Shown here piece after piece: positions 1 to 64,000 of a stretch of 64,000 nt of DNA. This stretch comes from Motilibacter aurantiacus. GTDB lineage: Bacteria > Actinomycetota > Actinomycetes > Motilibacterales > Motilibacteraceae. The notes beneath the pieces are model-generated. The model was not told the origin of the DNA. It did no database searches and was given only the letters and a program-made list of their open reading frames with translations. A program made the translations under genes and the position numbers. The first letter of the stretch is position 1, and each line of letters opens with the position of its first letter. The stretch lies in assembly GCF_011250645.1 (NCBI RefSeq), contig NZ_JAANNO010000002.1, positions 28,179-92,178 of the forward strand, in the 5' to 3' direction.

Positions 1-573
1 GTCCGTGGCCCCTGCTCCCCCGCTCCCCGGCGCCGGGGTCTTCGTCGGCGTGGGGTCGGGCTCGGGCTTCGGGTCGGCGACGGGGCCGCCCGGGCCTCCA
101 CCCGTCGAGCCACCCGTGCCTCCGGACGCGGGTGCCGTGGCGCTGGGCGCCGGGTCGGGGCGCTCCGTGGACGGCTGGGTCGGTGGGGCCGAGGGCTTGG
201 CGGTCGGCTTGGGCGTCGCCGGCGGTGGCGCGGGAGTCGGGGCCGACGACGGCGTGCCGGCGCCCGACCCGGAGGGCAGCTGCCCGGGGTCGAGGTCCTC
301 GCCGGAGCCCTCGGCCGCCGACCCGCCGGACGAGCTCGACCCTTTGCTCCCGGAGTCTCCGGCCTCGGCCGAGCTCCCGGACGCCTCGCCGACGCTCTCC
401 GAGGCCTCGGCGCTCGACGCCTGGGCCGAGAGGTGGGCCACGGACGTCTCGGCGACCGCGGGCCCGGCTGCCACCAGCCAGGCGGCGCCGACGGCCACCA
501 CGAGCAGCGCCAGCCGGGCCACAGCATGGACGAGGCGGCGGCCGGGGTCGGCGCCCGGCGATGTGCAGGCCAT
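1..573 (-). CDS. Secreted Pro/Ser/Thr-rich protein, C-terminal part beyond the window
   Basis: This reading frame is open on the minus strand to the window edge, so only the N-terminal 191 residues are visible. The ATG at 573 begins a good signal peptide: a short n-region with two arginines (GRRLVH), a hydrophobic core (LALLVVAVGAAWLVAAG) and an AVA-ET cleavage site. After it comes a Ser/Gly/Glu-rich stretch and then a linker dense in Pro, Thr and Ser (repeats such as PTPAPPP and PKPTAKP), typical of a wall-spanning spacer. No catalytic domain is visible. The frame also stays open upstream to a GTG at 663, but that start would put residues before the signal peptide. It could be a wall hydrolase or an anchored surface protein; the rest of the gene would decide. 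Confidence 0.6.
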   Translation of the reverse strand, partial: MACTSPGADPGRRLVHAVARLALLVVAVGAAWLVAAGPAVAETSVAHLSAQASSAEASESVGEASGSSAEAGDSGSKGSSSSGGSAAEGSGEDLDPGQLPSGSGAGTPSSAPTPAPPPATPKPTAKPSAPPTQPSTERPDPAPSATAPASGGTGGSTGGGPGGPVADPKPEPDPTPTKTPAPGSGGAGATD

Positions 574-1165
574 GCCTGCCGTGCCGGTGAGCGAGCCAGA
601 GCCGGTCAGCGAGCCAGAGCGGGTCAGCACGGAACGGGCGGCGGCGACGGCGCGCGACGGCACAGCGCTGGCTGCACTGTCGCGATGTAAGGCCACGCCG
701 TCACCTTTTCGGGGTCGCCGCGCTGACGAGCCGGCGGCTCGCGTCCGCAAATCTAGCGTCTTGTCCTCGGGGTAGCGCCAGGAATCGGTCGGACTCGTCC
801 TCACAGAACGGGCTCGTCACCCATTCCGGGCGTCCCGCCCACGTCCCCGGCCCCGGCCCGACGCGCCGGCTCGGGCGGCGGACCTGCGCGGGAATCCGTC
901 GGCGCCCCCGGGGCTTGACGCCATGGGCTGCGTGCGCAGCCCGGGCGTTGCGCGGGTGGCGGGAGCCGGGAGCCGTGCGCGGGTGGTGTGGGACGGTGTC
1001 CCTGGCCGCGCGCGCGTGCCGGCGACCGGCACCGGCCCGGGCGCCCGGGCAGCCGAGCGGCCGCCCGGCCCAGCAGGGCCGGGGTGGACACAGGAGGGGC
1101 CGTCGAGGCGCCCGGCTCGCCGCCGGGGCCACCCCGGCGAGCCGGCACCGAGGAGGCGCACGCAC
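574..1165. other. 592-bp intergenic region between divergent genes
   Basis: I see no convincing gene on either strand here; open frames across it are side effects of high GC. It must hold the divergent promoters for the secreted protein and the PAC2 gene, but no clear -35/-10 pair stands out. It contains an 18-bp tandem duplication (591-626) and a perfect 8-bp inverted repeat with a 2-nt loop at 925-942 (arms GGGCTGCG / CGCAGCCC). A patch around 749-790 is less GC-rich than its surroundings. Confidence 0.5.
591..626. repeat. Tandem 18-bp direct repeat
   Basis: Two adjacent 18-bp units (591-608 and 609-626) differ at one base: GCGAGCCAGAGCCGGTCA followed by GCGAGCCAGAGCGGGTCA. The repeat lies just upstream of the preferred ATG of the secreted protein. 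If the GTG at 663 were used instead, it would add two in-frame copies of a six-residue Ser/Gly/Leu/Thr unit. Confidence 0.8.
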
Positions 1166-2086
1166 GTGCTGGACCCGCAGGAGCTCTTCGAGCTGACCCC
1201 GGTGGCGGACGAGCTGCCCGAGGGCTTGGTCCTGGTGTGCGCGCTCGACGGCTTCCTCGACGCCGGCGCGGGGGTCCGGCTGACCCGGGAGCACCTGCGC
1301 GCCGTGGGCTCGCCCCGTACCGTCGCGACCTTCGACGTCGACCAGCTGCTGGACTACCGCGCACGCCGCCCCGTCATGACGTTCGCCCGTGACCACTGGG
1401 CGTCCTGCGAGATCCCCACGCTGGACCTGCAGGTCCTCACCGACGCCGCAGGCGCGCCGTACCTCCTGCTGGCCGGGCCCGAGCCGGACTCCCAGTGGGA
1501 GCGGTTCGTGGCCGCGATCTCGCTCGTCGTCGAGCGTCTGCGGGTCCGGATGGTCGTCGGGCTGGACTCCATCCCCATGGGTGTCCCGCACACGCGCCCG
1601 GTCGGCGTCACGGCGCACGCGTCGCGCCGCGAGCTGGTCGCGGCGTACCCGGCCTGGTTCGAGGACGTGACCGTGCCCGGCAGCATCGGCCACGTGCTGG
1701 AGTTCCGGCTGGCCCAGTCCGGGCTCGACACGGCCGGGTTCGCCGTGCACGTGCCGCAGTACCTCGCCCAGGCCGAGTACCCGCCCGCGGCGGTCCGCCT
1801 GGTGGCAGCGCTGCAGGACCTCGCCGGGCTGACGCTGCCCGCCGACGCGCTGGAGCAGGCGGCGGGCGAGGTCCGCACGCGCATCGACGCCGAGGTGCAG
1901 GGCTCGACCGAGGTGAGCGCCGTGGTGTCGCGGCTGGAGCAGCAGTACGACGCCTTCCTCGCGGCCCGGCAGGGCGAGACCCCGCTGGCCGCCGACGCGG
2001 CGGACCTGCCGACCGGGGACGAGCTGGGCGCCGAGCTGGAGCGGTTCCTCGCCGAGCAGGCGCGCCGCGACCGGCCGGACGCCTGA
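1166..2086 (+). CDS. PAC2 family protein
   Basis: This 306-residue protein resembles the PAC2 (proteasome assembly chaperone 2) family found in most actinomycetes. The fold begins near residue 15 (DELPEGLVLVCALDGFLDAG), and the phrase LDSIPMGVPHTRP around residue 133 is typical of the family. The C-terminal region is alpha-helical and charged. The GTG at 1166 was chosen because AGGAGG lies ten bases upstream (1151-1156); in-frame starts further upstream would add an Arg/Pro-rich, non-conserved stretch. The role of bacterial PAC2 proteins is not settled; a link to proteasome or ATPase assembly is inferred from eukaryotic PAC2. The glycosyltransferase gene starts 8 bp after the stop, so the two are probably co-transcribed. 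Confidence 0.85.
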   Translation: MLDPQELFELTPVADELPEGLVLVCALDGFLDAGAGVRLTREHLRAVGSPRTVATFDVDQLLDYRARRPVMTFARDHWASCEIPTLDLQVLTDAAGAPYLLLAGPEPDSQWERFVAAISLVVERLRVRMVVGLDSIPMGVPHTRPVGVTAHASRRELVAAYPAWFEDVTVPGSIGHVLEFRLAQSGLDTAGFAVHVPQYLAQAEYPPAAVRLVAALQDLAGLTLPADALEQAAGEVRTRIDAEVQGSTEVSAVVSRLEQQYDAFLAARQGETPLAADAADLPTGDELGAELERFLAEQARRDRPDA

Positions 2087-2094
2087 GCCGCGGC

Positions 2095-3174
2095 GTGCGC
2101 GTCCTGCTCTACACCGACGGCCTCGGCCGCGGCGGCGCCGAGATCAGCCTGGGCAACCTGCTCGCCGCGGCCCCGGACGGCCTCGACCTCGCGGTGGCGG
2201 GGCCGGGGGCCGAGGTGGTCGAGTGGGTCGCGGCCCGCCGCCCCGGCACACCCGCGCACGTCGTGCGCCCGGGGGCGGGCTCCTCCCTCCAGCTGCTGCG
2301 CCGGGTACGCCCCGACGTGCTCCACGCCAACCTCAGCGTGCCGTGGGCGGGCGCGGGTGCCCTCGCCGCCGCGTACGCGACCCCCGGCCTGCGAGCCGTC
2401 GCCGTGCAGCAGTTGCCCCTGCGCACCACCGCGCTGCCCGAGTGGGCCCGCACCCGTGCCCTGCTGGCCCGGCTCGACGCCCACGTGGCCGTCGGCGAGT
2501 CCAGCGCCCGCCGGGTCGAGGACTTCTACGCCCTCGGGCGCGGCAGCGTGCGGTCGGTCCCCAACGGGGTGCCCGACGTCGAGCTGCCGGCCCGGTCCCC
2601 GCGTGAGCGCCTGGTCGTCGGCAGCCTCGGCCGGCTCGACGGGCAGAAGGCGTACGACGTGCTGCTGCGCGCCGCTGCGCGGGTCGAGGGCATCGAGGTC
2701 GAGGTGGTCGGGGAGGGCAATGAGCGGGAGCGGCTGGAGGCGCTGGCCGCCGAGCTCGGGCTGACCGGACGGGTGCGGCTCCCGGGCTGGTCGGAGCGGT
2801 CGCGCGAGGCGCTGGCCCGGTTCGACGTGTTCTGCCTGCCCAGCCGGGCCGAGGGGTTCCCCCTGTCGATCGTGGAGGCGATGCTCGCCGGGCTCCCGGT
2901 CGTGGCGACGAGCGTGGGCGGCGTTCCCGAGGCCGTGCTCGACGGCCGGACAGGCCTCGTGGTGCCCCGCGACGACGTGGACGCGCTGGCGGCGGCGCTC
3001 GTCCGGGTGCGCGACGACCCCGGGCTGCGCGACGCGCTGGGCAAGGCGGGGCGCGCGCGGGCGCTCGCCGGGCTCACCGCCGACGCGATGGCCGCGGCGT
3101 ACGCCGAGATCTGGCGCGAGGTGCTGGCCCGGCCCCGGGCCCCCCGGCTGCGGGTGCCCCGGCCCAAGCCCTGA
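2095..3174 (+). CDS. GT4-family glycosyltransferase
   Basis: A 359-residue GT-B glycosyltransferase of the GT4 type, predicted to move a sugar from a nucleotide donor onto a lipid, glycan or small molecule in the cytoplasm. The N-terminal Rossmann domain opens with VLLYTDGLGRGGAE, the donor-subfamily glycine loop. The C-terminal domain starts near residue 175 (VVGSLGRLDGQKAYDVLLRA) and carries the nucleotide-sugar signature around residues 247-270 (PSRAEGFPLSIVEAMLAGLPVVAT), including the E-x7-E pair. The GTG at 2095 is the first start after the PAC2 stop (2086); upstream in-frame sequence overlaps the PAC2 gene. No neighbour suggests the acceptor, so the substrate is unknown. Confidence 0.85.
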   Translation: MRVLLYTDGLGRGGAEISLGNLLAAAPDGLDLAVAGPGAEVVEWVAARRPGTPAHVVRPGAGSSLQLLRRVRPDVLHANLSVPWAGAGALAAAYATPGLRAVAVQQLPLRTTALPEWARTRALLARLDAHVAVGESSARRVEDFYALGRGSVRSVPNGVPDVELPARSPRERLVVGSLGRLDGQKAYDVLLRAAARVEGIEVEVVGEGNERERLEALAAELGLTGRVRLPGWSERSREALARFDVFCLPSRAEGFPLSIVEAMLAGLPVVATSVGGVPEAVLDGRTGLVVPRDDVDALAAALVRVRDDPGLRDALGKAGRARALAGLTADAMAAAYAEIWREVLARPRAPRLRVPRPKP

Positions 3175-3234
3175 GCGAAGCGCGCAAATCCCGGGCGCGG
3201 GCCGCCGCGCGCGCCGCCTAGGCTGGGAGGCGGT

Positions 3235-6200
3235 ATGGGAACGAGCGTCACCGGCCGGCTGGCCGAGCTGCAGGAGCGCCTGTCCGGGGTGACGCTGCGC
3301 GACGAGCGCCGCCTCGCGCGGCGGATCTCGGGCGCGCGCCGCATCCGCGACGAGGCCGCCCGGAGCACGGTGGTCGACGAGATCACCGCCGACCTCGAGC
3401 GGGCCGAGGCGCGGCTCACCGCGCGGCGGGAGAGCCTGCCGACGATCCGCTACCCGGAGGAGCTGCCGGTCAGCCGGCGCAAGGACGACATCCTCGAGGC
3501 GGTGCGCGACGCCCAGGTGGTCGTCGTCGCCGGCGAGACCGGGTCCGGCAAGACCACGCAGCTGCCGAAGATCTGCCTCGAGCTGGGGCGGGGCGTCCGT
3601 GGCCGGATCGGCCACACCCAGCCGCGCCGGCTTGCGGCCCGGTCCGTGGCCGAGCGGGTCGCGGAGGAGCTGGGCTCCGAGCTCGGCGGCGCGGTGGGCT
3701 ACAAGGTCCGCTTCAACGACTCCGTCGGCGACGACACCTTCGTCAAGGTGATGACCGACGGCATCCTGCTCGCCGAGATCCAGGGCGACCGGTTCCTCAA
3801 CGAGTACGACACGCTCATCCTGGACGAGGCGCACGAGCGCAGCCTCAACATCGACTTCCTGCTCGGCTACCTCAAGCAGCTGCTCGCGCGCCGACCGGAC
3901 CTCAAGCTCATCATCACCTCCGCCACGATCGAGGTCGAGCGCTTCTCGCGGCACTTCGGCGACGCCCCGATCATCGAGGTGTCCGGCCGCACCTACCCGG
4001 TGGAGGTGCGCTACCGACCGCTCGTCGACGGCGCGGCCGGGGGCGACGACGAGGACGGCGACGCCGCCCAGGCCGAGCCGCGCGACCAGGTCACGGCGAT
4101 CTCGGAGGCCGTGGAGGAGCTGTGCGCGGAGGGGCCGGGCGACATCCTGGTCTTCCTCAGCGGCGAGCGGGAGATCCGCGACACCGCCGACGCGCTCGCC
4201 AAGGCCGACCTGCGCGACACCGAGATCCTTCCGCTGTACGCCCGGCTCTCCGCCGCGGAGCAGCACCGCGTCTTCTCCTCACACCCCGGCCGCCGCATCG
4301 TGCTCGCGACCAACGTCGCCGAGACCTCGCTCACCGTCCCCGGCATCAAGTACGTCGTGGACCCCGGCACGGCGCGCGTCTCGCGCTACAGCTTCCGCAC
4401 GAAGGTGCAGCGCCTGCCGATCGAGCCGGTCTCCCAGGCGTCGGCCAACCAGCGCAAGGGCCGCTGCGGCCGTGTGTCCGAAGGGATCTGCATCCGGCTC
4501 TACTCCGAAGAGGACTTCCTGTCCCGGCCGGAGTTCACCGACCCGGAGATCCTTCGCACGAGCCTTGCGTCGGTCATCCTGCAGATGACGGCGCTCGGGC
4601 TGGGTGACATCGCGGCGTTCCCGTTCGTCGACCCACCGGACCCGCGCAACATCAAGGACGGCGTGCTGCTGCTGCAGGAGCTCGGCGCCATCGACCCGGA
4701 CGAGAAGGACCCGAAGAAGCGGCTCACCGAGGTCGGCCGCCGGCTGGCCCAGCTGCCGGTCGACCCGCGCCTGGGCCGCATGGTGCTCGAGGCCGGCGAC
4801 AACGGCTGTGTGCGCGAGGTGCTCGTCATCGCCGCCGCGCTGTCGATCCAGGACCCGCGCGAGCGGCCCGTCGACAAGCAGCAGGCCGCGGCGGAGAAGC
4901 ACGCGCGGTTCACCGACCCGACCTCGGACTTCCTGGCGTACGTCAATCTCTGGAACTACCTGCAGGAGCAGCAGAAGGCGCTCTCCTCCAGCGCGTTCCG
5001 CCGGCTCTGCAAGAACGAGTTCCTCAACTACCTGCGGGTCCGCGAGTGGCAGGACGTGCACACCCAGCTGCGCCAGGTCGCCAAGGCGCTGGGCCTCTCG
5101 GCGAACACCGCGGACGCCGACCCCACGCACGTGCACACCGCGCTGCTCGCCGGCCTGCTGTCGCACATCGGCCTCAAGGACACCGACAAGCACGAGTACC
5201 TCGGTGCCCGCGGCGCCACGTTCGCCGTCTTCCCCGGGTCCGGGCTGTTCAAGAAGCCCCCGCGGTGGGTGATGTCGGCCGAGCTGGTCGAGACGACCCG
5301 GCTCTGGGCCCGCGTCAACGCGCGGATCGAGCCCGAGTGGGCGGAGAAGCTCGCCCAGCACCTGGTCAAGCGCACCTACAGCGAGCCGCACTGGGAGAAG
5401 GACCGCGCCGCCGTCCTGGCGTACGAGAAGGTCACGCTCTACGGCGTCCCGCTCGTGGCCGGGCGGAAGGTCAACTACGGGCGCATCGACCCGCCCGTGG
5501 CGCGTGACCTCTTCATCCGCAACGCGCTGGTCGAGGGCGACTGGCGCACGCACCACGCGTTCTTCGAGGAGAACCGGCGGCTGCTCGAGGACGTCGAGGA
5601 GCTGGAGAACCGCGCGCGCCGCCGCGACATCCTCGTCGACGACGAGACCCTCTTCGACTTCTACGACAAGCGCATCCCGGCCGACGTCGTGTCCGGCGCC
5701 CACTTCGACAGCTGGTGGAAGAAGGCCCGCCGCACCGAGCCGGACCTGCTCAGCTTCGAGAAGTCGATGCTGGTCAACGAGTCGGCGAGCGGCATCGCCG
5801 AGGCGGACTACCCCGACGTGTGGCGGCAGGGCGACCTCGTGCTGCCGTTGACCTACCAGTTCGAGCCCGGCACCGAGGCCGACGGCGTCACCGTCCACGT
5901 GCCGCTGCCCGTGCTCAACCGGGTCTCCCCCGCCGGGTTCGACTGGCAGATCCCCGGGCTGCGCGAGGACCTGGTCACCGCGCTGATCCGGGCGCTTCCC
6001 AAGCAGGTCCGCACCAGCTTCGTGCCGGCGCCGAACTACGCGAAGGAGGCGCTGCAGGACCTGCCCGTGCAGGACGTCCCGCTCGTGGACGCGCTCGCCC
6101 GCAGGCTGCGGCTGATGACCGGCGTGATCGTCGACCCCGGCGCCTTCGACCCGGAACGCGTCCCCGAGCACCTGAAGGTCACCTTCCGGGTCGAGGACGA

Positions 6201-7170
6201 GCGCAAGCGCAAGGTCGCCGAGGGCAAGGACCTCGAGGCGCTCAAGCTCCGGCTGGGCGGCCGGATGCGGCAGGCCATCTCCGAGGCCGCGCCGAAGGTC
6301 GAGCGGTCCGGGCTCGTCGGCTGGGAGGTGGGCGCCCTGCCGCAGGTCTTCGAGCAGCAGCAGCGCGGCGGCCACCGGGTCAAGGCCTTCCCGGCCCTCG
6401 TGGACGAGGGCGACAGCGTGGCCGTCCGGCTGCTCGGCAACCAGACGGAGCAGGCCGCCGCGATGTGGGCCGGCACCCGCCGGATGCTGCTGCTGACGAT
6501 CCCGTCTCCCGTGCGCAACGTCGTGCGCGGGCTGTCGAACGCGTCGAAGCTGACGCTCAGCGCCAACCCGCACGGCAGCGTCGCGGCGCTGCTCGACGAC
6601 TGCATCGCGTGCGCCGTCGACTCGCTCATGGCCGAGCACGGCGGGCCCGTGTGGGACGAGGCCGGGTTCGAGAAGCTGCGGGACGCCGTACGGGCGGGCC
6701 TCTTCCCGGTCGTCATGGAGGTGCTCGGCGAGGTGGAGCGGGCCCTCGCCGCGGCGGCCGCGCTGCGCAAGCGGCTCGACGGCCTGACCAGCGCGACGCT
6801 GGCGGCCTCGCTCGCCGACATGCGCTCCCAGCTCGACGGGCTGGTGCATCCCGGGTTCGTCACGCAGACCGGGCGTCGGCGGCTGCCGGACGTCACCCGC
6901 TACCTGCAGGCGCTGGGACGCCGGCTGGACAAGCTCCCGCAGGACCCAGGCCGCGACCGGCTGCAGTTGGCCAAGCTCGAGCAGGTCCAGGCCGAGTACG
7001 CCGCGGCGCTCGCCGCCGTCCCGGACGGCCGCCCGGTCCCCGAGGAGCTGCGCGACGTGCGCTGGATGATCGAGGAACTGCGGATCAGCTACTTCGCGCA
7101 GACCATGCGGACGGCGTACCCGGTGTCGGAGAAGCGGGTCTACCGGGCGCTGGACGCGCTGGCGGGCTGA
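3235..7170 (+). CDS. hrpA: ATP-dependent RNA helicase HrpA
   Basis: A 1311-residue DEAH-box (DExH, superfamily 2) helicase, matching the usual ~1300 residues of bacterial HrpA. Motif I is GETGSGKT (about residues 100-107), motif II is DEAH (197-200), motif III is SAT (about 229) and motif VI is QRKGRCGR (about 405-412). After the helicase core come the HA2/OB-fold domains and the long C-terminal DUF3418-type region specific to HrpA. Family knowledge points to a role in mRNA processing and rescue of stalled ribosomes. The start is ATG at 3235 with GGGAGG just upstream (3224-3229). A TAGGCT hexamer at 3219-3224 could be a -10 box. It converges on the membrane-protein gene at 7191, leaving 20 bp. 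Confidence 0.97.
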   Translation: MGTSVTGRLAELQERLSGVTLRDERRLARRISGARRIRDEAARSTVVDEITADLERAEARLTARRESLPTIRYPEELPVSRRKDDILEAVRDAQVVVVAGETGSGKTTQLPKICLELGRGVRGRIGHTQPRRLAARSVAERVAEELGSELGGAVGYKVRFNDSVGDDTFVKVMTDGILLAEIQGDRFLNEYDTLILDEAHERSLNIDFLLGYLKQLLARRPDLKLIITSATIEVERFSRHFGDAPIIEVSGRTYPVEVRYRPLVDGAAGGDDEDGDAAQAEPRDQVTAISEAVEELCAEGPGDILVFLSGEREIRDTADALAKADLRDTEILPLYARLSAAEQHRVFSSHPGRRIVLATNVAETSLTVPGIKYVVDPGTARVSRYSFRTKVQRLPIEPVSQASANQRKGRCGRVSEGICIRLYSEEDFLSRPEFTDPEILRTSLASVILQMTALGLGDIAAFPFVDPPDPRNIKDGVLLLQELGAIDPDEKDPKKRLTEVGRRLAQLPVDPRLGRMVLEAGDNGCVREVLVIAAALSIQDPRERPVDKQQAAAEKHARFTDPTSDFLAYVNLWNYLQEQQKALSSSAFRRLCKNEFLNYLRVREWQDVHTQLRQVAKALGLSANTADADPTHVHTALLAGLLSHIGLKDTDKHEYLGARGATFAVFPGSGLFKKPPRWVMSAELVETTRLWARVNARIEPEWAEKLAQHLVKRTYSEPHWEKDRAAVLAYEKVTLYGVPLVAGRKVNYGRIDPPVARDLFIRNALVEGDWRTHHAFFEENRRLLEDVEELENRARRRDILVDDETLFDFYDKRIPADVVSGAHFDSWWKKARRTEPDLLSFEKSMLVNESASGIAEADYPDVWRQGDLVLPLTYQFEPGTEADGVTVHVPLPVLNRVSPAGFDWQIPGLREDLVTALIRALPKQVRTSFVPAPNYAKEALQDLPVQDVPLVDALARRLRLMTGVIVDPGAFDPERVPEHLKVTFRVEDERKRKVAEGKDLEALKLRLGGRMRQAISEAAPKVERSGLVGWEVGALPQVFEQQQRGGHRVKAFPALVDEGDSVAVRLLGNQTEQAAAMWAGTRRMLLLTIPSPVRNVVRGLSNASKLTLSANPHGSVAALLDDCIACAVDSLMAEHGGPVWDEAGFEKLRDAVRAGLFPVVMEVLGEVERALAAAAALRKRLDGLTSATLAASLADMRSQLDGLVHPGFVTQTGRRRLPDVTRYLQALGRRLDKLPQDPGRDRLQLAKLEQVQAEYAAALAAVPDGRPVPEELRDVRWMIEELRISYFAQTMRTAYPVSEKRVYRALDALAG

Positions 7171-7190
7171 CGGGGCCGCGTCGTGCCCGC

Positions 7191-7652
7191 TCAGACGTAG
7201 CGCAGCGCCACGCCGAGCACGGTGGCGGTGCCAGTGAGCCCGATCAGCGCGGCTCCGGCACGGGTGAAGTCCGCCCGGTGCCGAGGCACCTCGTCCGGCG
7301 TCGCGAAGAGCCGCCGCGGCCACATCCGCCACGAGACCCGGACGAACACGCCCGCGGCGACGAGCAGCAGCGTGGCCTTGACCGCCACCAGGGCCCACCA
7401 CGCGCCGCTCCGGCCGTCCCGCTCGAGCAGCACCAGCCCGGCCCCGGTCGTGCCGAGGGCGACGAGCAGCGACACGACCTTCCAGCGCGCGCCCGCCGCG
7501 ACGTACGTCGCCGCCTCCTCGGCCTCGGCCGGGCCGCCGTGGAAGGCCACCAGCCGTGGCTGCACGACGGCCAGGCTGTAGGCCATCGCGCCGAGCCAGC
7601 CGGCGGCGAGCAGCAGGTGGGCGATGACGACGAGGAGCTCCGCGACACGCAT
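7191..7652 (-). CDS. Small integral membrane protein (CopD/DUF2269-like)
   Basis: A 153-residue protein with four predicted membrane helices: about residues 6-30, 59-76, 86-103 and 131-149. The spacing and the N-terminal pattern (HLLLAAGWLGAMAYSLAVVQPR) resemble CopD-like or DUF2269-like four-helix proteins. In CopD proteins helix histidines may bind metal or haem; here only one such His (in VIAHLLLAAGW) is evident, so a copper role is speculative. The start is ATG at 7652. It is divergent from the HNH-like gene at 7701 with only 48 bp between them, so promoters must be compact or overlapping. Confidence 0.6.
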   Translation of the reverse strand: MRVAELLVVIAHLLLAAGWLGAMAYSLAVVQPRLVAFHGGPAEAEEAATYVAAGARWKVVSLLVALGTTGAGLVLLERDGRSGAWWALVAVKATLLLVAAGVFVRVSWRMWPRRLFATPDEVPRHRADFTRAGAALIGLTGTATVLGVALRYV

Positions 7653-7700
7653 CGGCCCAGTCCATCAGGGCGACGCCGCCGGTGCTGGCACGCTTGACCC

Positions 7701-8786
7701 GTGTCCCCGCCGCTGCCGGACGAGATCGCGGTCGGCCGACGGCTGGCCGCGCTGCTGTCGGACGGCCGCCGGGACGGCACCCTGCGGCTGGCGTGCGGCC
7801 TCGCCCTGCTCGACGTGGTGACCGAGGCCGGGCAGCCCGGGCCCGGCCCCGCCCTGCCGGTGCCGGTCGACGGGCTGGCCGACCGGGTGGTGGAGCTCTA
7901 CTGGCGGCAGGCCCGGCCGTACGGGGGCCGCGTGCTCGCCCAGGGCCGGGCGGTGGGCGCGCGCCTGGCCGTGCTCGAGGAGGTCGCCACCCTGGCCGCG
8001 GACGCCCGGTCCGCCGACAGCGGGACCGCGCACCAGGCCGCGGTCAGGCTTCCCGCTCGCTACGGCGCCGCGCGTCGGCGCATCGCACTGACGCTGGCCC
8101 AACAGCCGCTGACCGACCTGCAGACGCCGGCCGGGCTGGCCCGCGGCAGCGCGCCGCCGTTCCTCTTCGACGACTCCTGGCTCGGCCGGCGCGCCACCCA
8201 GGCCGACCTGGACGCGCACGACCGCTCCATCGTCCTCCTGCCCGGGGTCGCGGGCGCCCTGCTGCGGCTCGCGCCGCTGCTGCGCCCCCTGGTGGAGCAG
8301 CTCTGGGCCGATCACGTGAGCCGGGTCAACGGCGTCGATGCCCACCGGGCGCTGTCGGACTTCCTCTTCGGCGCCGCTCCGGAGCGGCTGGCCCCGCTCG
8401 CCGAGCCGTTGGGCGAGCTGCAGGCAGGCCGCTGCTTCGCCTGCGCAGGGCCGCTGGGCCGGCCGCGCGTCGAGCACTTCGTGCCCTGGGAGCGCTATCC
8501 CCTGGACGCCGCCGCCAACCTCGTGGTCGTCGACGAGCGCTGCGCCGCTGACCGCGACGGCGCCCCCTTCGCCCTTCCCCTGGTCTTCCGCTGGCACCGC
8601 AGGCGCGGGCTCTACGACCGGGGCGAGATCGCCGGCTGGCCCGTCGAGCACGCCCGCACGCAGGCGGTGGTGCTGGCCGCGTACGCGACGGTGCCGGCTG
8701 GCACCCCGCTCTGGGCGGGGCGCGGGACGTACGAGCTCGCGGCCGGCGGCGAGGGCGCGCGGGTCCGCTCGCTGCTCGCCGCCTAG
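7701..8786 (+). CDS. HNH-endonuclease-like protein with altered metal site
   Basis: A 361-residue protein. The first 240 residues are an uncharacterised alpha-helical domain. Residues about 245-285 match the HNH core seen in defence- and phage-type HNH proteins: a CxxC knuckle (CFACAGPLG), then EHFVPWERYP, then an Asn in AANLVVV. Intact relatives usually end this core with a His (pattern N-L-V-x-A-H-x-x-C); here the same place reads VVVDERCAAD, with Asp in place of the His. The double-cysteine knuckle is retained. It may be a catalytically altered or purely nucleic-acid-binding HNH protein. The start is GTG at 7701, with weak upstream signals. Gene context (RtcB downstream, 180 bp away) does not fix its role. 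Confidence 0.6.
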   Translation: MSPPLPDEIAVGRRLAALLSDGRRDGTLRLACGLALLDVVTEAGQPGPGPALPVPVDGLADRVVELYWRQARPYGGRVLAQGRAVGARLAVLEEVATLAADARSADSGTAHQAAVRLPARYGAARRRIALTLAQQPLTDLQTPAGLARGSAPPFLFDDSWLGRRATQADLDAHDRSIVLLPGVAGALLRLAPLLRPLVEQLWADHVSRVNGVDAHRALSDFLFGAAPERLAPLAEPLGELQAGRCFACAGPLGRPRVEHFVPWERYPLDAAANLVVVDERCAADRDGAPFALPLVFRWHRRRGLYDRGEIAGWPVEHARTQAVVLAAYATVPAGTPLWAGRGTYELAAGGEGARVRSLLAA

Positions 8787-8965
8787 CCGCCCCCCGGTAC
8801 CGCGGACGGCCGAGCGCGGAATGAGCGCCCCCGGCGGTGGTACACCGAGGAGGAAGCGGGCATCGACCGGGGAGCACACGGAAAACCGCTGGGGCATCCC
8901 CTTTTCCCGATGGCACCGTGTGCGGCGGCAACGAGCGTGCCAGCGGGCGGAAAGGGTGAAGTGCA

Positions 8966-10129
8966 ATGCAGCAGCTGACGACGAAGCTTCTCAACTGGGC
9001 ATCGGTGATCGACCCCCAGACCATGGAGCAGGCGCAGCGGACGAGCGAACTCCCCTTCATCTACCCGCACCTGGCGCTGATGCCCGACGCGCACCTGGGC
9101 AAGGGCGCGACGGTCGGGTCGGTCATCCCCACCCTGGGGGCGATCATCCCCGCGGCGGTCGGGGTGGACATCGGCTGCGGCATGATCGCCGTCCGCACGC
9201 AGTTCACCCGCGACGACCTCGCGGGCCGCCCCCTCGGGGCGCTCCGCGCGTCGATCGAGCAGGCGATCCCGCTGTCGGCCGGCAACTACAACCGCAGGCT
9301 GACCGACACGGCCGCCGCCCGCATCGACGAGCTGCAGGCGCTGCCGATCACCCAGGAGCCGTCCGCGTACGCGAAGCGCTGGGAGCTGCAGCTCGGCACC
9401 CTCGGCTCGGGCAACCACTTCATCGAGGTGACGGCCGACGAGACCGGCGCCGTCTGGCTTTTCCTGCACTCGGGCTCCCGCGGGGTGGGCAACCGGATCG
9501 CGCAGCATCACATCGGGGCGGCGCGGGCGCAGATGGACCGCAAGGGCGTAAAGCTCCCCGACCGCGACCTCGCCTACCTCGAGGAGGGCACCCCGTCGTT
9601 CGACGACTACATCACCGACCTGCGCTGGGCGCAGCACTTCGCCCTGCTCAACCGCGAGGAGATGATGGACCGGCTCGTGGGCTGCCTGGCCAAGGAGATG
9701 GGCGAGCCGGTGCAGGAGATCGAGCGGATCAACTGCCACCACAACTTCACCCAGCTCGAGGAGCACTTCGGCAAGCAGGTGTGGCTGAGCCGCAAGGGCG
9801 CGATCGAGGCGCGGCGGGGGCAGGCCGGCCTCATCCCCGGCTCGATGGGCACGGCGAGCTACGTGGTGAAGGGAAAGGGGAACGCCGATTCCCTGAACTC
9901 CTCCCCGCACGGCGCGGGGCGCGTCTACTCGCGGTCGGCGGCGCGCCGCACGTTCACCCGGACGCAGCTCCGCGAGGCGATGAAGGGCATCGAGTTCCGG
10001 GACACCGACGCGTTCCTGGACGAGATACCGCAGGCGTACAAGGACATCGACCAGGTCATGGCCGACGCAGCGGACCTGGTGGAGGTACGCCACGTGCTGC
10101 GCCAGCTGGTGAACGTCAAGGGCGACTGA
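8966..10129 (+). CDS. rtcB: RtcB-family RNA 3'-phosphate ligase
   Basis: A 387-residue RtcB protein, which joins RNA 2',3'-cyclic phosphate or 3'-phosphate ends to 5'-OH ends using GTP and Mn2+. The metal-binding Cys is present in VGVDIGCGM (Cys71), as are the metal-site histidines (NHFIEV and NCHHNF) and the guanylated His of SPHGAGR (His315). The ATG at 8966 is preceded by AAAGGGTGAA (8951-8960). The 179 bp before it (8787-8965) contain no gene that I can support. The MOSC gene follows after 7 bp. No archease gene is visible nearby; bacterial RtcB often works without it. It may serve tRNA or rRNA repair. Confidence 0.95.
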   Translation: MQQLTTKLLNWASVIDPQTMEQAQRTSELPFIYPHLALMPDAHLGKGATVGSVIPTLGAIIPAAVGVDIGCGMIAVRTQFTRDDLAGRPLGALRASIEQAIPLSAGNYNRRLTDTAAARIDELQALPITQEPSAYAKRWELQLGTLGSGNHFIEVTADETGAVWLFLHSGSRGVGNRIAQHHIGAARAQMDRKGVKLPDRDLAYLEEGTPSFDDYITDLRWAQHFALLNREEMMDRLVGCLAKEMGEPVQEIERINCHHNFTQLEEHFGKQVWLSRKGAIEARRGQAGLIPGSMGTASYVVKGKGNADSLNSSPHGAGRVYSRSAARRTFTRTQLREAMKGIEFRDTDAFLDEIPQAYKDIDQVMADAADLVEVRHVLRQLVNVKGD

Positions 10130-10136
10130 GCCGGGC

Positions 10137-10661
10137 GTGGAGCTGCCGTACTCCTACTCGGTCGAGGTCCTGCACCTGCTCGTGTCCCCCGGCCACGCCT
10201 ACGAGGGCCGCCCGGCGGACGGGCCGGCGCTGGTGCCGACGGCAGATGCGGACGAGGTGGAGGTCGTCGCGGGCAGAGGGATCCGCGGCGACCGCTACTT
10301 CGGCCGCCCCGCCCACGTGGACGCCTCGGTGACGCTCATCGCCGTCGAGGGGCTCGAGGCGGTCGCCGCCGAGCTCGGCCTCCCCGCGCTCGACCCGCTG
10401 CTGGCACGGCGCAACGTCGTGCTCCGCGGCGTCCCGGTCGACGCGCTCGTCCGCACGCCGTTCAGCCTGGAGGCAGGCGGCCCGCCGGTGCTGTTCCGGG
10501 GCGGGCGCCCGGCGAACCCGTGCGCCTGGATGGACGTGGTGCACGCCCCGGGCGCCTTCCGTGCGCTGCGCCGCCGCGGCGGGGTGCGCGCCCGGCCGGA
10601 GGCCTCCGGCATCCTTCGGCGCGGGCCGGGTGTGCTGCGCACGCCGGCCGAGCTCGGATGA
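10137..10661 (+). CDS. MOSC-domain protein
   Basis: A 174-residue protein with a MOSC fold, the domain shared by molybdenum-cofactor sulfurase C-termini and the YiiM/YuaD proteins. Visible signatures are the beta-barrel phrase AGRGIRGDRYFG (about residues 45-56), RRNVVLRGV, and the conserved Cys in NPCAWMD (near residue 125) that is thought to carry a persulfide. The start is GTG at 10137, 7 bp after the rtcB stop, suggesting an operon with no Shine-Dalgarno of its own. Family members bind the molybdenum cofactor or hydroxylamine-type substrates; the substrate here is unknown. Confidence 0.85.
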   Translation: MELPYSYSVEVLHLLVSPGHAYEGRPADGPALVPTADADEVEVVAGRGIRGDRYFGRPAHVDASVTLIAVEGLEAVAAELGLPALDPLLARRNVVLRGVPVDALVRTPFSLEAGGPPVLFRGGRPANPCAWMDVVHAPGAFRALRRRGGVRARPEASGILRRGPGVLRTPAELG

Positions 10662-10684
10662 GCCGGCCGGCGCGCGCAGCCGGG

Positions 10685-10888
10685 TCAGCCGGACTTGCGG
10701 CGGAACTGGCGCTGGACCTTCGCGTTGCCGTGCCCGCCCACGTGGGGCTGGTTGCCACCGGGGCGGCCGGGAGCGCCGTGGCCCTGCTTGTGCGCCAGCG
10801 CCTCGCGGAAGCGGGCACGCATGTCGTCGTCGGCCGATGGGGTGTCGGCGGCACCCTCGGCGGGCTCGTTCGGGGCTTCGTCGGCCAT
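10685..10888 (-). CDS. DUF5302 small protein
   Basis: A 67-residue hydrophilic protein. An acidic N-terminal half (MADEAPNEPAEGAAD) is followed by a basic His/Gly-rich half ending NAKVQRQFRRKSG, the hallmark ending of the actinobacterial DUF5302 family. The ATG at 10888 was chosen over a TTG two codons upstream because GGAGG sits about seven bases before it. The family has no known function; small size and basic tail would fit nucleic-acid or ribosome association, which is only inference. Confidence 0.85.
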   Translation of the reverse strand: MADEAPNEPAEGAADTPSADDDMRARFREALAHKQGHGAPGRPGGNQPHVGGHGNAKVQRQFRRKSG

Positions 10889-10965
10889 TGACAACCTCCG
10901 GTGCTGCGGCTCGCGGACGTCCCGATCGTGCCACTCGCCCGCTAGCGGGCGCCACGTGCGGTGCC

Positions 10966-11379
10966 TCAGCCGGGCGCCCGCGGGTGCGGGCCACGGCCGG
11001 TGAGCAGCGCCGTCATGTCCGGCAGGTCGAAGAACTCGGCGATGGCGAGTGCCGACTTAGGCCCCAGGGCTGGGTCGGCCCCGGCGTCCAGCAGGGCCCG
11101 GACGGTCTCCTCGGACCGGCGGAAGACCGCCGCCGCGAGCGCGGTCTGCCCGTTGTCGTTGACGCGCGCGTGGTCGGCGCCGCGCTCGAGCAGGGCACGG
11201 ACGGTGCCCGGGTGGCTGTGGTACGCCGCCAGCAACAGCAACGTGTCGCCCTTGGCGTTGGTGAGGTTGACCGGCAGCCCCGCATCGACGTACTCCGACA
11301 GCTGCTCGGTCGCGCCGCCGCGCGCGAGGTCGAACATCCGCGCGGCGAACGCCAGCTCTTCCTCGTTCAGCTCGGGCAT
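10966..11379 (-). CDS. Ankyrin-repeat protein
   Basis: A 137-residue protein made almost entirely of ankyrin repeats. Two full repeats are readable (NAKGDTLLLLAAYHSHPGTVRALLERGAD and DNGQTALAAAVFRRSEETVRALLDAGAD), flanked by partial ones. It has no signal peptide or membrane helix, so it is likely a cytoplasmic protein-binding module. Small standalone ankyrin proteins of this length are common in actinomycetes. The start is ATG at 11379. It lies between the DUF5302 and NUDIX genes on the same strand with short gaps (77 and 33 bp). Confidence 0.85.
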   Translation of the reverse strand: MPELNEEELAFAARMFDLARGGATEQLSEYVDAGLPVNLTNAKGDTLLLLAAYHSHPGTVRALLERGADHARVNDNGQTALAAAVFRRSEETVRALLDAGADPALGPKSALAIAEFFDLPDMTALLTGRGPHPRAPG

Positions 11380-11412
11380 GCGCTCACCATAGGAGCCCGT
11401 CTCGCCCGGCGG

Positions 11413-11883
11413 TCACGGGACCTCGGCCACGTGTGCGGCGAGCCGGTCGAGGAACGGCAGCTGGCTGGCGAAGATCTTGCGCCGCGCGGCCTCCAGGTCG
11501 AACCACTCGGCGCGGTCGATCTCCGGGAACTCCTGCAGCCGGCCGGACCGGGGCGGCCACTCCATCGAGAAGAGGTTGCTGTGCACCCCGGCGACGTCGA
11601 GGTCGCCGTGCAGTGCCCAGACAGTGTTCACCTTGCCGCTGGACTGGCGGGCCTCGCCGAGCGGCACCGGCTCCCCGTCCGGCGCGGGCTTGCCCAGCTC
11701 CTCGAGGAACTCGCGGCGGGCGGCGGCCAGCGGCTCCTCCTCGGCGGTGTACTCGCCCTTCGGCACGCTCCAGTGCCCGTCGTCCTTGCGGGCGAACAGC
11801 GGCCCTCCGGGGTGGGCGAGCAGCACCTGCACGACGTCGTCCCGACGACGCCACAGCAACAGCCCGGCGCTCCGCTTCGGCAG
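11413..11883 (-). CDS. NUDIX hydrolase, probable CTG start
   Basis: A NUDIX hydrolase of about 156 residues, cleaving nucleoside-diphosphate-linked substrates. The Nudix box G-x5-E-x7-REF-x-EE-LG is complete (GEYTAEEEPLAAARREFLEELG). The strongest start signal is a CTG at 11883. GAAGGA lies 7 nt upstream (11891-11896), and the resulting N-terminus PKRSAGLLLWRRR matches the conserved first strand of this subfamily. A TTG at 11859 would cut that strand. The stop of the upstream NERD-like gene (11886-11888) sits inside this signal, so translation is likely coupled. Substrate range cannot be told from sequence. Confidence 0.75.
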   Translation of the reverse strand: MPKRSAGLLLWRRRDDVVQVLLAHPGGPLFARKDDGHWSVPKGEYTAEEEPLAAARREFLEELGKPAPDGEPVPLGEARQSSGKVNTVWALHGDLDVAGVHSNLFSMEWPPRSGRLQEFPEIDRAEWFDLEAARRKIFASQLPFLDRLAAHVAEVP

Positions 11884-11885
11884 GC

Positions 11886-12626
11886 TCAGCTCCTTCGGAT
11901 CCGGTCGAGCAGCCCGGCGAGCGGGCGCGGGTTGACGAGCCCGGACACCTGCCGGGCCGAGGGGGTCTGGACCGGCGGCGCCGGGGGCAGCGCGCGGGCC
12001 AGGGTGTCGGCGACGCGCTCGACGAGATGCGGCGCGAGCCGTGGCGGCTGGACGGCGAGCCAGGAGACCAGCGCGGCGACGTCACCGGCCCGCGCCCCGG
12101 CCTGGGCCCCCGCGCCACCGTGCGCGGGCACCGCCCGCGCCGGCAACGGCCCGACACCGACGACGGCCACCACGGCGTGCACGTGGCGCCCGAGCGCGGG
12201 GTGGAGCAGCCCGGCGATCGCGGCCGCCGCCCGCTCGGCCCGCTCACGCCGCCGGCGCACGGAGCGGTGGTCGAGCACGGCCTCGGGCCCCCGTCGGGGC
12301 GCCCGCGGCCGGCGCAGCACGTCCACGGCGAACACCCCCGCCGGGCCGACGAGGACGGTGCCCGGCCCGAGCGGCACCGCATCGGGCCAGCGCCGGTCCT
12401 CGAGGCGCACGTAGCCGAGCGCCGTGACCTGGCGGAGCGCGGCGGCGACGAGCGCCTCCCCCGGCAGCGCGCGGGCCCGGATGCGTCCGGGCCGCAGCCG
12501 CAACCGGCCCGACCGCCCTGTCCGCACCGGCCCTCCCCCGATCGCGCCGCGGACCTCGCGCCCTCGTCCCGGCCCGTCCCGTCGCCCTTCGACCGCCGCC
12601 GTCCCAGATGACCACATCCTCCACAC
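11886..12626 (-). CDS. NERD-like nuclease-related protein
   Basis: A 246-residue protein with an Arg/Gly-rich N-terminal third, then a region resembling the NERD (nuclease-related) fold: LGYVRLEDRRWPDA, VLVGPAGVFAVDVLR (the 'general-purpose GPxGVFVIDVK' strand) and VVAVVGVGPLPAR. In active NERD proteins the last residue of that strand is usually Lys; here it is Leu-Arg, so activity is uncertain. The start is GTG at 12626 or ATG at 12617. Its stop overlaps the NUDIX start signal. It is divergent from the dehydrogenase gene. Confidence 0.55.
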   Translation of the reverse strand: MWRMWSSGTAAVEGRRDGPGRGREVRGAIGGGPVRTGRSGRLRLRPGRIRARALPGEALVAAALRQVTALGYVRLEDRRWPDAVPLGPGTVLVGPAGVFAVDVLRRPRAPRRGPEAVLDHRSVRRRRERAERAAAAIAGLLHPALGRHVHAVVAVVGVGPLPARAVPAHGGAGAQAGARAGDVAALVSWLAVQPPRLAPHLVERVADTLARALPPAPPVQTPSARQVSGLVNPRPLAGLLDRIRRS

Positions 12627-12661
12627 GGCGACAGAGCCGCCCTCACCGGGGCGGCCTCGGC

Positions 12662-13702
12662 ATGCGCCTCCCGCTCCGGCGTGCCAGGGTCGTCGGGCGT
12701 CCGAGCGGCAGCGCCGGACGGGGCTCGAGGAGGCGGTCTGTGGGGACTCGGCGCAACCCGCTCGCGGTGACGTTGCCGCCGCGGAGGCCGCTGCGCGCGG
12801 CGGGCGGCCAGGGGGACCGGAGCGACCCGGGCGATCCGGGCCGCCGGCCGTCGGTCGTCGTGGTCGTGGGGGCCTCCAGCGGCATCGGCCGGGCCACCGC
12901 GCTCGCCCTCGCCGGCCGCGGTGACACCGTCGTGCTCAGCGCGCGGGGGCGGGACGGGCTCGAGCGGGTTGCGGCCGAGTGCGCAGGGCTGCCCGGGCGC
13001 ACGCTCGTGCTGCCCGCCGACGCGCGGTCGGCCGAGGACATGCGGCGGCTCGCCGAGTCGGCGGTGGCCTCGCTCGGGCGCATCGACGGCTGGGTCCAGT
13101 CCGCGGGGGTGATCGCGTACGGGCGGGTCGAGGACGTGCCGTCCGAGGTGTTCCGTGCCGTGCTCGAGACCAACGTGTTGGGCGTGGTCCACGCCGCCCA
13201 GGCGGCCCTGCCGGTGATGCGGGCGCAGCGGTCCGGCGTCCTGGTCGTGCTCGGCTCGCTGCTGGACAAGGCGACGGCGCCGCTCATGGGGTCGTACGTC
13301 TCGTCCAAGTGGGCGGTGCGTGGGCTCACCCGGGTGCTGCGCCAGGAGACTCGGGACGCCCCCGGGGTGAGCGTGTGCAGCGTGGCCCCTGCGGGCGTCG
13401 ACACCCCCATCTATCGCAGCGCCGGGACCTATGCCGGCCGGCTCGGCTCGCCGCCGCCGCCGGCCGACGCGCCGGAGACGGTCGCCGCGGCGGTGCTCGC
13501 GTGCCTGGACCGCCCGCGCCGGCAGGTCGTGGTCGGGCCGGCCAGCCGGCTCGTCCAGGCGGGGTTCGTCGTGCTGCCGCCGGTCTACGACGCGCTCGTC
13601 GGGCCGCTGCTGCGCGTGCTCGGCCTCGCTCCCGGCCGGGTGGGCCCGACGACCGGCAACGTCCTGTCCCCCGACGGCGCCGCAGGGCCCGGACGCACGT
13701 GA
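12662..13702 (+). CDS. SDR-family oxidoreductase
   Basis: A short-chain dehydrogenase. The cofactor loop is GASSGIG, followed by a basic/Arg strand end (LSARGRDG), and the catalytic motif is YVSSK (Tyr-x3-Lys), with the structural N-x-G region as QSAGV rather than NNAGV. The last 90 residues form a C-terminal extension with hydrophobic helices, as in SDRs with a membrane-associated tail. The start is unsure. The ATG at 12662 adds a ~60-residue Arg-rich leader before the Rossmann strand; a GTG at 12767 would remove part of it. The aldo/keto reductase gene follows after 54 bp on the same strand. Confidence 0.75.
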   Translation: MRLPLRRARVVGRPSGSAGRGSRRRSVGTRRNPLAVTLPPRRPLRAAGGQGDRSDPGDPGRRPSVVVVVGASSGIGRATALALAGRGDTVVLSARGRDGLERVAAECAGLPGRTLVLPADARSAEDMRRLAESAVASLGRIDGWVQSAGVIAYGRVEDVPSEVFRAVLETNVLGVVHAAQAALPVMRAQRSGVLVVLGSLLDKATAPLMGSYVSSKWAVRGLTRVLRQETRDAPGVSVCSVAPAGVDTPIYRSAGTYAGRLGSPPPPADAPETVAAAVLACLDRPRRQVVVGPASRLVQAGFVVLPPVYDALVGPLLRVLGLAPGRVGPTTGNVLSPDGAAGPGRT

Positions 13703-13756
13703 GCCGCGCCCGTGGGCGAGTCTGATCCGCGCCAGCCAACGCACTCTGGAGGCCAC

Positions 13757-14587
13757 ATGCCCGCCGTCCCCACCCGCTCGCTCAACAACGGCGTCGACAT
13801 CCCGCTGCTGGGCTTCGGCGTGTTCCAGATCCCGCCGGACGAGGTCGTCGCCCCCGTGGCCACCGCGCTGGAGGCCGGCTACCGGCTGATCGACACGGCC
13901 GCGGCGTACCGCAACGAGGAGGGGGTCGGCCGCGCCCTGGCCGACAGCGGCATCCCGCGCGAGGAGCTGTTCGTCACCACCAAGCTGTGGAACGAGGACC
14001 AGGGCTACGACTCGACGCTGCGGGCCTTCGACGACAGCCTGGCCAAGCTCGGCCTGGAGACGCTCGACCTCTACCTGATCCACTGGCCGAGCCCGCACCG
14101 CGGCCTCTACGTGGAGACCTGGAAGGCGCTCGAGCGGGTCTACTCCGAGGGCCGCGTCCGCGCGATCGGCGTCTCGAACTTCACGCAGGCCCACCTGCAG
14201 CGGCTGTTCGACGAGACCGACGTGGTCCCGGCGGCCAACCAGGTCGAGCTGCACCCCGAGCTCCCGCAGGACGAGCTGCGCGCCTTCCACGAGGAGCACG
14301 GCATCGTGACCCAGGCCTGGAGCCCGATCGGCGCCGGCAAGGGGCTGCTCGAGCACCCCGTCGTCACCGGGCTCGCGACTCGGGTCGGGCGCACGCCCGC
14401 CCAGGTCGTCCTGCGCTGGCACGTGCAGCGCGGCACGGTCGTGATCCCGAAGTCGGTCACGCCCGAGCGCATCCGGTCCAACATCGAGGTCTTCGACTTC
14501 GAGCTCTCCGACGCCGACATGGCGGAGGTCAGCGGCCTGGCGTCCGGGCGGCGCATCGGCCCCGACCCCGACACCGCCACGTTCTGA
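13757..14587 (+). CDS. Aldo/keto reductase
   Basis: A 276-residue AKR of the 2,5-diketo-gluconate reductase-like (AKR5) type, reducing carbonyls with NADPH. The barrel carries the catalytic tetrad: Asp in LIDTAAAY, Tyr of AAYRNEEG, Lys in TTKLW and His in LIHWPSP. NADPH-binding residues lie in VIPKSVTPERIRSN. The start is ATG at 13757 with CTGGAGG at 13746-13752. Its last 448 bp are overlapped antisense by the open frame of the DUF4192 gene; codon use on this strand stays normal, so this gene looks intact. Confidence 0.93.
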   Translation: MPAVPTRSLNNGVDIPLLGFGVFQIPPDEVVAPVATALEAGYRLIDTAAAYRNEEGVGRALADSGIPREELFVTTKLWNEDQGYDSTLRAFDDSLAKLGLETLDLYLIHWPSPHRGLYVETWKALERVYSEGRVRAIGVSNFTQAHLQRLFDETDVVPAANQVELHPELPQDELRAFHEEHGIVTQAWSPIGAGKGLLEHPVVTGLATRVGRTPAQVVLRWHVQRGTVVIPKSVTPERIRSNIEVFDFELSDADMAEVSGLASGRRIGPDPDTATF

Positions 14588-15555
14588 GGCCGGGGCGGCA
14601 GGCGGGCCAGCTCGTAGCCCGGGTCGGCGGCCAGCGCGCGCTCGAGGGCGACGTTGGCCAGCGCACCGTCCCCGCAGACGTAGGCCACCGTGGCGAGCAG
14701 CGCGCAGACCGGTGCCGCGTGCACGTCGGGGGTGAGCCGGGCGAGGTCGGTCCAGAGCAGGGTCAGCGCCGGGCACGGGACGTCGAGCACCATGGTCAGC
14801 GCCTGGTCGCGGGTGACCCGGTCGACGAGCCCGAGCGTGATCCGGGCCGCCGTGACGTCCTCGAGCCCGGGGCTGCCCTGGGCGTAGGCGGCCGCCGCCT
14901 CCTGCAGCAGGTGCAGGGTCTCGCGGCGCAGCTGCCGGGCCCCGCCGAGCTGCAGCGCGGCCTCGACCGCCTCGTCGGCGGCGGCGTACGCGAGGAGCAG
15001 GCCGGCGGCCCGGACCCCGTGCAGTCCCGGCTCCACCGAGGCGGCGAGCGCGTCGCGGCCCGGAAGCGGCGCCCTGCCCAGCAGCGCCGACTCGGCGGCG
15101 TAGTGCAGCGCGGCCGACGCGCTCAGTGGCGGCAGCTCGCTGCCCTCCGCGGGGCAGCAGGGGCCGGTGCACGCGTACGACCACCAGCGCCCGCCGCGGG
15201 CGAGCAGCACCTCGGTCGCGCCGATCCCGACGGCGCGGAGGCCGGCGAGCAGGGCGTCCACGAGCCCGCGGTAGGCGAGTCCCTCCCGGCCCGTCTCCCC
15301 GCCCCGTCGAGCGGTGACGCAGACGACGAACACGTCGTCCGCGCCCTGCCTCCGCGCCCTCTCTACGACCTCGGCGGCGACGCCCCGCTCGTCCTCCGGG
15401 CCCGGCAGGTCCAGCCGCATCACCAGCCCCAGCCGTCGACGCGGCCCGGTCAGGCAGCCGACCACCAGGCTCTCCTGTGGAGGGAAGCCGAGCAGGTGCG
15501 GGAGGGCGAGGACGAGGTCGGCGGGGGACGTCATGCGGACGACGGTCTGCTCCAT
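14140..15555 (-). CDS. DUF4192 protein with aberrant C-terminal extension
   Basis: A 471-codon frame whose first ~325 residues are a DUF4192 protein: SPADLVLALPHLLGFPPQESLVVGC at the start, WWSYACTGPCCP in the middle and RALAADPGYELARL near the expected end. DUF4192 proteins usually stop soon after this last motif. Here the frame has no stop, and the last ~149 residues are the antisense of the aldo/keto reductase gene; they are Ser/Thr/Arg-rich and unlike any domain. The natural stop seems lost, perhaps by a deletion at the junction near 14590-14610. The start is ATG at 15555, although ATG at 15534 is also possible. Function unknown. Confidence 0.75.
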   Translation of the reverse strand: MEQTVVRMTSPADLVLALPHLLGFPPQESLVVGCLTGPRRRLGLVMRLDLPGPEDERGVAAEVVERARRQGADDVFVVCVTARRGGETGREGLAYRGLVDALLAGLRAVGIGATEVLLARGGRWWSYACTGPCCPAEGSELPPLSASAALHYAAESALLGRAPLPGRDALAASVEPGLHGVRAAGLLLAYAAADEAVEAALQLGGARQLRRETLHLLQEAAAAYAQGSPGLEDVTAARITLGLVDRVTRDQALTMVLDVPCPALTLLWTDLARLTPDVHAAPVCALLATVAYVCGDGALANVALERALAADPGYELARLPPRPQNVAVSGSGPMRRPDARPLTSAMSASESSKSKTSMLDRMRSGVTDFGITTVPRCTCQRRTTWAGVRPTRVASPVTTGCSSSPLPAPIGLQAWVTMPCSSWKARSSSCGSSGCSSTWLAAGTTSVSSNSRCRWACVKFETPIARTRPSE

Positions 15556-15708
15556 GCCCGAAGCCTGGAGCCCCCCCGCGCCTGCCGGGCCGGCCGCGGC
15601 GCATCTGTGGACCTGGCGGGAGCCCGGTCACGGGCTGTGGACAGGGCGGGCCCGGTGACGGCGGGCCGGGCAGGATCGACAACGGGCGAGGTGGGGAGAA
15701 GGAGGCCC

Positions 15709-17367
15709 GTGGACGCGATTCCCGGTGTCGGCCAGGCCGGCGCCCTGCAGGCGGGCACCAGCGGCACCGGCGGCACGGGTCGCGGCAGCGGGCCGGCAGC
15801 AGGCCCGTGGGCACCGCTGGCCGTGCCGGTCTACCGCGCGCTCTGGATCGCGGTGCTGGTCAGCAACATCGGCACCTGGATGCAGACCGTGGGGGCACAG
15901 TGGCTCCTCGTCGACGAGCCGAACGCGTCGACGCTGGTGGCCCTCGTGCAGACGGCCTCCACCCTGCCGGTCGTCGCGCTCGCCCTGCCGGCCGGCGTGC
16001 TCGCCGACTCCTTCGATCGGCGGCGGCTGCTGCTGGGCGTGCAGGCCTTCCAGGTGGTGGTGGGCGCGATCCTCACGGCGCTGACGGCCGCCGGCCAGAT
16101 GCGCCCCGCCCTGCTCCTGACCCTCACCTTCGCGCTGGGGGCGGGCGCAGCCGTCACGGCCCCGGCGTACCAGGCCCTGATCCCCGAGCTCGTCCCGCGC
16201 TCGCAGATCACCTCCGCCTCCGCCCTCGGCTCGATCAGCGTCAACCTCGCCCGTGCCGTGGGGCCGGCTGTCGCGGGGCTGCTCATCTCGCACGTCGGCG
16301 TGGCCGCGGTCTTCGCGCTCAACGCGGTCACCTTCGCGGTCTTCGGCGCCGTGCTGCTCGCGTGGCGGCGGCCGGTGGACGACCCCCGCGAGCGGGAGCC
16401 TTTCGCGTTCGCCCTGCGGGCCGGAGGACGCTACGTGCGCCACTCGCCCGTCGTCCGCCGCCTCCTGCTGCGCGTGCTGCTGTTCGTGGTCCCGGCCATG
16501 GCGGTCTGGGCGCTGCTCCCGCTCGTCGCCACCCGCCGCCTGGACCTCGGGGCGAGCGGCTACGGCGTCCTGCTGGGCGCGCTCGGCGTGGGCGCCGTGG
16601 GCGGGGCGTTCCTCCTGCCCCGCGCCCGTGCCCGGCTGTCGGCCAACGCCCTGGTGGCGGTGGCGTCGTGCCTCTACGCCCTGGGCCTGGCCGTCGTGGT
16701 CGCCGCCGACGTCCTGCCGCTCGTCCTGCTGGCGCTGCTGCCGGCGGGGGCGGGCTGGATCGGCGTGCTGTCGACGATGAACGCGTCGCTGCAGCTGTTC
16801 CTGCCCAACTGGGTACGCGCCCGCGGCCTCGCCGTCTACCAGGTCGTGCTCTTCGGCGGGCAGGCCGTGGGCGCCTTCGGCTGGGGGCTCGTCGCCGACC
16901 ACCTCGGGCTGCGCACCGCCTACCTGGCCGCGGCGGCGGGGATGGCCGTCGGAGCGGCCTCGATCGCGGTGTGGCCGCTGCGGGACACCCGCGGGCTCGA
17001 CCGCAGCCCCGCCGTGTTCTGGCCGGAGCCGGAGCTGGCCTTCGAGCCGGCCCCCGACGACGGGCCGGTCCTCGTCACCCGGGCCTACACCGTCGCCGAG
17101 CAGGACGAGGAGGAGTTCCTCGAGGCGATGGAGCGCGTGCGCCGGGCCACCCAACGGACCGGTGCGGTCCGCTGGCAGGTGTACCGCGACGGGGCCGACC
17201 CGCGCCGGTTCCTCGAGGCGTACGTCGTCCCCTCCTGGGCCGAGCACCTGCGCCAGCACGAGGGGCGGCTGACCGGCTCGGACCGGGTCGCCGAGGAGCG
17301 CGCCAACGCGCTCTCGAGCCCGCCGCCGGTCGTGAGCCACCTCTTCCCGGCCGGGCGCGCGCACTGA
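15709..17367 (+). CDS. MFS transporter (enterobactin-exporter/MFS_3 type) with C-terminal soluble domain
   Basis: A 552-residue major-facilitator protein. Ten to twelve helices span about residues 38-430, with the MFS signature between helices 2 and 3 (GVLADSFDRRRLLL). After the membrane part comes a ~110-residue soluble domain (VLVTRAYTVAEQDEEEFLEAMERVRRATQRTGAVRWQVYRDG) of the ABM-like (ferredoxin-like) kind that is typical of the MFS_3 'transmembrane secretion effector' subgroup. The start is GTG at 15709 with GAAGGAGG at 15698-15704. Family members export siderophores or drugs; the cargo here is unknown. The FAD-protein gene follows after 45 bp. Confidence 0.85.
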   Translation: MDAIPGVGQAGALQAGTSGTGGTGRGSGPAAGPWAPLAVPVYRALWIAVLVSNIGTWMQTVGAQWLLVDEPNASTLVALVQTASTLPVVALALPAGVLADSFDRRRLLLGVQAFQVVVGAILTALTAAGQMRPALLLTLTFALGAGAAVTAPAYQALIPELVPRSQITSASALGSISVNLARAVGPAVAGLLISHVGVAAVFALNAVTFAVFGAVLLAWRRPVDDPREREPFAFALRAGGRYVRHSPVVRRLLLRVLLFVVPAMAVWALLPLVATRRLDLGASGYGVLLGALGVGAVGGAFLLPRARARLSANALVAVASCLYALGLAVVVAADVLPLVLLALLPAGAGWIGVLSTMNASLQLFLPNWVRARGLAVYQVVLFGGQAVGAFGWGLVADHLGLRTAYLAAAAGMAVGAASIAVWPLRDTRGLDRSPAVFWPEPELAFEPAPDDGPVLVTRAYTVAEQDEEEFLEAMERVRRATQRTGAVRWQVYRDGADPRRFLEAYVVPSWAEHLRQHEGRLTGSDRVAEERANALSSPPPVVSHLFPAGRAH

Positions 17368-17412
17368 CCCGACGCCCGGAAGCCGGGAGGCCGCCCCCGC
17401 GTTGCGCTGTCC

Positions 17413-18531
17413 ATGACCACGGGAGCGGCCCGCGAGATCGACGTCGTCGTGGTGGGCGCGGGCCAGGCGGGCCTGTCCGCGGCGTACTTCCTGCAGCGGC
17501 TGGGGGTGCCGGCCGAGCGCGGGTTCGTCGTCCTCGACGCGGACGCGGCGCCCGGCGGGGCCTGGCAGCACCGCTGGGAGTCGCTGCGCATGCGGACCGT
17601 CCACCGCATCGCGGACCTGCCGGGCCTTCCGTTCGAGCAGCCCGGGCCCGACGCCGTCGCGGCCGAGGCGCTGCCGGCGTACTTCGCCGCCTACGAAGAG
17701 CGGTTCGGCCTGCCGGTGCACCGCCCGGTCCGGGTGCGCGCGGTCCAGGAGGGGCGGGACGAGCGGCTGGACGTGCTCGGCGACTCCGGATCCTGGTCCG
17801 CGCGCGCGGTCGTGAACGCGACCGGCACCTGGACCCGCCCGTTCTGGCCGTACTACCCCGGTCGCGAGACGTTCCGCGGCCGGCAGCTGCACACGGCGGA
17901 CTACCGCGGGCCGGACGAGCTGGCCGGGCGGCGGGTGGTCGTCGTCGGCGGCGGGGCGTCCGCGGTGCAGCTGCTGGCCGAGGTGTCGCTGGTGGCGCGC
18001 ACGACCTGGGTGACGCGGCGGCCCCCGGTGTGGCGGGACGCGCCCTTCGACGAGGAGGCCGGCCGGGCTGCGGTGGCCCTGGTCGAGCAGGCGGTCCGCT
18101 CCGGCCGCCCCCCGGCCAGCGTCGTCAGCGTCACCGGTCTGGTGGAGTCGCCGGCAGTCGCCGAGGCCCGGGCGCGCGGGGCGCTCGAGCGGCTGCCGAT
18201 GTTCGACCGCATCCTCCCCGAGGGAGTCGCCTGGGCGGACGGGCGCTCCCTGCCGGCCGACGTGATCCTCTGGTGCACCGGCTTCCGCGCGGCCCTGGAC
18301 CACCTGGCCCCGCTGCGGCTGCGCCTGCCCGCCGGTGGGATCGCGATGGACGGGACGCGGCCCGTGGGCGAGCCCCGGCTGCACCTGGTCGGGTACGGCC
18401 CGTCGGCCAGCACGATCGGCGCCGCCCGGGCCGGACGGCAGGCCGCACGGGAAGTGGTGGCGTTGCTCGCGGGCGCTTCGCGCCACGCCGGGCCGGGCGA
18501 CCGGTTGACGCTCTCGGGGGGTGCCGCGTAG
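17413..18531 (+). CDS. FAD/NAD(P)-dependent monooxygenase-like flavoprotein
   Basis: A 372-residue flavoprotein of the CzcO/flavin-monooxygenase-like class. The FAD-binding loop is [13 protein letters not shown] (about residues 15-27), followed by an Asp-ended strand (FVVLDAD). The second dinucleotide site is [13 protein letters not shown] (about residues 176-188), for NADPH. The phrase [17 protein letters not shown] is the region after the FAD loop that is conserved in this class. The C-terminal ATG-like motif is [18 protein letters not shown]. The substrate is unknown. Start ATG at 17413. Likely co-transcribed with the MFS gene. Confidence 0.85.
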
Positions 18532-18697
18532 TGTCTGGTGTGGTTGCAGTTGTGCTTCACGCTCGTTTCTTGACGCCGCGAAGTTGACAGCGGGCGTCAC
18601 ACGTTCTCCGGATTCTCTGGTCGAACACGACAGCTCGTCGCGACCGAGCCCCGCCGCGTCCGCGTGCGGGCCTACAACCGGAGAAAAGGAGAGCCAC

Positions 18698-18901
18698 ATG
18701 GCTCAGGGTGTCGTGAAGTGGTTCAACGCCGAGAAGGGCTTCGGCTTCATCGCCCAGGACGGCGGCGGCCCGGACGTCTTCGTCCACTACTCGGCGATCA
18801 CCACGCAGGGCTACCGCACGCTCGAGGAGAACCAGCGTGTGGAGTTCGAGGTCACGCAGGGCCAGAAGGGCCCGCAGGCCGAGCAGGTTCGCCCCGTCTG
18901 A
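18698..18901 (+). CDS. Cold-shock protein (CspA family)
   Basis: A 67-residue single cold-shock domain with the RNP1 motif KGFGFI and RNP2 motif VFVHY. It binds single-stranded RNA or DNA and melts mRNA structure. The start is ATG at 18698 with AAAGGAGA at 18684-18691. A leader of about 165 bp lies between the previous gene and the start, as is usual for csp genes whose mRNA leader responds to temperature; I could not define a clean promoter in it. A strong hairpin starts 13 bp after the stop. Confidence 0.95.
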
Positions 18902-18913
18902 ATCGGGGTATGC

Positions 18914-18952
18914 GGCGCCGGTGGCCAGGCTCAAGCCGCGGCCACCGGCGCC
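18914..18952 (+). terminator. Perfect 13-bp hairpin after the cold-shock gene
   Basis: Arms at 18914-18926 (GGCGCCGGTGGCC) and 18940-18952 (GGCCACCGGCGCC) pair perfectly across a 13-nt loop. No T-run follows, as is common for actinobacterial terminators. It could instead be an mRNA-stabilising or attenuating structure, because a micro-ORF with its own ribosome site follows. Confidence 0.65.
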
Positions 18953-19005
18953 GATGCTCTGCAGCAGCGACGCTGCGGAGCGATAGCAAGTAGGAAGGAC
19001 TCGTC

Positions 19006-19038
19006 ATGATCGACGACTACGGTCCCTGGGACGACTGA
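19006..19038 (+). CDS. Possible 10-residue micro-ORF (MIDDYGPWDD)
   Basis: A ten-codon ORF starts at ATG 19006 and ends with TGA at 19036-19038. AGGAAGGA lies about 7 nt upstream, a better ribosome site than many real genes here have. It sits between the hairpin at 18914-18952 and a second hairpin at 19066-19094. The peptide is acidic with two aromatic residues. It may be a leader peptide for the CYTH-like gene or a short secreted or regulatory peptide; chance cannot be excluded at this length. Confidence 0.3.
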   Translation: MIDDYGPWDD

Positions 19039-19065
19039 CCTCACTCGTCCCGACCGAAGGCTCAC

Positions 19066-19094
19066 GGCCGGCAGCCCCGCGCAGGGCGCCGGCC
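19066..19094 (+). terminator. Stem-loop before the CYTH-like gene
   Basis: Arms GGCCGGC (19066-19072) and GCCGGCC (19088-19094) pair perfectly over a 15-nt loop and are followed by TTTGTG. It is a plausible weak intrinsic terminator for the cold-shock/micro-ORF transcript. Confidence 0.5.
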
Positions 19095-19230
19095 TTTGTG
19101 CTGTCCGGGGGCAGGGCGGCGCCGGCCGGCGTCAGGCCCCGGGGCCGCGGCGCTGCCGCACCCCGGCCGCCGGACCGGGCATGCTGTGCCCAGCAGATGA
19201 TTACGCAGGAGCAGGGTGAGGGGACGGCCG

Positions 19231-19701
19231 GTGGGCGAGCGCAGGTTCCTGGTCCCGAGCGTGCCCGACCTGACCGGCCGCCGGGCCACCCTGCTCAACA
19301 CGGCGTACCTGCCCGGCGCGCCCGGCTGGACGGTGGTGCTCTGCCGGGCGTACGAGCTCGACGACCGGGGCAACCCCGGGCCCGGCCGGCTGACGATGGA
19401 CGTGCGCGGCCCCGAGTCGGCCGCGAAGTCCCTGCACTACTCCGGCCGCCTCGACCCCGCCGCCGGCGCCGCCCTCTTCGCCGCGGCGCCCGCGAAGGCC
19501 TTTCGCAGCAGGTACGACCTGGACGACCAGTGGTCGCTCGACGTCTACCACCTGGAGAACGAGGGCCTGGCTGTCGCAGTCGGCCGCTTCCCGCCCGGAA
19601 CGACGGTGCTGCGGGTGCCGTCCTGGTGCGGCCGCGAGGTCACCGCTGACCCGGCGTTCAGCGATCTCGGAATCGCCGAACGCCGGGCAGGCGCGCGCTG
19701 A
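19231..19701 (+). CDS. Divergent CYTH-domain-like protein
   Basis: A 156-residue protein that matches the CYTH (class IV adenylate cyclase / triphosphatase) tunnel fold mainly in its second half: YDLDDQWSLDVYHLENEGLAVA, then PSWCGREVTADPAFSDLGIA, the usual W-x-G-R-E-V-T-x-D ending. The N-terminal signature ExExK is reduced to GERRFLV, and the middle strands that normally supply paired acidic and basic residues are short. It may be inactive or have a shifted substrate. GTG 19231 is preceded by GAGGGG; a GTG at 19216 is an alternative start. Confidence 0.6.
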   Translation: MGERRFLVPSVPDLTGRRATLLNTAYLPGAPGWTVVLCRAYELDDRGNPGPGRLTMDVRGPESAAKSLHYSGRLDPAAGAALFAAAPAKAFRSRYDLDDQWSLDVYHLENEGLAVAVGRFPPGTTVLRVPSWCGREVTADPAFSDLGIAERRAGAR

Positions 19702-19704
19702 CCG

Positions 19705-20529
19705 TCAGCCGGAGGCCGCCCCGGCCCAGCCGGGTGCCGTCGGGAACAGGTGCCGGTCCGCGACCAGGGTGAGCACACGCCGGGCCGCCGCCGGTGCCTC
19801 GAGGACGCCCCGGGGCACGGACACGCCGTCGTGCTCGTAGGCCCGGGACGCGAGCTCCTCGAGCAGCGGCGTGACCGGGCCGTCCCACCCGCGCAGCCGG
19901 AGCCCGGTCGCGCGCTGCAGCCGGGCCACCTGCACCAGCCCCAGCGCACGCTCGGCGTGCTCGGGGAAGACGCCCGCGAGGAAGAGCGCGCCGTCACCGA
20001 GCCGCCGCCACACGGCCGCCCGCTGCTGCGCCGGCAGCGCCTCGAGCACCCCCGCCAGGCGCGGCAGGTCCAGCTCGTCCCACCGGTGGCGCCGCACGCC
20101 GCGCCCCGTCTGCCGGTAGGCGACCCCGGAGGCGACGCGCGAGTACGAGGTCAGCAGCTCGATGAGGAAGAGCCGGTGGCGCGGGTCGGTCGCGAACGCC
20201 GCCAGCGCCGGCCCGTCGAAGACCGGCACCCGCGAGCGCGGGCCGGTGCGGTCGGCGACGTACGCCGTGCCCACGAGCGCGCCGGTCACGCTGTGCACGG
20301 CGGCCGCGAAGACGAGGAAGGGGGACACGTAGCGGAAGCGCTCGGCGTCCGCGTGCCGGTCGTCGAGGATCGGGTCGGTGACCGCCCGCCGGTCGAGCAG
20401 GTCCAGGAGGAGGGTCGGCTGTCTGCGCAGGGCCGGGACCTGATCGGCGCGACCGCCCGTCAGGGCGAGCAGGTCTCGGTCGTCCAGGTGCTCCCGGTAG
20501 CGCAGCGCCACCGCGTCGAGGCCGTCCAT
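19705..20529 (-). CDS. Conserved hypothetical actinobacterial protein
   Basis: A 274-residue soluble, mostly helical protein I cannot place in a named family. Recognisable conserved-looking blocks are FRYVSPFLVFAAAVHSV, YVADRTGPRSRVPVFD and FLIELLTSYSRVASG. Similar hypothetical proteins occur across actinomycetes. The ATG at 20529 was chosen because the upstream extension overlaps the low-complexity tail of the AI-2E gene ending at 20534; with this start the two genes are 4 bp apart. It is the last gene of a four-gene operon with membrane proteins. Confidence 0.7.
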   Translation of the reverse strand: MDGLDAVALRYREHLDDRDLLALTGGRADQVPALRRQPTLLLDLLDRRAVTDPILDDRHADAERFRYVSPFLVFAAAVHSVTGALVGTAYVADRTGPRSRVPVFDGPALAAFATDPRHRLFLIELLTSYSRVASGVAYRQTGRGVRRHRWDELDLPRLAGVLEALPAQQRAAVWRRLGDGALFLAGVFPEHAERALGLVQVARLQRATGLRLRGWDGPVTPLLEELASRAYEHDGVSVPRGVLEAPAAARRVLTLVADRHLFPTAPGWAGAASG

Positions 20530-20533
20530 CGCC

Positions 20534-21730
20534 CTATGGTGCGCCTGCCGTGTTGCCGGCAGGGCCACGGGACGCAACGGGCGTGTCACGTCCGGGCCCA
20601 CCGGTCGACGGGCCGGAGCCGGCCGCGTCGTCCGGGTCGCCGGCGTCGTGTGGGTCGCCCGCGCCGTCCGGGTCCTCTGCCTCGCCCCCGTCACCTGTGT
20701 CGCCTGCCTCCTCGGCGAGCAGCTCCCGCACGACCCCGGCGGCCACGTGCGCCAGCACGAAGGACACGACGGCGCCGACCACGCCGTACATCTCGAAGCC
20801 CCCGAGCAGGGCCAGCGAGGAGACGAGCCGCACGGGCGGGCGCTCGCGCCGGGCGCGCCGATGGACGAGGTAGGCCATGGCCAGCTCCACCACGAGGACG
20901 GAGGCCGCCACCAGCAGAGCCTGCTCGCGCGGGACCGTCAGCCAGAGCAGGGCGAGGGACGGCACGTATGCGACCACGAGGCCGAGGAACGGCAGCAGCC
21001 GCCACATGGCCACCCACAGGCCGATGGGCTGGGCCCCCGGGACGTCGACGGCCGCTCCGAGCCCGGCGACGGCGAGCCCGGCGACCGCCGCGTGCAGGAC
21101 GGCCCGCCGGGCGGTGGCGGCGCCGTGGACGAGCCCGCGCCCGGCCTGCGTGGTCGAGAGCCGGTCCCCCGTCGCGGCGGCGACCGCCTTGGCCAGCCGG
21201 CCCAGCGCGCGGCGGCCGCTGCCGAGCATGAACACGGCGAGCGTCGCCACGACGGCGAAGATCGCCAGCCGGGACAGCGTCCCCTCGGCCACCTCGCGCG
21301 GGGCGCCCAGCAGCCGGGTGGGCGCCTCGTCGATCAGCAGGCGTACGCGGTCGACCAGCTCGTCGGCCTGCTCGCGGTCCCGCACCCCCCAGTCCGCGAG
21401 CAGGTCGGCCGCAGCCCGGGGGGCGGCGTCCTGCAGCCGGCGGTACTGCAGGACGACGGTGTTGCCGACCTCGTACGTCACGAGGGCGATCGAGGCCAGC
21501 GTCGTGACCGTCACGACGGCGACCGCCAGGCCGCGCCGCATCACGCGTCCCAGGAGCCGGACGGGGCCGTCGAGCAGGAAGGCGACCGCCGCCGCGGTGA
21601 GGGCCCAGGCGACGACGTGACGTGCCCGGTCGAGCGCGAGGAGGACCGCCAGGGTGCCGGCGCCGGCCGCGACGACCCGCACCGCGGTGGCCAGGTCGAG
21701 CTGGAGCCGGGTACGCGAGCTCGAGCTCAT
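20534..21730 (-). CDS. AI-2E family transporter-like membrane protein (second copy)
   Basis: A 398-residue protein of the AI-2E/UPF0118 family with about eight helices. Paired N-terminal helices are followed by a soluble segment (about residues 85-150), and the family's C-terminal membrane block contains PFLGLVVAYVPSL. A ~60-residue Gly/Asp/Pro-rich tail (repeats of GDP, GDPHDAGDPDD) follows the last helix and is probably disordered. The ATG at 21730 overlaps the previous stop by 4 bp (ATGA). Members have been linked to small-molecule export or Na+/H+ exchange; autoinducer export is not proven in actinomycetes. Confidence 0.8.
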   Translation of the reverse strand: MSSSSRTRLQLDLATAVRVVAAGAGTLAVLLALDRARHVVAWALTAAAVAFLLDGPVRLLGRVMRRGLAVAVVTVTTLASIALVTYEVGNTVVLQYRRLQDAAPRAAADLLADWGVRDREQADELVDRVRLLIDEAPTRLLGAPREVAEGTLSRLAIFAVVATLAVFMLGSGRRALGRLAKAVAAATGDRLSTTQAGRGLVHGAATARRAVLHAAVAGLAVAGLGAAVDVPGAQPIGLWVAMWRLLPFLGLVVAYVPSLALLWLTVPREQALLVAASVLVVELAMAYLVHRRARRERPPVRLVSSLALLGGFEMYGVVGAVVSFVLAHVAAGVVRELLAEEAGDTGDGGEAEDPDGAGDPHDAGDPDDAAGSGPSTGGPGRDTPVASRGPAGNTAGAP

Positions 21731-22794
21731 GGGAGCGGGACGCTCCGCGGCCTGAGCTCGGTGTAGGCGACCTTGGCCGCCGCGGCGAGCGGCACCGCGA
21801 GGACGGCGCCGACGAGCCCCGCGACGGCCGCCCCGCCGAGCGCGCCGAGCATCGTCGTCATCGGAGAGAGCTGGACCGCCCTTCCGATGACGACGGGCTG
21901 CACGAGGCGGTTCTCCAGCTGGGAGTAGGCCAGCCACAGGGCGAGCGCCACCAGCGCGGTGCCCACGCTGCGCGTCGCGGCCAGCACGACGAGCGCTCCC
22001 CCGCCCACGATCCCGCCGAGCTGGGGGACGAAGTTCCACAGCAGCGCCCACAGCCCGGCCGCGACGGCGAGCGGCACCCCGAGGGCGAGGCCGATCGCGA
22101 GGGCGGCCGACCCCGCGAGCATCGCGAGCGCCAGCGAGCCCACGGCATAGCGCCCGATGGCGACGTAGAGGCTCGAGCCCAGCCGGGACGCCAGCTCGCG
22201 CCGCGCGGGCGGCAGCCGCCGGTGGGCCGCCGCGACCAGCTGCGGGCCCTCGAGGAGCAGGAGCACCACGAGCAGGAAGGTGAGCGCCGCCCCGGTGACC
22301 GCGTCGAGCAGCAGCCGCACGGTGCCGCCGATGGCACCGAGGCCGGAGTCGAGCCGCTCGGGCAGGCCGCCCAGCCAGGACTGCACCCGCTCGGACACCT
22401 CGTAGCGGCGCACCAGCTCGCCGACGACCGGCGTCTCCTCCAGGTCCGCGGCCACGGCCCCCGCGTCGAGGCTGCCCTGGGTCGCCTGCCGGACCATGGC
22501 CCGCGCGAGCAGCACGAGCGCGCCCGCGGTCAGCGTCGCCGACACGCCGACCACGAGCGCCACCGCGGCCCCGCGCCCGAGGCGCAGCCGGCGCTGGACC
22601 GCGCCGACGACCCGGTCGAGGGCGAGGGCCAGCACCAGGGCGACCATCAGTTGCACCAGGGTGCCGCGCACTCCGCGGCCCACGTCCACCGCGACGACGA
22701 CGGCGGCCACGACGCCGCAGAACAGCAGCAGCGAGCGCGGCTCGACATCGACGGTGCGGACGGCTTCCCGGGCCGTCGCGTCCGGCTGGCTCAC
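21727..22794 (-). CDS. AI-2E family transporter-like membrane protein (first copy)
   Basis: A 355-residue AI-2E/UPF0118 protein. Two N-terminal helix pairs are followed by a soluble segment (about residues 95-150), then the C-terminal membrane core with the family phrases LLWNFVPQLGGIVGG and LENRLVQPVVIGRAVQLSP, which are the most conserved in the family. The second copy lacks a clear match to the latter. GTG 22794 overlaps the DUF1206 stop by 4 bp (GTGA); this decides the start over longer frames. It is a tandem but diverged paralogue of the next gene. Confidence 0.88.
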   Translation of the reverse strand: MSQPDATAREAVRTVDVEPRSLLLFCGVVAAVVVAVDVGRGVRGTLVQLMVALVLALALDRVVGAVQRRLRLGRGAAVALVVGVSATLTAGALVLLARAMVRQATQGSLDAGAVAADLEETPVVGELVRRYEVSERVQSWLGGLPERLDSGLGAIGGTVRLLLDAVTGAALTFLLVVLLLLEGPQLVAAAHRRLPPARRELASRLGSSLYVAIGRYAVGSLALAMLAGSAALAIGLALGVPLAVAAGLWALLWNFVPQLGGIVGGGALVVLAATRSVGTALVALALWLAYSQLENRLVQPVVIGRAVQLSPMTTMLGALGGAAVAGLVGAVLAVPLAAAAKVAYTELRPRSVPLP

Positions 22795-23648
22795 AGCCGG
22801 CGGTAGCGCGCCTCGACGAAGGAGTACGCCCCGAAGCACAGCAGCCCGGCGGCCGCGAGCAGCAGGAGGTAGCGGCCGTACGGCTGGCCGGCCAGCTCGG
22901 TCAGGGCGGCGTCGAGGCCGCGCGCCTTGTCCGGGTCGAAGGTGGCCGCCGCCCCGATGACGAGCGCGCCGACCAGCGCGAGGACCACGCCGCGGGAGAC
23001 GTAGCCCGCCTGCCCCAGCCGGCGGACCGGCTCACGTGCCGCCGGCGGGACGCGGCCGACGTCCAGCCGCTCCTCGAAGGAGGTCGAGAGCCCCTTCCAG
23101 GTCAGCGCGACGGCGATGCCGATCACCACGAGCCCGGCGGCCACGACGAGCGGCCTGCCGCCGGTCGTGCCGAGCAGTCGCGCCGTGACGCTCTCGCTGC
23201 CCTGTCCGCCGCCGCTGCCCAGGGCGGTGCGGGCCGCCAGGACGGCGAGCCCCGCGTAGAGCACGGCCTGCGCCGCCGACTCCAGCCTGCCGAACGCCCG
23301 TGAGCGGTCGGAGCCGGCGTCCCGGTGGCCCCACCCCGCCTCGGTCGCCTGCCAGACCGCGTAGCCGACGAACCCGGCGGCGACCAGCCAGAGCAGCGCC
23401 TTGCCGGCGCCGTTCTGCGCGAGCGTGGCGAAGGCCCCCTCCTGGTCGGCCTGCCCCGAGCGCTCCCCCAGCGCGATGCGCACGGCGAGCACTCCGATGA
23501 GCGCCCACACCAGCCCCCGGCCGGCCAGGCCGACGCGGGCGAGCCGCTCGACCCAGACGCTGTCGGCGGCCGCGCGGGCCGATCCCGCGGCCTGGCGGCC
23601 GGCGCCGCGCAGGCGGGGGTTGGTGACGGTACTGCCGACGTTGCCCAT
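22791..23648 (-). CDS. DUF1206 membrane protein
   Basis: A 285-residue membrane protein with three DUF1206 repeats, each a pair of helices: about residues 36-110 (ARVGLAGRGLVWALIG ... GFVGYAVWQATEA), 120-195 and 210-280 (AGYVSRGVVLALVGALVIGAA ... CFGAYSFVEARYRRL). The C-terminal SFVEARYRR is the family's typical end. Function is unknown. The start is ATG at 23648 and it is the first gene of a run of four with 4-bp overlaps or 4-bp gaps, so the following AI-2E proteins are probably translated from the same mRNA. Confidence 0.88.
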   Translation of the reverse strand: MGNVGSTVTNPRLRGAGRQAAGSARAAADSVWVERLARVGLAGRGLVWALIGVLAVRIALGERSGQADQEGAFATLAQNGAGKALLWLVAAGFVGYAVWQATEAGWGHRDAGSDRSRAFGRLESAAQAVLYAGLAVLAARTALGSGGGQGSESVTARLLGTTGGRPLVVAAGLVVIGIAVALTWKGLSTSFEERLDVGRVPPAAREPVRRLGQAGYVSRGVVLALVGALVIGAAATFDPDKARGLDAALTELAGQPYGRYLLLLAAAGLLCFGAYSFVEARYRRL

Positions 23649-23738
23649 GGCGTCCCTCCCGAGTCGCCCGGAGCCCTACCCCGCTGCGGCGGCTCTCAAG
23701 AGGGCGGCCAGCAGTGGGGCCCTCGCCCCGGGGGCGCG

Positions 23739-24785
23739 TCAGCGCGGCGGCACGCCCACGCCGGCGGACTCGGTGGCGCCGGTCGGCCCGGCCTGGTCGT
23801 TGGCCGCCTCGGGTTCCTGCGCCGAGCCGGCCGCCTCCAGGGCGGTCAGGTCGACCACGTCCGGCTGCCCATCCGCGGACGGCGCCTCGGGCGACGCGTC
23901 CCCGAGCGGGTTGGGCAGCGCGGCGCCACCGAGGGTCGCGAGCATGCGCCGCACGTTGGTGAGCTGGGCGTTGATGCTGTCCCGACGTTGCGTGGCGGCG
24001 ACCAGCTCGCGCTCGGAGTCGGCGCGGATCTGCGCCGCCCGGGCCTTGGCGTCGCCGACGATCTCCTCGGCCTGCCGCTGGGCCTCCTCGACCGCTCGCG
24101 CCGCCTTGCGCTCGGCGTCCTGGCGCAGCTTGTCCGACTCGAGCCGCAGCTGGTCCGCGCGCTCCTGCGCCTCGGCGAACTGGCGCTCCGCCGCCGCGGT
24201 CCGCTCCGCGAACTCGGCCTCGGCGCGGCGCCGGCGCTCGGCCAACGTGGTCTCGAAGTCGGCTGCCGCCTCCGCCGCGCGGGCCCGCTGGGACTCGTAG
24301 AGGGCCTCGGCCTCCTCGCGGCGGGCCGCCGCCTCGCGGTCGGCCTCGTCGCGGATGGTGTCGGCCTGCCGCCGGGACTCCTCCAGCGTCCGCGCCGCCT
24401 GCGCGTCGGCGTCCGCGCGCAGCTCCCCGGCGTACCGCTCGGCCTCCGTGCGCTGCTTCTGGGCAGCCTGCTCGGTCAGCTCGCGCTGCCGCTGGGCGTC
24501 CTCGGCGGCCTCCACACGCAGCTGGGCCGCCTCCTCCTCCGCGAGCGCGAGGATCTGCTGCACCCGGGCGCCGAGCCCCTCGTAGCTGCTCGGCGCCGTC
24601 GTCGGCTCGCCGGCCGCTCTCGCCGCCTCCGCCGCCTGTTGGAGCTGGTCGACGGTGCGGGCGAGGTCCGCGGCCTGGCTCTGGGCGTACTCGAGCCGGC
24701 TCTGCAGCTGGGTGACGAAGCTGTCGACCTGGGCCGGCTCGTAGCCCCGACGGGAGATCGCGAACTGGGGGGCGCTGTCGGTCAT
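23739..24785 (-). CDS. FilP/DivIVA-like coiled-coil protein
   Basis: A 348-residue protein. The N-terminal phrase FAISRRGYEPAQVDSFVTQL is the DivIVA-like membrane/polar motif used by FilP and Wag31 relatives. It is followed by an almost unbroken heptad coiled coil (about residues 25-280) rich in Ala, Glu, Arg and Gln, then a Pro/Gly/Ala-rich tail. In Streptomyces, FilP forms cytoskeletal filaments near hyphal tips and is encoded next to scy. The ATG at 24785 overlaps the previous stop by 4 bp (ATGA), so the two coiled-coil proteins are made together. Confidence 0.8.
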   Translation of the reverse strand: MTDSAPQFAISRRGYEPAQVDSFVTQLQSRLEYAQSQAADLARTVDQLQQAAEAARAAGEPTTAPSSYEGLGARVQQILALAEEEAAQLRVEAAEDAQRQRELTEQAAQKQRTEAERYAGELRADADAQAARTLEESRRQADTIRDEADREAAARREEAEALYESQRARAAEAAADFETTLAERRRRAEAEFAERTAAAERQFAEAQERADQLRLESDKLRQDAERKAARAVEEAQRQAEEIVGDAKARAAQIRADSERELVAATQRRDSINAQLTNVRRMLATLGGAALPNPLGDASPEAPSADGQPDVVDLTALEAAGSAQEPEAANDQAGPTGATESAGVGVPPR

Positions 24786-26446
24786 ACCGGCGTCCTGTCC
24801 TCGGAGGGTGGGGCGGGGTGCGGCTCGGGGTGGCTCGGCTCAGCGGGGCCGGCGGGCAGCGGCGCCTGCCCAGCGGCGACATCGGCGGAAACATTGGCGG
24901 CGACATTGGCTATGGCGGCCGGCGGGCCGGCCTGCGGGGCGGCGGGCGGGTGGGCGGAGCCGGTGGTGGGCGGCCCGGGCACGGCGAGCGCCTCGATCAC
25001 CCCGGAGAGCGAGGCGAGCTCGTTCGCGATCTCGTCGCGGCGGCGGGTCAGGACCGCCACCTCGTTGCGGGCGCGGTCGAGGATCTCGTGCGCGTCGGTC
25101 CGCAGCGTGTCCGCCTCCTGGCGGGCGTCGGCGACCAGCTCGGTGGCCTCGGCCCGCGCGGCGCGGCGCAGGTCCTGGGTCTCGCGCTGGGCCTGGGCCG
25201 TCTGCTCGGCCACCCGCTCGCGCAAGGCCCGCGCCCCCGCGTCGGCCTCCTCCATGCGGCGGGCGGCGCGCTCCTCGAGCGCCTGCGCGGAGCGTCGGGC
25301 CTCGGCGAGCTCGGCGGCGGCGCGCTGCTCGGCCTCGCCGACCAGGCGAGCGGCCTGCTCCTCGGCGCGCTCGACGATCCCCGCGCTGCGGGCGTGCAGC
25401 TCGGCGACCTCGCGCTCGGCCTGCTCGGTGCGCTCGCGAGCGGACGTACGGGCGCGCTCGAGCAACGCCACGACCTCCTCGCGCACCCGGCGCACGGTCT
25501 GCGCGGCCTCCGCGTGCGCCTTCGACCGCGCCGCCGCGGCCTCCGCCTCCGCCGCGGCCAGCAGCGACTCGACGGTCTTCTGCGCCCACTCGGTCTGCTC
25601 GGCGGCCTCGGCCAGCTGCGCGTCGCTCGTCGCCTGCGCCGAGTCCAGGGTGCGGGCAGCCTCCGCGGCCGCCGCCTCCCGGGCCGCGGCCGCCTCCCGG
25701 CGGGCCTCGTCGAGCTCGGAGCGGGCCTCCGCCCGCCACTCCAGGGCGACCCGCTCGGCCTCCTGCCGGGTCTGCCCGGCGTACGCGTCGGCGGCGGTGC
25801 GCGCGCCGGCCGCGGCCTCCTCGGCCTCGGCCTCGACCCGTCGGGCCTCCTGCTCGGCCGCCTCCCGACGGGCCTGCGCGTCACGGGTGGCGTCCTCCAC
25901 CAGCCGGGCCGCTTCGGCGCGCGCCTGCTCGAGGGCCGCCACCGCCGCCGCACGGAGGGCGCCGGCCTCCTCGGCGGCCTCCGCCCGGGCCTGCTCGGCC
26001 ACGCTCCGCGCGGCCGCGACCAGCTCCGTGCACTGCCGGTCGGTGGCCTCGGCCAGGAGCGCGCTCTGGTCGGCGGCGTCCGCGAGCAGCTGCGCCGCCT
26101 CGTCACGCGCCTCCGAACGGCGGGCCTCGGCCTCGGCACGGCTCCGGGCGTCGAGCGCCTCCGCCCGCTCCGTCGCCTCGGCGAGCAGCGCCTCGGCGCG
26201 GGCCTCCGCCTCCGCCACCACGGTGACGGCGCGGCCGGCCTCGGCGTGCAGCCGCCGGGTCTCCTCGCGCTGGCTCTCGACGTCCGCGAGGGCGGCGGCG
26301 GCGTCCCGCTCGGCCTGGGCGCGGACCATGTCGGCCTGGCGCTGCGCCGTGACGAGCAGCCGGGCGGCCTGCCCGCTCGCGCTGAGGTCGATGAGGGCCG
26401 GCGACGCCTCGGGTCCCGGAGCTCGCTCGTCGGCCTGCACGTCCAT
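24782..26446 (-). CDS. Scy-like long coiled-coil protein
   Basis: A ~554-residue protein that is coiled coil from about residue 15 to 470, with dense Ala/Glu/Arg heptads, then a Pro/Ala-rich disordered tail. Its position directly upstream of a FilP-like gene matches the scy-filP pair of Streptomyces, although Scy there is over twice as long. In that genus Scy organises the polarity complex with DivIVA. The start is uncertain: ATG 26446 gives MDVQADERAPG; ATG 26464 adds six residues and lies only 2 nt after GGAGAG. The near-identical ATAGTGCC repeats at these two starts are worth noting. Confidence 0.7.
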   Translation of the reverse strand: MDVQADERAPGPEASPALIDLSASGQAARLLVTAQRQADMVRAQAERDAAAALADVESQREETRRLHAEAGRAVTVVAEAEARAEALLAEATERAEALDARSRAEAEARRSEARDEAAQLLADAADQSALLAEATDRQCTELVAAARSVAEQARAEAAEEAGALRAAAVAALEQARAEAARLVEDATRDAQARREAAEQEARRVEAEAEEAAAGARTAADAYAGQTRQEAERVALEWRAEARSELDEARREAAAAREAAAAEAARTLDSAQATSDAQLAEAAEQTEWAQKTVESLLAAAEAEAAAARSKAHAEAAQTVRRVREEVVALLERARTSARERTEQAEREVAELHARSAGIVERAEEQAARLVGEAEQRAAAELAEARRSAQALEERAARRMEEADAGARALRERVAEQTAQAQRETQDLRRAARAEATELVADARQEADTLRTDAHEILDRARNEVAVLTRRRDEIANELASLSGVIEALAVPGPPTTGSAHPPAAPQAGPPAAIANVAANVSADVAAGQAPLPAGPAEPSHPEPHPAPPSEDRTPV

Positions 26447-26542
26447 AGTGCCGCATAGTGCCATTTCTCTCCGGCTGAGGCGACGGCCAGGGCAGGCCCC
26501 TCTGGCGGTTTCCCGGCGCCCGCCGCTCCGCATACTCCGGGC

Positions 26543-27798
26543 GTGCTGCCGACCACGGGCCGTCCCGAGCGCCTTCCTGAGCGCCGTCCCGACGGCCGGC
26601 TGGACGTCGCCCTGCTCGGCGCGACCGGGTCCGTGGGGCGGGTGGCCGCCGCGTACCTCGCGGCCGCGGCTCCGGCGGGGGCTCGGATCGGGCTCGCCGG
26701 CCGCTCACCGGAGGCGCTGGGCCGGCTGCGCGACACGCTCCCCGAGCGAGCCGCGACGTGGCCGCTGCTGGTCGCCGACACCGCCGACGACCGCTCGCTC
26801 GACGCCCTTGCCGAGAGCGCGCGCGTCGTCGCGACCACGGTCGGCCCGTACGCCCGGCACGGCCTGCCCGTCGTCGCCGCCTGCACCCGAGCCGGGGCCC
26901 ACTACGCCGACGTCACCGGCGAGACCCTGTTCGTGCGCGAGAGCATCGACCGGTTCCACGCCGCTGCCGCGGGCGAGGGGACGCGCGTCGTCCACGCCTG
27001 CGGGTTCGACGCCGTGCCCTCCGACCTCGCGGCCCTGCTGCTCGCGGACCGCGCGCGGACGGGTCGGGCGGCCTCACCCGCACGGTGCTCGTCGCCGGCC
27101 CGATGCGCGGCGGGATCGGTGGCAGCACGTTCGAGAGCCTGCGCGGGGAGCTGGACGCCGCGCGCGCCGGCGCTCGGGCGCGGGCGCTGACCCGGGACCC
27201 GTACGCCTTGAGCCCGTCCGCCGACCGGCCCCTTCCGACCGGCCGCCGGCGGGCGGTCCGCAGCGTCGCCGGCGTCTGGACCGCGCCGTTCCCGATGGCC
27301 GCGTTCAATTCACGAATCGTCCATCGCAGCAATGCGTTGCAGGCATTCGACTACGGGCACGAGCTGGACTACTCGGAGGCGCTGCACGTCGGCGGCGGAC
27401 GCCTGGGCCTGCCGGCCGCGGCCGCCGTGGCCGCAGGGCTGGGGGTGGCCGGCGCGCTGCTCGCCCGTCCACCCTCCCGCCGGGTGCTCGACCGCGTGCT
27501 CCCGACGCCCGGGGAGGCACCGTCCCCCGAGGTGCAGGAGGCCGGGCACTTCGGCACGACGACGTACACGGTGACCGGGACGGGCGCGCGGTACGCGGCC
27601 ACGGTCGCGGCGCCCTTCGACCCCGGCTACGGCGCGACGGCGCGGATGCTGGCCGAGAGCGCGCTGGCCCTGGCGCTGGACGCGGGGCTCCTGCCGCACC
27701 GGGCGGGGGTGCTCACTCCGGCCGCCGCCCTGGGCCCGAGGCTGGCCGAGCGGCTGCGGGGCGCGGGCTTCACGTTGACGACGACGCGGTGGCCGTAG
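26543..27798 (+). pseudogene. Frameshifted trans-acting enoyl reductase / saccharopine-dehydrogenase-like gene
   Basis: The N-terminal part (26543 to about 27060) encodes a Rossmann domain, VALLGATGSVGRVAAAYLA, with VGPYARHGLPVVAACTRAGAHYADVTGE, the signature of saccharopine-dehydrogenase-like enoyl reductases (Rv2449c/Rv2953 type). From about 27060 the family's next segments (LTRTVLVAGPMRGGIGGSTFESLRGE and on to the C-terminus at 27798) appear in a different frame. One base is missing (or two are extra) near 27045-27075, in a GC-rich run. The rest of both halves is intact, so this is a recent lesion or a sequence error. It converges on the TetR gene with a 29-bp overlap of their 3' ends. Confidence 0.75.
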
Positions 27799-28435
27799 GC
27801 GAGCTGGCCACCAGCCCCTCGCGGATCACGTCGAGCACCCGGTCGAGCAGGCTGCCGGGCCGCCGCTCCCGGACCGCCTGCTCGACCTCGTCGGGCAGCT
27901 GTCCCTCCAGCACGAGCTGCGCGACGCCGTGCACGCACGCCCAGGCCACCTGCTCCGCGCCCGTCCGGCCCTCCGCCGTGAGCCGGCCCTCGTCGACCAG
28001 GCCGTCGAGCGCGGCGCCGAGCAGGGCGTACGGGTCGTCCTCCTCCGTGCCGCCCGGCGGGGTGGGGCAGGGGGTGAAGGCCGCCCGGAACAGCCCCGGC
28101 TCGTCGAGCGCGAACTGGACGTACGCCGCGCCCGTGGCGCGCAGCGCTCCCGCGGCCGAGCGCTCGCCCTCGGCGGCCTCGGCCCGCATCCGCGCTGCGA
28201 GCTGCAGCATGGCCTCGTCACGGACCGCGGTGACGAGGTCCTCGCGGCTGGAGAAGTGCCGGTACGCCGCGGTGGGCGACACCCCCGCCCGGCGTGCGAC
28301 CTCGCGCACCCCGACCGCGGCCGGGCCGCCCTCCTGCGCAAGGGCGAGCGCCCCTTCGAGCAGCGCCTCGCGCAGCCGCCCGTGGTGGTAGGGCCGCTTC
28401 GCGCGGGAGTTGACACTGTCAACATCTGCTGCCAT
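27770..28435 (-). CDS. TetR-family transcriptional regulator
   Basis: A 221-residue repressor. The helix-turn-helix is at about residues 25-70 (ALLEGALALAQEGGPAAVGVREVARRAGVSPTAAYRHF, with recognition helix SPTAAYRHFSSRED), followed by a TetR ligand domain of the TetR_C_13/WHG type (AYVQFALDEPGLFRAAF, WACVHGVAQLVLEGQ). ATG 28435 fits the divergent DUF4188 gene starting at 28473. A perfect palindrome lies at 28409-28423, inside its own first codons, and a similar half-site overlaps its start. That arrangement suggests it represses itself and the divergent gene. Confidence 0.9.
   Translation of the reverse strand: MAADVDSVNSRAKRPYHHGRLREALLEGALALAQEGGPAAVGVREVARRAGVSPTAAYRHFSSREDLVTAVRDEAMLQLAARMRAEAAEGERSAAGALRATGAAYVQFALDEPGLFRAAFTPCPTPPGGTEEDDPYALLGAALDGLVDEGRLTAEGRTGAEQVAWACVHGVAQLVLEGQLPDEVEQAVRERRPGSLLDRVLDVIREGLVASSPTATASSST
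28409..28423. promoter_or_regulatory. Palindromic TetR operator candidate
   Basis: GTTGACA-C-TGTCAAC is a perfect 7-1-7 inverted repeat within codons 5-9 of the TetR gene. A related site, GTTGACAG followed by an imperfect right arm (GTACAC), lies at 28435-28449 between the TetR start and the DUF4188 gene. Two spaced sites in a 38-bp divergent gap fit a TetR autorepressor. Confidence 0.6.
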
Positions 28436-28472
28436 GTTGACAGCGTACACATCTTGCGACGGAGGGACGGGC

Positions 28473-29021
28473 ATGTCCGCGACAGTGGTTCCCGGGCGCA
28501 TGACGGCGGCGACCGACGACGACGTCGTGGTCTTCCTCATCGGCATGCGGGTGAACCGGCTACGGGCCGTCCGCAGCTGGCTGCCGGCGGCCCTCGCCAT
28601 GCCGCGCATGCTGCGCGAGCTCTGGTGCCGGCCCGAGCTCGGGATGCTCGACGCACGGACCTACTACTCCGGCCGCGTCATCCTCGTCGTGCAGTACTGG
28701 CGGTCCTTCGAGCACCTCGACGCGTACGCCCGCGCCGCCGACCGCGAGCACCTGCCGGCCTGGCGGGCGTTCAACAAGCAGGCGCGCAGCGCGGGGGACG
28801 CCGCCGGCATCTTCCACGAGACGTACCTCGTGCCCGGCGGCTCGCGCGAGTCGATCTACGTCGGCATGCCGGCGTACGGCCTCGGCCGGGCGCTGGGCGT
28901 CGGCCCGGTCGCCCGGCGCGGTGAGCGGGCGGCACACCGGCTGGACGCGCGTACGCCGGACGTCCCGGTCGTCGACGCGGCCGGCGAGCTCGTCCCGCAG
29001 CCCGACGGCGCCCACCGGTAG
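28473..29021 (+). CDS. DUF4188 protein
   Basis: A 182-residue protein matching DUF4188, a family distantly related to the monooxygenase (ferredoxin-like) fold. Conserved-looking phrases are VVVFLIGMRVNRLRAVRSWLP near the N-terminus, YYSGRVILVVQYWRSFEHLDAYAR in the middle and the FHETYLVPGGSRESIYVGMPAYGLGRA block. ATG 28473 has GGAGGGA at 28461-28467. It is divergent from the TetR gene and probably its target. Biochemical function unknown. Confidence 0.85.
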   Translation: MSATVVPGRMTAATDDDVVVFLIGMRVNRLRAVRSWLPAALAMPRMLRELWCRPELGMLDARTYYSGRVILVVQYWRSFEHLDAYARAADREHLPAWRAFNKQARSAGDAAGIFHETYLVPGGSRESIYVGMPAYGLGRALGVGPVARRGERAAHRLDARTPDVPVVDAAGELVPQPDGAHR

Positions 29022-29039
29022 CCGCGGTAGTGGCGCGGC

Positions 29040-30356
29040 CTATCGCCTGGCCGCGCCGGGGTCCGCCGCGCCGGTCGTTCCACCCTCGGCGGCCAGCCGG
29101 ACGGTCGACGCCTCGAAGCCGGCCAGCTGCCAGGGGCGGACCACCGTGACCAGGACGAGGGCCGCAGCCGCCATCCCACCGGCGACGAGCGCGGCCATCG
29201 CCGTCCCGTCGTTGCCGAGCGCGCCGACGAGCGGGGAGGCGAGCGAGCCGATGCCGAACTGCGCCGCCCCGAGCAGGGCCGCCGCGGTGCCGGCGGCCTC
29301 GCCGTGCCGCAGCAGCGCGAGCGCCTGGGCGTTCGGCCCTGCCATCCCGAAGCCGGCCAGGGAGACGAAGAGGGGGACGAGGATCCCGGCCAGGCCTCCG
29401 GTCCCGGTCGCCGCGAGCGCGAGCATGACCAGGCCGGCGCCCGTGCCCACCGCCAGCGCGGCCACGAGCAGCTGCTGCGGCCCCCAGCGGCGCAGCAGCC
29501 GGACGTTGAGCTGCGTGGCCCCGATGACGGCGACGGCGTTGGCCGCGAAGGCCAGCCCGAACTGCTGCTCGGAGAGGCCGAACTGGTCCTGCAGGACGAA
29601 CGACGAGCCGGCGACGTAGGCCAGCAGCGAGGCCATGGACAGGCCGATGACGAGGACGAGCCCGACGTACGGGCGGTCGCGCAGCAGGGCGACGTAGGCC
29701 GCCGCCGTGTCGCGCACTCCCCCGCGACGCCGGCGGGACGGGGGCAGCGTCTCGCGCAGGGCCAGGGCCGACAGCGCCATGAGCACGGCGCCGAGCAGGG
29801 CGAGCGCGATGAAGATGCCGCGCCACTCGGTCCAGCGCAGCAGCTCGCCACCGATCGTCGGGGCCAGGACCGGCGAGGTGCCGAGCACCAGCATGAGGCG
29901 GGAGAACATCGTGGCCGCGGCGAGGCCGGAGAACAGGTCCCGCACGACGGCGAGCGCGACGACGGTCGCGGCGGCGGCGCCGAGCCCCTGGGCGACCCGG
30001 AGCACGCCGAGCACCGCCACGTCGGGCGCCACGACGCACAGGGCCGAGGCGACGACGTGCAGCGCGGTCCCGGCCAGCAGCGGCCGGCGGCGGCCGAACG
30101 CGTCCGACAGCGGGCCGATCACCAGCTGGCCGACCGCGAGGCCGGCCAGCGTCCCGGTCAGCGTGAGCTGGACCGCGGCCTCGGTCGTCCCCAGGTCCTC
30201 GGTGATCGTCGGCAGCGCCGGCAGGTAGAGGTCGATGGTGAAGGGGCCGAGGGCCACGAGCAGGCCGAGGACCGCGACCAGGCGGAGCCGCTCACGCGGG
30301 GAGACGGTGGGAGGGGGAGCCGTTTCGGCGTCGCGGGCATCGGTTGTCGCGGTCAT
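29040..30356 (-). CDS. Bcr/CflA-type multidrug efflux MFS transporter
   Basis: A 438-residue drug/H+ antiporter of the DHA1 (Bcr/CflA) family with 12 predicted helices. Signatures are FTIDLYLPALPTI in helix 1, LAVGQLVIGPLSDAFGRRRPLL (MFS loop 2-3) and QGLGAAAATVVALAVVRD. Members export chloramphenicol, bicyclomycin or sulfonamides; cargo is not predictable. ATG 30356 was chosen over longer frames, with GAAGGA upstream. A perfect palindrome at 30416-30430 lies about 60 bp upstream and could be an operator. It converges on the DUF4188 gene with 18 bp between stops. Confidence 0.9.
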   Translation of the reverse strand: MTATTDARDAETAPPPTVSPRERLRLVAVLGLLVALGPFTIDLYLPALPTITEDLGTTEAAVQLTLTGTLAGLAVGQLVIGPLSDAFGRRRPLLAGTALHVVASALCVVAPDVAVLGVLRVAQGLGAAAATVVALAVVRDLFSGLAAATMFSRLMLVLGTSPVLAPTIGGELLRWTEWRGIFIALALLGAVLMALSALALRETLPPSRRRRGGVRDTAAAYVALLRDRPYVGLVLVIGLSMASLLAYVAGSSFVLQDQFGLSEQQFGLAFAANAVAVIGATQLNVRLLRRWGPQQLLVAALAVGTGAGLVMLALAATGTGGLAGILVPLFVSLAGFGMAGPNAQALALLRHGEAAGTAAALLGAAQFGIGSLASPLVGALGNDGTAMAALVAGGMAAAALVLVTVVRPWQLAGFEASTVRLAAEGGTTGAADPGAARR

Positions 30357-30415
30357 GCGGTGTCGTCGTCCTTCGAGGGTGGGGCTGCGCCCGGGAGCGG
30401 ACGCACGGACCGCGC

Positions 30416-30430
30416 TGTCCGGACCGGACA
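30416..30430. promoter_or_regulatory. Palindrome upstream of the efflux gene
   Basis: TGTCCGG-A-CCGGACA, a perfect 7-1-7 inverted repeat about 60 bp before the start of the Bcr/CflA gene and about 200 bp before the SprT-like gene. The size and symmetry fit a repressor dimer site. No regulator gene is adjacent except the TetR 2 kb away, whose own site differs, so the regulator would be elsewhere. Confidence 0.4.
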
Positions 30431-30630
30431 AGGATGTCAGACGGACGGCTCCGACCCCTTGTCGATTGTCGTCCCGCCGTGCCCCGGGCCGCGGTGTCAG
30501 TGGCGTCGGCGATAGTTCGACCGTGCCGGCGACGTCCGCGGCTGCAGGCTCGCCGCGCGCGGCCGCCGCGCTCGGCGCCGGGCCCAGGCACGCTGGACGT
30601 CAGGACGGACAGGACGAGGAGACGGGGACG

Positions 30631-31401
30631 ATGGAGCTTGCGGAGGCCAGGGCGCACGGCGAGGAGCTCCTGCACCGACACGGCCTGGCCGGCTGGAGGC
30701 TGGTGTTCGACAACGCCAAGACCCGCGCCGGGGTGTGCCGCTTCGAGCGCAAGGAGATCGGGCTGAGCCGCGTCCTGACCCAGCTGCACACCGCGGCCGA
30801 GGTCCGCGACACCCTGCTCCACGAGATCGCGCACGCCCTCGTGGGCCCCCGGCACGGCCACGACCGGGTCTGGCGGGCCCGGGCGCTCGCCATCGGCTGC
30901 AGCGGGGAACGGTGCGTCCCCGCGACGGCCGAGCGCGCCCCCGGGCCGTGGCTGGGGGTGTGCCCGCAGGGCCACGAGACCACCCGGCACCGCCGGCCGG
31001 AGAAGGTCCAGTCGTGCGCGAAGTGCTCGCGCCGGTTCGACTTGTCGGCGGTCTTCCGCTGGACCTACCGAGGACAGGAGGTGCCGATGCACCCGGCGTA
31101 CGAGGCGCAGCTCGCGTTCTACCGGAGCCGGGCGGCGCGAGCGGCCCGCACGGCTCAGGCCGCGCAAGCGGGGGCGGCCTCCGCGGGCGGGCAGACCGCC
31201 GCGGCCTCGGTGACGGCGACCCCGCGCCCGACCGCGCCCGGCCCGGCCGCGCTGCCCGTCGGGGCTGCCGTGCGGCTGGGCGGCCGGGGCAAGTACGCCG
31301 GGCTCCGCGGGACGATCGAGAAGCGCGGCCGTACCCGCTATCACGTCCGCACCCGGCTCGGGCTGGTGGCGGCGCCGTTCGAGCTGGTCGAGCGGCAGTA
31401 G
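30631..31401 (+). CDS. SprT-like zinc metalloprotease-type protein
   Basis: A 256-residue protein. The SprT core carries the zincin motif HEIAH (residues 64-68) with a third ligand candidate in GPRHGHDRVW (about 75-77). A C-terminal zinc-ribbon follows: CPQGHETTRHR, then CAKC. After about residue 160 a long Ala-rich low-complexity linker leads to a short KOW-like ending (GAAVRLGGRGKYAGLRGTIEKRGRTRYHV). Eukaryotic relatives (SPRTN) cut DNA-protein crosslinks; the bacterial role is less clear. ATG 30631 follows GAGGAGACGGGG. It is transcribed toward the toxin-antitoxin genes but has its own upstream region. Confidence 0.85.
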   Translation: MELAEARAHGEELLHRHGLAGWRLVFDNAKTRAGVCRFERKEIGLSRVLTQLHTAAEVRDTLLHEIAHALVGPRHGHDRVWRARALAIGCSGERCVPATAERAPGPWLGVCPQGHETTRHRRPEKVQSCAKCSRRFDLSAVFRWTYRGQEVPMHPAYEAQLAFYRSRAARAARTAQAAQAGAASAGGQTAAASVTATPRPTAPGPAALPVGAAVRLGGRGKYAGLRGTIEKRGRTRYHVRTRLGLVAAPFELVERQ

Positions 31402-31410
31402 CCACTGCCG

Positions 31411-31458
31411 GTTGACGACGTTGACCCTCCGGGTAGGCTGGAGGTTGACGTCGTTGAC
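31411..31458 (+). promoter_or_regulatory. Promoter and paired operator of the RES/Xre-type operon
   Basis: A 15-bp sequence, GTTGACGACGTTGAC, at 31411-31425 recurs as GTTGACGTCGTTGAC at 31444-31458. The two copies are 33 bp apart (three helical turns), and each contains two GTTGAC hexamers 9 bp apart. A -35-like TTGACG (31412-31417) inside the first copy and a TAGGCT (31434-31439) 16 bp later form a promoter. The second copy covers the likely transcription start. This fits cooperative autorepression by the antitoxin. Confidence 0.65.
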
Positions 31459-31470
31459 CGAGGAGCCGCC

Positions 31471-32073
31471 GTGAGCCCGTCCCAGCGCATCGTCCGCTCG
31501 CCGTCCGCGACCGCGACGAGCACGGCTGCCCGGCGCTCTGCCGCCCCGCCCGCGCTGGTGGGCCTGCGTCCCAGCCAGCAGCGCTTCGTCAACTCCATGA
31601 TCGCCGAGCTGCTGCTGCGCGACCCGGACGGCAGCCGGCTCGACCGCGTCGACGACCCGGACGCGCTCGCCCGCGAGACTGCGGGCCGCGTCGTCGACAC
31701 GGCGGCCGCGTGGGAGGCGCACCTCGGCGCGTTCTACGACGTGGAGGGCGTGCGCACGCTGCTCTCACGCGGCGGGCGCCTCATCAGCAAGCAGGCGGTG
31801 AGCAAGCGCAAGGGGCTCCTTGCCCTGACGACCGGCTCCGGGCGGGTCGTCTACCCGCGCTTCCAGTTCGCCGACGGCGCCCCGCTCGCCGGGCTCGACG
31901 ACGTGCTCGCGGAGCTGCCCGAGCCGCTGGTGTCGCGGTGGACGGTCGCCTCCTGGCTGGTGTCTCCGCAGCCCGCGCTCGACGGCGAGCGCCCCGTCGA
32001 CGTGCTCCGGGAGGGCAGCCCGGCCCCCGTCGCCGCCGCCGCCCGCGGATGGGCGCGGAGCCTGGCGGCCTGA
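31471..32073 (+). CDS. Xre/MbcA/ParS-type antitoxin
   Basis: A 200-residue protein with a disordered N-terminus, a helix-turn-helix-like segment (AAAWEAHLGAFYDVEGVRTLL followed by ISKQAVSKRKGLLAL), and a C-terminal toxin-binding region of the MbcA/ParS kind (VYPRFQFADG, LVSRWTVASWLVSPQPALDGERPVDVLREG). Antitoxins of this build neutralise RES-domain toxins. The start is GTG 31471 with GAGGAG at 31460-31465. Its stop overlaps the RES start by 1 bp (TGATG), the usual coupling in toxin-antitoxin operons. Confidence 0.82.
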   Translation: MSPSQRIVRSPSATATSTAARRSAAPPALVGLRPSQQRFVNSMIAELLLRDPDGSRLDRVDDPDALARETAGRVVDTAAAWEAHLGAFYDVEGVRTLLSRGGRLISKQAVSKRKGLLALTTGSGRVVYPRFQFADGAPLAGLDDVLAELPEPLVSRWTVASWLVSPQPALDGERPVDVLREGSPAPVAAAARGWARSLAA

Positions 32074-32816
32074 TGCAGCGGCCCCGCTCCCCCGAGCCAC
32101 CGCTCGAGCCCCCCTCCGAGCCGCCCGCGGGTCCCCCCGGCAGCGGGCCCGCCGGCTTCCCGGCGCCCGGCCGCGAGGGGTCCTTCGACGGCTTCCCCGC
32201 GGTGGACGCGGCCCGGGCGACCGGCCCCTTCTTCCGCATCTGGCGCGCCCGCGACCCCGAGTCCGGCGAGCGGCGTACGCCGTGGTTCTTCTCCAGCCTG
32301 CCCAGCCGGCTGCCCGGCCGGTTCGACCTGCCACGCCCCGAGGGCACCTGCTACTTCGCCGACCGGGCCTACGCCGCCTGGCTGGAGGTCTTCCGCGGCT
32401 GCGGGCTCGTCGACCGCGTCGACGTCGAGAGCCGCCGGCTGCTCACCGTGACGCGCACGGCGCCGGCCCCACCCCGGCTCGCCGACCTGCGCGCACCCGC
32501 ATCCCGGCCGTTCGGCGTCACCGCCGACCTCGTGGGCGGCGATGACTACGCGCTGGCCCACCGCTGGGCGGGAGGCCTGCGCCGGGCCGGCTTCGACGGG
32601 ATCAGCGGCACGATCCGCCACGACCCCACGCACGCGGCGCGCAACGTGGCGCTCTTCGGCCCCGCCGGGCCGCGGCACCGGGTCGGCGGGTGGCAGGGGT
32701 CGAGCACGCCGCTCGCCCGCTCGATCCGGCTGCTGACCGAGCTGGCGCCGTTCGGGACCGGGGTGGCTGCCCGGCCGTGGGACGTCGCCGTGACGCCGGT
32801 GGAGCGCCCCGGCTGA
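32073..32816 (+). CDS. RES-domain toxin
   Basis: A 247-residue protein whose first ~45 residues are Pro/Gly-rich. The RES domain follows: FFRIWR (conserved Arg), SLPSRLPGRFD, GTCYFADRAYAAWLEVF (conserved Tyr and Glu) and a later conserved-Ser region. RES toxins break down or transfer from NAD+ and arrest growth. The ATG at 32073 shares a base with the antitoxin stop. The Pro-rich leader is unusual for RES proteins and may be a non-conserved N-terminus. Activity would need the R-E-S triad, of which Arg and Glu are clearly visible. Confidence 0.82.
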   Translation: MQRPRSPEPPLEPPSEPPAGPPGSGPAGFPAPGREGSFDGFPAVDAARATGPFFRIWRARDPESGERRTPWFFSSLPSRLPGRFDLPRPEGTCYFADRAYAAWLEVFRGCGLVDRVDVESRRLLTVTRTAPAPPRLADLRAPASRPFGVTADLVGGDDYALAHRWAGGLRRAGFDGISGTIRHDPTHAARNVALFGPAGPRHRVGGWQGSSTPLARSIRLLTELAPFGTGVAARPWDVAVTPVERPG

Positions 32817-32921
32817 CCGGCCGCGAGGCGTCCCGGCCGGCCTGGGCCGGAGGCTCGCCCGTGAATGCGCCGTCGACGGCCTGGGGAGAGGACGACTGCA
32901 CCCGATCACGAGGAGACGCCG

Positions 32922-33425
32922 ATGACCGTCGCTGACCTGCTGAAGGACGCCTTCGAGCGGATGAAGGAGCTCGGGCACGACGCGGTCGACGGGCTCTCGG
33001 GGGAGCAGCTGGCGACCCGGCCCGACGGCACGGGCAACTCGATCGCCTGGCTGGTGTGGCACCTGGCCCGCGTGCAGGACGACCACCTCGCCGAGGCCGG
33101 CGGCTACGAGCAGGTGTGGACGGCCCAGGGCTGGGCCGACCGGTTCGGGCTGCCGTTCGAGACCGGCGAGACCGGCTACGGGCAGTCCGCGGCCCAGGTG
33201 GGGCAGGTGCGGGCGGGCGCCGAGCTGCTCGCGGGCTACCTCGACGCCGTCGTGGACCGCACGCTGGAGTACGTCGGCAGCCTCACCGACGCCGACCTGG
33301 ACCGGGTCGTCGACGAACGCTGGGACCCCCCGGTCACGCTCGGCGTGCGCCTCGTCAGCGTCGTCGGGGACGACATGCAGCACCTGGGGCAGGCGGCGTA
33401 CGTGAAGGGCCTGCTTGGCAGCTAG
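32922..33425 (+). CDS. DinB-superfamily protein (DUF664-like)
   Basis: A 167-residue four-helix-bundle protein of the DinB superfamily, likely a mycothiol-dependent metalloenzyme or relative. Its metal ligands would be the His of WLVWHLARVQDDHLAE (residues about 44 and 50) and the late His of DDMQHLGQAAYVKG, the family's H...H(xxxH) arrangement. The start is ATG at 32922 with AGGAGA upstream. It stands alone between the RES toxin gene and the cutinase gene. The substrate is unknown. Confidence 0.85.
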   Translation: MTVADLLKDAFERMKELGHDAVDGLSGEQLATRPDGTGNSIAWLVWHLARVQDDHLAEAGGYEQVWTAQGWADRFGLPFETGETGYGQSAAQVGQVRAGAELLAGYLDAVVDRTLEYVGSLTDADLDRVVDERWDPPVTLGVRLVSVVGDDMQHLGQAAYVKGLLGS

Positions 33426-33513
33426 CGGCCATGGCCGCGTCTGCACGGCGCGGGCGGCCCGTCCGGTCACCTAGATTCCGGGACGTCGCACCGCCGTCGT
33501 CCCGGGAGCAGCC

Positions 33514-34356
33514 ATGTCCGTCTCGCGCCGCCTTCCTCGTGCCCTGCTCACGGCGTGCGCGGTCGTCGCGTGCCTGCTCGGGCTGCCCGGTCCCGCCCCG
33601 GCGGCCGCCGCCGGGGCCGCCGTGGCCTGCACCGACGCCACGCTGGTCTTCGCCCGTGGCTCCGGCCAGCCGCTGGGCGCCGGGGAGGTTACCCGCTTCT
33701 TCTCCGCGTCGCTCGCAGCGCTCGCGGCGCGACCGGTGGGCACGTACGAGCTCGGCACCCATGCCCAGGGCGCGGCCCGCTACCCGGCGGTCGGCGTCGG
33801 CACCGACTCCACCGAGGCCTTCCTCACCATGATCGGCGCAGACCTGTCCTGGACCGGCCTCGGCAGCTACCGGGCCAGCGTCGCCCAGGGGGTCGCCGAG
33901 ACGGCGGCCTACCTCTCGGCCCGCTCCGCGCTCTGCCCGGGCGAGCGCTTCGTGCTGAGCGGCTACTCGCAGGGCGCGCACGTCATCGGTGACGCCCTGG
34001 CCGGGCTGGCCCCCGCCCTGCGGGCGCGGGTCGCGTACGTCGCGCTCTTCGGCGACCCGAAGCTTCACCTGCCCGAGGGCAAGGGCATCGTCCCCCCGGC
34101 CTGCCGCGGCGGCAGCAGGTCCCCCTGGCGCCGCGGCAGCGCCGGCTGCCTGGTGGACAGCGGGATCCTCGAGGCCCGCGTGCCGTACGTCCCGGCCGAC
34201 CTCGCCGGCAGGGTCGGGTCCTGGTGCGACTCCGGCGACGCGGTCTGCACGAACAACCTCGCGGCGTTCCGCAACACGGCGCACTCGGCGTACGACCTGC
34301 CCGGCAAGGGCGTGGACCAGGCCGCCACGGAGATCGCCGCGGCGCTGGCGCGTTGA
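33514..34356 (+). CDS. Secreted cutinase-family serine esterase
   Basis: A 280-residue secreted esterase. A signal peptide covers residues 1-33 (hydrophobic core LLTACAVVACLLGLPG, cleavage after AAA). The alpha/beta-hydrolase core has the nucleophile in GYSQG (Ser152), Asp242 in GDAVC and His257 in NTAHSAYD, a complete catalytic triad. Four or more cysteines fit the family disulfides. Actinomycete cutinases and cutinase-like proteins cleave cutin, suberin, lipids or polyesters. The start is ATG 33514. Confidence 0.92.
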   Translation: MSVSRRLPRALLTACAVVACLLGLPGPAPAAAAGAAVACTDATLVFARGSGQPLGAGEVTRFFSASLAALAARPVGTYELGTHAQGAARYPAVGVGTDSTEAFLTMIGADLSWTGLGSYRASVAQGVAETAAYLSARSALCPGERFVLSGYSQGAHVIGDALAGLAPALRARVAYVALFGDPKLHLPEGKGIVPPACRGGSRSPWRRGSAGCLVDSGILEARVPYVPADLAGRVGSWCDSGDAVCTNNLAAFRNTAHSAYDLPGKGVDQAATEIAAALAR

Positions 34357-34366
34357 GGAACGGCCC

Positions 34367-35236
34367 TCACCACAGCCCGGGCTCCTCCGTCCGCGCCCGT
34401 GATTCCGCCGGAATCGCCCGCCGCCGGGGGGCCGGCGGGTCGAGCGGATCCCCCGACGCGGGCAGGACGCCCGCCCGGGCCAGGGCGTCCAGCACCGCGC
34501 GGTAGTCCTCGGTGACCGCCTCCCGCGGGGAGTGCACGGGGAGCGGCCGCTGCTGGGCGTACGCCTCCGGGACCCGCACGCTGCGCCGGACCGCGGGAGT
34601 GACGATGTCGCCGTAGTTCTCGGCCAGCAGGGCGAGCGCCTGCGCGTAGAGCACGCCCGCCCCGGTGGGCGGCACGTTGCACGGGATCACGCCGGCGAGG
34701 GACAGCTTGGGGTTGTAGGCGCTGCGGACGTCCTCGACCGTGCCCTCCAGCTTCGGCACGCCGGCCAGCTCCTTGACCGTCGGCTGGGCCACGGTGATTA
34801 CCGAGTCCGCTGCGACGAGCGCTGCGATCGTGAAGATGCTCAGCGCCCCCGGGCAGTCGATGATCGTGACGTCCGCGGCCGCCTGCTGCTCGGCCATCGC
34901 CTCCAGCGCCTGGCGCAGCCGCTGCTCGCCGCCGAGCGAGCGGGCCAGCTCGACCGCGTCGGCGTCGAGCCGGTCGTCCGCGGGCACGAGCCGCAGCCGC
35001 GGCACGTCGGTCTCCACGGCGGCGTCGACGAGCGTGAGCCCTCGCCGGCGCAGCAGCACGTCACCGAGGGTGGCCGCAGGCTCGTCCACCCCGAGCCAGG
35101 TGGTGGCATTGGCCTGGCCGTCGGAGTCGAGGAGCAGGACCTCGTGCCCACCCTGGGCGAGCAGGGCGGCGAGGGTCACGGCGCTGGTCGTCTTCCCGGC
35201 CGACCCCGCCTGGTTCGCGATGGCGACTGTGATCAC
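34367..35236 (-). CDS. parA: ParA-family partition ATPase
   Basis: A 289-residue Walker-type partition ATPase. The deviant Walker A is NQAGSAGKTT near the N-terminus (the usual first Lys is replaced by Gln-Ala), Walker A' is LLLDSDGQANAT and Walker B is VTIIDCPGALS. The protein lacks the long N-terminal DNA-binding domain of P1-type ParA, so it is a type Ib ParA. The ATG at 35236 overlaps the parB stop by 4 bp (ATGA). A palindrome identical to that near parB lies in its last codons (34401-34415). It is probably a second, non-canonical system, distinct from the chromosomal parABS. Confidence 0.93.
   Translation of the reverse strand: MITVAIANQAGSAGKTTSAVTLAALLAQGGHEVLLLDSDGQANATTWLGVDEPAATLGDVLLRRRGLTLVDAAVETDVPRLRLVPADDRLDADAVELARSLGGEQRLRQALEAMAEQQAAADVTIIDCPGALSIFTIAALVAADSVITVAQPTVKELAGVPKLEGTVEDVRSAYNPKLSLAGVIPCNVPPTGAGVLYAQALALLAENYGDIVTPAVRRSVRVPEAYAQQRPLPVHSPREAVTEDYRAVLDALARAGVLPASGDPLDPPAPRRRAIPAESRARTEEPGLW
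34401..34415. promoter_or_regulatory. Putative parS-like palindrome, site 1
   Basis: GATTCCGCCGGAATC, an inverted repeat with a single central base, inside the 3' end of parA. It has the same sequence as site 2; only the outermost pair (T/G) breaks the extension to 17 bp. It is unlike the canonical chromosomal parS (TGTTTCACGTGAAACA). Confidence 0.6.
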
Positions 35237-36738
35237 TGGACGTCCTCTGCAGGGGTGCCGGCGCTGATTCCGCCGGAATCACCGGCGGGCGGCGCGTCCC
35301 GCGCCTGGCCCAGCCGGCGTTGCTCCCACGGGGTGGGGACGTAGCCGACCGCGTCGACGAGCCGCTGGACGTGGGCGGCCTCCCGCCTCCCCCACTCCTC
35401 GCGCGGAGCCCGGGCCGCGAGCTCGTCCGCCGCGACGGTCATGGCCCACGCGCCCCACGCGTGCTGCCGGTCCGGGCCCGTCGCCAGGCTGTCCCGCCAG
35501 ACCTGCGGGTCCTTGGCGTAGGTGTCCCCGATCCGGCGCCCGAGCCAGCCGTGGACGAGCTTGAGCGCGCCGGCGCTGTCCACCCGGCGGTGCAGGGCCG
35601 CCTCGGCCAGCTCGCGCAGGAGCGCGCGGGCGTCCGGCGGCGCCTGCACGAGCGCGGTGCACGCCGCAGCGCGGGCCTTGGTCGCGCGCCGGCGCTCGCG
35701 CTCCTCGTCGGGGGCCGCGACGGGGCCTTCGGGGTCCCCCGGCACGGTCTCGGCGGACGTGTAGTACTCCAGGCCCTGCGGCGTCGCGACGGCGACCAGC
35801 GTCCCCGCCGCACGGGATGCCACCACCTCCTCGTCCGTGTGCAGCCGCCGGCCCTCCGCCGCCTCGGAGCCCCACACGGCCTCCGGCTCGACGAGGGGGA
35901 CGCCCTCGCGCGCCGCCTGCTCCTGCGCCTGCTCGACGGCCCGCTGCGCCTCGGCCCGGCGGGTCAGCTCCTGCACCGCCGCCGGGACCGGCAGCGACCG
36001 CTCCTTGGCCAGCCCGTACGCCGCCTCGGCCTGCTCGGCCGGCATCGCCGCGAGCGCGGCGGCGTCGGCGAGCGAGAGGGCGCCCTCGGCGAGGTCGCGC
36101 CGGGCCGACGGGGCCAGCCGGAGCAGGGCGAGCCGCTTGGACACCTGGCTCTGGGCGACCCCGAGCCGGCGGGCGATGTCGCGCTGGCTGACTCCGCGCT
36201 CGGCCAGCGCGGCGTACTGGCGGGCCTCGTCCAACGGCGTGAGGTCCTCGCGGTGCAGGTTCTCCAGCCCGGCCGCGACCAGCGCCTCGACCGGGTCGGC
36301 AAGGTCCTCGCGGACGATCGCCGGCAGCGTCGCGCGCTCGGCCAGCAGCGAGGCCGCCCGGCGCCGGTGGCCCATGACCACCACGTAGCTCCGCCCGGCC
36401 ATGGCTGCCGCGTGGTCCGGGTGGGTGGCGACCCAGGCGGCGGTCGGCACGAGGGTGACGGGCTGCTGGACCCCGCTCTCCCGGATCGACGCGGCGAGCT
36501 CGGTGACGTCCCCGACCGCGCTGCGCGGGTTGTCCGGGTTCTCGGCGATGTCGGACAGCGGCACGTCGAGGACCGCCCGGCCCGGGCCGGCCTCCTGCCC
36601 GGGGCGCGCGAGGGCCGCGACGATGCGCCCGCTGCGGGCCGGGAAATGCTCCTCGGACGTGGCCGCGGGCACCCGTCGGGTGAGCGCCGCCACGGCGGAG
36701 CCCTCGAGCCCGCGCCCTCGCCTGCTGCTGGGTGCCAC
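35233..36738 (-). CDS. parB: ParB-family partition protein
   Basis: A 501-residue ParB-family protein, longer than the ~300 of chromosomal ParB. The N-terminal ParB/Srx domain begins near residue 55 (LDVPLSDIAENPDNPR), with the nucleotide-binding GHRRRAASLLAE and ENLHREDLTPLDEARQY. The KorB-type helix-turn-helix is GVSQRDIARRLGVAQSQVSKRL. A ~250-residue C-terminal part, rich in Ala and Arg with a final Trp-rich helical segment, replaces the short dimerisation domain. GTG 36738 has AAGGAC upstream. The parA start overlaps its stop. Site 2 of the palindrome family is in its last codons and site 3 lies 120 bp upstream. Confidence 0.9.
   Translation of the reverse strand: MAPSSRRGRGLEGSAVAALTRRVPAATSEEHFPARSGRIVAALARPGQEAGPGRAVLDVPLSDIAENPDNPRSAVGDVTELAASIRESGVQQPVTLVPTAAWVATHPDHAAAMAGRSYVVVMGHRRRAASLLAERATLPAIVREDLADPVEALVAAGLENLHREDLTPLDEARQYAALAERGVSQRDIARRLGVAQSQVSKRLALLRLAPSARRDLAEGALSLADAAALAAMPAEQAEAAYGLAKERSLPVPAAVQELTRRAEAQRAVEQAQEQAAREGVPLVEPEAVWGSEAAEGRRLHTDEEVVASRAAGTLVAVATPQGLEYYTSAETVPGDPEGPVAAPDEERERRRATKARAAACTALVQAPPDARALLRELAEAALHRRVDSAGALKLVHGWLGRRIGDTYAKDPQVWRDSLATGPDRQHAWGAWAMTVAADELAARAPREEWGRREAAHVQRLVDAVGYVPTPWEQRRLGQARDAPPAGDSGGISAGTPAEDVQ
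35265..35281. promoter_or_regulatory. Putative parS-like palindrome, site 2
   Basis: TGATTCCGCCGGAATCA, a perfect 17-bp palindrome around a central C, in the last codons of parB and about 29 bp before the parA start. ParB binding here could both mark the DNA and modulate parA expression. Confidence 0.65.
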
Positions 36739-36856
36739 AGAAGTCCTTTCGCCGGTCGATCGGCTCGCCGCGCCGGACGGGCGGGCGAGTCGGACGGGCA
36801 CTGTCTACGCCAGCGGGTGGGGGCCCGTTCAAGGCGGCGCGCCGCTGCTGCTCGAG

Positions 36857-36873
36857 TGATTCCGGCGGAATCA
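36857..36873. promoter_or_regulatory. Putative parS-like palindrome, site 3
   Basis: TGATTCCGGCGGAATCA, the same palindrome with central G (the opposite-strand reading of site 2), in the intergenic gap 119 bp upstream of the parB start. Its position suits a ParB loading site that also controls parB transcription. Confidence 0.65.
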
Positions 36874-36992
36874 CCCGCGGGCGCCCCTCCTGCCACAGCA
36901 GCACCAGCGGTACCTCCACTCCGCCTCAGGTACCGCAGCCCGGCACCTGCGACCGAGGCGGCGCAAGGTCGGCGATCCCTAACGTCGCGGCC

Positions 36993-37619
36993 ATGACAAC
37001 GCTCATCGCCGACCCCGACGTGGTCGCGATCCCGGTCGAGGACAACGGCGACCCGCTCGTCGACCTCGCCACCTGCGGCATCGCCTGCGCCGAGCCGGGC
37101 AGCGACCGGCGCCACGTGCGCTCCACGCTCGCCGACCGGCTGTTGGCCGCCGACGCGGCGCTCCCCCCGGGGGTGCGCCTGCTCGTCGTCGAGGGGCTGC
37201 GCACCGCCCGCGCCCAGGCCGCGGTGCTGACCGGCTACACCCGCGAGCTGCGCACCACGTTCCCCTGGCTCGGGTCGAAGGAGCTGCGGCGGCTCGCGAC
37301 CCGCTACGTCGCGCCGCTCGAGGTCGCGCCCCACGTGGCGGGGGCCGCGGTCGACGTCACGCTCGCCGACGCGTTCGGCCGGGAGCTGTGGATGGGGACC
37401 GAGCTGGACGCCACCCCGGAGGAGAGCGGAGGCCGCTGCGCGTTCGACGCCGACGTCGACCCGGAGGCGCGCCGCAACCGCATTCTGCTCGCGCGGGCCC
37501 TCGGCGACGTCGGGCTGGTGAACTATCCGACCGAGTGGTGGCACTGGAGCTTCGGCGACCGCTACTGGGCCTTCGTCAGCGGGGCGGACCGCGCGATCTA
37601 CGGCCCGGTCGAGCGATGA
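36993..37619 (+). CDS. vanX: VanX-type D-Ala-D-Ala dipeptidase (M15D)
   Basis: A 208-residue zinc dipeptidase predicted to hydrolyse D-alanyl-D-alanine. Key residues line up with Enterococcus VanX almost exactly: Arg70 (EGLRTARA), zinc ligands His114 and Asp121 in PHVAGAAVD, and Glu181 and His184 in EWWH (VanX: Arg71, His116, Asp123, Glu181, His184). No signal peptide is present, so it acts in the cytoplasm. ATG 36993 has only a weak ribosome site. Its stop overlaps the alr start (ATGA), placing it first in a coupled run vanX-alr-ddl-kinase-regulator. It could recycle wall dipeptides or alter the precursor pool. Confidence 0.88.
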   Translation: MTTLIADPDVVAIPVEDNGDPLVDLATCGIACAEPGSDRRHVRSTLADRLLAADAALPPGVRLLVVEGLRTARAQAAVLTGYTRELRTTFPWLGSKELRRLATRYVAPLEVAPHVAGAAVDVTLADAFGRELWMGTELDATPEESGGRCAFDADVDPEARRNRILLARALGDVGLVNYPTEWWHWSFGDRYWAFVSGADRAIYGPVER

Positions 37620-38740
37620 GCCGCCCCACCCTCACGGTCGATCTCTCGGCCGTCGCGGCCAACACCCGCCTGCTGGCCTCCGCGGCGCGCGGCGCCCTGA
37701 TGGCCGTCGTCAAGGCCGACGGCTTCGGGCACGGGGACGCGGGCGTGGCCCGCACGGCGCTGGCCAGCGGTGCGACGGCGCTCGGGGTGACCTCGGTCGA
37801 GGAGGCGCTGGCGCTGCGCCGGGACGGGGTGGAGGCGCCCGTGCTCAGCTGGCTCAACCCGGTCGACGCGCCCTTCGACGAGGCGGTGCGGGCGGGGGTG
37901 GAGCTCGCCGTGCCCTCGCCGGCCCACCTGCAGGCGATCGCCGCTGCGGCCCGCCGCACCGGGCGGCCCGCCCGGCTGCACCTGCACGTCGACATCGGGA
38001 TGGCCCGGGACGGCGCCTCCCCGCTGGAGTGGGACGCGCTGTGCGCCGCGGCCCGCAGCGCCGAGCTCGCCGGGGACGTACGCGTCGTCGGCGTCATGGG
38101 CCACCTCGGGTGGGCGGACCAGCCGTGCGACCCGCTCAACCGGCACGGCCGCGAGCGCTTCCTCGAAGCCGTGGCGGCGGCGCGGGCCGCCGGCCTGCGC
38201 CCGGGCACGCGTCACCTTGCCGCGACCGCGGCCACGTTGACCGCGCCCGACACCCACTTCGAGCTCTGCCGCGTGGGCGCGGGGCTCGCCGGCATCGACC
38301 CTTCCGGGACGACCCGGCTGCACCCTGCCCTGACCCTCACGGCGCCGGTCGTCGCGGTGCGCGAGGTGCCCGCCGGCACGCACGTGGGCTACGGCCGCAC
38401 GTACGCCACGTCGCGGCGGGCTTGGCTGGCCCTGCTCCCGGTGGGGTACGCCGACGGCATCCCGCGCGCGGCCTCCGGATCGGCGTGGGTGCAGCTGCGC
38501 GGGCGCCGGCGCCGGGTCGTGGGCGCCGTGTCCATGGACTGCGTGGTCGTCGAGGCCGGGGAGGACCCGGTGGCCCTCGGGGAGACCGCGACGGTGTTCG
38601 GCCCGGGCGCCTCCGGCGAGCCCACCACCGCTGACTGGGCCCGCTGGGCGGGGACGCTCGAGCACGAGATCGTGACCGGGATCGGCCCGCGCGTGGCACG
38701 CCGGACGCTGACGGCTCCGCAGCTGGCGGTGAGCGCGTGA
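37616..38740 (+). CDS. alr: Alanine racemase
   Basis: A 374-residue PLP enzyme interconverting L- and D-alanine. The N-terminal TIM barrel carries the PLP-lysine in VVKADGFGHG (Lys33), one residue unlike the usual VKADAYGHG. The second catalytic residue, Tyr of THVGYGRTYATS, and the ending region PVGYADGIPR and VGAVSMDCVVVE are canonical. Start ATG 37616 overlaps the dipeptidase stop. The stop overlaps the ligase GTG (GTGA). It could also racemise serine; the active-site differences that mark VanT-type serine racemases cannot be judged by eye. Confidence 0.93.
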   Translation: MSRPTLTVDLSAVAANTRLLASAARGALMAVVKADGFGHGDAGVARTALASGATALGVTSVEEALALRRDGVEAPVLSWLNPVDAPFDEAVRAGVELAVPSPAHLQAIAAAARRTGRPARLHLHVDIGMARDGASPLEWDALCAAARSAELAGDVRVVGVMGHLGWADQPCDPLNRHGRERFLEAVAAARAAGLRPGTRHLAATAATLTAPDTHFELCRVGAGLAGIDPSGTTRLHPALTLTAPVVAVREVPAGTHVGYGRTYATSRRAWLALLPVGYADGIPRAASGSAWVQLRGRRRRVVGAVSMDCVVVEAGEDPVALGETATVFGPGASGEPTTADWARWAGTLEHEIVTGIGPRVARRTLTAPQLAVSA

Positions 38741-39690
38741 GCGCCCGGCGGCGCGTCGCCGTGATCGGCGGCGGGCGCAACTGCGAGCACGAGGTCGGCC
38801 TCGCCACCGCCGCCTCGGTGCGGCGGGCGCTGGACCCGCGGCGCTACGACGTCGTGCCCCTGACGATCGGGCGGGACGGCTCGTGGTCCTCCGACGGCTC
38901 CCCGCTCGCCTTCGCCGACGCCGTCGCGGTGCTCGCGGCCTGTGACGTGGCCTTCCCGGCGGTGCACGGCCCGCACGGCGAGGACGGCACGCTCGCGGCG
39001 CTCTGCGAGCTGGCCGGCGTCCCCTACGTCGGCGCCGGCGTCCGCGGCGGCGCGCTGGCCATGGACAAGTGGGCCACCAAGCTGGTGGCGGCGGCGCTGG
39101 GCATCCGCGTCGCGCCGGGGATGGTCGTGGCCTCCGTCGACGAGCTCGTCCCCGTCCGGCTGCCCGCGGTCGTGAAGCCGGTGGCGGCCGGCTCCAGCCA
39201 CGGGGTGACGCTCGTCCGCTCGGCCGCGCAGCTCGTGCCGGCGGCCCGCGCCGCGCTGGAGCTGGACACCCGGGTGCTCGTGGAGGAGCTGGTCGTCGGG
39301 CGCGAGGTGGACGTGGCGGTCCTCGAGCGCGCCGACGGGACGCGCGTGGCCGGCCCGCCGCTGGAGGTCGTCGTGCCGTCCGGGCGGCTGTTCGACACCG
39401 AGGCCAAGTACGACGGGTCTGCCGACTTCCGGCTGCCGGCCGTGGTCTCGGACGTCGAGGGCAAGGAGCTCGAGGAGGCCGCGCTCGCGATGTTCGACGC
39501 GCTCGGCTGCTCGGGCGTGGCCCGGGTCGACTTCTTCCTCACGAGGAGCGGCCCCGTGCTCAACGAGGTCAACACCATGCCCGGGCTCACCGAGCAGTCG
39601 CAGGTGCCGAAGATGTTCGCGGCGGCCGGCCTGGCGTACCCCCGGCTGCTGGACGAGCTGGTCACGGGGGCGCTGGCCCGCGTTGGGTGA
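38737..39690 (+). CDS. ddl: D-alanine-D-alanine ligase
   Basis: A 317-residue ATP-grasp ligase making the D-Ala-D-Ala dipeptide of peptidoglycan. N-terminal GGRNCEHEVGLATA, then HGPHGEDGTLAAL (ATP/substrate loop), PVVKPVAAGSSHGV and the C-terminal ELNEVNTMPGLTEQS-like block (LNEVNTMPGLTEQ) are typical. The omega loop reads FDTEAKYDGSADF and keeps Lys-Tyr, the pair of Ddl enzymes that make D-Ala-D-Ala; VanA/VanB lactate ligases carry different residues here. GTG 38737 overlaps the alr stop. A second, housekeeping ddl elsewhere is possible. Substrate choice (D-Ala or D-Ser) is inferred. Confidence 0.9.
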   Translation: MSARRRVAVIGGGRNCEHEVGLATAASVRRALDPRRYDVVPLTIGRDGSWSSDGSPLAFADAVAVLAACDVAFPAVHGPHGEDGTLAALCELAGVPYVGAGVRGGALAMDKWATKLVAAALGIRVAPGMVVASVDELVPVRLPAVVKPVAAGSSHGVTLVRSAAQLVPAARAALELDTRVLVEELVVGREVDVAVLERADGTRVAGPPLEVVVPSGRLFDTEAKYDGSADFRLPAVVSDVEGKELEEAALAMFDALGCSGVARVDFFLTRSGPVLNEVNTMPGLTEQSQVPKMFAAAGLAYPRLLDELVTGALARVG

Positions 39691-39745
39691 CGTGATTGCA
39701 TGGGCGCGTCCTCTTCTCCGCACCGGATCGGCACGCGCACAGTCC

Positions 39746-40963
39746 ATGGCCCACTCGCTCTCCTGGCCGCCCGACGAGGCGGGGCGGCGCCTGCTCCTCG
39801 GCGGCGCGATCGGCCTGGCCGTCGCGGCGTTCGGGCTGTGGGAGACCGGCCGCGGCATCTCCGCGAACAACCCCAGCCCCCTCGCCGCGGTCGCGATGGG
39901 GGTGGCGGCGGGGACGTACCGGGTCAAGCCCGCGCTCGCCCTGGCGCTGGTGTGGGCGGCCGCCGTGCTGCAGGTGCTGCTCGGCCGTGACGTCGCGTTC
40001 GTGCAACTGGCCACCCTGCTCGTGGCGTACGGGACGGCCCGCTACGGGCGCCCGGTCACGGTGTGGGCCAGCGGCGTCTCGATCCCGATTGGGGCGGTCC
40101 TCGCCCTGGCGTACATCGCGACCACCGGCACCGACCTGCCGCGCCGGCTCGGACTGTACCGCTTCGGCGGGGACCTTTCGGCTCCTGTCGTGGCGAACGG
40201 GCTCGTGCTGGTGCTCGCCGCGCTGGCCGGCCCCTGGCTGGTGGGGCTGCTGCTCCGGGTCCGCGACGCGTACCGGCGCTCCGTGGCCCAGCGGCGCGCC
40301 GCCGAGGCGGAGGCCGAGCGGCACCAGGAGATCGCGGGGCTGGAGGCGGCCCAGGCCCGGCTGGCCCGCGACGTGCACGACGTGGTCGGCCACTCGTTGA
40401 CCGTCATCCTGGCGCAGGCGGACTCGGCGCAGTTCTACGAGGACGCCGACATCGCGAAGATCCGCTCCGCGATGGAGCAGATCGCCGCGACGGCACGCTC
40501 CTCGCTGGGGGACGTGCGCCAGGTGCTGGCGTCCACGTCACCGGACGCCGCTCCCCCGCGTCCACCGGGTGGGCTGGACGAGCTGATCGAGGGCGTGCGC
40601 GGCGCCGGCCACGACCTGCGGCTGCGGGTCGAGGGCCTGCCGCAGCCGATGCCTCCGGAGCTGGACGTGGTGGCGTACCGCGTGCTGCAGGAGATGCTCA
40701 CGAACGCCATCCGGCACGGGCGGCGCGACCTGCCGATCTTCGTGGACCGGACGTGGGGCGCCGACGAGCTGCGCCTCGAAGTGCGCAACGCCGTTCAGGA
40801 AATGGAGTACACCTCCGGGGAAGGGCTCGGGCTGCCCGGCATGGCACGGCGGCTCGAGGCCGTGGGCGGCCGGCTGCGTACCCGCCGGGAGGACGTGCCG
40901 GAAGGCACGGTGCAGTTCACGGTGACGGCCGACGTGCCGGTGCGGCCCAAGGGGGGACGATGA
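39746..40963 (+). CDS. DesK-type sensor histidine kinase
   Basis: A 405-residue kinase with about five N-terminal helices (residues ~15-150), then a HisKA_3 dimerisation domain with the phospho-acceptor in RDVHDVVGHS (His211), and a HATPase_c domain with N-box NAIRHGRR and G-box GEGLGLPGMARR. There is no extracellular domain, so it may sense the membrane itself or a bound signal. The ATG at 39746 was preferred over GTG 39692: the 18 codons between are AT-rich at third positions, unlike the rest of the gene. The response regulator starts in a 4-bp overlap. Likely partner of the D-Ala genes upstream. Confidence 0.88.
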   Translation: MAHSLSWPPDEAGRRLLLGGAIGLAVAAFGLWETGRGISANNPSPLAAVAMGVAAGTYRVKPALALALVWAAAVLQVLLGRDVAFVQLATLLVAYGTARYGRPVTVWASGVSIPIGAVLALAYIATTGTDLPRRLGLYRFGGDLSAPVVANGLVLVLAALAGPWLVGLLLRVRDAYRRSVAQRRAAEAEAERHQEIAGLEAAQARLARDVHDVVGHSLTVILAQADSAQFYEDADIAKIRSAMEQIAATARSSLGDVRQVLASTSPDAAPPRPPGGLDELIEGVRGAGHDLRLRVEGLPQPMPPELDVVAYRVLQEMLTNAIRHGRRDLPIFVDRTWGADELRLEVRNAVQEMEYTSGEGLGLPGMARRLEAVGGRLRTRREDVPEGTVQFTVTADVPVRPKGGR

Positions 40964-41622
40964 GCGAGCCGATCCGCGTGCTGCTGGTCGACGACCAGGA
41001 GCTCTTCCGGTCGGGGGTGGCGGTGAACCTCGACGCGCAGCCCGACATGCAGGTCGTCGGGCAGGCGTCCAACGGCCGGGACGCCGTCCACCTGGTCGCC
41101 ACCACCCAGCCGGACGTCGTGCTCATGGACATCCGCATGCCGGAGATGGACGGCGTGGAGGCGACGCGGCTGATCTTCGCGCCGGAGGCCGCCGCCCGCC
41201 GCTCCCGGCCGGTCCGGGTCATCGTCCTGACGACGTTCAACCTGGACGACCGGGCCGCGACGGCGATCCGCTACGGCGCGAGCGGCTTCCTGCTCAAGGA
41301 CGCGACGCCGGACTTCCTGCGGGCCGCGATCCGGACCGTGCACTCGGGGAGCGCCGTCCTCGCGCCGGACGACCTGCACACGCTGCTCGAAGGAGGGTTC
41401 CGGCACTCGCAGCCGCTGCCCTCGGCCTACGGCTCCCTGACCGACAAGGAGCGCGAGATCCTCGACGCGGTGGCGCGCGGCCTGAGCAACGCCGAGGTCG
41501 CCGCCGAGACCTTCCTCAGCGAGTCGACGGTGAAGACGCACGTGGGCAGCATCCTGCGCAAGCTCGACCTGCGCGACCGGGTGCAGATCGTCGTCTTCGC
41601 CCACGAGCACGGGCTGCGCTGA
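40960..41622 (+). CDS. NarL/FixJ-family response regulator
   Basis: A 220-residue regulator. The receiver domain has the acidic pair DDQE and the phospho-acceptor Asp57 in LMDIRMPEMDG, with Lys in FLLKDATP. The C-terminal LuxR-type helix-turn-helix is LTDKEREILDAVARGLSNAEVAAETFLSESTVKTHV. The start codon overlaps the kinase stop (ATGA), making an obvious cognate pair. It is the last gene of the vanX-alr-ddl run, so it may control that operon; VanR-type regulators of resistance operons are OmpR-like, so this is a different architecture. Confidence 0.95.
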   Translation: MSEPIRVLLVDDQELFRSGVAVNLDAQPDMQVVGQASNGRDAVHLVATTQPDVVLMDIRMPEMDGVEATRLIFAPEAAARRSRPVRVIVLTTFNLDDRAATAIRYGASGFLLKDATPDFLRAAIRTVHSGSAVLAPDDLHTLLEGGFRHSQPLPSAYGSLTDKEREILDAVARGLSNAEVAAETFLSESTVKTHVGSILRKLDLRDRVQIVVFAHEHGLR

Positions 41623-41835
41623 GCGTCAGCGCTCGCGTGGGCGCGCTCTCGCCGCCCTCCACGGCGGCGATGCCCAGGTGCGCGAGCAGTGAGCAGGCGC
41701 GCACGCCGACCAGCGTCCCGGCGACCATGACGGCAGCGACCGCCCGAAGGGCGAGCGTGATGACGAGCCCGGTCGTCATGACGGTCCACGTCTGTCGTGA
41801 GCCACCGCCCCGGTGCACCACGCCCTGCTGATGCC

Positions 41836-42435
41836 TCAGCTCCCGAGCAGGCGGTGCTTGACGCCCTTCGCGGTGGCGCCCGTCCGGTAGGACTGGACGA
41901 GGTACGACCCGAGGGCGATGTTGCCGCCGGCGAGGACCGGCACGGCGTACTGCGCGAGCCGCTCGCGCTTCTGCCAGCGCGCGATCTCCGGCGGCGTCCC
42001 CTCGGTCGGGATCGTCGCGTCCTTGACCTCGACCTGCTCGCCGCGAGCGTGCGCCGCCTCGGCGAGCTTGGCCACCTTCTTGCCGGTGTAGGTGCTGTAC
42101 GCCGTCGCCGCCGCCCCGAGCACGCCGACCCCGGCCTTGAGCATCCCGGCGGTGGCGAATCCCTGCTGCAGGGCCATCCGCCCCTTCCCGACCTGGGTGA
42201 GGCGGAGCCCGGCGCCCAGCACGGCTGCGATCCCGACCCACTCGACCGGGCCGAAACGGCTCCACGCCGAGTCGGCCACGCGGATTCGGTCGATGCCCTG
42301 GGGCAGGTCCTTGCCCGCCTTGTTCACGCCGGCGGCGCCCATCACCGCGCCGCCGAGCCAGAGCGCGGCACCGAGGTCGTGCACCGCCTGCGCGAGCGCG
42401 TGGTTGTCCGAGGAGCTGGTGGGGCCCTTGCCCAT
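41836..42435 (-). CDS. Hypothetical multi-helix membrane protein
   Basis: A 199-residue protein with three or four hydrophobic segments: about residues 20-38, 68-88, 104-124 and a C-terminal one near 165-185. It has no family I recognise. ATG 42435 was chosen, with GAAAGG upstream, although the frame continues in phase without a stop into the dehydrogenase remnant. A 213-bp gap separates it from the response regulator stop. Confidence 0.6.
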   Translation of the reverse strand: MGKGPTSSSDNHALAQAVHDLGAALWLGGAVMGAAGVNKAGKDLPQGIDRIRVADSAWSRFGPVEWVGIAAVLGAGLRLTQVGKGRMALQQGFATAGMLKAGVGVLGAAATAYSTYTGKKVAKLAEAAHARGEQVEVKDATIPTEGTPPEIARWQKRERLAQYAVPVLAGGNIALGSYLVQSYRTGATAKGVKHRLLGS

Positions 42436-42449
42436 GTCCGAGGCCTTTC

Positions 42450-43196
42450 CGTCGTGGCGGGTCTGCAGGGCGGCGGTCGCCAGCCCGAAGAGCGCGAGGT
42501 CGCGTACCGGGTGATGCTTCTGCAGCTTCACGTAGACGCTGCGCTCGCGGAACCAGCCGCGGTGGGTGCCCCGCTCCTGCAGCCCGTAGCCCGCGTGGTG
42601 CAGGCGCTTTTCTCCCGCGGCCGGCCCGGCCGGTCCGCGTGCTGGGAGCGGTAGAGCCACAGCTCGATGGCCCGGTCCATCGTCCGCGGCGCGAGCGCCC
42701 CGGCCGGCTGGGCGGCCGTGGCCTGGAACCCGAGGTACATGTCGCGACGCTGCCCACGGTGATGAGCGCCCCGTGCCTGCTGTCCGTGCGCTGCCTGAAG
42801 TACGCGACGGCCTCCAGGGAGCCGTACGCCACACCCCACAGCACGGTGTCGTAGACCCGGTGCATGTCCTCGGTCGACACGTCCTCGATGCGGCCGAAGA
42901 TCGACACACCGCCGTTGTTCTTCCAGGTGTCGAAGCCGCCGAGCTCCTGGACGGCGGTGCGGGCGATCTCCTAGGACGTCCTCCTGCCGGCCGACGTCCG
43001 CCACGACGTACGTCGCCCGCCCGCCCTGCGCCCGGATCACCTGCGCCAGGCCGCGCAGGGCCTCCTCGTTGCGGGCGGCGAGCACGACGGCGGCCCCGCG
43101 CGCAGCGGCCTGCCGCACCGTCACCAGCCCGATGCCGCTCGAGGCGCCGGTGATGACGACGACCTGGTCGGCCAGGGGCTTGAGCCTGTGGCGCAT
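42450..43196 (-). pseudogene. Decayed SDR oxidoreductase
   Basis: Fragments of one short-chain dehydrogenase are spread over different frames. The start (43196) encodes VVVITGASSGIG and AARNEEALRGL. After a shift near 42970 comes FGRIEDVSTEDMHRVYDTVLWGVAYGSLEAVAYFR and GALITVGSV. After an internal deletion that removes the YxxxK catalytic region comes LAPRTMDRAIELWLYRSQHADRP, and after another shift near 42600 LHHAGYGLQERGTHRGWFRERSVYVKLQKHHPVRD. At least two frameshifts and a large deletion make it non-functional. Confidence 0.85.
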
Positions 43197-43204
43197 CCCC
43201 CGCC

Positions 43205-43636
43205 TCAGGCCTGGTCGCCCAGCACCTCGGCGCGCGTGGCCTCACCGGTGCTGTTGTCCGGCACCTGCCCGAACCGGTTGTCCGAGGGGTCGACGCCGAT
43301 CGCCTCGCGCGCGGCCTCCCCGCCGGTGGACATGTCGCCGAGCGGCGTGTCGGAGGTGCTGCGGTCCAGATCGGCGATACCGGTGGGCGCCGCAGTGCTG
43401 CCCGCATCGGACTCGGCCCGGCTCGAGGAGGCCGCGGAGTCGCCCCCGCCGGGCTCGCTCGCGGTGAAGCCGGCCTCGGCGGCCACGTCCTCCGCGCGCC
43501 GGCCGATCTGGTCCGGGCTCGTGGCCGTCGCCGGGTCGACGTTGCCCAGCGCGGTCTCGCCGGGCAGGTCCTGCATGGCGGCGCGGGCGCCCTCGCGGTC
43601 CTGGCCGGAGGGGGTGGAGCCGGTGTCCTGCGTCAT
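43205..43636 (-). CDS. Acidic low-complexity hypothetical protein
   Basis: A 143-residue protein rich in Asp, Glu, Ser, Gly and Ala with no cysteine or hydrophobic core, so probably disordered. I recognise no family. It starts at ATG 43636 and ends 9 bp before the start of the decayed dehydrogenase, with which it may once have formed an operon. The lack of frame damage and steady codon use suggest that it is still made. Confidence 0.55.
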   Translation of the reverse strand: MTQDTGSTPSGQDREGARAAMQDLPGETALGNVDPATATSPDQIGRRAEDVAAEAGFTASEPGGGDSAASSSRAESDAGSTAAPTGIADLDRSTSDTPLGDMSTGGEAAREAIGVDPSDNRFGQVPDNSTGEATRAEVLGDQA

Positions 43637-43933
43637 GGGGTCTCCCGGAGCGGGCTCGGTCGTGCTCGTATGCGGCGGTACGCGCGGCCTGGTCTCGACC
43701 GGTCAGCGGGGCGCAACGCGGCGTCGCAGCCGCGGCAGCTCCCGGTGTGTGGCGTTCCTTCCCGTTCGTCCGGCTTGTACGCGGAGGAATGCCGCGATTG
43801 TTCGGTGGCGCCGTCCTTGCGGCCCCGCGACCCGTTGCAGCGCCGAACGATCTCGGAGAAGCTGCAGCGGACGTTCTTCTGCGCGCCAGCTGGGCAGAAC
43901 CTCAGGTTCACCGGGCCTCGATCGGGTCGGCGC

Positions 43934-45778
43934 GTGACTGCGAACTCCCCGCTCCCCGCCTCCGGTGACCCCTCCCTGGTCTCCCGCCGTACCGTCCTCG
44001 CCGGCTCGGCCGGCCTCGTCGCCGGCGCCGCCCTGACCGTCTCGGGCGCCTCCGAGGCCTCCGCCGCCCGCCGCGCCTACTCGACCGACGGCCCCGCCCT
44101 GCTGTGCGAGCCGTACCAGCTGGACCCGAGCTGGAGCGATGTCAACATCGTCTGGCACACCGCGACCGAGGGCGACGAGCACTTCGTGCTCTTCGGTGAC
44201 GCGGTCGCCGACATGACCGCCGCCGAGGCCGTCGCCGCCGTGACGGGCAAGGCCGCCAGCGGTGACGGCTGGCGGCGCAAGAGCGCCGACACGCACCGGC
44301 TGAGCCAGACCGCGGAGGACGCGGCCTCACGCGCCCCCCAGGCGTACACCAGGCTGACGCCGCGCCCGGTCTTCCGCCACTGCGGCCGGGTCATCGGGCT
44401 CGAGCGCGGCGTCCGCACGCCGTACCGCGTCGTGTCGCTGCACTCGGACGGCCGCGCGACGGTCAGCGCGGCGTACACGGCGGAGGCGAAGGCGCGCCGC
44501 GGCGACGCGGTCAAGCTGCTCCTCACCAGCGACCACCAGCTCAAGAACATGACCCCGGCGAACCTCACCAAGGTCGCCGAGACCGTCGGCGTCGAGCTCG
44601 ACGGCGTCCTCGTCGCCGGCGACCTGGTCAACGTGCCGGACCGGGCGAGCGAGTGGTTCGACTCGACCACGGGCCTCGCCTTCTTCGCCGGCCTCACCGG
44701 CCGGGCCAGGTTCACCCTGGGCGGCAAGCAGTACACCGGCGCCCCGCTGATCCAGAACACCCCGCTCTACCCGGCCATCGGCAACCACGAGGTCATGGGC
44801 CGCACGGTCGAGGCGACGCTGGACGCGCAGTTCAACGACCCGCACCCGCGCTCGGTCGCGGAGCGCCGCTTCGCCACCGAGGGCTCCGGCGACCGCGAGG
44901 CGTGGGTCACCGCGAACTCCTGGAACGCCACGACGTACGAGGAGATGTTCCCCTTCCCGGCGTCGAAGCAGGGTGGGCCGCAGTACTGGTCGACCACGAT
45001 CGGCGACGTCTTCCTCGTCAGCCTCTTCGTGACGCAGATCTGGCGCTCGGGCTCGACAGCGCCGAACGTGAAGGGCAAGTTCCAGGAGGCGTCCTCGACC
45101 CTCGCCGACCCGACGAAGTGGGGCTACGGCCAGCACATCTTCGAGCCGGTGTCGAAGGGCTCGGAGCAGTACGAGTGGCTGGAGAAGCAGCTCTCGTCGA
45201 AGGAGGCCCGCAAGGCCAAGGTCCGCGTGGTCATGTACCACCACCCCGGGCACGGCCTCGGCGACAACTCCGCCCCGGCGTTCACCGACCCGGTCCCGAC
45301 CGTCACCCGCGACGCTTCGGGGAACGTCACTTCGGTGAAGTACGAGTACCCCCTCGAGGACGACCACATCCTGCGCGACCTCGAGCCGCTGTTCAGCAGG
45401 TACGGCGTGAACCTCGTGCACAACGGCCACTCCCACCTGTGGAACCGCTTCGTCAACGCCTCGGGCGTCAACTGGCTCGAGACGTCGAACGTCGGCAACT
45501 CCTACGGCGCGTACGACGACTTCAACGGCACGAAGCGCGCGCTCCCCGACGACGGCGAGAACGTCCTGCTCGGCGACCCGGGCGGCCTGGAGCCGGTCGT
45601 CCCGACGGTGGCGCCGCTGACGGACGCGCAGGGCCGGCCGATGCCGTACGTCTCGAGCAACGACATCACGTGCTTCTCGGTGCTCGACACCGCGGACATG
45701 GTCGTGCGGTCGTACCGGTACGACACGCGTGACGCGGCTGCGCCGACGGTGCTGTTCGACGAGATGCCGCTGGGCTGA
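43934..45778 (+). CDS. Tat-secreted metallophosphoesterase (purple-acid-phosphatase-like)
   Basis: A 614-residue exported phosphatase. A Tat signal is visible at residues 15-45 (SRRTVLAGSAGLVAGAALTVSGASEASA). A Fn3-like N-terminal domain is followed by the calcineurin-type core with its metal motifs in order: SDHQLKN, GDLVN, GNHE, a late YHHPGHG and GHSHLW. Family members release phosphate from esters and contain a two-metal centre. GTG 43934 places the Tat motif at the right distance; longer frames to 43670 add unsupported sequence. The 297 bp before it hold no gene I can support. It converges on prfC. Confidence 0.88.
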   Translation: MTANSPLPASGDPSLVSRRTVLAGSAGLVAGAALTVSGASEASAARRAYSTDGPALLCEPYQLDPSWSDVNIVWHTATEGDEHFVLFGDAVADMTAAEAVAAVTGKAASGDGWRRKSADTHRLSQTAEDAASRAPQAYTRLTPRPVFRHCGRVIGLERGVRTPYRVVSLHSDGRATVSAAYTAEAKARRGDAVKLLLTSDHQLKNMTPANLTKVAETVGVELDGVLVAGDLVNVPDRASEWFDSTTGLAFFAGLTGRARFTLGGKQYTGAPLIQNTPLYPAIGNHEVMGRTVEATLDAQFNDPHPRSVAERRFATEGSGDREAWVTANSWNATTYEEMFPFPASKQGGPQYWSTTIGDVFLVSLFVTQIWRSGSTAPNVKGKFQEASSTLADPTKWGYGQHIFEPVSKGSEQYEWLEKQLSSKEARKAKVRVVMYHHPGHGLGDNSAPAFTDPVPTVTRDASGNVTSVKYEYPLEDDHILRDLEPLFSRYGVNLVHNGHSHLWNRFVNASGVNWLETSNVGNSYGAYDDFNGTKRALPDDGENVLLGDPGGLEPVVPTVAPLTDAQGRPMPYVSSNDITCFSVLDTADMVVRSYRYDTRDAAAPTVLFDEMPLG

Positions 45779-45789
45779 GGTGCGGGCTG

Positions 45790-45843
45790 CGACCCTGTGG
45801 AAGGTCACGCTTGCTGTAGCGAGCATGCCTTGCCACAGGGTCG
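45790..45843. terminator. Bidirectional hairpin between convergent genes
   Basis: Arms CGACCCTGTGG (45790-45800) and CCACAGGGTCG (45833-45843) pair perfectly. Inside, AAGG/CCTT extends the stem past a single bulged base, and GCTTGC/GCGAGC forms an inner loop pairing with one wobble. The long stem sits between the phosphoesterase stop (45778) and the prfC stop (45920), so it could end both transcripts. No U-run follows on either strand. Confidence 0.6.
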
Positions 45844-45919
45844 TGGCCGCCCGGTCCAGCCTCGGCTCCGCAGCACCGGGGCCACTTCAGCTGCCACCGA
45901 GCAGGGCGGGAGCCAGCCC

Positions 45920-47566
45920 TCAGACCCCCGCCGCCATGCCCACCAGCGGGTCCAGCCGCAGGCCCGGGTGCTCGCGCGCGACCGTCATCATGCGCCACTT
46001 GTTCAGGAACAACGCCAGCGCGGTGCCGTCGCTGCGCACCATCACCTCGGTCCCGGGCAGCCGCGACAGCGTGTCGGCGGCCTCGATGTCGGTGACGCGC
46101 GCGATCGAGTACTCCAGCGGCTCCATGTGCACGGGCGCGTTGAACTCGTGCTCCATGCGGTACGCCGACACCTCGAACTGCATGGGCCCGACCGCCGCCA
46201 GCACGGGCGCCTGGTCACCGCGCAGGTCCGAGCGGAGCACCTGGACGACGCCTTCCTGGTCCAACTGCTCGACACCGCGGCGGAACTGCTTGTAGCGGCC
46301 GACGTCCTTGGCCCGCATGACCGAGAAGTGCTCGGGCGCGAAGCTCGGGATGGCGGGGAACTCGACGGCCTTGTCGACGTAGAGCGAGTCGCCGGGGCGC
46401 AGCGCGTTGGCGTTCACCAGGCCGATCACGTCCCCGGGGTACGCCGTCTCGAGCGTCGAGCGCTCGCGCCCGAAGAGCGCCTGGGCGTACTTGGTGTGGA
46501 ACGGCTTGCCGCTGGCGGCGTGCGTGACGACCATGCCGCGCTCGAAGACGCCGGAGCACACCCGCGCGTACGCCACCCGGTCCCGGTGCGCGGTGTCCAT
46601 GCCCGCCTGCACCTTGAACACGAACGCGCTGAACGGCGCGTCGAGCGCGCGCCGGCCGCCGCGGACGTCGGGGCGCGGCGCCGGTGCGGGCGCCAGCTCG
46701 ACGAGCGTGTCGAGCAGCTGCTTGACGCCGAAGTTCTGCACGGCCGAGGCGAACAGCAGCGGGGACGTCTCCTCGGCGAGGTACGCCTCCTGGTCGTGGT
46801 CGGCGCCGCTGGCCTCCAGCAGCTCGGACTCCTCGACGGCCGTCACCCAGGCGTCGCCCTCGCGGGCGGCGGCCGCGTCGGCGTCCATGACCTCCTGGGG
46901 GGCGACGGTGGCGCCGCCGGACGTGCGGGTGAAGCGGACGTACTCGCCGGTGCGCCGGTCGAGCAGCCCGCGGAAGTCGCCGGCGATGCCGACCGGCCAG
47001 TTCACCGGCGTCGGCTTGAGCCCGATGGTCGACTCGATCTCGTCGAGCAGCTCGAGCGGCTCCTTGCCGGGGCGGTCCCACTTGTTGATCACGGTGATGA
47101 TCGGGACCTTGCCCGCGCGGCACACCTCGAAGAGCTTGAGCGTCTGCGGCTCGAGCCCCTTGGCGGCGTCGAGCAGCATGACCGCGCCGTCGACGGCGGC
47201 GAGGACGCGGTAGGTGTCCTCGGAGAAGTCCGCGTGGCCCGGGGTGTCGAGCAGGTTGATCACCGCGTCGCGGTAGCCGAACTGCAGCACCGACGACGTG
47301 ATCGAGATGCCGCGGTTGCGCTCCATCTCCATCCAGTCGGAGACGGTGCCGCGCCGGCCGGCCTTGCCGTGCACGGCGCCCGCCTCCTGGATCACCCGGG
47401 CGTGCAGCGCCAGCGCCTCGGTGAGCGTGGACTTGCCGGCGTCCGGGTGCGAGATCACGGCGAACGTACGCCGCCGCGCCGCCTCACCGGCCGCGTCCCC
47501 CGCGGGCAGGGCCGAGCCGGTGCCCTCGTCCGTGAGCGGGCCCGCTGCCTCGGCTGTGCTGCTCAT
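45920..47566 (-). CDS. prfC: Peptide chain release factor 3
   Basis: A 548-residue GTPase that removes RF1/RF2 from the ribosome after termination. G1 is SHPDAGKST, the effector region is RGISITSSVLQF, G3 is DTPGHADF, and G4 is NKWDRPGKEP (NKxD). The C-terminal domain with QVLRSDLRGDQAPVLAAVGPMQFEV is typical of RF3, distinguishing it from EF-G and LepA. ATG 47566 was chosen, with AGAGGAA upstream; longer frames lack support. RF3 is not universal in actinomycetes, so presence here is informative for typing the organism. Confidence 0.93.
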   Translation of the reverse strand: MSSTAEAAGPLTDEGTGSALPAGDAAGEAARRRTFAVISHPDAGKSTLTEALALHARVIQEAGAVHGKAGRRGTVSDWMEMERNRGISITSSVLQFGYRDAVINLLDTPGHADFSEDTYRVLAAVDGAVMLLDAAKGLEPQTLKLFEVCRAGKVPIITVINKWDRPGKEPLELLDEIESTIGLKPTPVNWPVGIAGDFRGLLDRRTGEYVRFTRTSGGATVAPQEVMDADAAAAREGDAWVTAVEESELLEASGADHDQEAYLAEETSPLLFASAVQNFGVKQLLDTLVELAPAPAPRPDVRGGRRALDAPFSAFVFKVQAGMDTAHRDRVAYARVCSGVFERGMVVTHAASGKPFHTKYAQALFGRERSTLETAYPGDVIGLVNANALRPGDSLYVDKAVEFPAIPSFAPEHFSVMRAKDVGRYKQFRRGVEQLDQEGVVQVLRSDLRGDQAPVLAAVGPMQFEVSAYRMEHEFNAPVHMEPLEYSIARVTDIEAADTLSRLPGTEVMVRSDGTALALFLNKWRMMTVAREHPGLRLDPLVGMAAGV

Positions 47567-47707
47567 CGCGTGATTCCTCTTCGTGTCCGGCACCACGTCC
47601 AGGCTACCGGCGGGCCGGCGCACACCTCTCATATCGCCGTCCGTACCGCCGATGGAGGGAACGTCGACCCTTCAGCGCGCCCCTGCGCGCCGCACCCTGG
47701 AGTGCAA

Positions 47708-50700
47708 GTGCCTCGTTACTCTGCCAAGCACCGGTTCCGTGACCGGCGTGCCTGGGTGGCGGCCGCCGTCGCAGCCGCCGTCACAGCCGGCGGCCTGACC
47801 GCCGCCGGGCTCGTCGGGCCCGGGCGCGCCACGGCGTACACCAGCCTGAACATGTCCGGGCAGACCCTGGTCTTCGACCACACCACCGGCAAGTACGTCG
47901 ACATTGCCGGCACCGGCTCCGGCGAGGACGACGGCGACATCGTCCTCTACAAGAACGTGGCCGACGTCTCCGGCGTCAAGGTCGACGCGGTCGTCACCAG
48001 CGACATCACCAACGCCACCGTGGACGTGTACGACGCCCCGGGCAGCGCGAGCGGGGTGGCCGGCAACTTCCAGATCGACGCCCACACCGGCACCGGTGGC
48101 GGCACGACCGGCTTCTCGTTCGCGTTCTACGAGGCCGGGACGTACACGGGCCCGGGGTCGGGCACGCCGGTCGTCCTCAAGAACGTGACGATGACCTCGA
48201 TCGACATCGACACGTCGGGCAGCACCGAGTACCAGTTCACCGACTTCAGCGGCTTCCAGCGCTACACCGTCGTCAACGCCCGCAACACGGCGAACCAGCC
48301 CTGGCTCGAGGTCTCCCAGCCGCCCGGCAGCAACCGCGCGCGGTTCAAGGCGACCGACCCGGCCAACCGGCCCAACGACCCGCGCGACCAGGCGAGCGTC
48401 ACGTACGACGCGCTGAGCCGGATCGACATCGTCTTCGGCAACGTGACGGCGGGCAACAACTTCTTCGGGGTGCAGTTCGGGACCCCGAACTGGGGCGCCT
48501 ACTCGACCCAGGTCGTGACGTACGACAACCCCTACAACCAGCCCCCCACCACGACGAGCCGCACGGTCAACGTCGTCCCCGGCGTCCCCACGCCGCTGCC
48601 GCTGTCGACCTTCGGCACGTACTCCGACCCCGACGACAACCCGATGGCCGGCGTCAGGTTCGTGAGCACGCCGACCCAGGGCGCGCTGGAGCTGCAGACG
48701 GGCTCCTCGTGGGCGCCGGTCACCGCCGGCCAGTTCGTGACGACGGACGACATCGAGCTGGGCAAGCTGCGCCTGACGGCCGGCCCGCTCGACAGCATGG
48801 ACTTCCGCGTCTCCGACGGCCTCGCGCTCAGCACGGGGTCCAACACGGTGACGCTGAGCCCGTCGACGACGAGCCAGACGATCACCTTCCCGAGCCCGGT
48901 CGTGGCCGCGCCCGGCAGCACCGTCGCCTCCGACGCCACCGCCTCCTCCGGCCTGCCGGTCACGCTGACCAGCAAGTCGCCCGCCATCTGCGCCGTGGAC
49001 ACGCTCGACCCGACCACGATCGACGCGCTCGTGGCCGGCGCGTGCACGGTCGAGGCGACGCAGGACGGTGACGGGACGTACGGCTTCGCCCCGCCCGTGG
49101 AGCTGACCTTCCCGGTCTCCACCCTGGCCGGCCAGTCGATCACGTTCCCGGCTCCGGGCACCCAGCAGCTGGCGACCGGCGCGCCGCAGACCTTCGCCTC
49201 GGGCGCGACCGCCGACTCCGGCCTGCCGGTGACGCTCGCGTCGTACACCCCGTCGGTCTGCACCGTGTCCGGCCTCTCGATCCGCGTCGCGGCCACCGGT
49301 CCGTGCAAGGTGCGCGCCACCCAGCCGGGCAACGGCACGTACGCCTTCGCGACCCCGGTCGAGCGTGTGTTCGACGTCGTCCTCGCCACCTACGCCGTCA
49401 CCTACGACGCCAACGGCGGCACCGGCACGACCCCGACCACGTCGACGTTCTCCGCCGGCGGCTCGACCACCGTGGCCGGGGGCGCCGCGCTCTCCCGCGC
49501 CGGCTACTCGTTCCAGGGCTGGAACACGGCCGCCGACGGCAGCGGCACGAGCTACGCGGCGGGGGCGACGTACAGCACCAACGCGAACGTCACGCTGTAC
49601 GCCCGCTGGGCGCCGGTCTACACCGTCAGCTACGACGCCAACGGCGGCGCCGGCGCCCCGGTCTCCGCCAGCTTCACGGCCGGCGGGTCGGTCACGGTCG
49701 CGAGCGGCTCGGGCGTCACGTACGCCGGCCGGGCCTTCACCGGCTGGAACACCGCCGCGGACGGCTCGGGCACGGCGTACGCCGCCGGCTCGACCTACAA
49801 CGCGGGCGCGCACGCGACGCTGTACGCCCAGTGGCACGTGCTGAACATCGCTCCCGCCTACACCGGCGCGGGCTCGAACACCGCCCAGACCGTCGTCCTC
49901 GGCGACACCCCCGCCGGGCTGGCGGCCACCGACGCCGACAACGACCCGCTGACCTACACGCGCACGGGCGGCGTGCTGCCGGCGGGCGTGACCCTCGGCT
50001 CCGGGGGCGCGTTCTCCGGCACCGTGACGACGCCCGGCGTGTACGTCGCGACGGTCACCGTCGCCGACGGCCGGGGCGGCACCGCGGACACGACGCTGAC
50101 CGTCACCGTCGTCGCCGCGGGCGCGCCCACGGTCGGCCCGGACACCGCGACGACCCCGGTCGACGCACCCGTCACGACCGACGTCCTCGCCAACGACACC
50201 GACCCGGCCGGCTACCCGCTGACGGTCACCGGCATCACGCAGCCCGGCCACGGCAGCGCGGTTCTCGGCACCGGCGGCCGCGTGACGTACACCGCCGCGA
50301 CTGGCTGGAGCGGCAACGACTCCTACACCTACACGGTCGACAACGGCCGTGGTGGGATCGCCGTCGGCACCGTGAGCGTCTCGGTGACGCCGCGCGCGGC
50401 CGACGACAGCGCGGTGACGCCGGCGGAGACCCCGGTCACGATCGACGTCCTCGCCAACGACGTCGGCACCTTCGACCGCTCCTCGGTCACCGTGACCAAG
50501 GGCCCCAGGCACGGCACGACCGTGGTCGGCTCGGGCGGCAACGTCGTCTACACCCCGGCGTTCGGGCACGCCGGCGACGACGCCTTCACCTACACCGCGC
50601 TCGACGGCGCCGGGCGCGCGGTGGCGGCGAACGTCACGGTCGTCACGACGCCGCCGGCCGTGGCCGCTCCGACGTCGCTGTCCTCGTCCGGCACCGGCTC

Positions 50701-51643
50701 CGCGCAGCAGACCGGCGGGGTCTCGATCCCGCGCGGCGGCTCCGCGATGCTGCTCGACGCGGCCGGCAACCCGGCCATTGTCGTCACCGTGCCGGGCGAG
50801 GGGACGTACGCGCTCGACACCACGACGGGCACCATCACGTTCGTCCCGGCCCCCGGCTTCACCGGTGTGGCCAAGGGCGTGCGGTTCCGGGTGACCGACG
50901 CGTACAACCAGGTGGCGTCGGCGACGTACGTGCCGAACGTCGTCCCGGCCCCGGCCGCCCCCGTGGTGCTCCCGCCGGTCAGCGCCGGGACGTCGGCGCC
51001 GAAGCGACGCACAATCGCGGAGTCCGGCAGCACCGTTCCGGTGAGCTGCTCGGTGTCGAACGCCCGCATCGACCGGTGCGCGGTGACGCTCTTCGCCCAC
51101 GTGAACGGGGAGCCCACGGTCACCGGCCGCGGTGCCGTGAAGGTCGCGGCGGTCAGGTCGGTCCGCTACCTCAACGTCCCGGTCAAGCTGACCGCGCTCG
51201 GGCGTGCCCTGGCCGCGCAGCCGGGCGGCCGGGAGATGTCGGTGGTCTCGCGCATCGCCCGCCGCGGCGGCGGCCCGACCCTGGTCGTGCACACCCGCAC
51301 CAAGGTCGTCGCGAAGGACGTGCTGCTCGTCCGCCCCGTCTACTTCGACACCGACAGCTCGGTCATCCGGCCGGCCGACCGCAGGTACCTCGACGGCCTG
51401 CGGACCAAGCTGACCGGGGTGCGCACCGTCACCTGCATCGGCTCGACCGACTCGCGGGACACGACGGCCTACAACGTCGGCCTGGGCAAGCGGCGTGCCG
51501 TCTCGGTCTGCACCTTCCTGCTCGAGGGGCTCGACGCGGACGCCGTGACGGTCACCCAGGGCGAGACCTCGCCGATCGCGACCAACGCGACCGCGCGCGG
51601 GCGCCAGCTCAACCGGCGCACGGACATCCGCCTCGGCTACTGA
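47708..51643 (+). CDS. Large secreted repeat protein with C-terminal OmpA domain
   Basis: A 1311-residue secreted surface protein. The signal peptide is at residues 1-45. It then carries beta-sandwich domains; about residues 560-710 hold two Listeria-Bacteroides repeats (TYDANGGTGTT ... FQGWNTAADGSGTSYAAG; SYDANGGAGAP ... FTGWNTAADGSGTAYAAG). Putative-Ig/cadherin-like domains follow (DTATTPVDAPVTTDVLANDTDPAG and a second copy). The end (about residues 1210-1311) is an OmpA-type domain (VYFDTDSSVIRPADRRYLDGL ... GSTDSRDTTAYN). GTG 47708 has TGGAG upstream. Likely wall-bound adhesin. OmpA domains bind peptidoglycan. Confidence 0.85.
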   Translation: MPRYSAKHRFRDRRAWVAAAVAAAVTAGGLTAAGLVGPGRATAYTSLNMSGQTLVFDHTTGKYVDIAGTGSGEDDGDIVLYKNVADVSGVKVDAVVTSDITNATVDVYDAPGSASGVAGNFQIDAHTGTGGGTTGFSFAFYEAGTYTGPGSGTPVVLKNVTMTSIDIDTSGSTEYQFTDFSGFQRYTVVNARNTANQPWLEVSQPPGSNRARFKATDPANRPNDPRDQASVTYDALSRIDIVFGNVTAGNNFFGVQFGTPNWGAYSTQVVTYDNPYNQPPTTTSRTVNVVPGVPTPLPLSTFGTYSDPDDNPMAGVRFVSTPTQGALELQTGSSWAPVTAGQFVTTDDIELGKLRLTAGPLDSMDFRVSDGLALSTGSNTVTLSPSTTSQTITFPSPVVAAPGSTVASDATASSGLPVTLTSKSPAICAVDTLDPTTIDALVAGACTVEATQDGDGTYGFAPPVELTFPVSTLAGQSITFPAPGTQQLATGAPQTFASGATADSGLPVTLASYTPSVCTVSGLSIRVAATGPCKVRATQPGNGTYAFATPVERVFDVVLATYAVTYDANGGTGTTPTTSTFSAGGSTTVAGGAALSRAGYSFQGWNTAADGSGTSYAAGATYSTNANVTLYARWAPVYTVSYDANGGAGAPVSASFTAGGSVTVASGSGVTYAGRAFTGWNTAADGSGTAYAAGSTYNAGAHATLYAQWHVLNIAPAYTGAGSNTAQTVVLGDTPAGLAATDADNDPLTYTRTGGVLPAGVTLGSGGAFSGTVTTPGVYVATVTVADGRGGTADTTLTVTVVAAGAPTVGPDTATTPVDAPVTTDVLANDTDPAGYPLTVTGITQPGHGSAVLGTGGRVTYTAATGWSGNDSYTYTVDNGRGGIAVGTVSVSVTPRAADDSAVTPAETPVTIDVLANDVGTFDRSSVTVTKGPRHGTTVVGSGGNVVYTPAFGHAGDDAFTYTALDGAGRAVAANVTVVTTPPAVAAPTSLSSSGTGSAQQTGGVSIPRGGSAMLLDAAGNPAIVVTVPGEGTYALDTTTGTITFVPAPGFTGVAKGVRFRVTDAYNQVASATYVPNVVPAPAAPVVLPPVSAGTSAPKRRTIAESGSTVPVSCSVSNARIDRCAVTLFAHVNGEPTVTGRGAVKVAAVRSVRYLNVPVKLTALGRALAAQPGGREMSVVSRIARRGGGPTLVVHTRTKVVAKDVLLVRPVYFDTDSSVIRPADRRYLDGLRTKLTGVRTVTCIGSTDSRDTTAYNVGLGKRRAVSVCTFLLEGLDADAVTVTQGETSPIATNATARGRQLNRRTDIRLGY

Positions 51644-51655
51644 GGCGCTGCCCCG

Positions 51656-51692
51656 CCGACGGCCGTCCCGCTTCGCGCGGGGCGGCCGTCGG
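51656..51692 (+). terminator. Terminator after the OmpA-domain gene
   Basis: A 16-bp stem (arms 51656-51671 and 51677-51692, one G-U wobble) closes a 5-nt TTCGC loop, 12 bp after the stop codon at 51643. It is one of the strongest hairpins in the window and the likely intrinsic terminator. Confidence 0.75.
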
Positions 51693-51772
51693 TCGTCCCG
51701 CCCGCCGATGAGTCGGGGCGCCCGCCGGCGTCTTCCCCTGCGTCGACGACGCCGCTGACGAGGAGACCGGAC

Positions 51773-52357
51773 ATGCTCGACCTCACGCCCACCGCCCGGA
51801 CGGTCGCCGGGGTGGTCGCCGGCGTGCGCGACGACCAGCTGGCCGCGCCGACGCCCTGCCCGGACCTGTCGGTCGGGGCGCTCCTGCACCACCTGGAGGG
51901 CGTCTGCCTCGGCTTCACGGCGGCGGCGCGCAAGGACCCCGTCGGCGGCAGCGCGGCGCCCGTCGCGGACGCGGCCGAGCTCCGGCCCGGCTGGCGGGAC
52001 GAGCTCCCCGGGCTGCTGGCCATGGTGGCGGAGGCCTGGCTCGCCCCGGCCGCGTGGGCCGGGCCGACGCGCGTCGGCGGGATCGACCTGCCCGGCGAGG
52101 CGGCGGGCGTCTTCGCGCTGGACGAGCTGATGGTGCACGGGTGGGACCTGGCGGCCGCGACCGGGCGGCCGTACCACTGGGACGAGGGGCTGACCGTCGC
52201 CCTCCACGCCTTCCTGCAGGGCGCCGTCGAGCCGGACGGGACACCCGGCCTGTTCGGGCCACCGGTGCCGGTGCCGGACGGCGCGCCGCTGGGCGACCGC
52301 GTGCTGGGGCTCACCGGGCGCGACCCGCAGTGGCGCCCCGCGGTCGCGCATGCCTGA
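51773..52357 (+). CDS. TIGR03086-like mycothiol-dependent DinB protein
   Basis: A 194-residue protein of the mycothiol-dependent maleylpyruvate-isomerase-like DinB family. The N-terminal helix block DDQLAAPTPCPDLSVGALLHHLEG is the conserved start (TPCxDWxVxxLxxHL), giving one metal His. The later DELMVHGWDLAAATGRP contains the second His-x-x-D region. GAGGAGA lies upstream of ATG 51773. The serine hydrolase gene overlaps its end by 8 bp, so they form an operon. Substrate not known. Confidence 0.88.
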   Translation: MLDLTPTARTVAGVVAGVRDDQLAAPTPCPDLSVGALLHHLEGVCLGFTAAARKDPVGGSAAPVADAAELRPGWRDELPGLLAMVAEAWLAPAAWAGPTRVGGIDLPGEAAGVFALDELMVHGWDLAAATGRPYHWDEGLTVALHAFLQGAVEPDGTPGLFGPPVPVPDGAPLGDRVLGLTGRDPQWRPAVAHA

Positions 52358-53510
52358 CCGGCTCGGCTCGTCCGGCCTCCGCCGCTTCACCGAGGCCGCC
52401 GCCCGCTGCGTCGACGACGGGACGGTCCCCGGCCTCGTCGCGCTCGTCGCCCGCGGGAAGCAGGTGCACGTGGCCACGCCGGGCTCGGTGGCGTACGGCG
52501 GGGCACCCGTGCAGCGGGACTCGGTGTTCCGGGCCTCCTCCACGAGCAAGCCGGTGACGGCCGCCGTGGCGCTCGCGCTCGTCGAGGAGGGCCTGCTGGA
52601 GCTGGACGCGCCGGTCGAGCGGTGGCTGCCGGAGCTCGCGGGCCGGCGGGTGCTCCGGCGGCCGGACGGGCCGCTGGAGGACACGGTGCCGGCCCACCGC
52701 CCCGCGACCGTGCGCGACCTGCTGACGTTCACGGCGGGCTTCGGCCTCACGATGGAGATGTTCGACGGGCCCGAGCCGTGGCCGGTCGTCGCGGCGGCCG
52801 ACCGGCTGCGGCTCGGCCTGGTCGGCCCGCCCCGGCCGCACGAGCTGCCCGGGCCCGACGAGTGGGTGGCGGCGCTGGGGTCGCTGCCGCTGATGGCGCA
52901 GCCCGGTGAGCGCTGGCTCTACAACACCGGGTCGCAAGTATCGGGCGTGCTCGTGTCCCGCGCGGCCGGGGCACCCTTCTCGCAGGTGCTGCGCTCGCGG
53001 GTGCTGGGGCCGCTGGGCATGCGGGACACCGCGTTCTGGGCGGCGGACCGGCTGGTGACCGCGTACGAGGACACCGGGGCGGGCCCCGTCGTGTGGGACG
53101 CGCCGGACGGCGACTGGGCGCGGCCGCCGGCGTTCGAGGACGGGGCCGGCGGCCTGGTGTCCACGGCCGACGACCTGCTGGCGTTCGCCCGGATGCTGCT
53201 GCGCGGCGGCGAGCCCGTGCTCCGCGCTTCCTCGGTGGAGGGGTTGACCCGCGACCAGCTCACCCCGGCGCAACGCGCAAGCGCCGGCGTCTTCCTGGAC
53301 GGGCGTACGTGGGGGCTGGGCGGGTCGGTCGTGCTCGCGGGCCCGGCCCGGGGGGCGTTCGGGTGGGAGGGCGGGCTGGGCACGTCGTGGCTCGTCGACC
53401 GGGCCCGCGACCTCACGGTGATCGTGCTGACCCAGCGGCTGTTCCGGGGGCCGGGCGACTACGCGGTGCACGCCGCGCTGCAGGAGGCGGCGTACTCGGC
53501 GGTCGGGTGA
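52350..53510 (+). CDS. Class C beta-lactamase-like serine hydrolase
   Basis: A 386-residue enzyme of the beta-lactamase/transpeptidase-like (DUF/PBP4*) family. The SxxK motif is STSK with Ser64 and Lys67; the Tyr of YNTGSQ is near residue 191; the third motif region is FGWEGGLGTSW near residue 335 in place of KTG (His/Trp-Gly form). No signal peptide is visible, so it is probably cytoplasmic and acts on an ester or small amide rather than a beta-lactam. It overlaps the upstream gene by 8 bp. Confidence 0.85.
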   Translation: MPDRLGSSGLRRFTEAAARCVDDGTVPGLVALVARGKQVHVATPGSVAYGGAPVQRDSVFRASSTSKPVTAAVALALVEEGLLELDAPVERWLPELAGRRVLRRPDGPLEDTVPAHRPATVRDLLTFTAGFGLTMEMFDGPEPWPVVAAADRLRLGLVGPPRPHELPGPDEWVAALGSLPLMAQPGERWLYNTGSQVSGVLVSRAAGAPFSQVLRSRVLGPLGMRDTAFWAADRLVTAYEDTGAGPVVWDAPDGDWARPPAFEDGAGGLVSTADDLLAFARMLLRGGEPVLRASSVEGLTRDQLTPAQRASAGVFLDGRTWGLGGSVVLAGPARGAFGWEGGLGTSWLVDRARDLTVIVLTQRLFRGPGDYAVHAALQEAAYSAVG

Positions 53511-53529
53511 CCAGCCGTAGCCTGCAGCA

Positions 53530-54273
53530 GTGGGCGTACTGACGGAGGTCTGCCTCGACGACGTCGACGGCGTGCTGCTCGCCGAGTCGCTGGGCGCGGA
53601 CCGCGTGGAGCTGTGCGCCGGGCTCGTCGAGGGCGGGACGACGCCGAGCATCGGCACGGTCGCGGTCACCCTGTCGCGGGTCACCCGCATCGGCGTGCAG
53701 GTGATGATCCGGCCGCGTGGTGGCGGCTTCGCCTACTCCCCCGCCGAGGTCGACACGATGCTCGCGGACATCGCGGCCGTACGCGCGCTGCCTGTGCCGG
53801 CCGGGGTGACCGTCGGCTTCGTGCTCGGTGCGCTCACGCCCGACGGCGCGCTGGACGACCCGACGATGGCCCGTCTCGTCACGGCGTGCGGCGGCGCGCC
53901 CGTGACGATGCACAAGGCCTTCGACACGCTGGCCGACCTGCCGGCCGCGCTGGAGCGGCTCGTCGCCCTCGGCGTCACCCGGGTGCTCACGTCGGGCGGC
54001 GCGACGTCGTGTGCGGAGGGAGTCGCGGCGCTCGCCGCCCTCGTGCAGCAGGCGGCGGGCCGGATCGGCGTGCTCGCCGGTGGCGGCGTACGCCCGCACA
54101 ACGTCGCCGACCTGGTCGCCCGCACCGGAGTGCAGGAAGTGCACTTCCGGGCCGCCCTTCCGGTCGGGCCCGCGGCCGGCAGCGCGACCGGCGTCTCCTA
54201 CGACGCCGGGCCTCGGCTCGCCACCGCCGCCGGCCCGATCCGCGAGATGCTCCGCGCGCTCGACGGGCACTGA
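53530..54273 (+). CDS. cutC: CutC-family protein
   Basis: A 247-residue TIM-barrel protein of the CutC family. Signatures are EVCLDD at the N-terminus, GADRVELCAGLVEGGTTPS, MIRPRGGGFAYS, KAFDTL and GGGVRPHNV. CutC was linked to copper tolerance, though a direct copper role is disputed. GTG 53530 follows the serine hydrolase by 19 bp. It is the last gene before the amino-sugar operon on the other strand. Confidence 0.92.
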   Translation: MGVLTEVCLDDVDGVLLAESLGADRVELCAGLVEGGTTPSIGTVAVTLSRVTRIGVQVMIRPRGGGFAYSPAEVDTMLADIAAVRALPVPAGVTVGFVLGALTPDGALDDPTMARLVTACGGAPVTMHKAFDTLADLPAALERLVALGVTRVLTSGGATSCAEGVAALAALVQQAAGRIGVLAGGGVRPHNVADLVARTGVQEVHFRAALPVGPAAGSATGVSYDAGPRLATAAGPIREMLRALDGH

Positions 54274-54386
54274 CGCGCCGCCCGGATCGGCGCAATGCCG
54301 CACTCACACCATCGGCCTGCGCCACGATGCGCCATCGGCACGGACCTAGCGGAGGAGTGGGACATCGACCCACAGCGGGTGGCGCG

Positions 54387-55499
54387 TCAGAGCCACTCCC
54401 CGCCGCGCATCACCCGCCGGACCGTCACCGCGTCCGGGTCGAGCACGACGAGGTCGGCGTACGAGCCGGGGCGCAGGTCCCCGACGCCCTCCAGCCCGAG
54501 CAGCTCGGCGGGCCGCGACGTGACGGCCGCGAGCGCCTCCTGCAGCGGTACGCCCGACTCGACCACCAGCCGGCGCAGCCCACCCGCAACGGGGGTGGTG
54601 CTTCCGGCCAGCGACCCGTCGGCGACGACCCGTGGCACCCCGTCCACGACGTCGACCGCCTGGCCGGCCAGGTCGTACCGGCCGTCCGCCTGCCCGGTCG
54701 CCGACATCGCGTCGCTCACGAGGACCACCCGGTCCCCCGCGGCCCGGAGCGCGAGGGTCACGGCGAGCGGGTCCAGGTGCTCGCCGTCGACGACCAGCTC
54801 GAGCGTGAGCCGCTCGTCCGTGAGCGCGACACCGGGCAGCGCGGGAGCCCGGTGCGAGAACGGCCCCATCCCGTTGAACAGGTGGGTGACCGCGCGCGCC
54901 CCGGCGTCGACGGCGGCAGAAGCGGAACCGGCGTCCGCATCACTGTGCCCCAGCGCGGCGACGACACCCAAGTCGGCGAGGCGGCGTACGGCCTCGAGCC
55001 CTCCGGGCAGCTCCGGCGCGAGCGTCACCATCGCCACGGGGCCGGCGGCGAGCAGCCGCTCCAGGTCGTCGGGGGACGGCGGCGCGAGCAGCCGCTCGTC
55101 GTGCGCGCCCCTGCGCAGCGGTGAGAGGAAGCGGCCCTCCAGGTGGACTCCCGCGACCACCCGCGAGCGCACGAGCGTGCCGAGCCGCCCCACCTGCCGC
55201 TCCATGACCTCCAGCGGCGCCGTCGCGACCGAGGCGACCACCGACGTGGAGCCGGCGCGTGCGTGGAACTCCGCCGCGGCCCGCACGCCGTGCGCGTCCG
55301 CGCTTGCGAAGTCCGAGCCCAGCGCCCCGTGGCAGTGCACGTCGACGAAGCCGGGGACGACGACGCCGTCGAGGTGCTCGTCGGCCGCCACCGGGATGCT
55401 GCCCTGGCCGAGCGCGGCGACGCGCCCGTCGGTGACGCGCAGCCAGGCGGGCCGCAGGTCCTGCCCGGCGGTGACGACCCGGTCGGCGGTGAGCAGCAC
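54387..55499 (-). CDS. nagA: N-acetylglucosamine-6-phosphate deacetylase
   Basis: A 370-residue amidohydrolase that removes acetate from GlcNAc-6-phosphate. Metal and catalytic residues are visible: VHCHG at the first sheet, HLEGRFLS (Glu ligand), GHSDAD and HLFNGM (His ligands), and the general base Asp in SDAMSATG. GTG 55499. Gene order on the minus strand is nagB, ROK kinase, SIS protein, nagA, with gaps of 1-17 bp; it is thus the last gene of the catabolic operon, making the substrate for NagB. Confidence 0.95.
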   Translation of the reverse strand: MLLTADRVVTAGQDLRPAWLRVTDGRVAALGQGSIPVAADEHLDGVVVPGFVDVHCHGALGSDFASADAHGVRAAAEFHARAGSTSVVASVATAPLEVMERQVGRLGTLVRSRVVAGVHLEGRFLSPLRRGAHDERLLAPPSPDDLERLLAAGPVAMVTLAPELPGGLEAVRRLADLGVVAALGHSDADAGSASAAVDAGARAVTHLFNGMGPFSHRAPALPGVALTDERLTLELVVDGEHLDPLAVTLALRAAGDRVVLVSDAMSATGQADGRYDLAGQAVDVVDGVPRVVADGSLAGSTTPVAGGLRRLVVESGVPLQEALAAVTSRPAELLGLEGVGDLRPGSYADLVVLDPDAVTVRRVMRGGEWL

Positions 55500-55502
55500 G
55501 GG

Positions 55503-56387
55503 TCAGACCTGCCCCGGGGAGAGCACGACCGCACGGGTGAGCGAGCGCGGCCGGTCCGGGTCGAGTCCGAGCGCCTGCGCCTTCGCGACGGCGAGCCGCT
55601 GGGCGACGACGAGGTGGGCCAGCGGGTCCAGCTCGCTCGTCACGAGCTCCGCGCCGGTCCGCTCGACGTCGTCGGTCAGCCCGGCGGGCGGCTCACCGAA
55701 CATCCACACCAGCCGCCCGGCCTCGGCGACCGCGATCGGGCCGTGCCGGTAGTCCATCGCGGGGTACGCCTCGCACCACGACTGCGACGCCTCGCGCGCC
55801 TTGAGCGCGGCCTCGTGCGCGAGCCCGACGGTCCAGCCGCGCCCCAGGAACGACACCTGCGTCGCCGGGACCCATCCCGACACCTCGACCGTCAACGCCG
55901 CCTCCGCGTCGGCCGCCGCGGCGTCGATCGACTCGCCGAGGGACGCGCGCAGCAGCGCCAGCGTCGTCGTGGCGAACCGGGTCTGGACCACGGACTCCTC
56001 GTCGGCGAAGGACAGGTCCACGACGCCTCCCGCCTGCGCGGCCGCGGGCTCGCCGGGGCAAGCAGTGATCACGGTCGCAGGAATCGCGGTTTGCTGGAGC
56101 AGGCTGACGATCTCGCTCGTCGTGCCCGAGCGCGTGATGGCGACGAGCCGGTCGTACTCCCGGCCGGTCGGGAACTCCGACCCCGCGAACGCGTCCGTCC
56201 AGCCCTGCCCGGCCTGCTCGCGCAGCGCGGCGTAGCTCATCGCCATGAACCAGCTCGTGCCGCACCCGACGACCGCGACGCGCTCCCCGGGCTGCGGCAG
56301 GGCCTCGGCGTACGCGGGGGCGAGCCCCGCCGCGCGCCGCCAGCACTCCGGCTGGGCGGCGATCTCGGTCTCGACGAACGTGGCCAC
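55503..56387 (-). CDS. SIS-domain sugar isomerase/deaminase-like protein
   Basis: A 294-residue protein with two SIS domains of the GlmS-isomerase/AgaS type. The first has VAVVGCGTSWFMAMSYAALR and AITRSGTTSEIVSLL; the second has VSFLGRGWTVGLAHEAALKAREASQ, with a conserved Glu. AgaS-type proteins deaminate or isomerise amino-sugar phosphates. In this operon it might act on a GlcNAc-derived intermediate beside NagB or on another amino sugar such as galactosamine. GTG 56387 has a GGAGGA ribosome site a few bases upstream; the nagA start follows its stop after 3 bp. Confidence 0.8.
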   Translation of the reverse strand: MATFVETEIAAQPECWRRAAGLAPAYAEALPQPGERVAVVGCGTSWFMAMSYAALREQAGQGWTDAFAGSEFPTGREYDRLVAITRSGTTSEIVSLLQQTAIPATVITACPGEPAAAQAGGVVDLSFADEESVVQTRFATTTLALLRASLGESIDAAAADAEAALTVEVSGWVPATQVSFLGRGWTVGLAHEAALKAREASQSWCEAYPAMDYRHGPIAVAEAGRLVWMFGEPPAGLTDDVERTGAELVTSELDPLAHLVVAQRLAVAKAQALGLDPDRPRSLTRAVVLSPGQV

Positions 56388-56404
56388 GGGCTCCTCCGGT
56401 CGGG

Positions 56405-57340
56405 TCAGGGCTGCTGCGGGCCGGGCGGCAGCCAGCGACGGGTGCGCTCCCGCCAGCCTGCCGCATCGGCGGCGGCCAGTGCGGAGCCCAGCAGCCCGGC
56501 GTCGGCGCCGAGCACGGACAGCTCGACCGGCGGCGCGGGCCGCCAGGGCAGCCGCTCCTGCAGCGCGACGGCGAGCGGGCCGAGCAGGGCCGAGCCGGCC
56601 CCGCTGAGCCCGCCGGCGAGCGACACCAGAGCCGGGTCCGTCATCAGGACCGCGGCAGCGATCCCGGCCGCCAGGGCGGCCACGGCCTCGGCCCACACCC
56701 GGTCGGCGAGTGCGTCGGCGCCGAGGGCCGCCACGATCCCCGGGGTGTCCAGGGCGGGGTCTCCCCCGGCGGCGCGGTAGCGGCGCAGCACGCCCGCCGC
56801 CGACGCGTACACCTCCACGCAGCCGCGCGCGCCGCACGCGCAGGGCTCGCCGACCGGGTCGATGCACACGTGCCCGAGCTCGCCCGCGGTCCCGCTGGAG
56901 CCGTCGAGCAGCCGGCCCCGCACGATCGAGCGCGCCGCGACGCCCGTCCCGAGAACGACGCAGAGCACGTCCTCGACCCGCCGGCCGGCGCCCAGGCGCA
57001 GCTCGGCGGCACACGCGGCGCGGACGTCGTGCTCGATGGCCACCGGGACCCGGAGCAGGTCCGCGAGCTGCGGCCCGAGGGGTACGTCGCGCAGCCCGAG
57101 GTTCGCCGCGAACCGCACCACTCCCGCCCCGCTGTCGACGACTCCCGGCACGCCCACCCCGACACCGGCCATGGCAGGAGTCCGCAGCTCGGACACGACG
57201 GCGGCGACCGCGTCGGCGACCGGGCTGCCGTCGTGAGGGGTCGACACCGTACGCCGACTCAGGAACCCGCCGTCCGGCGTCACCTGCGCGGCCTTGATCG
57301 TGGTGCCGCCCACGTCGACGGCCACGAGCGCAGCCGCCAT
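56405..57340 (-). CDS. ROK-family sugar kinase
   Basis: A 311-residue ROK kinase. The ATP motif is VDVGGTTIKAAQV near the N-terminus, the sugar motif is GTAGELGHVCIDP, and the zinc-binding CACGARGC follows. It lacks the N-terminal helix-turn-helix of ROK repressors, so it is a kinase. Its place between nagB and the SIS gene makes N-acetylglucosamine (or another amino sugar) the likely substrate, giving GlcNAc-6-phosphate after ABC import. ATG 57340 overlaps the nagB stop by 1 bp. Confidence 0.88.
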   Translation of the reverse strand: MAAALVAVDVGGTTIKAAQVTPDGGFLSRRTVSTPHDGSPVADAVAAVVSELRTPAMAGVGVGVPGVVDSGAGVVRFAANLGLRDVPLGPQLADLLRVPVAIEHDVRAACAAELRLGAGRRVEDVLCVVLGTGVAARSIVRGRLLDGSSGTAGELGHVCIDPVGEPCACGARGCVEVYASAAGVLRRYRAAGGDPALDTPGIVAALGADALADRVWAEAVAALAAGIAAAVLMTDPALVSLAGGLSGAGSALLGPLAVALQERLPWRPAPPVELSVLGADAGLLGSALAAADAAGWRERTRRWLPPGPQQP

Positions 57341-58119
57341 CAAAACCCCTGGCCGGCGGGCTTGTGCGCCAGCACGAAGCGGTAGTGGTCGAGGTCGCGC
57401 AGCCCGGCGGCGGCCTCCTGGTCGATGACCACGGTGACGTGCGGGTGCAGCTGGAGCACCGACGCCGGGCAGCTCGCGGTCACCGGCCCCTCGACGGCGG
57501 CGACGACCGCAGCGGCCTTCGCCGCTCCGGTCGCCACGAGCACCAGGTGCCGCGCGTCGCGGATCGTGCCCAGCCCCTGGGTGATCACGTGCCGGGGGAC
57601 GTCCTCGATGCGGTCGAAGAAGCGGGCGTTGTCCGCGCGCGTGCGCTCGGCGAGGGTCTTCAGCCGGGTGCGGGACGCGAGCGACGAGCCCGGCTCGTTG
57701 AAGCCGATGTGGCCGTTCGCGCCGATGCCGAGGATCTGCACGTCGACCGGCCCGTTCTCGCGCAGGGCCGCGTCGTAGCGCCTTGCCTCCTCCAGCGGGT
57801 CGGGCGCGCCGCCGTCGGGGCCGTGCACGCGCGCCGGGTCGAGGTCGACCAGGTCCACGAGCTCGTCGCGGATGAAGCGCGCGTAGCTCTGCGGGGAGTC
57901 GCGAGCCAGCCCGACGTACTCGTCGAGGAGGAACGCGTCGAGGCCGGCGAGGCTCACCTCGCCGGCCCGGCACCGCCGCCCGAGCTCCCGGTAGGCGGGC
58001 AGCGGCGAGGAGCCGGTGGCGAGCCCGAGGACGCGCGCCCCTGACGACACCGCGGCGGCCACGATGTCGGCCACGACCGCGCCGGCCTCGGCCGGGCCGG
58101 CCACGGGGACGACCTCCAC
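57340..58119 (-). CDS. nagB: Glucosamine-6-phosphate deaminase
   Basis: A 259-residue isomerase/deaminase converting glucosamine-6-phosphate to fructose-6-phosphate and ammonia. It contains the catalytic-base region FLLDEYVGL, SYARFIRDEL and the phosphate/substrate loop GIGANGHIGFNEPGS. GTG 58119 has a GGAGGAGG site upstream. As first gene of the minus-strand operon it lies right after the promoter at 58176-58205. Confidence 0.95.
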   Translation of the reverse strand: MEVVPVAGPAEAGAVVADIVAAAVSSGARVLGLATGSSPLPAYRELGRRCRAGEVSLAGLDAFLLDEYVGLARDSPQSYARFIRDELVDLVDLDPARVHGPDGGAPDPLEEARRYDAALRENGPVDVQILGIGANGHIGFNEPGSSLASRTRLKTLAERTRADNARFFDRIEDVPRHVITQGLGTIRDARHLVLVATGAAKAAAVVAAVEGPVTASCPASVLQLHPHVTVVIDQEAAAGLRDLDHYRFVLAHKPAGQGF

Positions 58120-58175
58120 GGTGCCTCCTCCAGCGGGGGGTCGAGCGCGTCCGGCGCGCTCGGCGGGTCGCCCGA

Positions 58176-58205
58176 AGAATCGGCCCCTCTCTCGACCCGT
58201 GTCAA
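58176..58205 (-). promoter_or_regulatory. Probable nag operon promoter
   Basis: Read on the minus strand, TTGACA (58200-58205) and GATTCT (58176-58181) are separated by 18 bp, about 57 bp before the nagB GTG. The -35 is a perfect consensus; the -10 matches at three positions. I saw no DasR-type TGGTCTAGACCA operator between the two divergent genes. Confidence 0.55.
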
Positions 58206-58349
58206 GCAGTGGAGGAACTCAGCAGCGCGAGCAGGCCCGGCCCGTGACTTTCTCCAACTTCTTGCGGAACGGCCCTCTCCAAGGGCTTTACGAGGTCGTA
58301 ATCGTCCGGGCATTGACGAGCACTCCGGACTAGCGCAATTGTTCCGGCC

Positions 58350-59549
58350 ATGCCGACCGACTCCGCGACCCGAGGGCAGCAGGCACTGCGGTCGGCGAAC
58401 CGCGCCCTGCTCCTCTCGGTCCTGCGCGAGGGGCCGGCCAGCCGGGCCGCACTCGCCCGCGCCACGCGGCTGTCCTCCACGACGGTCTCCAGCCTGGTCG
58501 CGGAACTGGCCGGGGCCGGGGTCGTCGAGGTGGGCGACGGCGCCGCGGGGACGGGCGCCGGGCGTACCGGCCGCCCGGGGCGGCTGGTCCGGCTCGCCCC
58601 CGACCGCGGCGTCGTGATGGGGCTCGACCTGTCCTACGACGGGGTGCGCGGCGCGGTGGGCGACCTCGACCACCGCGTGCTCGCGGAGGCCGAACGGCTC
58701 TTCCCGCGTCTGCCCGAGGCCGACGAGGAGGACCTCGGGCCCCTCGGAGGGCTGGTCGCGGAGGTGGTCGCCGAAGCGGTCGCGGCCGCGGGGGTCCCGG
58801 TCGAGCGGCTGGCCCGCGTCGTCGTCGGCGTGCCCGGTGTGGTCGACCCGCTCACGGCCTCCGCCGTGTCGACGCGCGCGCCGTGGTGGAGCGGGGTCAC
58901 GGTCTCGAAGGTCATCGGCGAGGCGCTCGGCCGCGAGCTGCCGGTCTCGGTGGAGAACGACGCCGACCTGCTCACCGTGGGCGAGGCGCAGCACGGCGCC
59001 GCCCGCGGGATGGGCGACGTCCTCGGCCTCGACGCGTCCTCGGGCGTCGGGCTCGGGCTCCTGCTCGACGGCCGGCTGCACCGCGGCTTCCGCGGCGGGG
59101 CCGGCGAGATCGGGCACGTCCAGGTGGTCGAGGGCGGCGGCTTCTGCGTCTGCGGCAACCGCGGCTGCCTGGAGACCGTCGCCTCGCTCGACCACGTGCT
59201 CGGCGAGCTCCGTCCCGTCCACGGCGAACGGGCCGGCACCCGCGAGGACCTCGAGCGGCTCGTGAGCAGCGGGGACCGGGCGGCGGTGCGCGCGGTGAGC
59301 GACGCCGGCGCGCTCATCGGCAAGGTCGTCGCCGACGCCTGCACGCTGCTGGCGCCGCAGGCCGTCGTGGTCAGCGGCTCGCTCGCGGCCGGCGGCCCCG
59401 TGCTCTGCGAGGCCGTCCGCACCGCGGTCGCCCGACACACGACCCCGCGCTCGGGCCACCCGGTCCAGGTGCTGCAGAACTCCCTCGGCGACCGCGCCGT
59501 CGTGCTGGGCGCGCTCGCCCTCGCGGCGGAGGACGCCACCACTTCCTGA
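58350..59549 (+). CDS. ROK-family transcriptional repressor
   Basis: A 399-residue ROK regulator (NagC/Mlc class). The N-terminal winged helix at about residues 10-55 includes SRAALARATRLSSTTVSSLVAELAG. The ROK fold follows, with the conserved motif EIGHVQV and the zinc cluster CVCGNRGC. Its target is probably the divergent nag operon and the transporter downstream; a GlcNAc-phosphate would be the inducer. No clear Shine-Dalgarno precedes ATG 58350. Confidence 0.9.
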   Translation: MPTDSATRGQQALRSANRALLLSVLREGPASRAALARATRLSSTTVSSLVAELAGAGVVEVGDGAAGTGAGRTGRPGRLVRLAPDRGVVMGLDLSYDGVRGAVGDLDHRVLAEAERLFPRLPEADEEDLGPLGGLVAEVVAEAVAAAGVPVERLARVVVGVPGVVDPLTASAVSTRAPWWSGVTVSKVIGEALGRELPVSVENDADLLTVGEAQHGAARGMGDVLGLDASSGVGLGLLLDGRLHRGFRGGAGEIGHVQVVEGGGFCVCGNRGCLETVASLDHVLGELRPVHGERAGTREDLERLVSSGDRAAVRAVSDAGALIGKVVADACTLLAPQAVVVSGSLAAGGPVLCEAVRTAVARHTTPRSGHPVQVLQNSLGDRAVVLGALALAAEDATTS

Positions 59550-59624
59550 ACCCGACATCGGGCTTCCGGCCCGCGACAGCAGAGCCAGGCATCCCGTGAC
59601 AGCTCTTCGACCCTGGAGGACCCC

Positions 59625-60944
59625 ATGACCGACTCCTCGCCCTTGCGCCGCAGAGGCCGCTCCGGGCCGGCGCGCTGGGCCGCGCTGTCCCTGGCCGGCG
59701 CCCTGCTGCTGGCCGCGTGCGGCGGCGACGACGGCGACGACAGCGGGGCGGACGGCGCCGCGGCGCCCGCCGCGAGCGCCGGGGCGGACCTGTCGACGAC
59801 GATCAAGATCCTGGCGCCGAGCTACACCGAGACCTCGCAGGCCGACTGGCAGAAGGTCATCGACGGCTTCAACGGGGAGTACCCGAACGTCACGGTCGAG
59901 CTGCAGATCGAGGCCTGGGACGGCTTCACCGACAAGGTGCAGGCGCGCATCCAGGGCCAGGACGCGCCGGACATCCTCAACGACAACAACTTCGCCGACT
60001 ACGCCAACAGCGACATCCTCTATCCCATCGACGAGGTCATGAGCCCGGAGACGCTGGCGAGCATCGAGCCGGCGCTGCTCAAGAACGGCGTCGGTGAGGA
60101 CGGCACGCAGTGGGCGGCCCCGGACATCGCGTCCGCGCGGCTCCTGGCCTACAACACCGAGCTGTTCGAGCAGGCGGGCATCACGTCGCCGCCGAAGACG
60201 TGGGACGAGCTGCTCGACGCGGCGACCAAGATCTCCGAGCTGGGGGGCGGGGTCTCCGGCTACGGCATGCCGCTGGGGCAGGAGGAGGCGCAGGTCGAGG
60301 CCAGCCTCTGGGTGTGGGGCAACGGCGGTGACTGGGTGTCAGGCAGCGACCTGACGGTCGCGTCCGAGCAGAACGTCGCGGCGTTCGAGCAGATGAAGCG
60401 GTTCATCGACGCGAAGGCGACGCAGCCCGACCCGGGCGCCAGCAACCGGCAGGCGGTCGCGGACCTGTTCAACCAGGGCAAGCTCGGGATGTACGTCAGC
60501 CACCCGGGCCTGCTGGCCGAGACGCGCAGCAAGTTCCCGGACGTGAAGTTCGAGGTCGCGCCGATGCCGACGAAGGACGGGTCCGCGACCGCCAACCTCG
60601 GCGTGACGGACTTCATCGAGGCGTTCGACAACGGCGACGAGGACCGCAAGGCGGCGACGAAGGCGTTCCTCGACTACCTGTACCAGCCCGAGGTCTACGG
60701 CCCGTGGGCCGCGGGCACCGGCCTGCTGCCCGTGACGAGTGCGGCGATCGCCGAGAAGTCGGCGTCCGACGTGGACAACAAGCCGTTCTACGACGTGCTG
60801 TCCACCGTCCGGTTCCTGCCGCAGGGCAACCCCAACTGGACGGCGCTGCAGAACGCGCTGCAGCAGAACGCCGGCCAGATCGCCACCAAGCCCGCTCAGG
60901 AGGTCCTGAGCGGCATCGAGGAGCAGGCGAACGCCGGCGGCTGA
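59625..60944 (+). CDS. Carbohydrate ABC transporter lipoprotein (NgcE-like)
   Basis: A 439-residue extracellular solute-binding protein (family 1). It has a lipobox LLAAC (Cys near 33), an acidic linker, then a binding fold with IKILAPSYTETSQADWQKVIDGF, the middle VWGNGGDWVSG and the C-terminal LYQPEVYGPWAAGTGLLPV. It captures a sugar at the cell surface for the permeases that follow; chitobiose or GlcNAc is inferred from context. ATG 59625 follows CTGGAGGA. A strong hairpin follows the stop. Confidence 0.93.
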   Translation: MTDSSPLRRRGRSGPARWAALSLAGALLLAACGGDDGDDSGADGAAAPAASAGADLSTTIKILAPSYTETSQADWQKVIDGFNGEYPNVTVELQIEAWDGFTDKVQARIQGQDAPDILNDNNFADYANSDILYPIDEVMSPETLASIEPALLKNGVGEDGTQWAAPDIASARLLAYNTELFEQAGITSPPKTWDELLDAATKISELGGGVSGYGMPLGQEEAQVEASLWVWGNGGDWVSGSDLTVASEQNVAAFEQMKRFIDAKATQPDPGASNRQAVADLFNQGKLGMYVSHPGLLAETRSKFPDVKFEVAPMPTKDGSATANLGVTDFIEAFDNGDEDRKAATKAFLDYLYQPEVYGPWAAGTGLLPVTSAAIAEKSASDVDNKPFYDVLSTVRFLPQGNPNWTALQNALQQNAGQIATKPAQEVLSGIEEQANAGG

Positions 60945-60955
60945 CACCGGCCGTA

Positions 60956-60988
60956 CGGCGCCCGCCCCGGCCTGCGGGGCGGGCGCCG
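60956..60988 (+). terminator. 13-bp hairpin between lipoprotein and permease genes
   Basis: A 13-bp perfect stem (60956-60968 and 60976-60988) with a 7-nt loop lies in the 94-bp gap after the lipoprotein gene. Within an operon this usually gives partial termination or mRNA protection, allowing more lipoprotein than permease to be made. Confidence 0.6.
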
Positions 60989-61038
60989 GCCCTCGACCCG
61001 CTGGCAGGAACTGGACGACGCAGAACAGGAGGCCCGCC

Positions 61039-61980
61039 GTGGCCACCACCACCGCCCCGGCACCGTCGACCCTGGGGGCGCGCCCCGGCCGGGCCCGGCG
61101 GGCGCCCGGGCACAGCAGCCTCGTCGCCGCGCTGCCCTGGCTGGCACCCGCCCTGCTGCTGATCCTCGGGGTCGTCCTCTATCCCGCCGGCTACATGGTC
61201 TACACGTCGTTCCGCAGGTTCAACCGGATCGGCGTGGAGCGCGGGAGCGCAGGCCTGGACAACTACAAGCAGGCCCTGGACTACCCGGGCGTCGACATCG
61301 GCCGCGTCTTCCTCAACACCTTCATCTGGGTCGCGGTGGTGACCGTGGTCTCGATCGTCATCTCCCTGTTCCTGGCGCAGTTCCTCAACAAGCAGTTCCG
61401 CGGGCGCAAGCTCGTGCGCCTCGCGGTGGTCGTGCCGTGGGCGGCCTCGGTGGTGATGACGACGTCGATCTTCTTCTACGGGCTCAACCCCGACTACGGC
61501 ATCATCAACCGCTTCCTCGTCGACATCGGGATCCTCGACGCGCCCTACGGCTTCACCAAGAGCGCGGTCCCGGCGTTCTGCACGGCCATGGTGGTGGCGG
61601 TCTTCGTCTCGCTGCCCTTCACCACGTACACAATCCTGTCGGGGCTGCAAGGGGTGCCGGACGACGTGATCGAGGCGGCCTACATGGACGGCGCGTCCGC
61701 CTGGCAGCGCTACACCAAGGTGATCCTGCCGATGCTGCGGCCGGCCATCAGCATCGCGACGCTCATCATGATTATCAACGTCTTCAACTCGCTGCCGATC
61801 CTGCAGATCCTCGTCGAGGCCCCCGGCTACGACGCGGACATCACGACGACGTTGATCTTCAAGTACAAGACAGTGCTCGGGCCGGGCGTGGCCTCTGCCC
61901 TGTCGGTCGTGAACTTCCTCGTCGTCATGACCGTGATCGCCGTCTACCTGGCCGTGCTGCGGCCCACGAAGGACCGCTGA
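61039..61980 (+). CDS. Carbohydrate ABC transporter permease 1
   Basis: A 313-residue inner-membrane permease with six helices (about residues 35-56, 95-120, 130-150, 175-200, 225-250, 280-300). The ATPase-coupling EAA loop is EAAYMDGASAWQRYTKVILP. GTG 61039. The next permease starts in a 1-bp overlap. No ATP-binding gene is in the cluster; in Streptomyces such importers share the multitask ATPase MsiK, so that is likely here. Confidence 0.93.
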   Translation: MATTTAPAPSTLGARPGRARRAPGHSSLVAALPWLAPALLLILGVVLYPAGYMVYTSFRRFNRIGVERGSAGLDNYKQALDYPGVDIGRVFLNTFIWVAVVTVVSIVISLFLAQFLNKQFRGRKLVRLAVVVPWAASVVMTTSIFFYGLNPDYGIINRFLVDIGILDAPYGFTKSAVPAFCTAMVVAVFVSLPFTTYTILSGLQGVPDDVIEAAYMDGASAWQRYTKVILPMLRPAISIATLIMIINVFNSLPILQILVEAPGYDADITTTLIFKYKTVLGPGVASALSVVNFLVVMTVIAVYLAVLRPTKDR

Positions 61981-62906
61981 TGTCCGTCGCCGAGCCCGGC
62001 CTGCGCCCCACCGTCGCCGAGGCGGGGCTGTCCACCGCCGACTCCCCCCGCCGCCGCCGGCCCTCCCGCGGGACGGGCATCCACCGGCGGCCCAACCCGT
62101 GGCTCATGCTGCTGGGCGCGGTCGTCGTCGTGACGGTCTTCGTCCTGCCCTACGCGATCATGTTCATCGGCTCGTTGAAGAGCCAGGCCGACATCACCCG
62201 CATCCCGCCGCCCTACATCGGCGACGCCGTGCACTTCGACAACTACCGGACCATGTGGTCGTCGAGCGTGCACCCGGGAGACGGCCTCACCGCGACCGTC
62301 GTCATCTCGGTCGTCGCGACGGCGGTCGTCCTGCTCGTCGCGACGCCCGCGGCGTGGTTCACCGCCCGCTACACGTTCCCCGGGCGCACCGTCTTCCTCG
62401 CGCTCGTCCTCGTCGTGCAGATGCTCCAGCCGACCGTGCTCGCCGTGGGCCTGTTCCGCGAGTTCCTGCAGCTCGGGCTGAACGACACCTGGATCGCGAT
62501 GATCCTGGTGAACTCGGCCTTCAACCTGACCTTCGCCGTCTGGATCATGCAGGCGTTCTTCGCCTCGATCCCGCGTGAGGTCGACGAGGCCGCCGCGCTC
62601 GACGGGGCGAGCAAGCTGCAGATCCTCACGCGGGTCTCGCTGCCGCTGGTCTGGCCGGGCATCGTGACCGCGCTGATCTACGTGTTCGTGGCCGCGTGGA
62701 ACGAGTACGCCGCCGCCTCGATCATCATGACGTCCAACGACCTGCAGCCGCTGACCGTCGCGCTGCCCCGGTTCTTCGGGCTCTACGCCGCTCAGTGGCA
62801 CTACATCTTCGGGGTGTCGCTCGTGGCGATCGTCCCCGTCGTCGTCCTGTTCGCGCTCATCGAGAAGAGGCTGGCCGGCGGGCTCACCGCCGGCTCGGTC
62901 AAGTAG
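61980..62906 (+). CDS. Carbohydrate ABC transporter permease 2
   Basis: A 308-residue permease of the MalG type. Residues 1-35 are cytoplasmic and Arg/Pro-rich, followed by six helices. The EAA loop is DEAAALDGASKLQILTRVSLPLVW. The C-terminus ends KRLAGGLTAGSVK, the conserved MalG tail that contacts the ATPase. ATG 61980 overlaps the permease 1 stop. It pairs with permease 1 to form the channel. Confidence 0.93.
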   Translation: MSVAEPGLRPTVAEAGLSTADSPRRRRPSRGTGIHRRPNPWLMLLGAVVVVTVFVLPYAIMFIGSLKSQADITRIPPPYIGDAVHFDNYRTMWSSSVHPGDGLTATVVISVVATAVVLLVATPAAWFTARYTFPGRTVFLALVLVVQMLQPTVLAVGLFREFLQLGLNDTWIAMILVNSAFNLTFAVWIMQAFFASIPREVDEAAALDGASKLQILTRVSLPLVWPGIVTALIYVFVAAWNEYAAASIIMTSNDLQPLTVALPRFFGLYAAQWHYIFGVSLVAIVPVVVLFALIEKRLAGGLTAGSVK

Positions 62907-62924
62907 GTCCGGCACACTTTCCGA

Positions 62925-62945
62925 CCGGGGGCGCTCCGCCCCCGG
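62925..62945 (+). terminator. Hairpin after permease 2
   Basis: Arms CCGGGGGCG (62925-62933) and CGCCCCCGG (62937-62945) with a 3-nt loop, 19 bp after the permease stop. It likely ends or weakens the importer transcript before the hexosaminidase gene. Confidence 0.55.
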
Positions 62946-63016
62946 CCCAGGTCCGGCGTGGCACCCCGTCGGCGCGCCCGCGGCGACGGCCCGTTCTGCG
63001 ATCCTGGAGGTCTCTC

Positions 63017-64000
63017 GTGAGAATGCCGTTGGTCCCGCACACAATGCCGCAGCGCAGATCCCGGATGCTGACTGCCGTCGTCGCCGCATCGCTCGGGGCC
63101 GCCTCGCTGTCCGCCGCCGGCGTCACCGCGGTCGGCACGCCGGCGCGGGCAGCCGTGGCGCCCGTGACCGCCCCGCAGGTCATCCCGCTGCCGCAGTCGC
63201 TCTCCCTGCGCGAGGGGAGCTTCACCCTCACCGCCGGCACGCGCATCGTCTCCGCGAGCGGAGCGCTCCCGGTGGCCCAACAGCTGGCGGACGTGCTCCG
63301 CCCGTCGACCGGGTACGCCCTGCCGGTGTCGACCGGCGCCCCCGCCGCCGGCACGCTCGCGCTCGCCCTCGACGGCCCGGCGTCACTCGGCGACGAGGGC
63401 TACACGCTCGACGCCGGCGCCGGCGGGGTCGTCATCCGCGCGCACACCGCCCACGGCGCGTTCAACGGCGTGCAGACCCTGCGCCAGCTGCTGCCGGCGT
63501 GGGTCGAGAGCCCGACCGTGCAGCCGGGCCCGTGGACGGTGCCGGGGGTGGCGATCAGCGACACGCCGCGCTTCGGCTACCGCGGCGCGATGCTCGACAT
63601 CGCCCGGCACTTCCAGACCGTCGACACGGTGAAGCAAATCATCGACGACATCGCGGCGTACAAGATCAACACGCTCCATCTGCACCTGGCCGACGACCAG
63701 GGCTGGCGCATCGCGATCGAGGGCCGCCCCGAGCTCACCACCATCGGCGCGCAGTTCGGGATCGACAACTCCCCCGGCGGCTACTGGACGCAGGCGCAGT
63801 ACGTCGAGGTCGTGCAGTACGCCGCGAGCCGCTTCGTCACCATCGTGCCGGAGATCGACACCCCGGGGCACACGAACGCGGCGATCATGTCGTACGCCGA
63901 CATCCACCCGGACATCAACTGCAGCGCGAACAAGCCGCCGAAGTGGAACCTCACCGGCGACGTCGGCTACAGCGCGCTCTGCCCGGACAGCCCGAACACC
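63017..64000 (+). CDS. Secreted beta-N-acetylhexosaminidase (GH20), incomplete
   Basis: The first 328 codons of a GH20 exo-hexosaminidase; the gene runs off the window. A signal peptide is visible at about residues 1-45 (the ending reads TPARAAVAP). An N-terminal GH20b-type domain (VIPLPQSLSLREGSFTLTAG) is followed by the TIM barrel with RGAMLDIARHFQTVDTVKQIIDDIAAYKINTLHLHLADDQGWRIAIEG and IVPEIDTPGHT. The catalytic Asp-Glu pair lies downstream. It releases terminal GlcNAc from chitin oligomers for the importer. GTG 63017 has CTGGAGG six bases upstream. Confidence 0.93.
   Translation, partial: MRMPLVPHTMPQRRSRMLTAVVAASLGAASLSAAGVTAVGTPARAAVAPVTAPQVIPLPQSLSLREGSFTLTAGTRIVSASGALPVAQQLADVLRPSTGYALPVSTGAPAAGTLALALDGPASLGDEGYTLDAGAGGVVIRAHTAHGAFNGVQTLRQLLPAWVESPTVQPGPWTVPGVAISDTPRFGYRGAMLDIARHFQTVDTVKQIIDDIAAYKINTLHLHLADDQGWRIAIEGRPELTTIGAQFGIDNSPGGYWTQAQYVEVVQYAASRFVTIVPEIDTPGHTNAAIMSYADIHPDINCSANKPPKWNLTGDVGYSALCPDSPNT

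Follow-up and report, generated by a model that had tools for sequence, protein, structure and literature searches.

The van operons of the D-Ala-D-Ser type (VanC, VanE, VanG, VanL and VanN) combine a ligase, a peptidase that removes D-Ala-D-Ala (VanXY), a racemase and a two-component system whose regulator, VanR, is of the OmpR type. They also have an AT3 membrane part, VanT being an AT3 domain joined to a serine racemase (PMC12423673). The vanHAX operons, of the D-Ala-D-Lac type, have the VanH dehydrogenase and a VanA ligase with His in its omega-loop; VanX also occurs in D-Lac types. In Micromonosporales the pdx operon brings together a Ddl-like ligase, a VanX-like dipeptidase, a PLP enzyme and a two-component system, and a D-Ala-D-Ser product has been suggested for it (PMC8698665). 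The same source reports loci of Allonocardiopsis, Murinocardiopsis and some Geodermatophilales in which vanYRS stands together with alr and ddl (PMC8698665).

We describe a gene cluster of Motilibacter aurantiacus, found in a 64,000-nucleotide stretch of DNA (the window), that shares the ligase, D-Ala-D-Ala-removing peptidase, racemase and two-component system of the D-Ser operons and lies outside every named van type. Unlike the D-Ser operons it has vanX as the first gene, VanX in place of VanXY, a soluble racemase separate from AT3 and a NarL-type regulator instead of VanR; its ligase falls outside the VanG clade and has Gln for Arg324 of VanG, an Arg also present in VanC. From vanHAX it is distinguished by the racemase, an omega-loop Lys-Tyr and a separate ligase clade. 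The pdx operon has a PALP serine/threonine dehydratase where this one has an Alr-fold racemase, VanRS-like regulation, and a ligase of a different clade with Met at the position of the Gln. The vanYRS-alr-ddl loci, where racemase and Ddl accompany a VanY-type carboxypeptidase and a two-component system, have VanRS (OmpR) type regulation and no VanX, and are set apart here by their description, not by sequence. Our literature search found no paper that describes vanX-alr-ddl clustered with the genes of a NarL-type system; it covered few subscription journals, hence this is no proof of novelty.

Gene order, identities and distribution

The cluster consists of five intact ORFs, all on the + strand at 36993-41622 (Table 1). 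A preliminary description, made from the sequence letters, had identified and placed the five genes correctly. It had also given 4-bp overlaps, which occur at vanX/alr, alr/ddl and kinase/regulator, and a 55-bp gap between ddl and the kinase, which holds for a kinase start at ATG 39746; with the in-frame GTG at 39692 the gap is only 1 bp. Its title called the enzyme genes fused to the two-component system, which is right in the sense of adjoining genes and wrong as to any fused protein.

Table 1. Features of the cluster and its promoter (positions in the window)
Feature	Position	Strand	Remarks
Operator site 1, CTGCGGTACCTGAGGCGGAG on minus strand	36919..36938	-	24.0 bits; exact in genome-wide pattern scan
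Operator site 2, GCCCGGCACCTGCGACCGAG	36938..36957	+	15.2 bits; start -55 from vanX ATG
-10-like element, CCTAACGT	36978..36985	+	CCTAGCGT/CCTAACGT 8-9 bp 5' of ATG in many homologous loci
vanX-type D-Ala-D-Ala dipeptidase, 208 aa	36993..37619	+	Peptidase_M15; profile match to solved VanX 1r44; R70, H114, D121, E181, H184 invariant
Specialised alanine-racemase-fold racemase, 374 aa; putative D-Ser (VanT-catalytic-like) racemase	37616..38740	+	Ala_racemase_N/C
Specialised Ddl-fold ligase, 317 aa; putative D-Ala:D-Ser ligase	38737..39690	+	Dala_Dala_lig_N/C; GTG start
Membrane sensor kinase, HisKA_3/DesK type, 405 aa	39746..40963	+	HisKA_3 + HATPase_c; possible GTG start 39692
NarL/LuxR-type response regulator, 220 aa	40960..41622	+	Response_reg + GerE

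The gene order is identical in all 19 operon-type genomes first examined, and in about 25 named genomes, which argues against a chance arrangement; it recurs across about 10 actinobacterial families, with unrelated flanks. Besides the operon, the M. aurantiacus genome has a housekeeping ddl (C2:276112) and a housekeeping alr (C1:415426), and extra ddl and alr genes were present in 12 of 12 other operon genomes tested. The operon copies are neither the sole nor the canonical ones, which speaks in favour of the preliminary description, for which sole copies combined with a ligase making D-Ala-D-Ala only would have meant a housekeeping and not a resistance-like role. An AT3 membrane gene lies directly 3' of the ligase gene in about 17 loci of relatives; a search of the M. 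aurantiacus genome for an AT3 gene, run without a positive control, gave no match.

The VanX residues named in the preliminary description (the zinc ligands and the catalytic Glu and Arg) are all present at exactly the positions it gave, and are invariant in 14 homologues. The protein scores 30.8 with the dipept_VanX equivalog model, whose cut-off is 320, and is therefore a divergent member. No VanX relatives were found in viral contigs. The unusual NarL-type control that the preliminary description had pointed out is also borne out by the domains and by NarL being the regulator's best model. The phospho-acceptor D57 is invariant, as are 124 of the regulator's 220 residues, in 20 loci; the kinase shows about five TM-like peaks, and its H211 box, HDVVGHS, is likewise invariant in 20 loci. 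The wall-stress systems LiaRS and VraSR are of the same types, pairing a HisKA_3 membrane kinase that lacks a large outer domain with a NarL-type regulator, while the present pair is fixed to a putative precursor-replacement operon. The match of the kinase to Strep LiaS is weak (19 bits, far under the family cut-off).

Operator and predicted regulon

The promoter and operator (36919-36985) lie just 5' of the interval covered by the preliminary description. Scored with a matrix from which the window's own genus had been left out, operator site 1 ranks first in 168 kb of M. aurantiacus DNA; the five next-best sites were inspected and none lies in a promoter of this kind, four of them being inside coding frames. 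The position of operator site 2 matches that of the best site in 32 of the 40 homologous promoters (-56 to -53). The vanX promoter is probably leaderless.

The operator, with the core CGGYACCT, is conserved in loci bearing the two-component system and missing from eight loci without kinase and regulator. In M. aurantiacus it is also found 5' of a distant VanY carboxypeptidase gene and 5' of a DUF6518 membrane gene, in a sister species 5' of the VanY gene, and in a sister genus 5' of alr, vanY and DUF6518 genes. In the sister genus G001 VanY occupies the place of the absent VanX, beside racemase, Ddl and two-component system, which is the make-up that the vanYRS-alr-ddl loci resemble. A common operator, and with it a regulon, is very probable. 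The predicted operator is new here; the element itself emerges from comparison of the promoters, and the regulator presumably binds it.

Lone genome-wide matches to the operator pattern were attributed to chance (58, against 87 in a reversed control), and matches were retained only when located in promoters. The search of Jiangella and Nocardioides genomes found no further promoter site 5' of vanY that was equally good. Nocardioides flavescens (L239) has an additional exact operator site; no gene evidently lies at the expected distance from it.

Racemase and ligase active sites

By sequence, the operon racemase and ligase are specialised paralogues. Operon racemases have 16 near-fixed differences from housekeeping Alr and group in a clade of their own, away from the 13 housekeeping Alr compared (support 99.8). 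The M. aurantiacus racemase is above the cut-off of TIGR00492 alr and reaches 182 bits with vanT-G-Cterm (cut-off 460). The VanT Tyr354/Asn position was dropped as a marker because actinobacterial Alr are without that Tyr anyway (alignment with 1vfh); no VanT reference sequence was found in the plasmid collection.

The ligases were compared at two positions of VanG, Phe252 and Arg324, whose role there we take as given; the residue letters agree with 4fu0, the source of the numbering. Operon-type ligases have Phe and Gln at these positions in 55 of 55 cases (F219 and Q289 in M. aurantiacus), and so share the Phe with VanG; canonical housekeeping Ddl have Tyr at the first and a small or hydrophobic residue (A/M/L) at the second. 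VanG D243 is not conserved, the operon ligase having Leu. The Phe and Gln of the ligase, like the changes in the racemase, are fixed in the operon copies only. The Phe/Gln pair is suggestive of a D-Ala-D-Ser product, without proving it, and Gly or another D-residue would fit equally well. With D_ala_D_ser models the ligase scores far under the cut-offs (200 against 520 and 225 against 495 bits). In the tree, the 51 main-clade operon ligases are separate from VanA/B/G, and VanG, the sole D-Ser ligase included, groups with VanA/VanB. All operon ligases keep the omega-loop Lys-Tyr, unlike VanA/VanB; this, and a racemase in place of a dehydrogenase, disfavours a D-Lac product.

Proposed function and its meaning

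We propose, with a probability of roughly 0.6, that the whole is an inducible van-type peptidoglycan-precursor replacement regulon run by a NarL-type system. The membrane kinase would sense wall damage or a wall-binding compound and phosphorylate the regulator, which would bind the operator at about -74/-55 and turn on the vanX-alr-ddl-kinase-regulator operon, its own genes included. VanX would clear cytoplasmic D-Ala-D-Ala, and VanY, co-induced from elsewhere in the genome, would cut D-Ala off finished pentapeptides; judged by their sequences, VanX and the operator-linked VanY would together supply the D-Ala-D-Ala removal of D-Ser van operons. The racemase and ligase would make a replacement D-Ala-D-Xaa, most likely D-Ala-D-Ser, although for D-Ser as the new terminal residue we would claim only slightly better than even odds. 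The likeness to the D-Ala-D-Ser trio drawn by the preliminary description gains from the ligase and racemase active-site residues, the AT3 partner in many loci and the VanY-containing operator regulon.

Within the same precursor-replacement design, the new residue might be one other than D-Ser, such as Gly or a different D-amino acid; alternatively, developmental or environmental wall remodelling, and not a glycopeptide, might be the trigger. The invariant Gln at the VanG R324 position and the distinctness of the ligase clade from every Van ligase compared would suit such a variant, as would Jiangella, strains of which have a vanHAX cluster in addition to the operon, whose role there may hence be a different one. 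It is nevertheless unlikely, since the racemase-ligase-VanX trio fits D-Ser operons best, and an AT3 gene next to the ligase and racemase genes reproduces the composition of VanT in D-Ser systems.

Still less likely is a system of D-alanine supply or salvage, in which VanX and VanY act on D-Ala-D-Ala or on old stems to free D-Ala, which the racemase interconverts, and the ligase remakes ordinary D-Ala-D-Ala under wall stress. Generic Ddl models do give the ligase its best scores, the alr equivalog model does so for the racemase, and the AF2 model of the ligase (pLDDT 93) predicts a Ddl/VanG fold, in essence a plain Ddl fold. A ligase and a dipeptidase acting on D-Ala-D-Ala from one overlapping transcript would, however, cancel out in a futile cycle, housekeeping ddl and alr already exist, and the active-site changes are peculiar to the operon copies. 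Of the two readings in the preliminary description, a wall-precursor response or recycling, the second is for the same reason of cancelling activities the weaker. Duplication of D-cycloserine targets, extra alr and ddl titrating the drug, is very improbable: the operon contains both targets, and a cassette-borne Ddl variant alone is reported to confer D-cycloserine resistance (PMC7691350), but VanX co-expression and VanY co-regulation would take away exactly the product that the drug itself depletes, and simple titration would not be expected to change substrate sites.

The replacement regulon could also be cast more boldly, as a widespread actinobacterial system that arose independently of the van ligase and VanRS lineages known so far, includes VanY and DUF6518, has a NarL-type sensor and builds a terminus unrecorded for any van system, chosen by the Phe/Gln ligase pocket; this we hold to be doubtful, if conceivable. 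If the proposal is true, the van logic of removing D-Ala-D-Ala and making another dipeptide was assembled more than once, with another ligase lineage and regulator type. The concrete operator sequence opens regulon and inducer to direct reporter tests, and provides a testable prediction for DUF6518, a domain of unknown function. Soil actinobacteria may hold a reservoir of D-Ala-D-Ser-type enzymes beyond the vanHAX and VanRS searches made so far.

An accessory gene set

The five-gene operon proposed in the preliminary description was confirmed by ORF positions on the plus strand and by Pfam for all five families; 4-bp overlaps occur at three junctions. The VanX residues singled out there match exactly in the window protein and are invariant among 14 homologues, and a PDB search with the VanX family profile matched only the solved VanX (1r44).

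The vanX operon and the putative operator sites before it, in window positions
Feature	Positions	Strand	Basis
Operator site before vanX	36919-36938	minus	motif match
Operator site before vanX	36938-36957	plus	motif match
VanX-type gene	36993-37619	+	Pfam family confirmed
Racemase gene	37616-38740	+	Pfam family confirmed
Ligase gene, GTG start	38737-39690	+	Pfam family confirmed
Kinase gene	39746-40963	+	Pfam family confirmed
Regulator gene	40960-41622	+	Pfam family confirmed

The operon is accessory. The proposed check for a second ddl and alr elsewhere in the genome (98.8% complete) found both, a canonical ddl at C2:276112 and an alr at C1:415426 (contig:position), and at least two Ddl and at least two Alr genes are present in all 12 further operon genomes tested. 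Only one Peptidase_M15 gene was found in the window's genome. In the small family to which the window's genus belongs, VanX occurs in two of the five genomes, in that genus only, and a relative occurs in 61/394 genomes of the class.

Gene order is kept in all 19 operon-type loci first taken, among which the regulator is conserved best (72-75% identity beyond the genus). The 4-bp Alr/Ddl overlap is nearly constant, and flanking genes vary from family to family. Named genomes with the set come from Nocardioides, Jiangella, Frankia, Salinibacterium, Oerskovia, Tessaracoccus, Actinopolymorpha, Hamadaea, Virgisporangium, Kineosporia, Frondihabitans and one Streptomyces. In Lentzea, Actinokineospora and Actinopolyspora the VanX-Alr-Ddl cluster lacks the two-component system (TCS); the order is Alr-Ddl-VanX in Kribbella and kinase-regulator-Alr-Ddl-VanX in Terracoccus and Intrasporangium.

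Several loci show further peculiarities. In Virgisporangium (L125 9715-12776) inserted genes for an ABC transporter ATPase and permease separate the racemase from the ligase. A Streptomyces linear plasmid (L195 6828-9029) encodes an apparent racemase-ligase fusion: a single long protein bears the alr annotation, and its C-terminal half is a Ddl-type ligase (45% identity). Operon-bearing Jiangella strains (L153, L154) also have a VanA-type ligase adjoining a VanH-like dehydrogenase, and in L153 a VanX-type gene as well, so that two precursor-replacement systems may coexist. In the window, ParA-like and ParB-like genes (34367-36801, minus) adjoin the operon, and the palindrome GATTCCGGCGGAATC has three exact copies (34401-34415, 35266-35280, 36858-36872; 0.05 expected), likely a parS-type site set; it also lies upstream of vanX in the sister species.

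A putative operator and its predicted regulon

The main new result is a putative regulatory element that, by comparison of loci, is co-distributed with the TCS. A motif with consensus TCCGGCACCTCAGGTGGAG is common to 40 TCS-bearing loci at a fixed position upstream of vanX, the best site beginning -56 to -53 from the ATG in 32/40 (leave-one-out). Scores exceed 12 bits in 35 of the 40, versus 0.3% of shuffled upstreams, and reach at most 10.5 in the eight TCS-less loci. A leaderless transcript is suggested by a CCTAGCGT-like element that precedes the vanX ATG by 8-9 bp.

Exact matches to the relaxed operator core number only four in the window's genome: two vanX sites, one in coding DNA and one, on contig C18, before a gene for a secreted VanY carboxypeptidase (PF02557; best NCBIfam neighbour VanY-N, Nonomuraea type, below cut-off). 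This last site has a one-mismatch partner, with a start at -54 from the ATG. A matrix that left out the window's genus ranked the vanX and vanY sites as the top two in 168 kb of the genome's DNA; this sample contained the best pattern hits. In the sister species, too, a site precedes VanY, at the same -95 position. The sister genus lacks VanX; in its Alr-Ddl-kinase-regulator cluster alr is preceded by an operator and a -10, and VanY, convergent with the cluster, has an operator of its own. A DUF6518 membrane protein (L220 about 4059-4880, and L263) is a probable third member: the window's genome has a pair of sites spaced by 22 bp, and the sister genus has one of 20.9 bits at -54. The shared operator predicts a regulon of the vanX operon, VanY and, probably, DUF6518.

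A second VanY-like copy (L260 4488-4772; G000:C8:48487), which is shorter and has no operator upstream, is probably a truncated paralogue. In Terracoccus and Intrasporangium (L096, L137) a different palindrome, of TCCTCCCGCGGGAGGA type, lies in leaderless-looking promoters before both kinase and alr, which fits their diverged regulator. The TCS-less Lentzea and Actinokineospora clusters (L062-L070) share another repeat upstream of vanX, GGCCGATnGG ... CGGCCGTTCGG, probably the site of another regulator.

Ligase, racemase and proposed function

Judged from their residues, the operon ligase and racemase are specialised. All 55 operon-type ligases, including four from Kribbella/Intrasporangiaceae, have Phe and Gln at the VanG F252 and R324 positions (4fu0 numbering); these positions hold Tyr and Ala, Met or Leu in the canonical housekeeping Ddl of the comparison, and Phe and Arg in VanA, VanB and VanG. 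Because the omega-loop Lys-Tyr is retained, they are distinct from D-Lac ligases. With or without a TCS in the locus, the main operon ligases fall into a single clade (SH-aLRT 91, under the star threshold of 95) separate from housekeeping, VanA/B/G, Kribbella-type and pdx ligases, the last from a Micromonosporales van-like set. The predicted structure of the ligase, of high confidence (pLDDT 93), shows a Ddl fold; VanG 4fu0 aligns with Z 38.2 across 302 residues and ties with many Ddl, so that fold cannot separate the two.

The racemases are set apart from 13 housekeeping Alr (support 99.8) by 16 nearly fixed differences, among them F in place of Y beside the motif of the catalytic Lys, A-T in place of N-S within H-L-A-A-T, G in place of S ahead of the catalytic Tyr, and H in place of Y close to the C-terminus; in Alr these positions are known to line the active site. 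Another hint is that in about 17 distinct loci the gene directly 3' of the ligase codes for an AT3 acyltransferase (PF01757); a search of the window's genome for it, run without a positive control, gave no match. In D-Ala-D-Ser resistance the serine racemase is VanT, a fusion of AT3 and racemase domains (PMC12423673).

A survey of van-like genes in actinobacteria, published in 2021 and centred on VanRS-like pairs, reported the pdx operon and, rarely, vanYRS accompanied by a racemase and Ddl, and suggested D-Ala-D-Ser; the portions considered here do not describe the NarL-type vanX-alr-ddl set (PMC8698665). Comparison of sequences establishes the gene set, its residues, the operator and its co-distribution with the TCS, and the VanY and DUF6518 promoters. 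Ordinary D-Ala-D-Ala synthesis is argued against, since VanX from the same transcript would destroy that product. We propose instead that the regulator, once phosphorylated, would activate the operon, that VanX would remove D-Ala-D-Ala, and that the ligase would supply a replacement dipeptide, in which D-Ser would most likely be the new residue.
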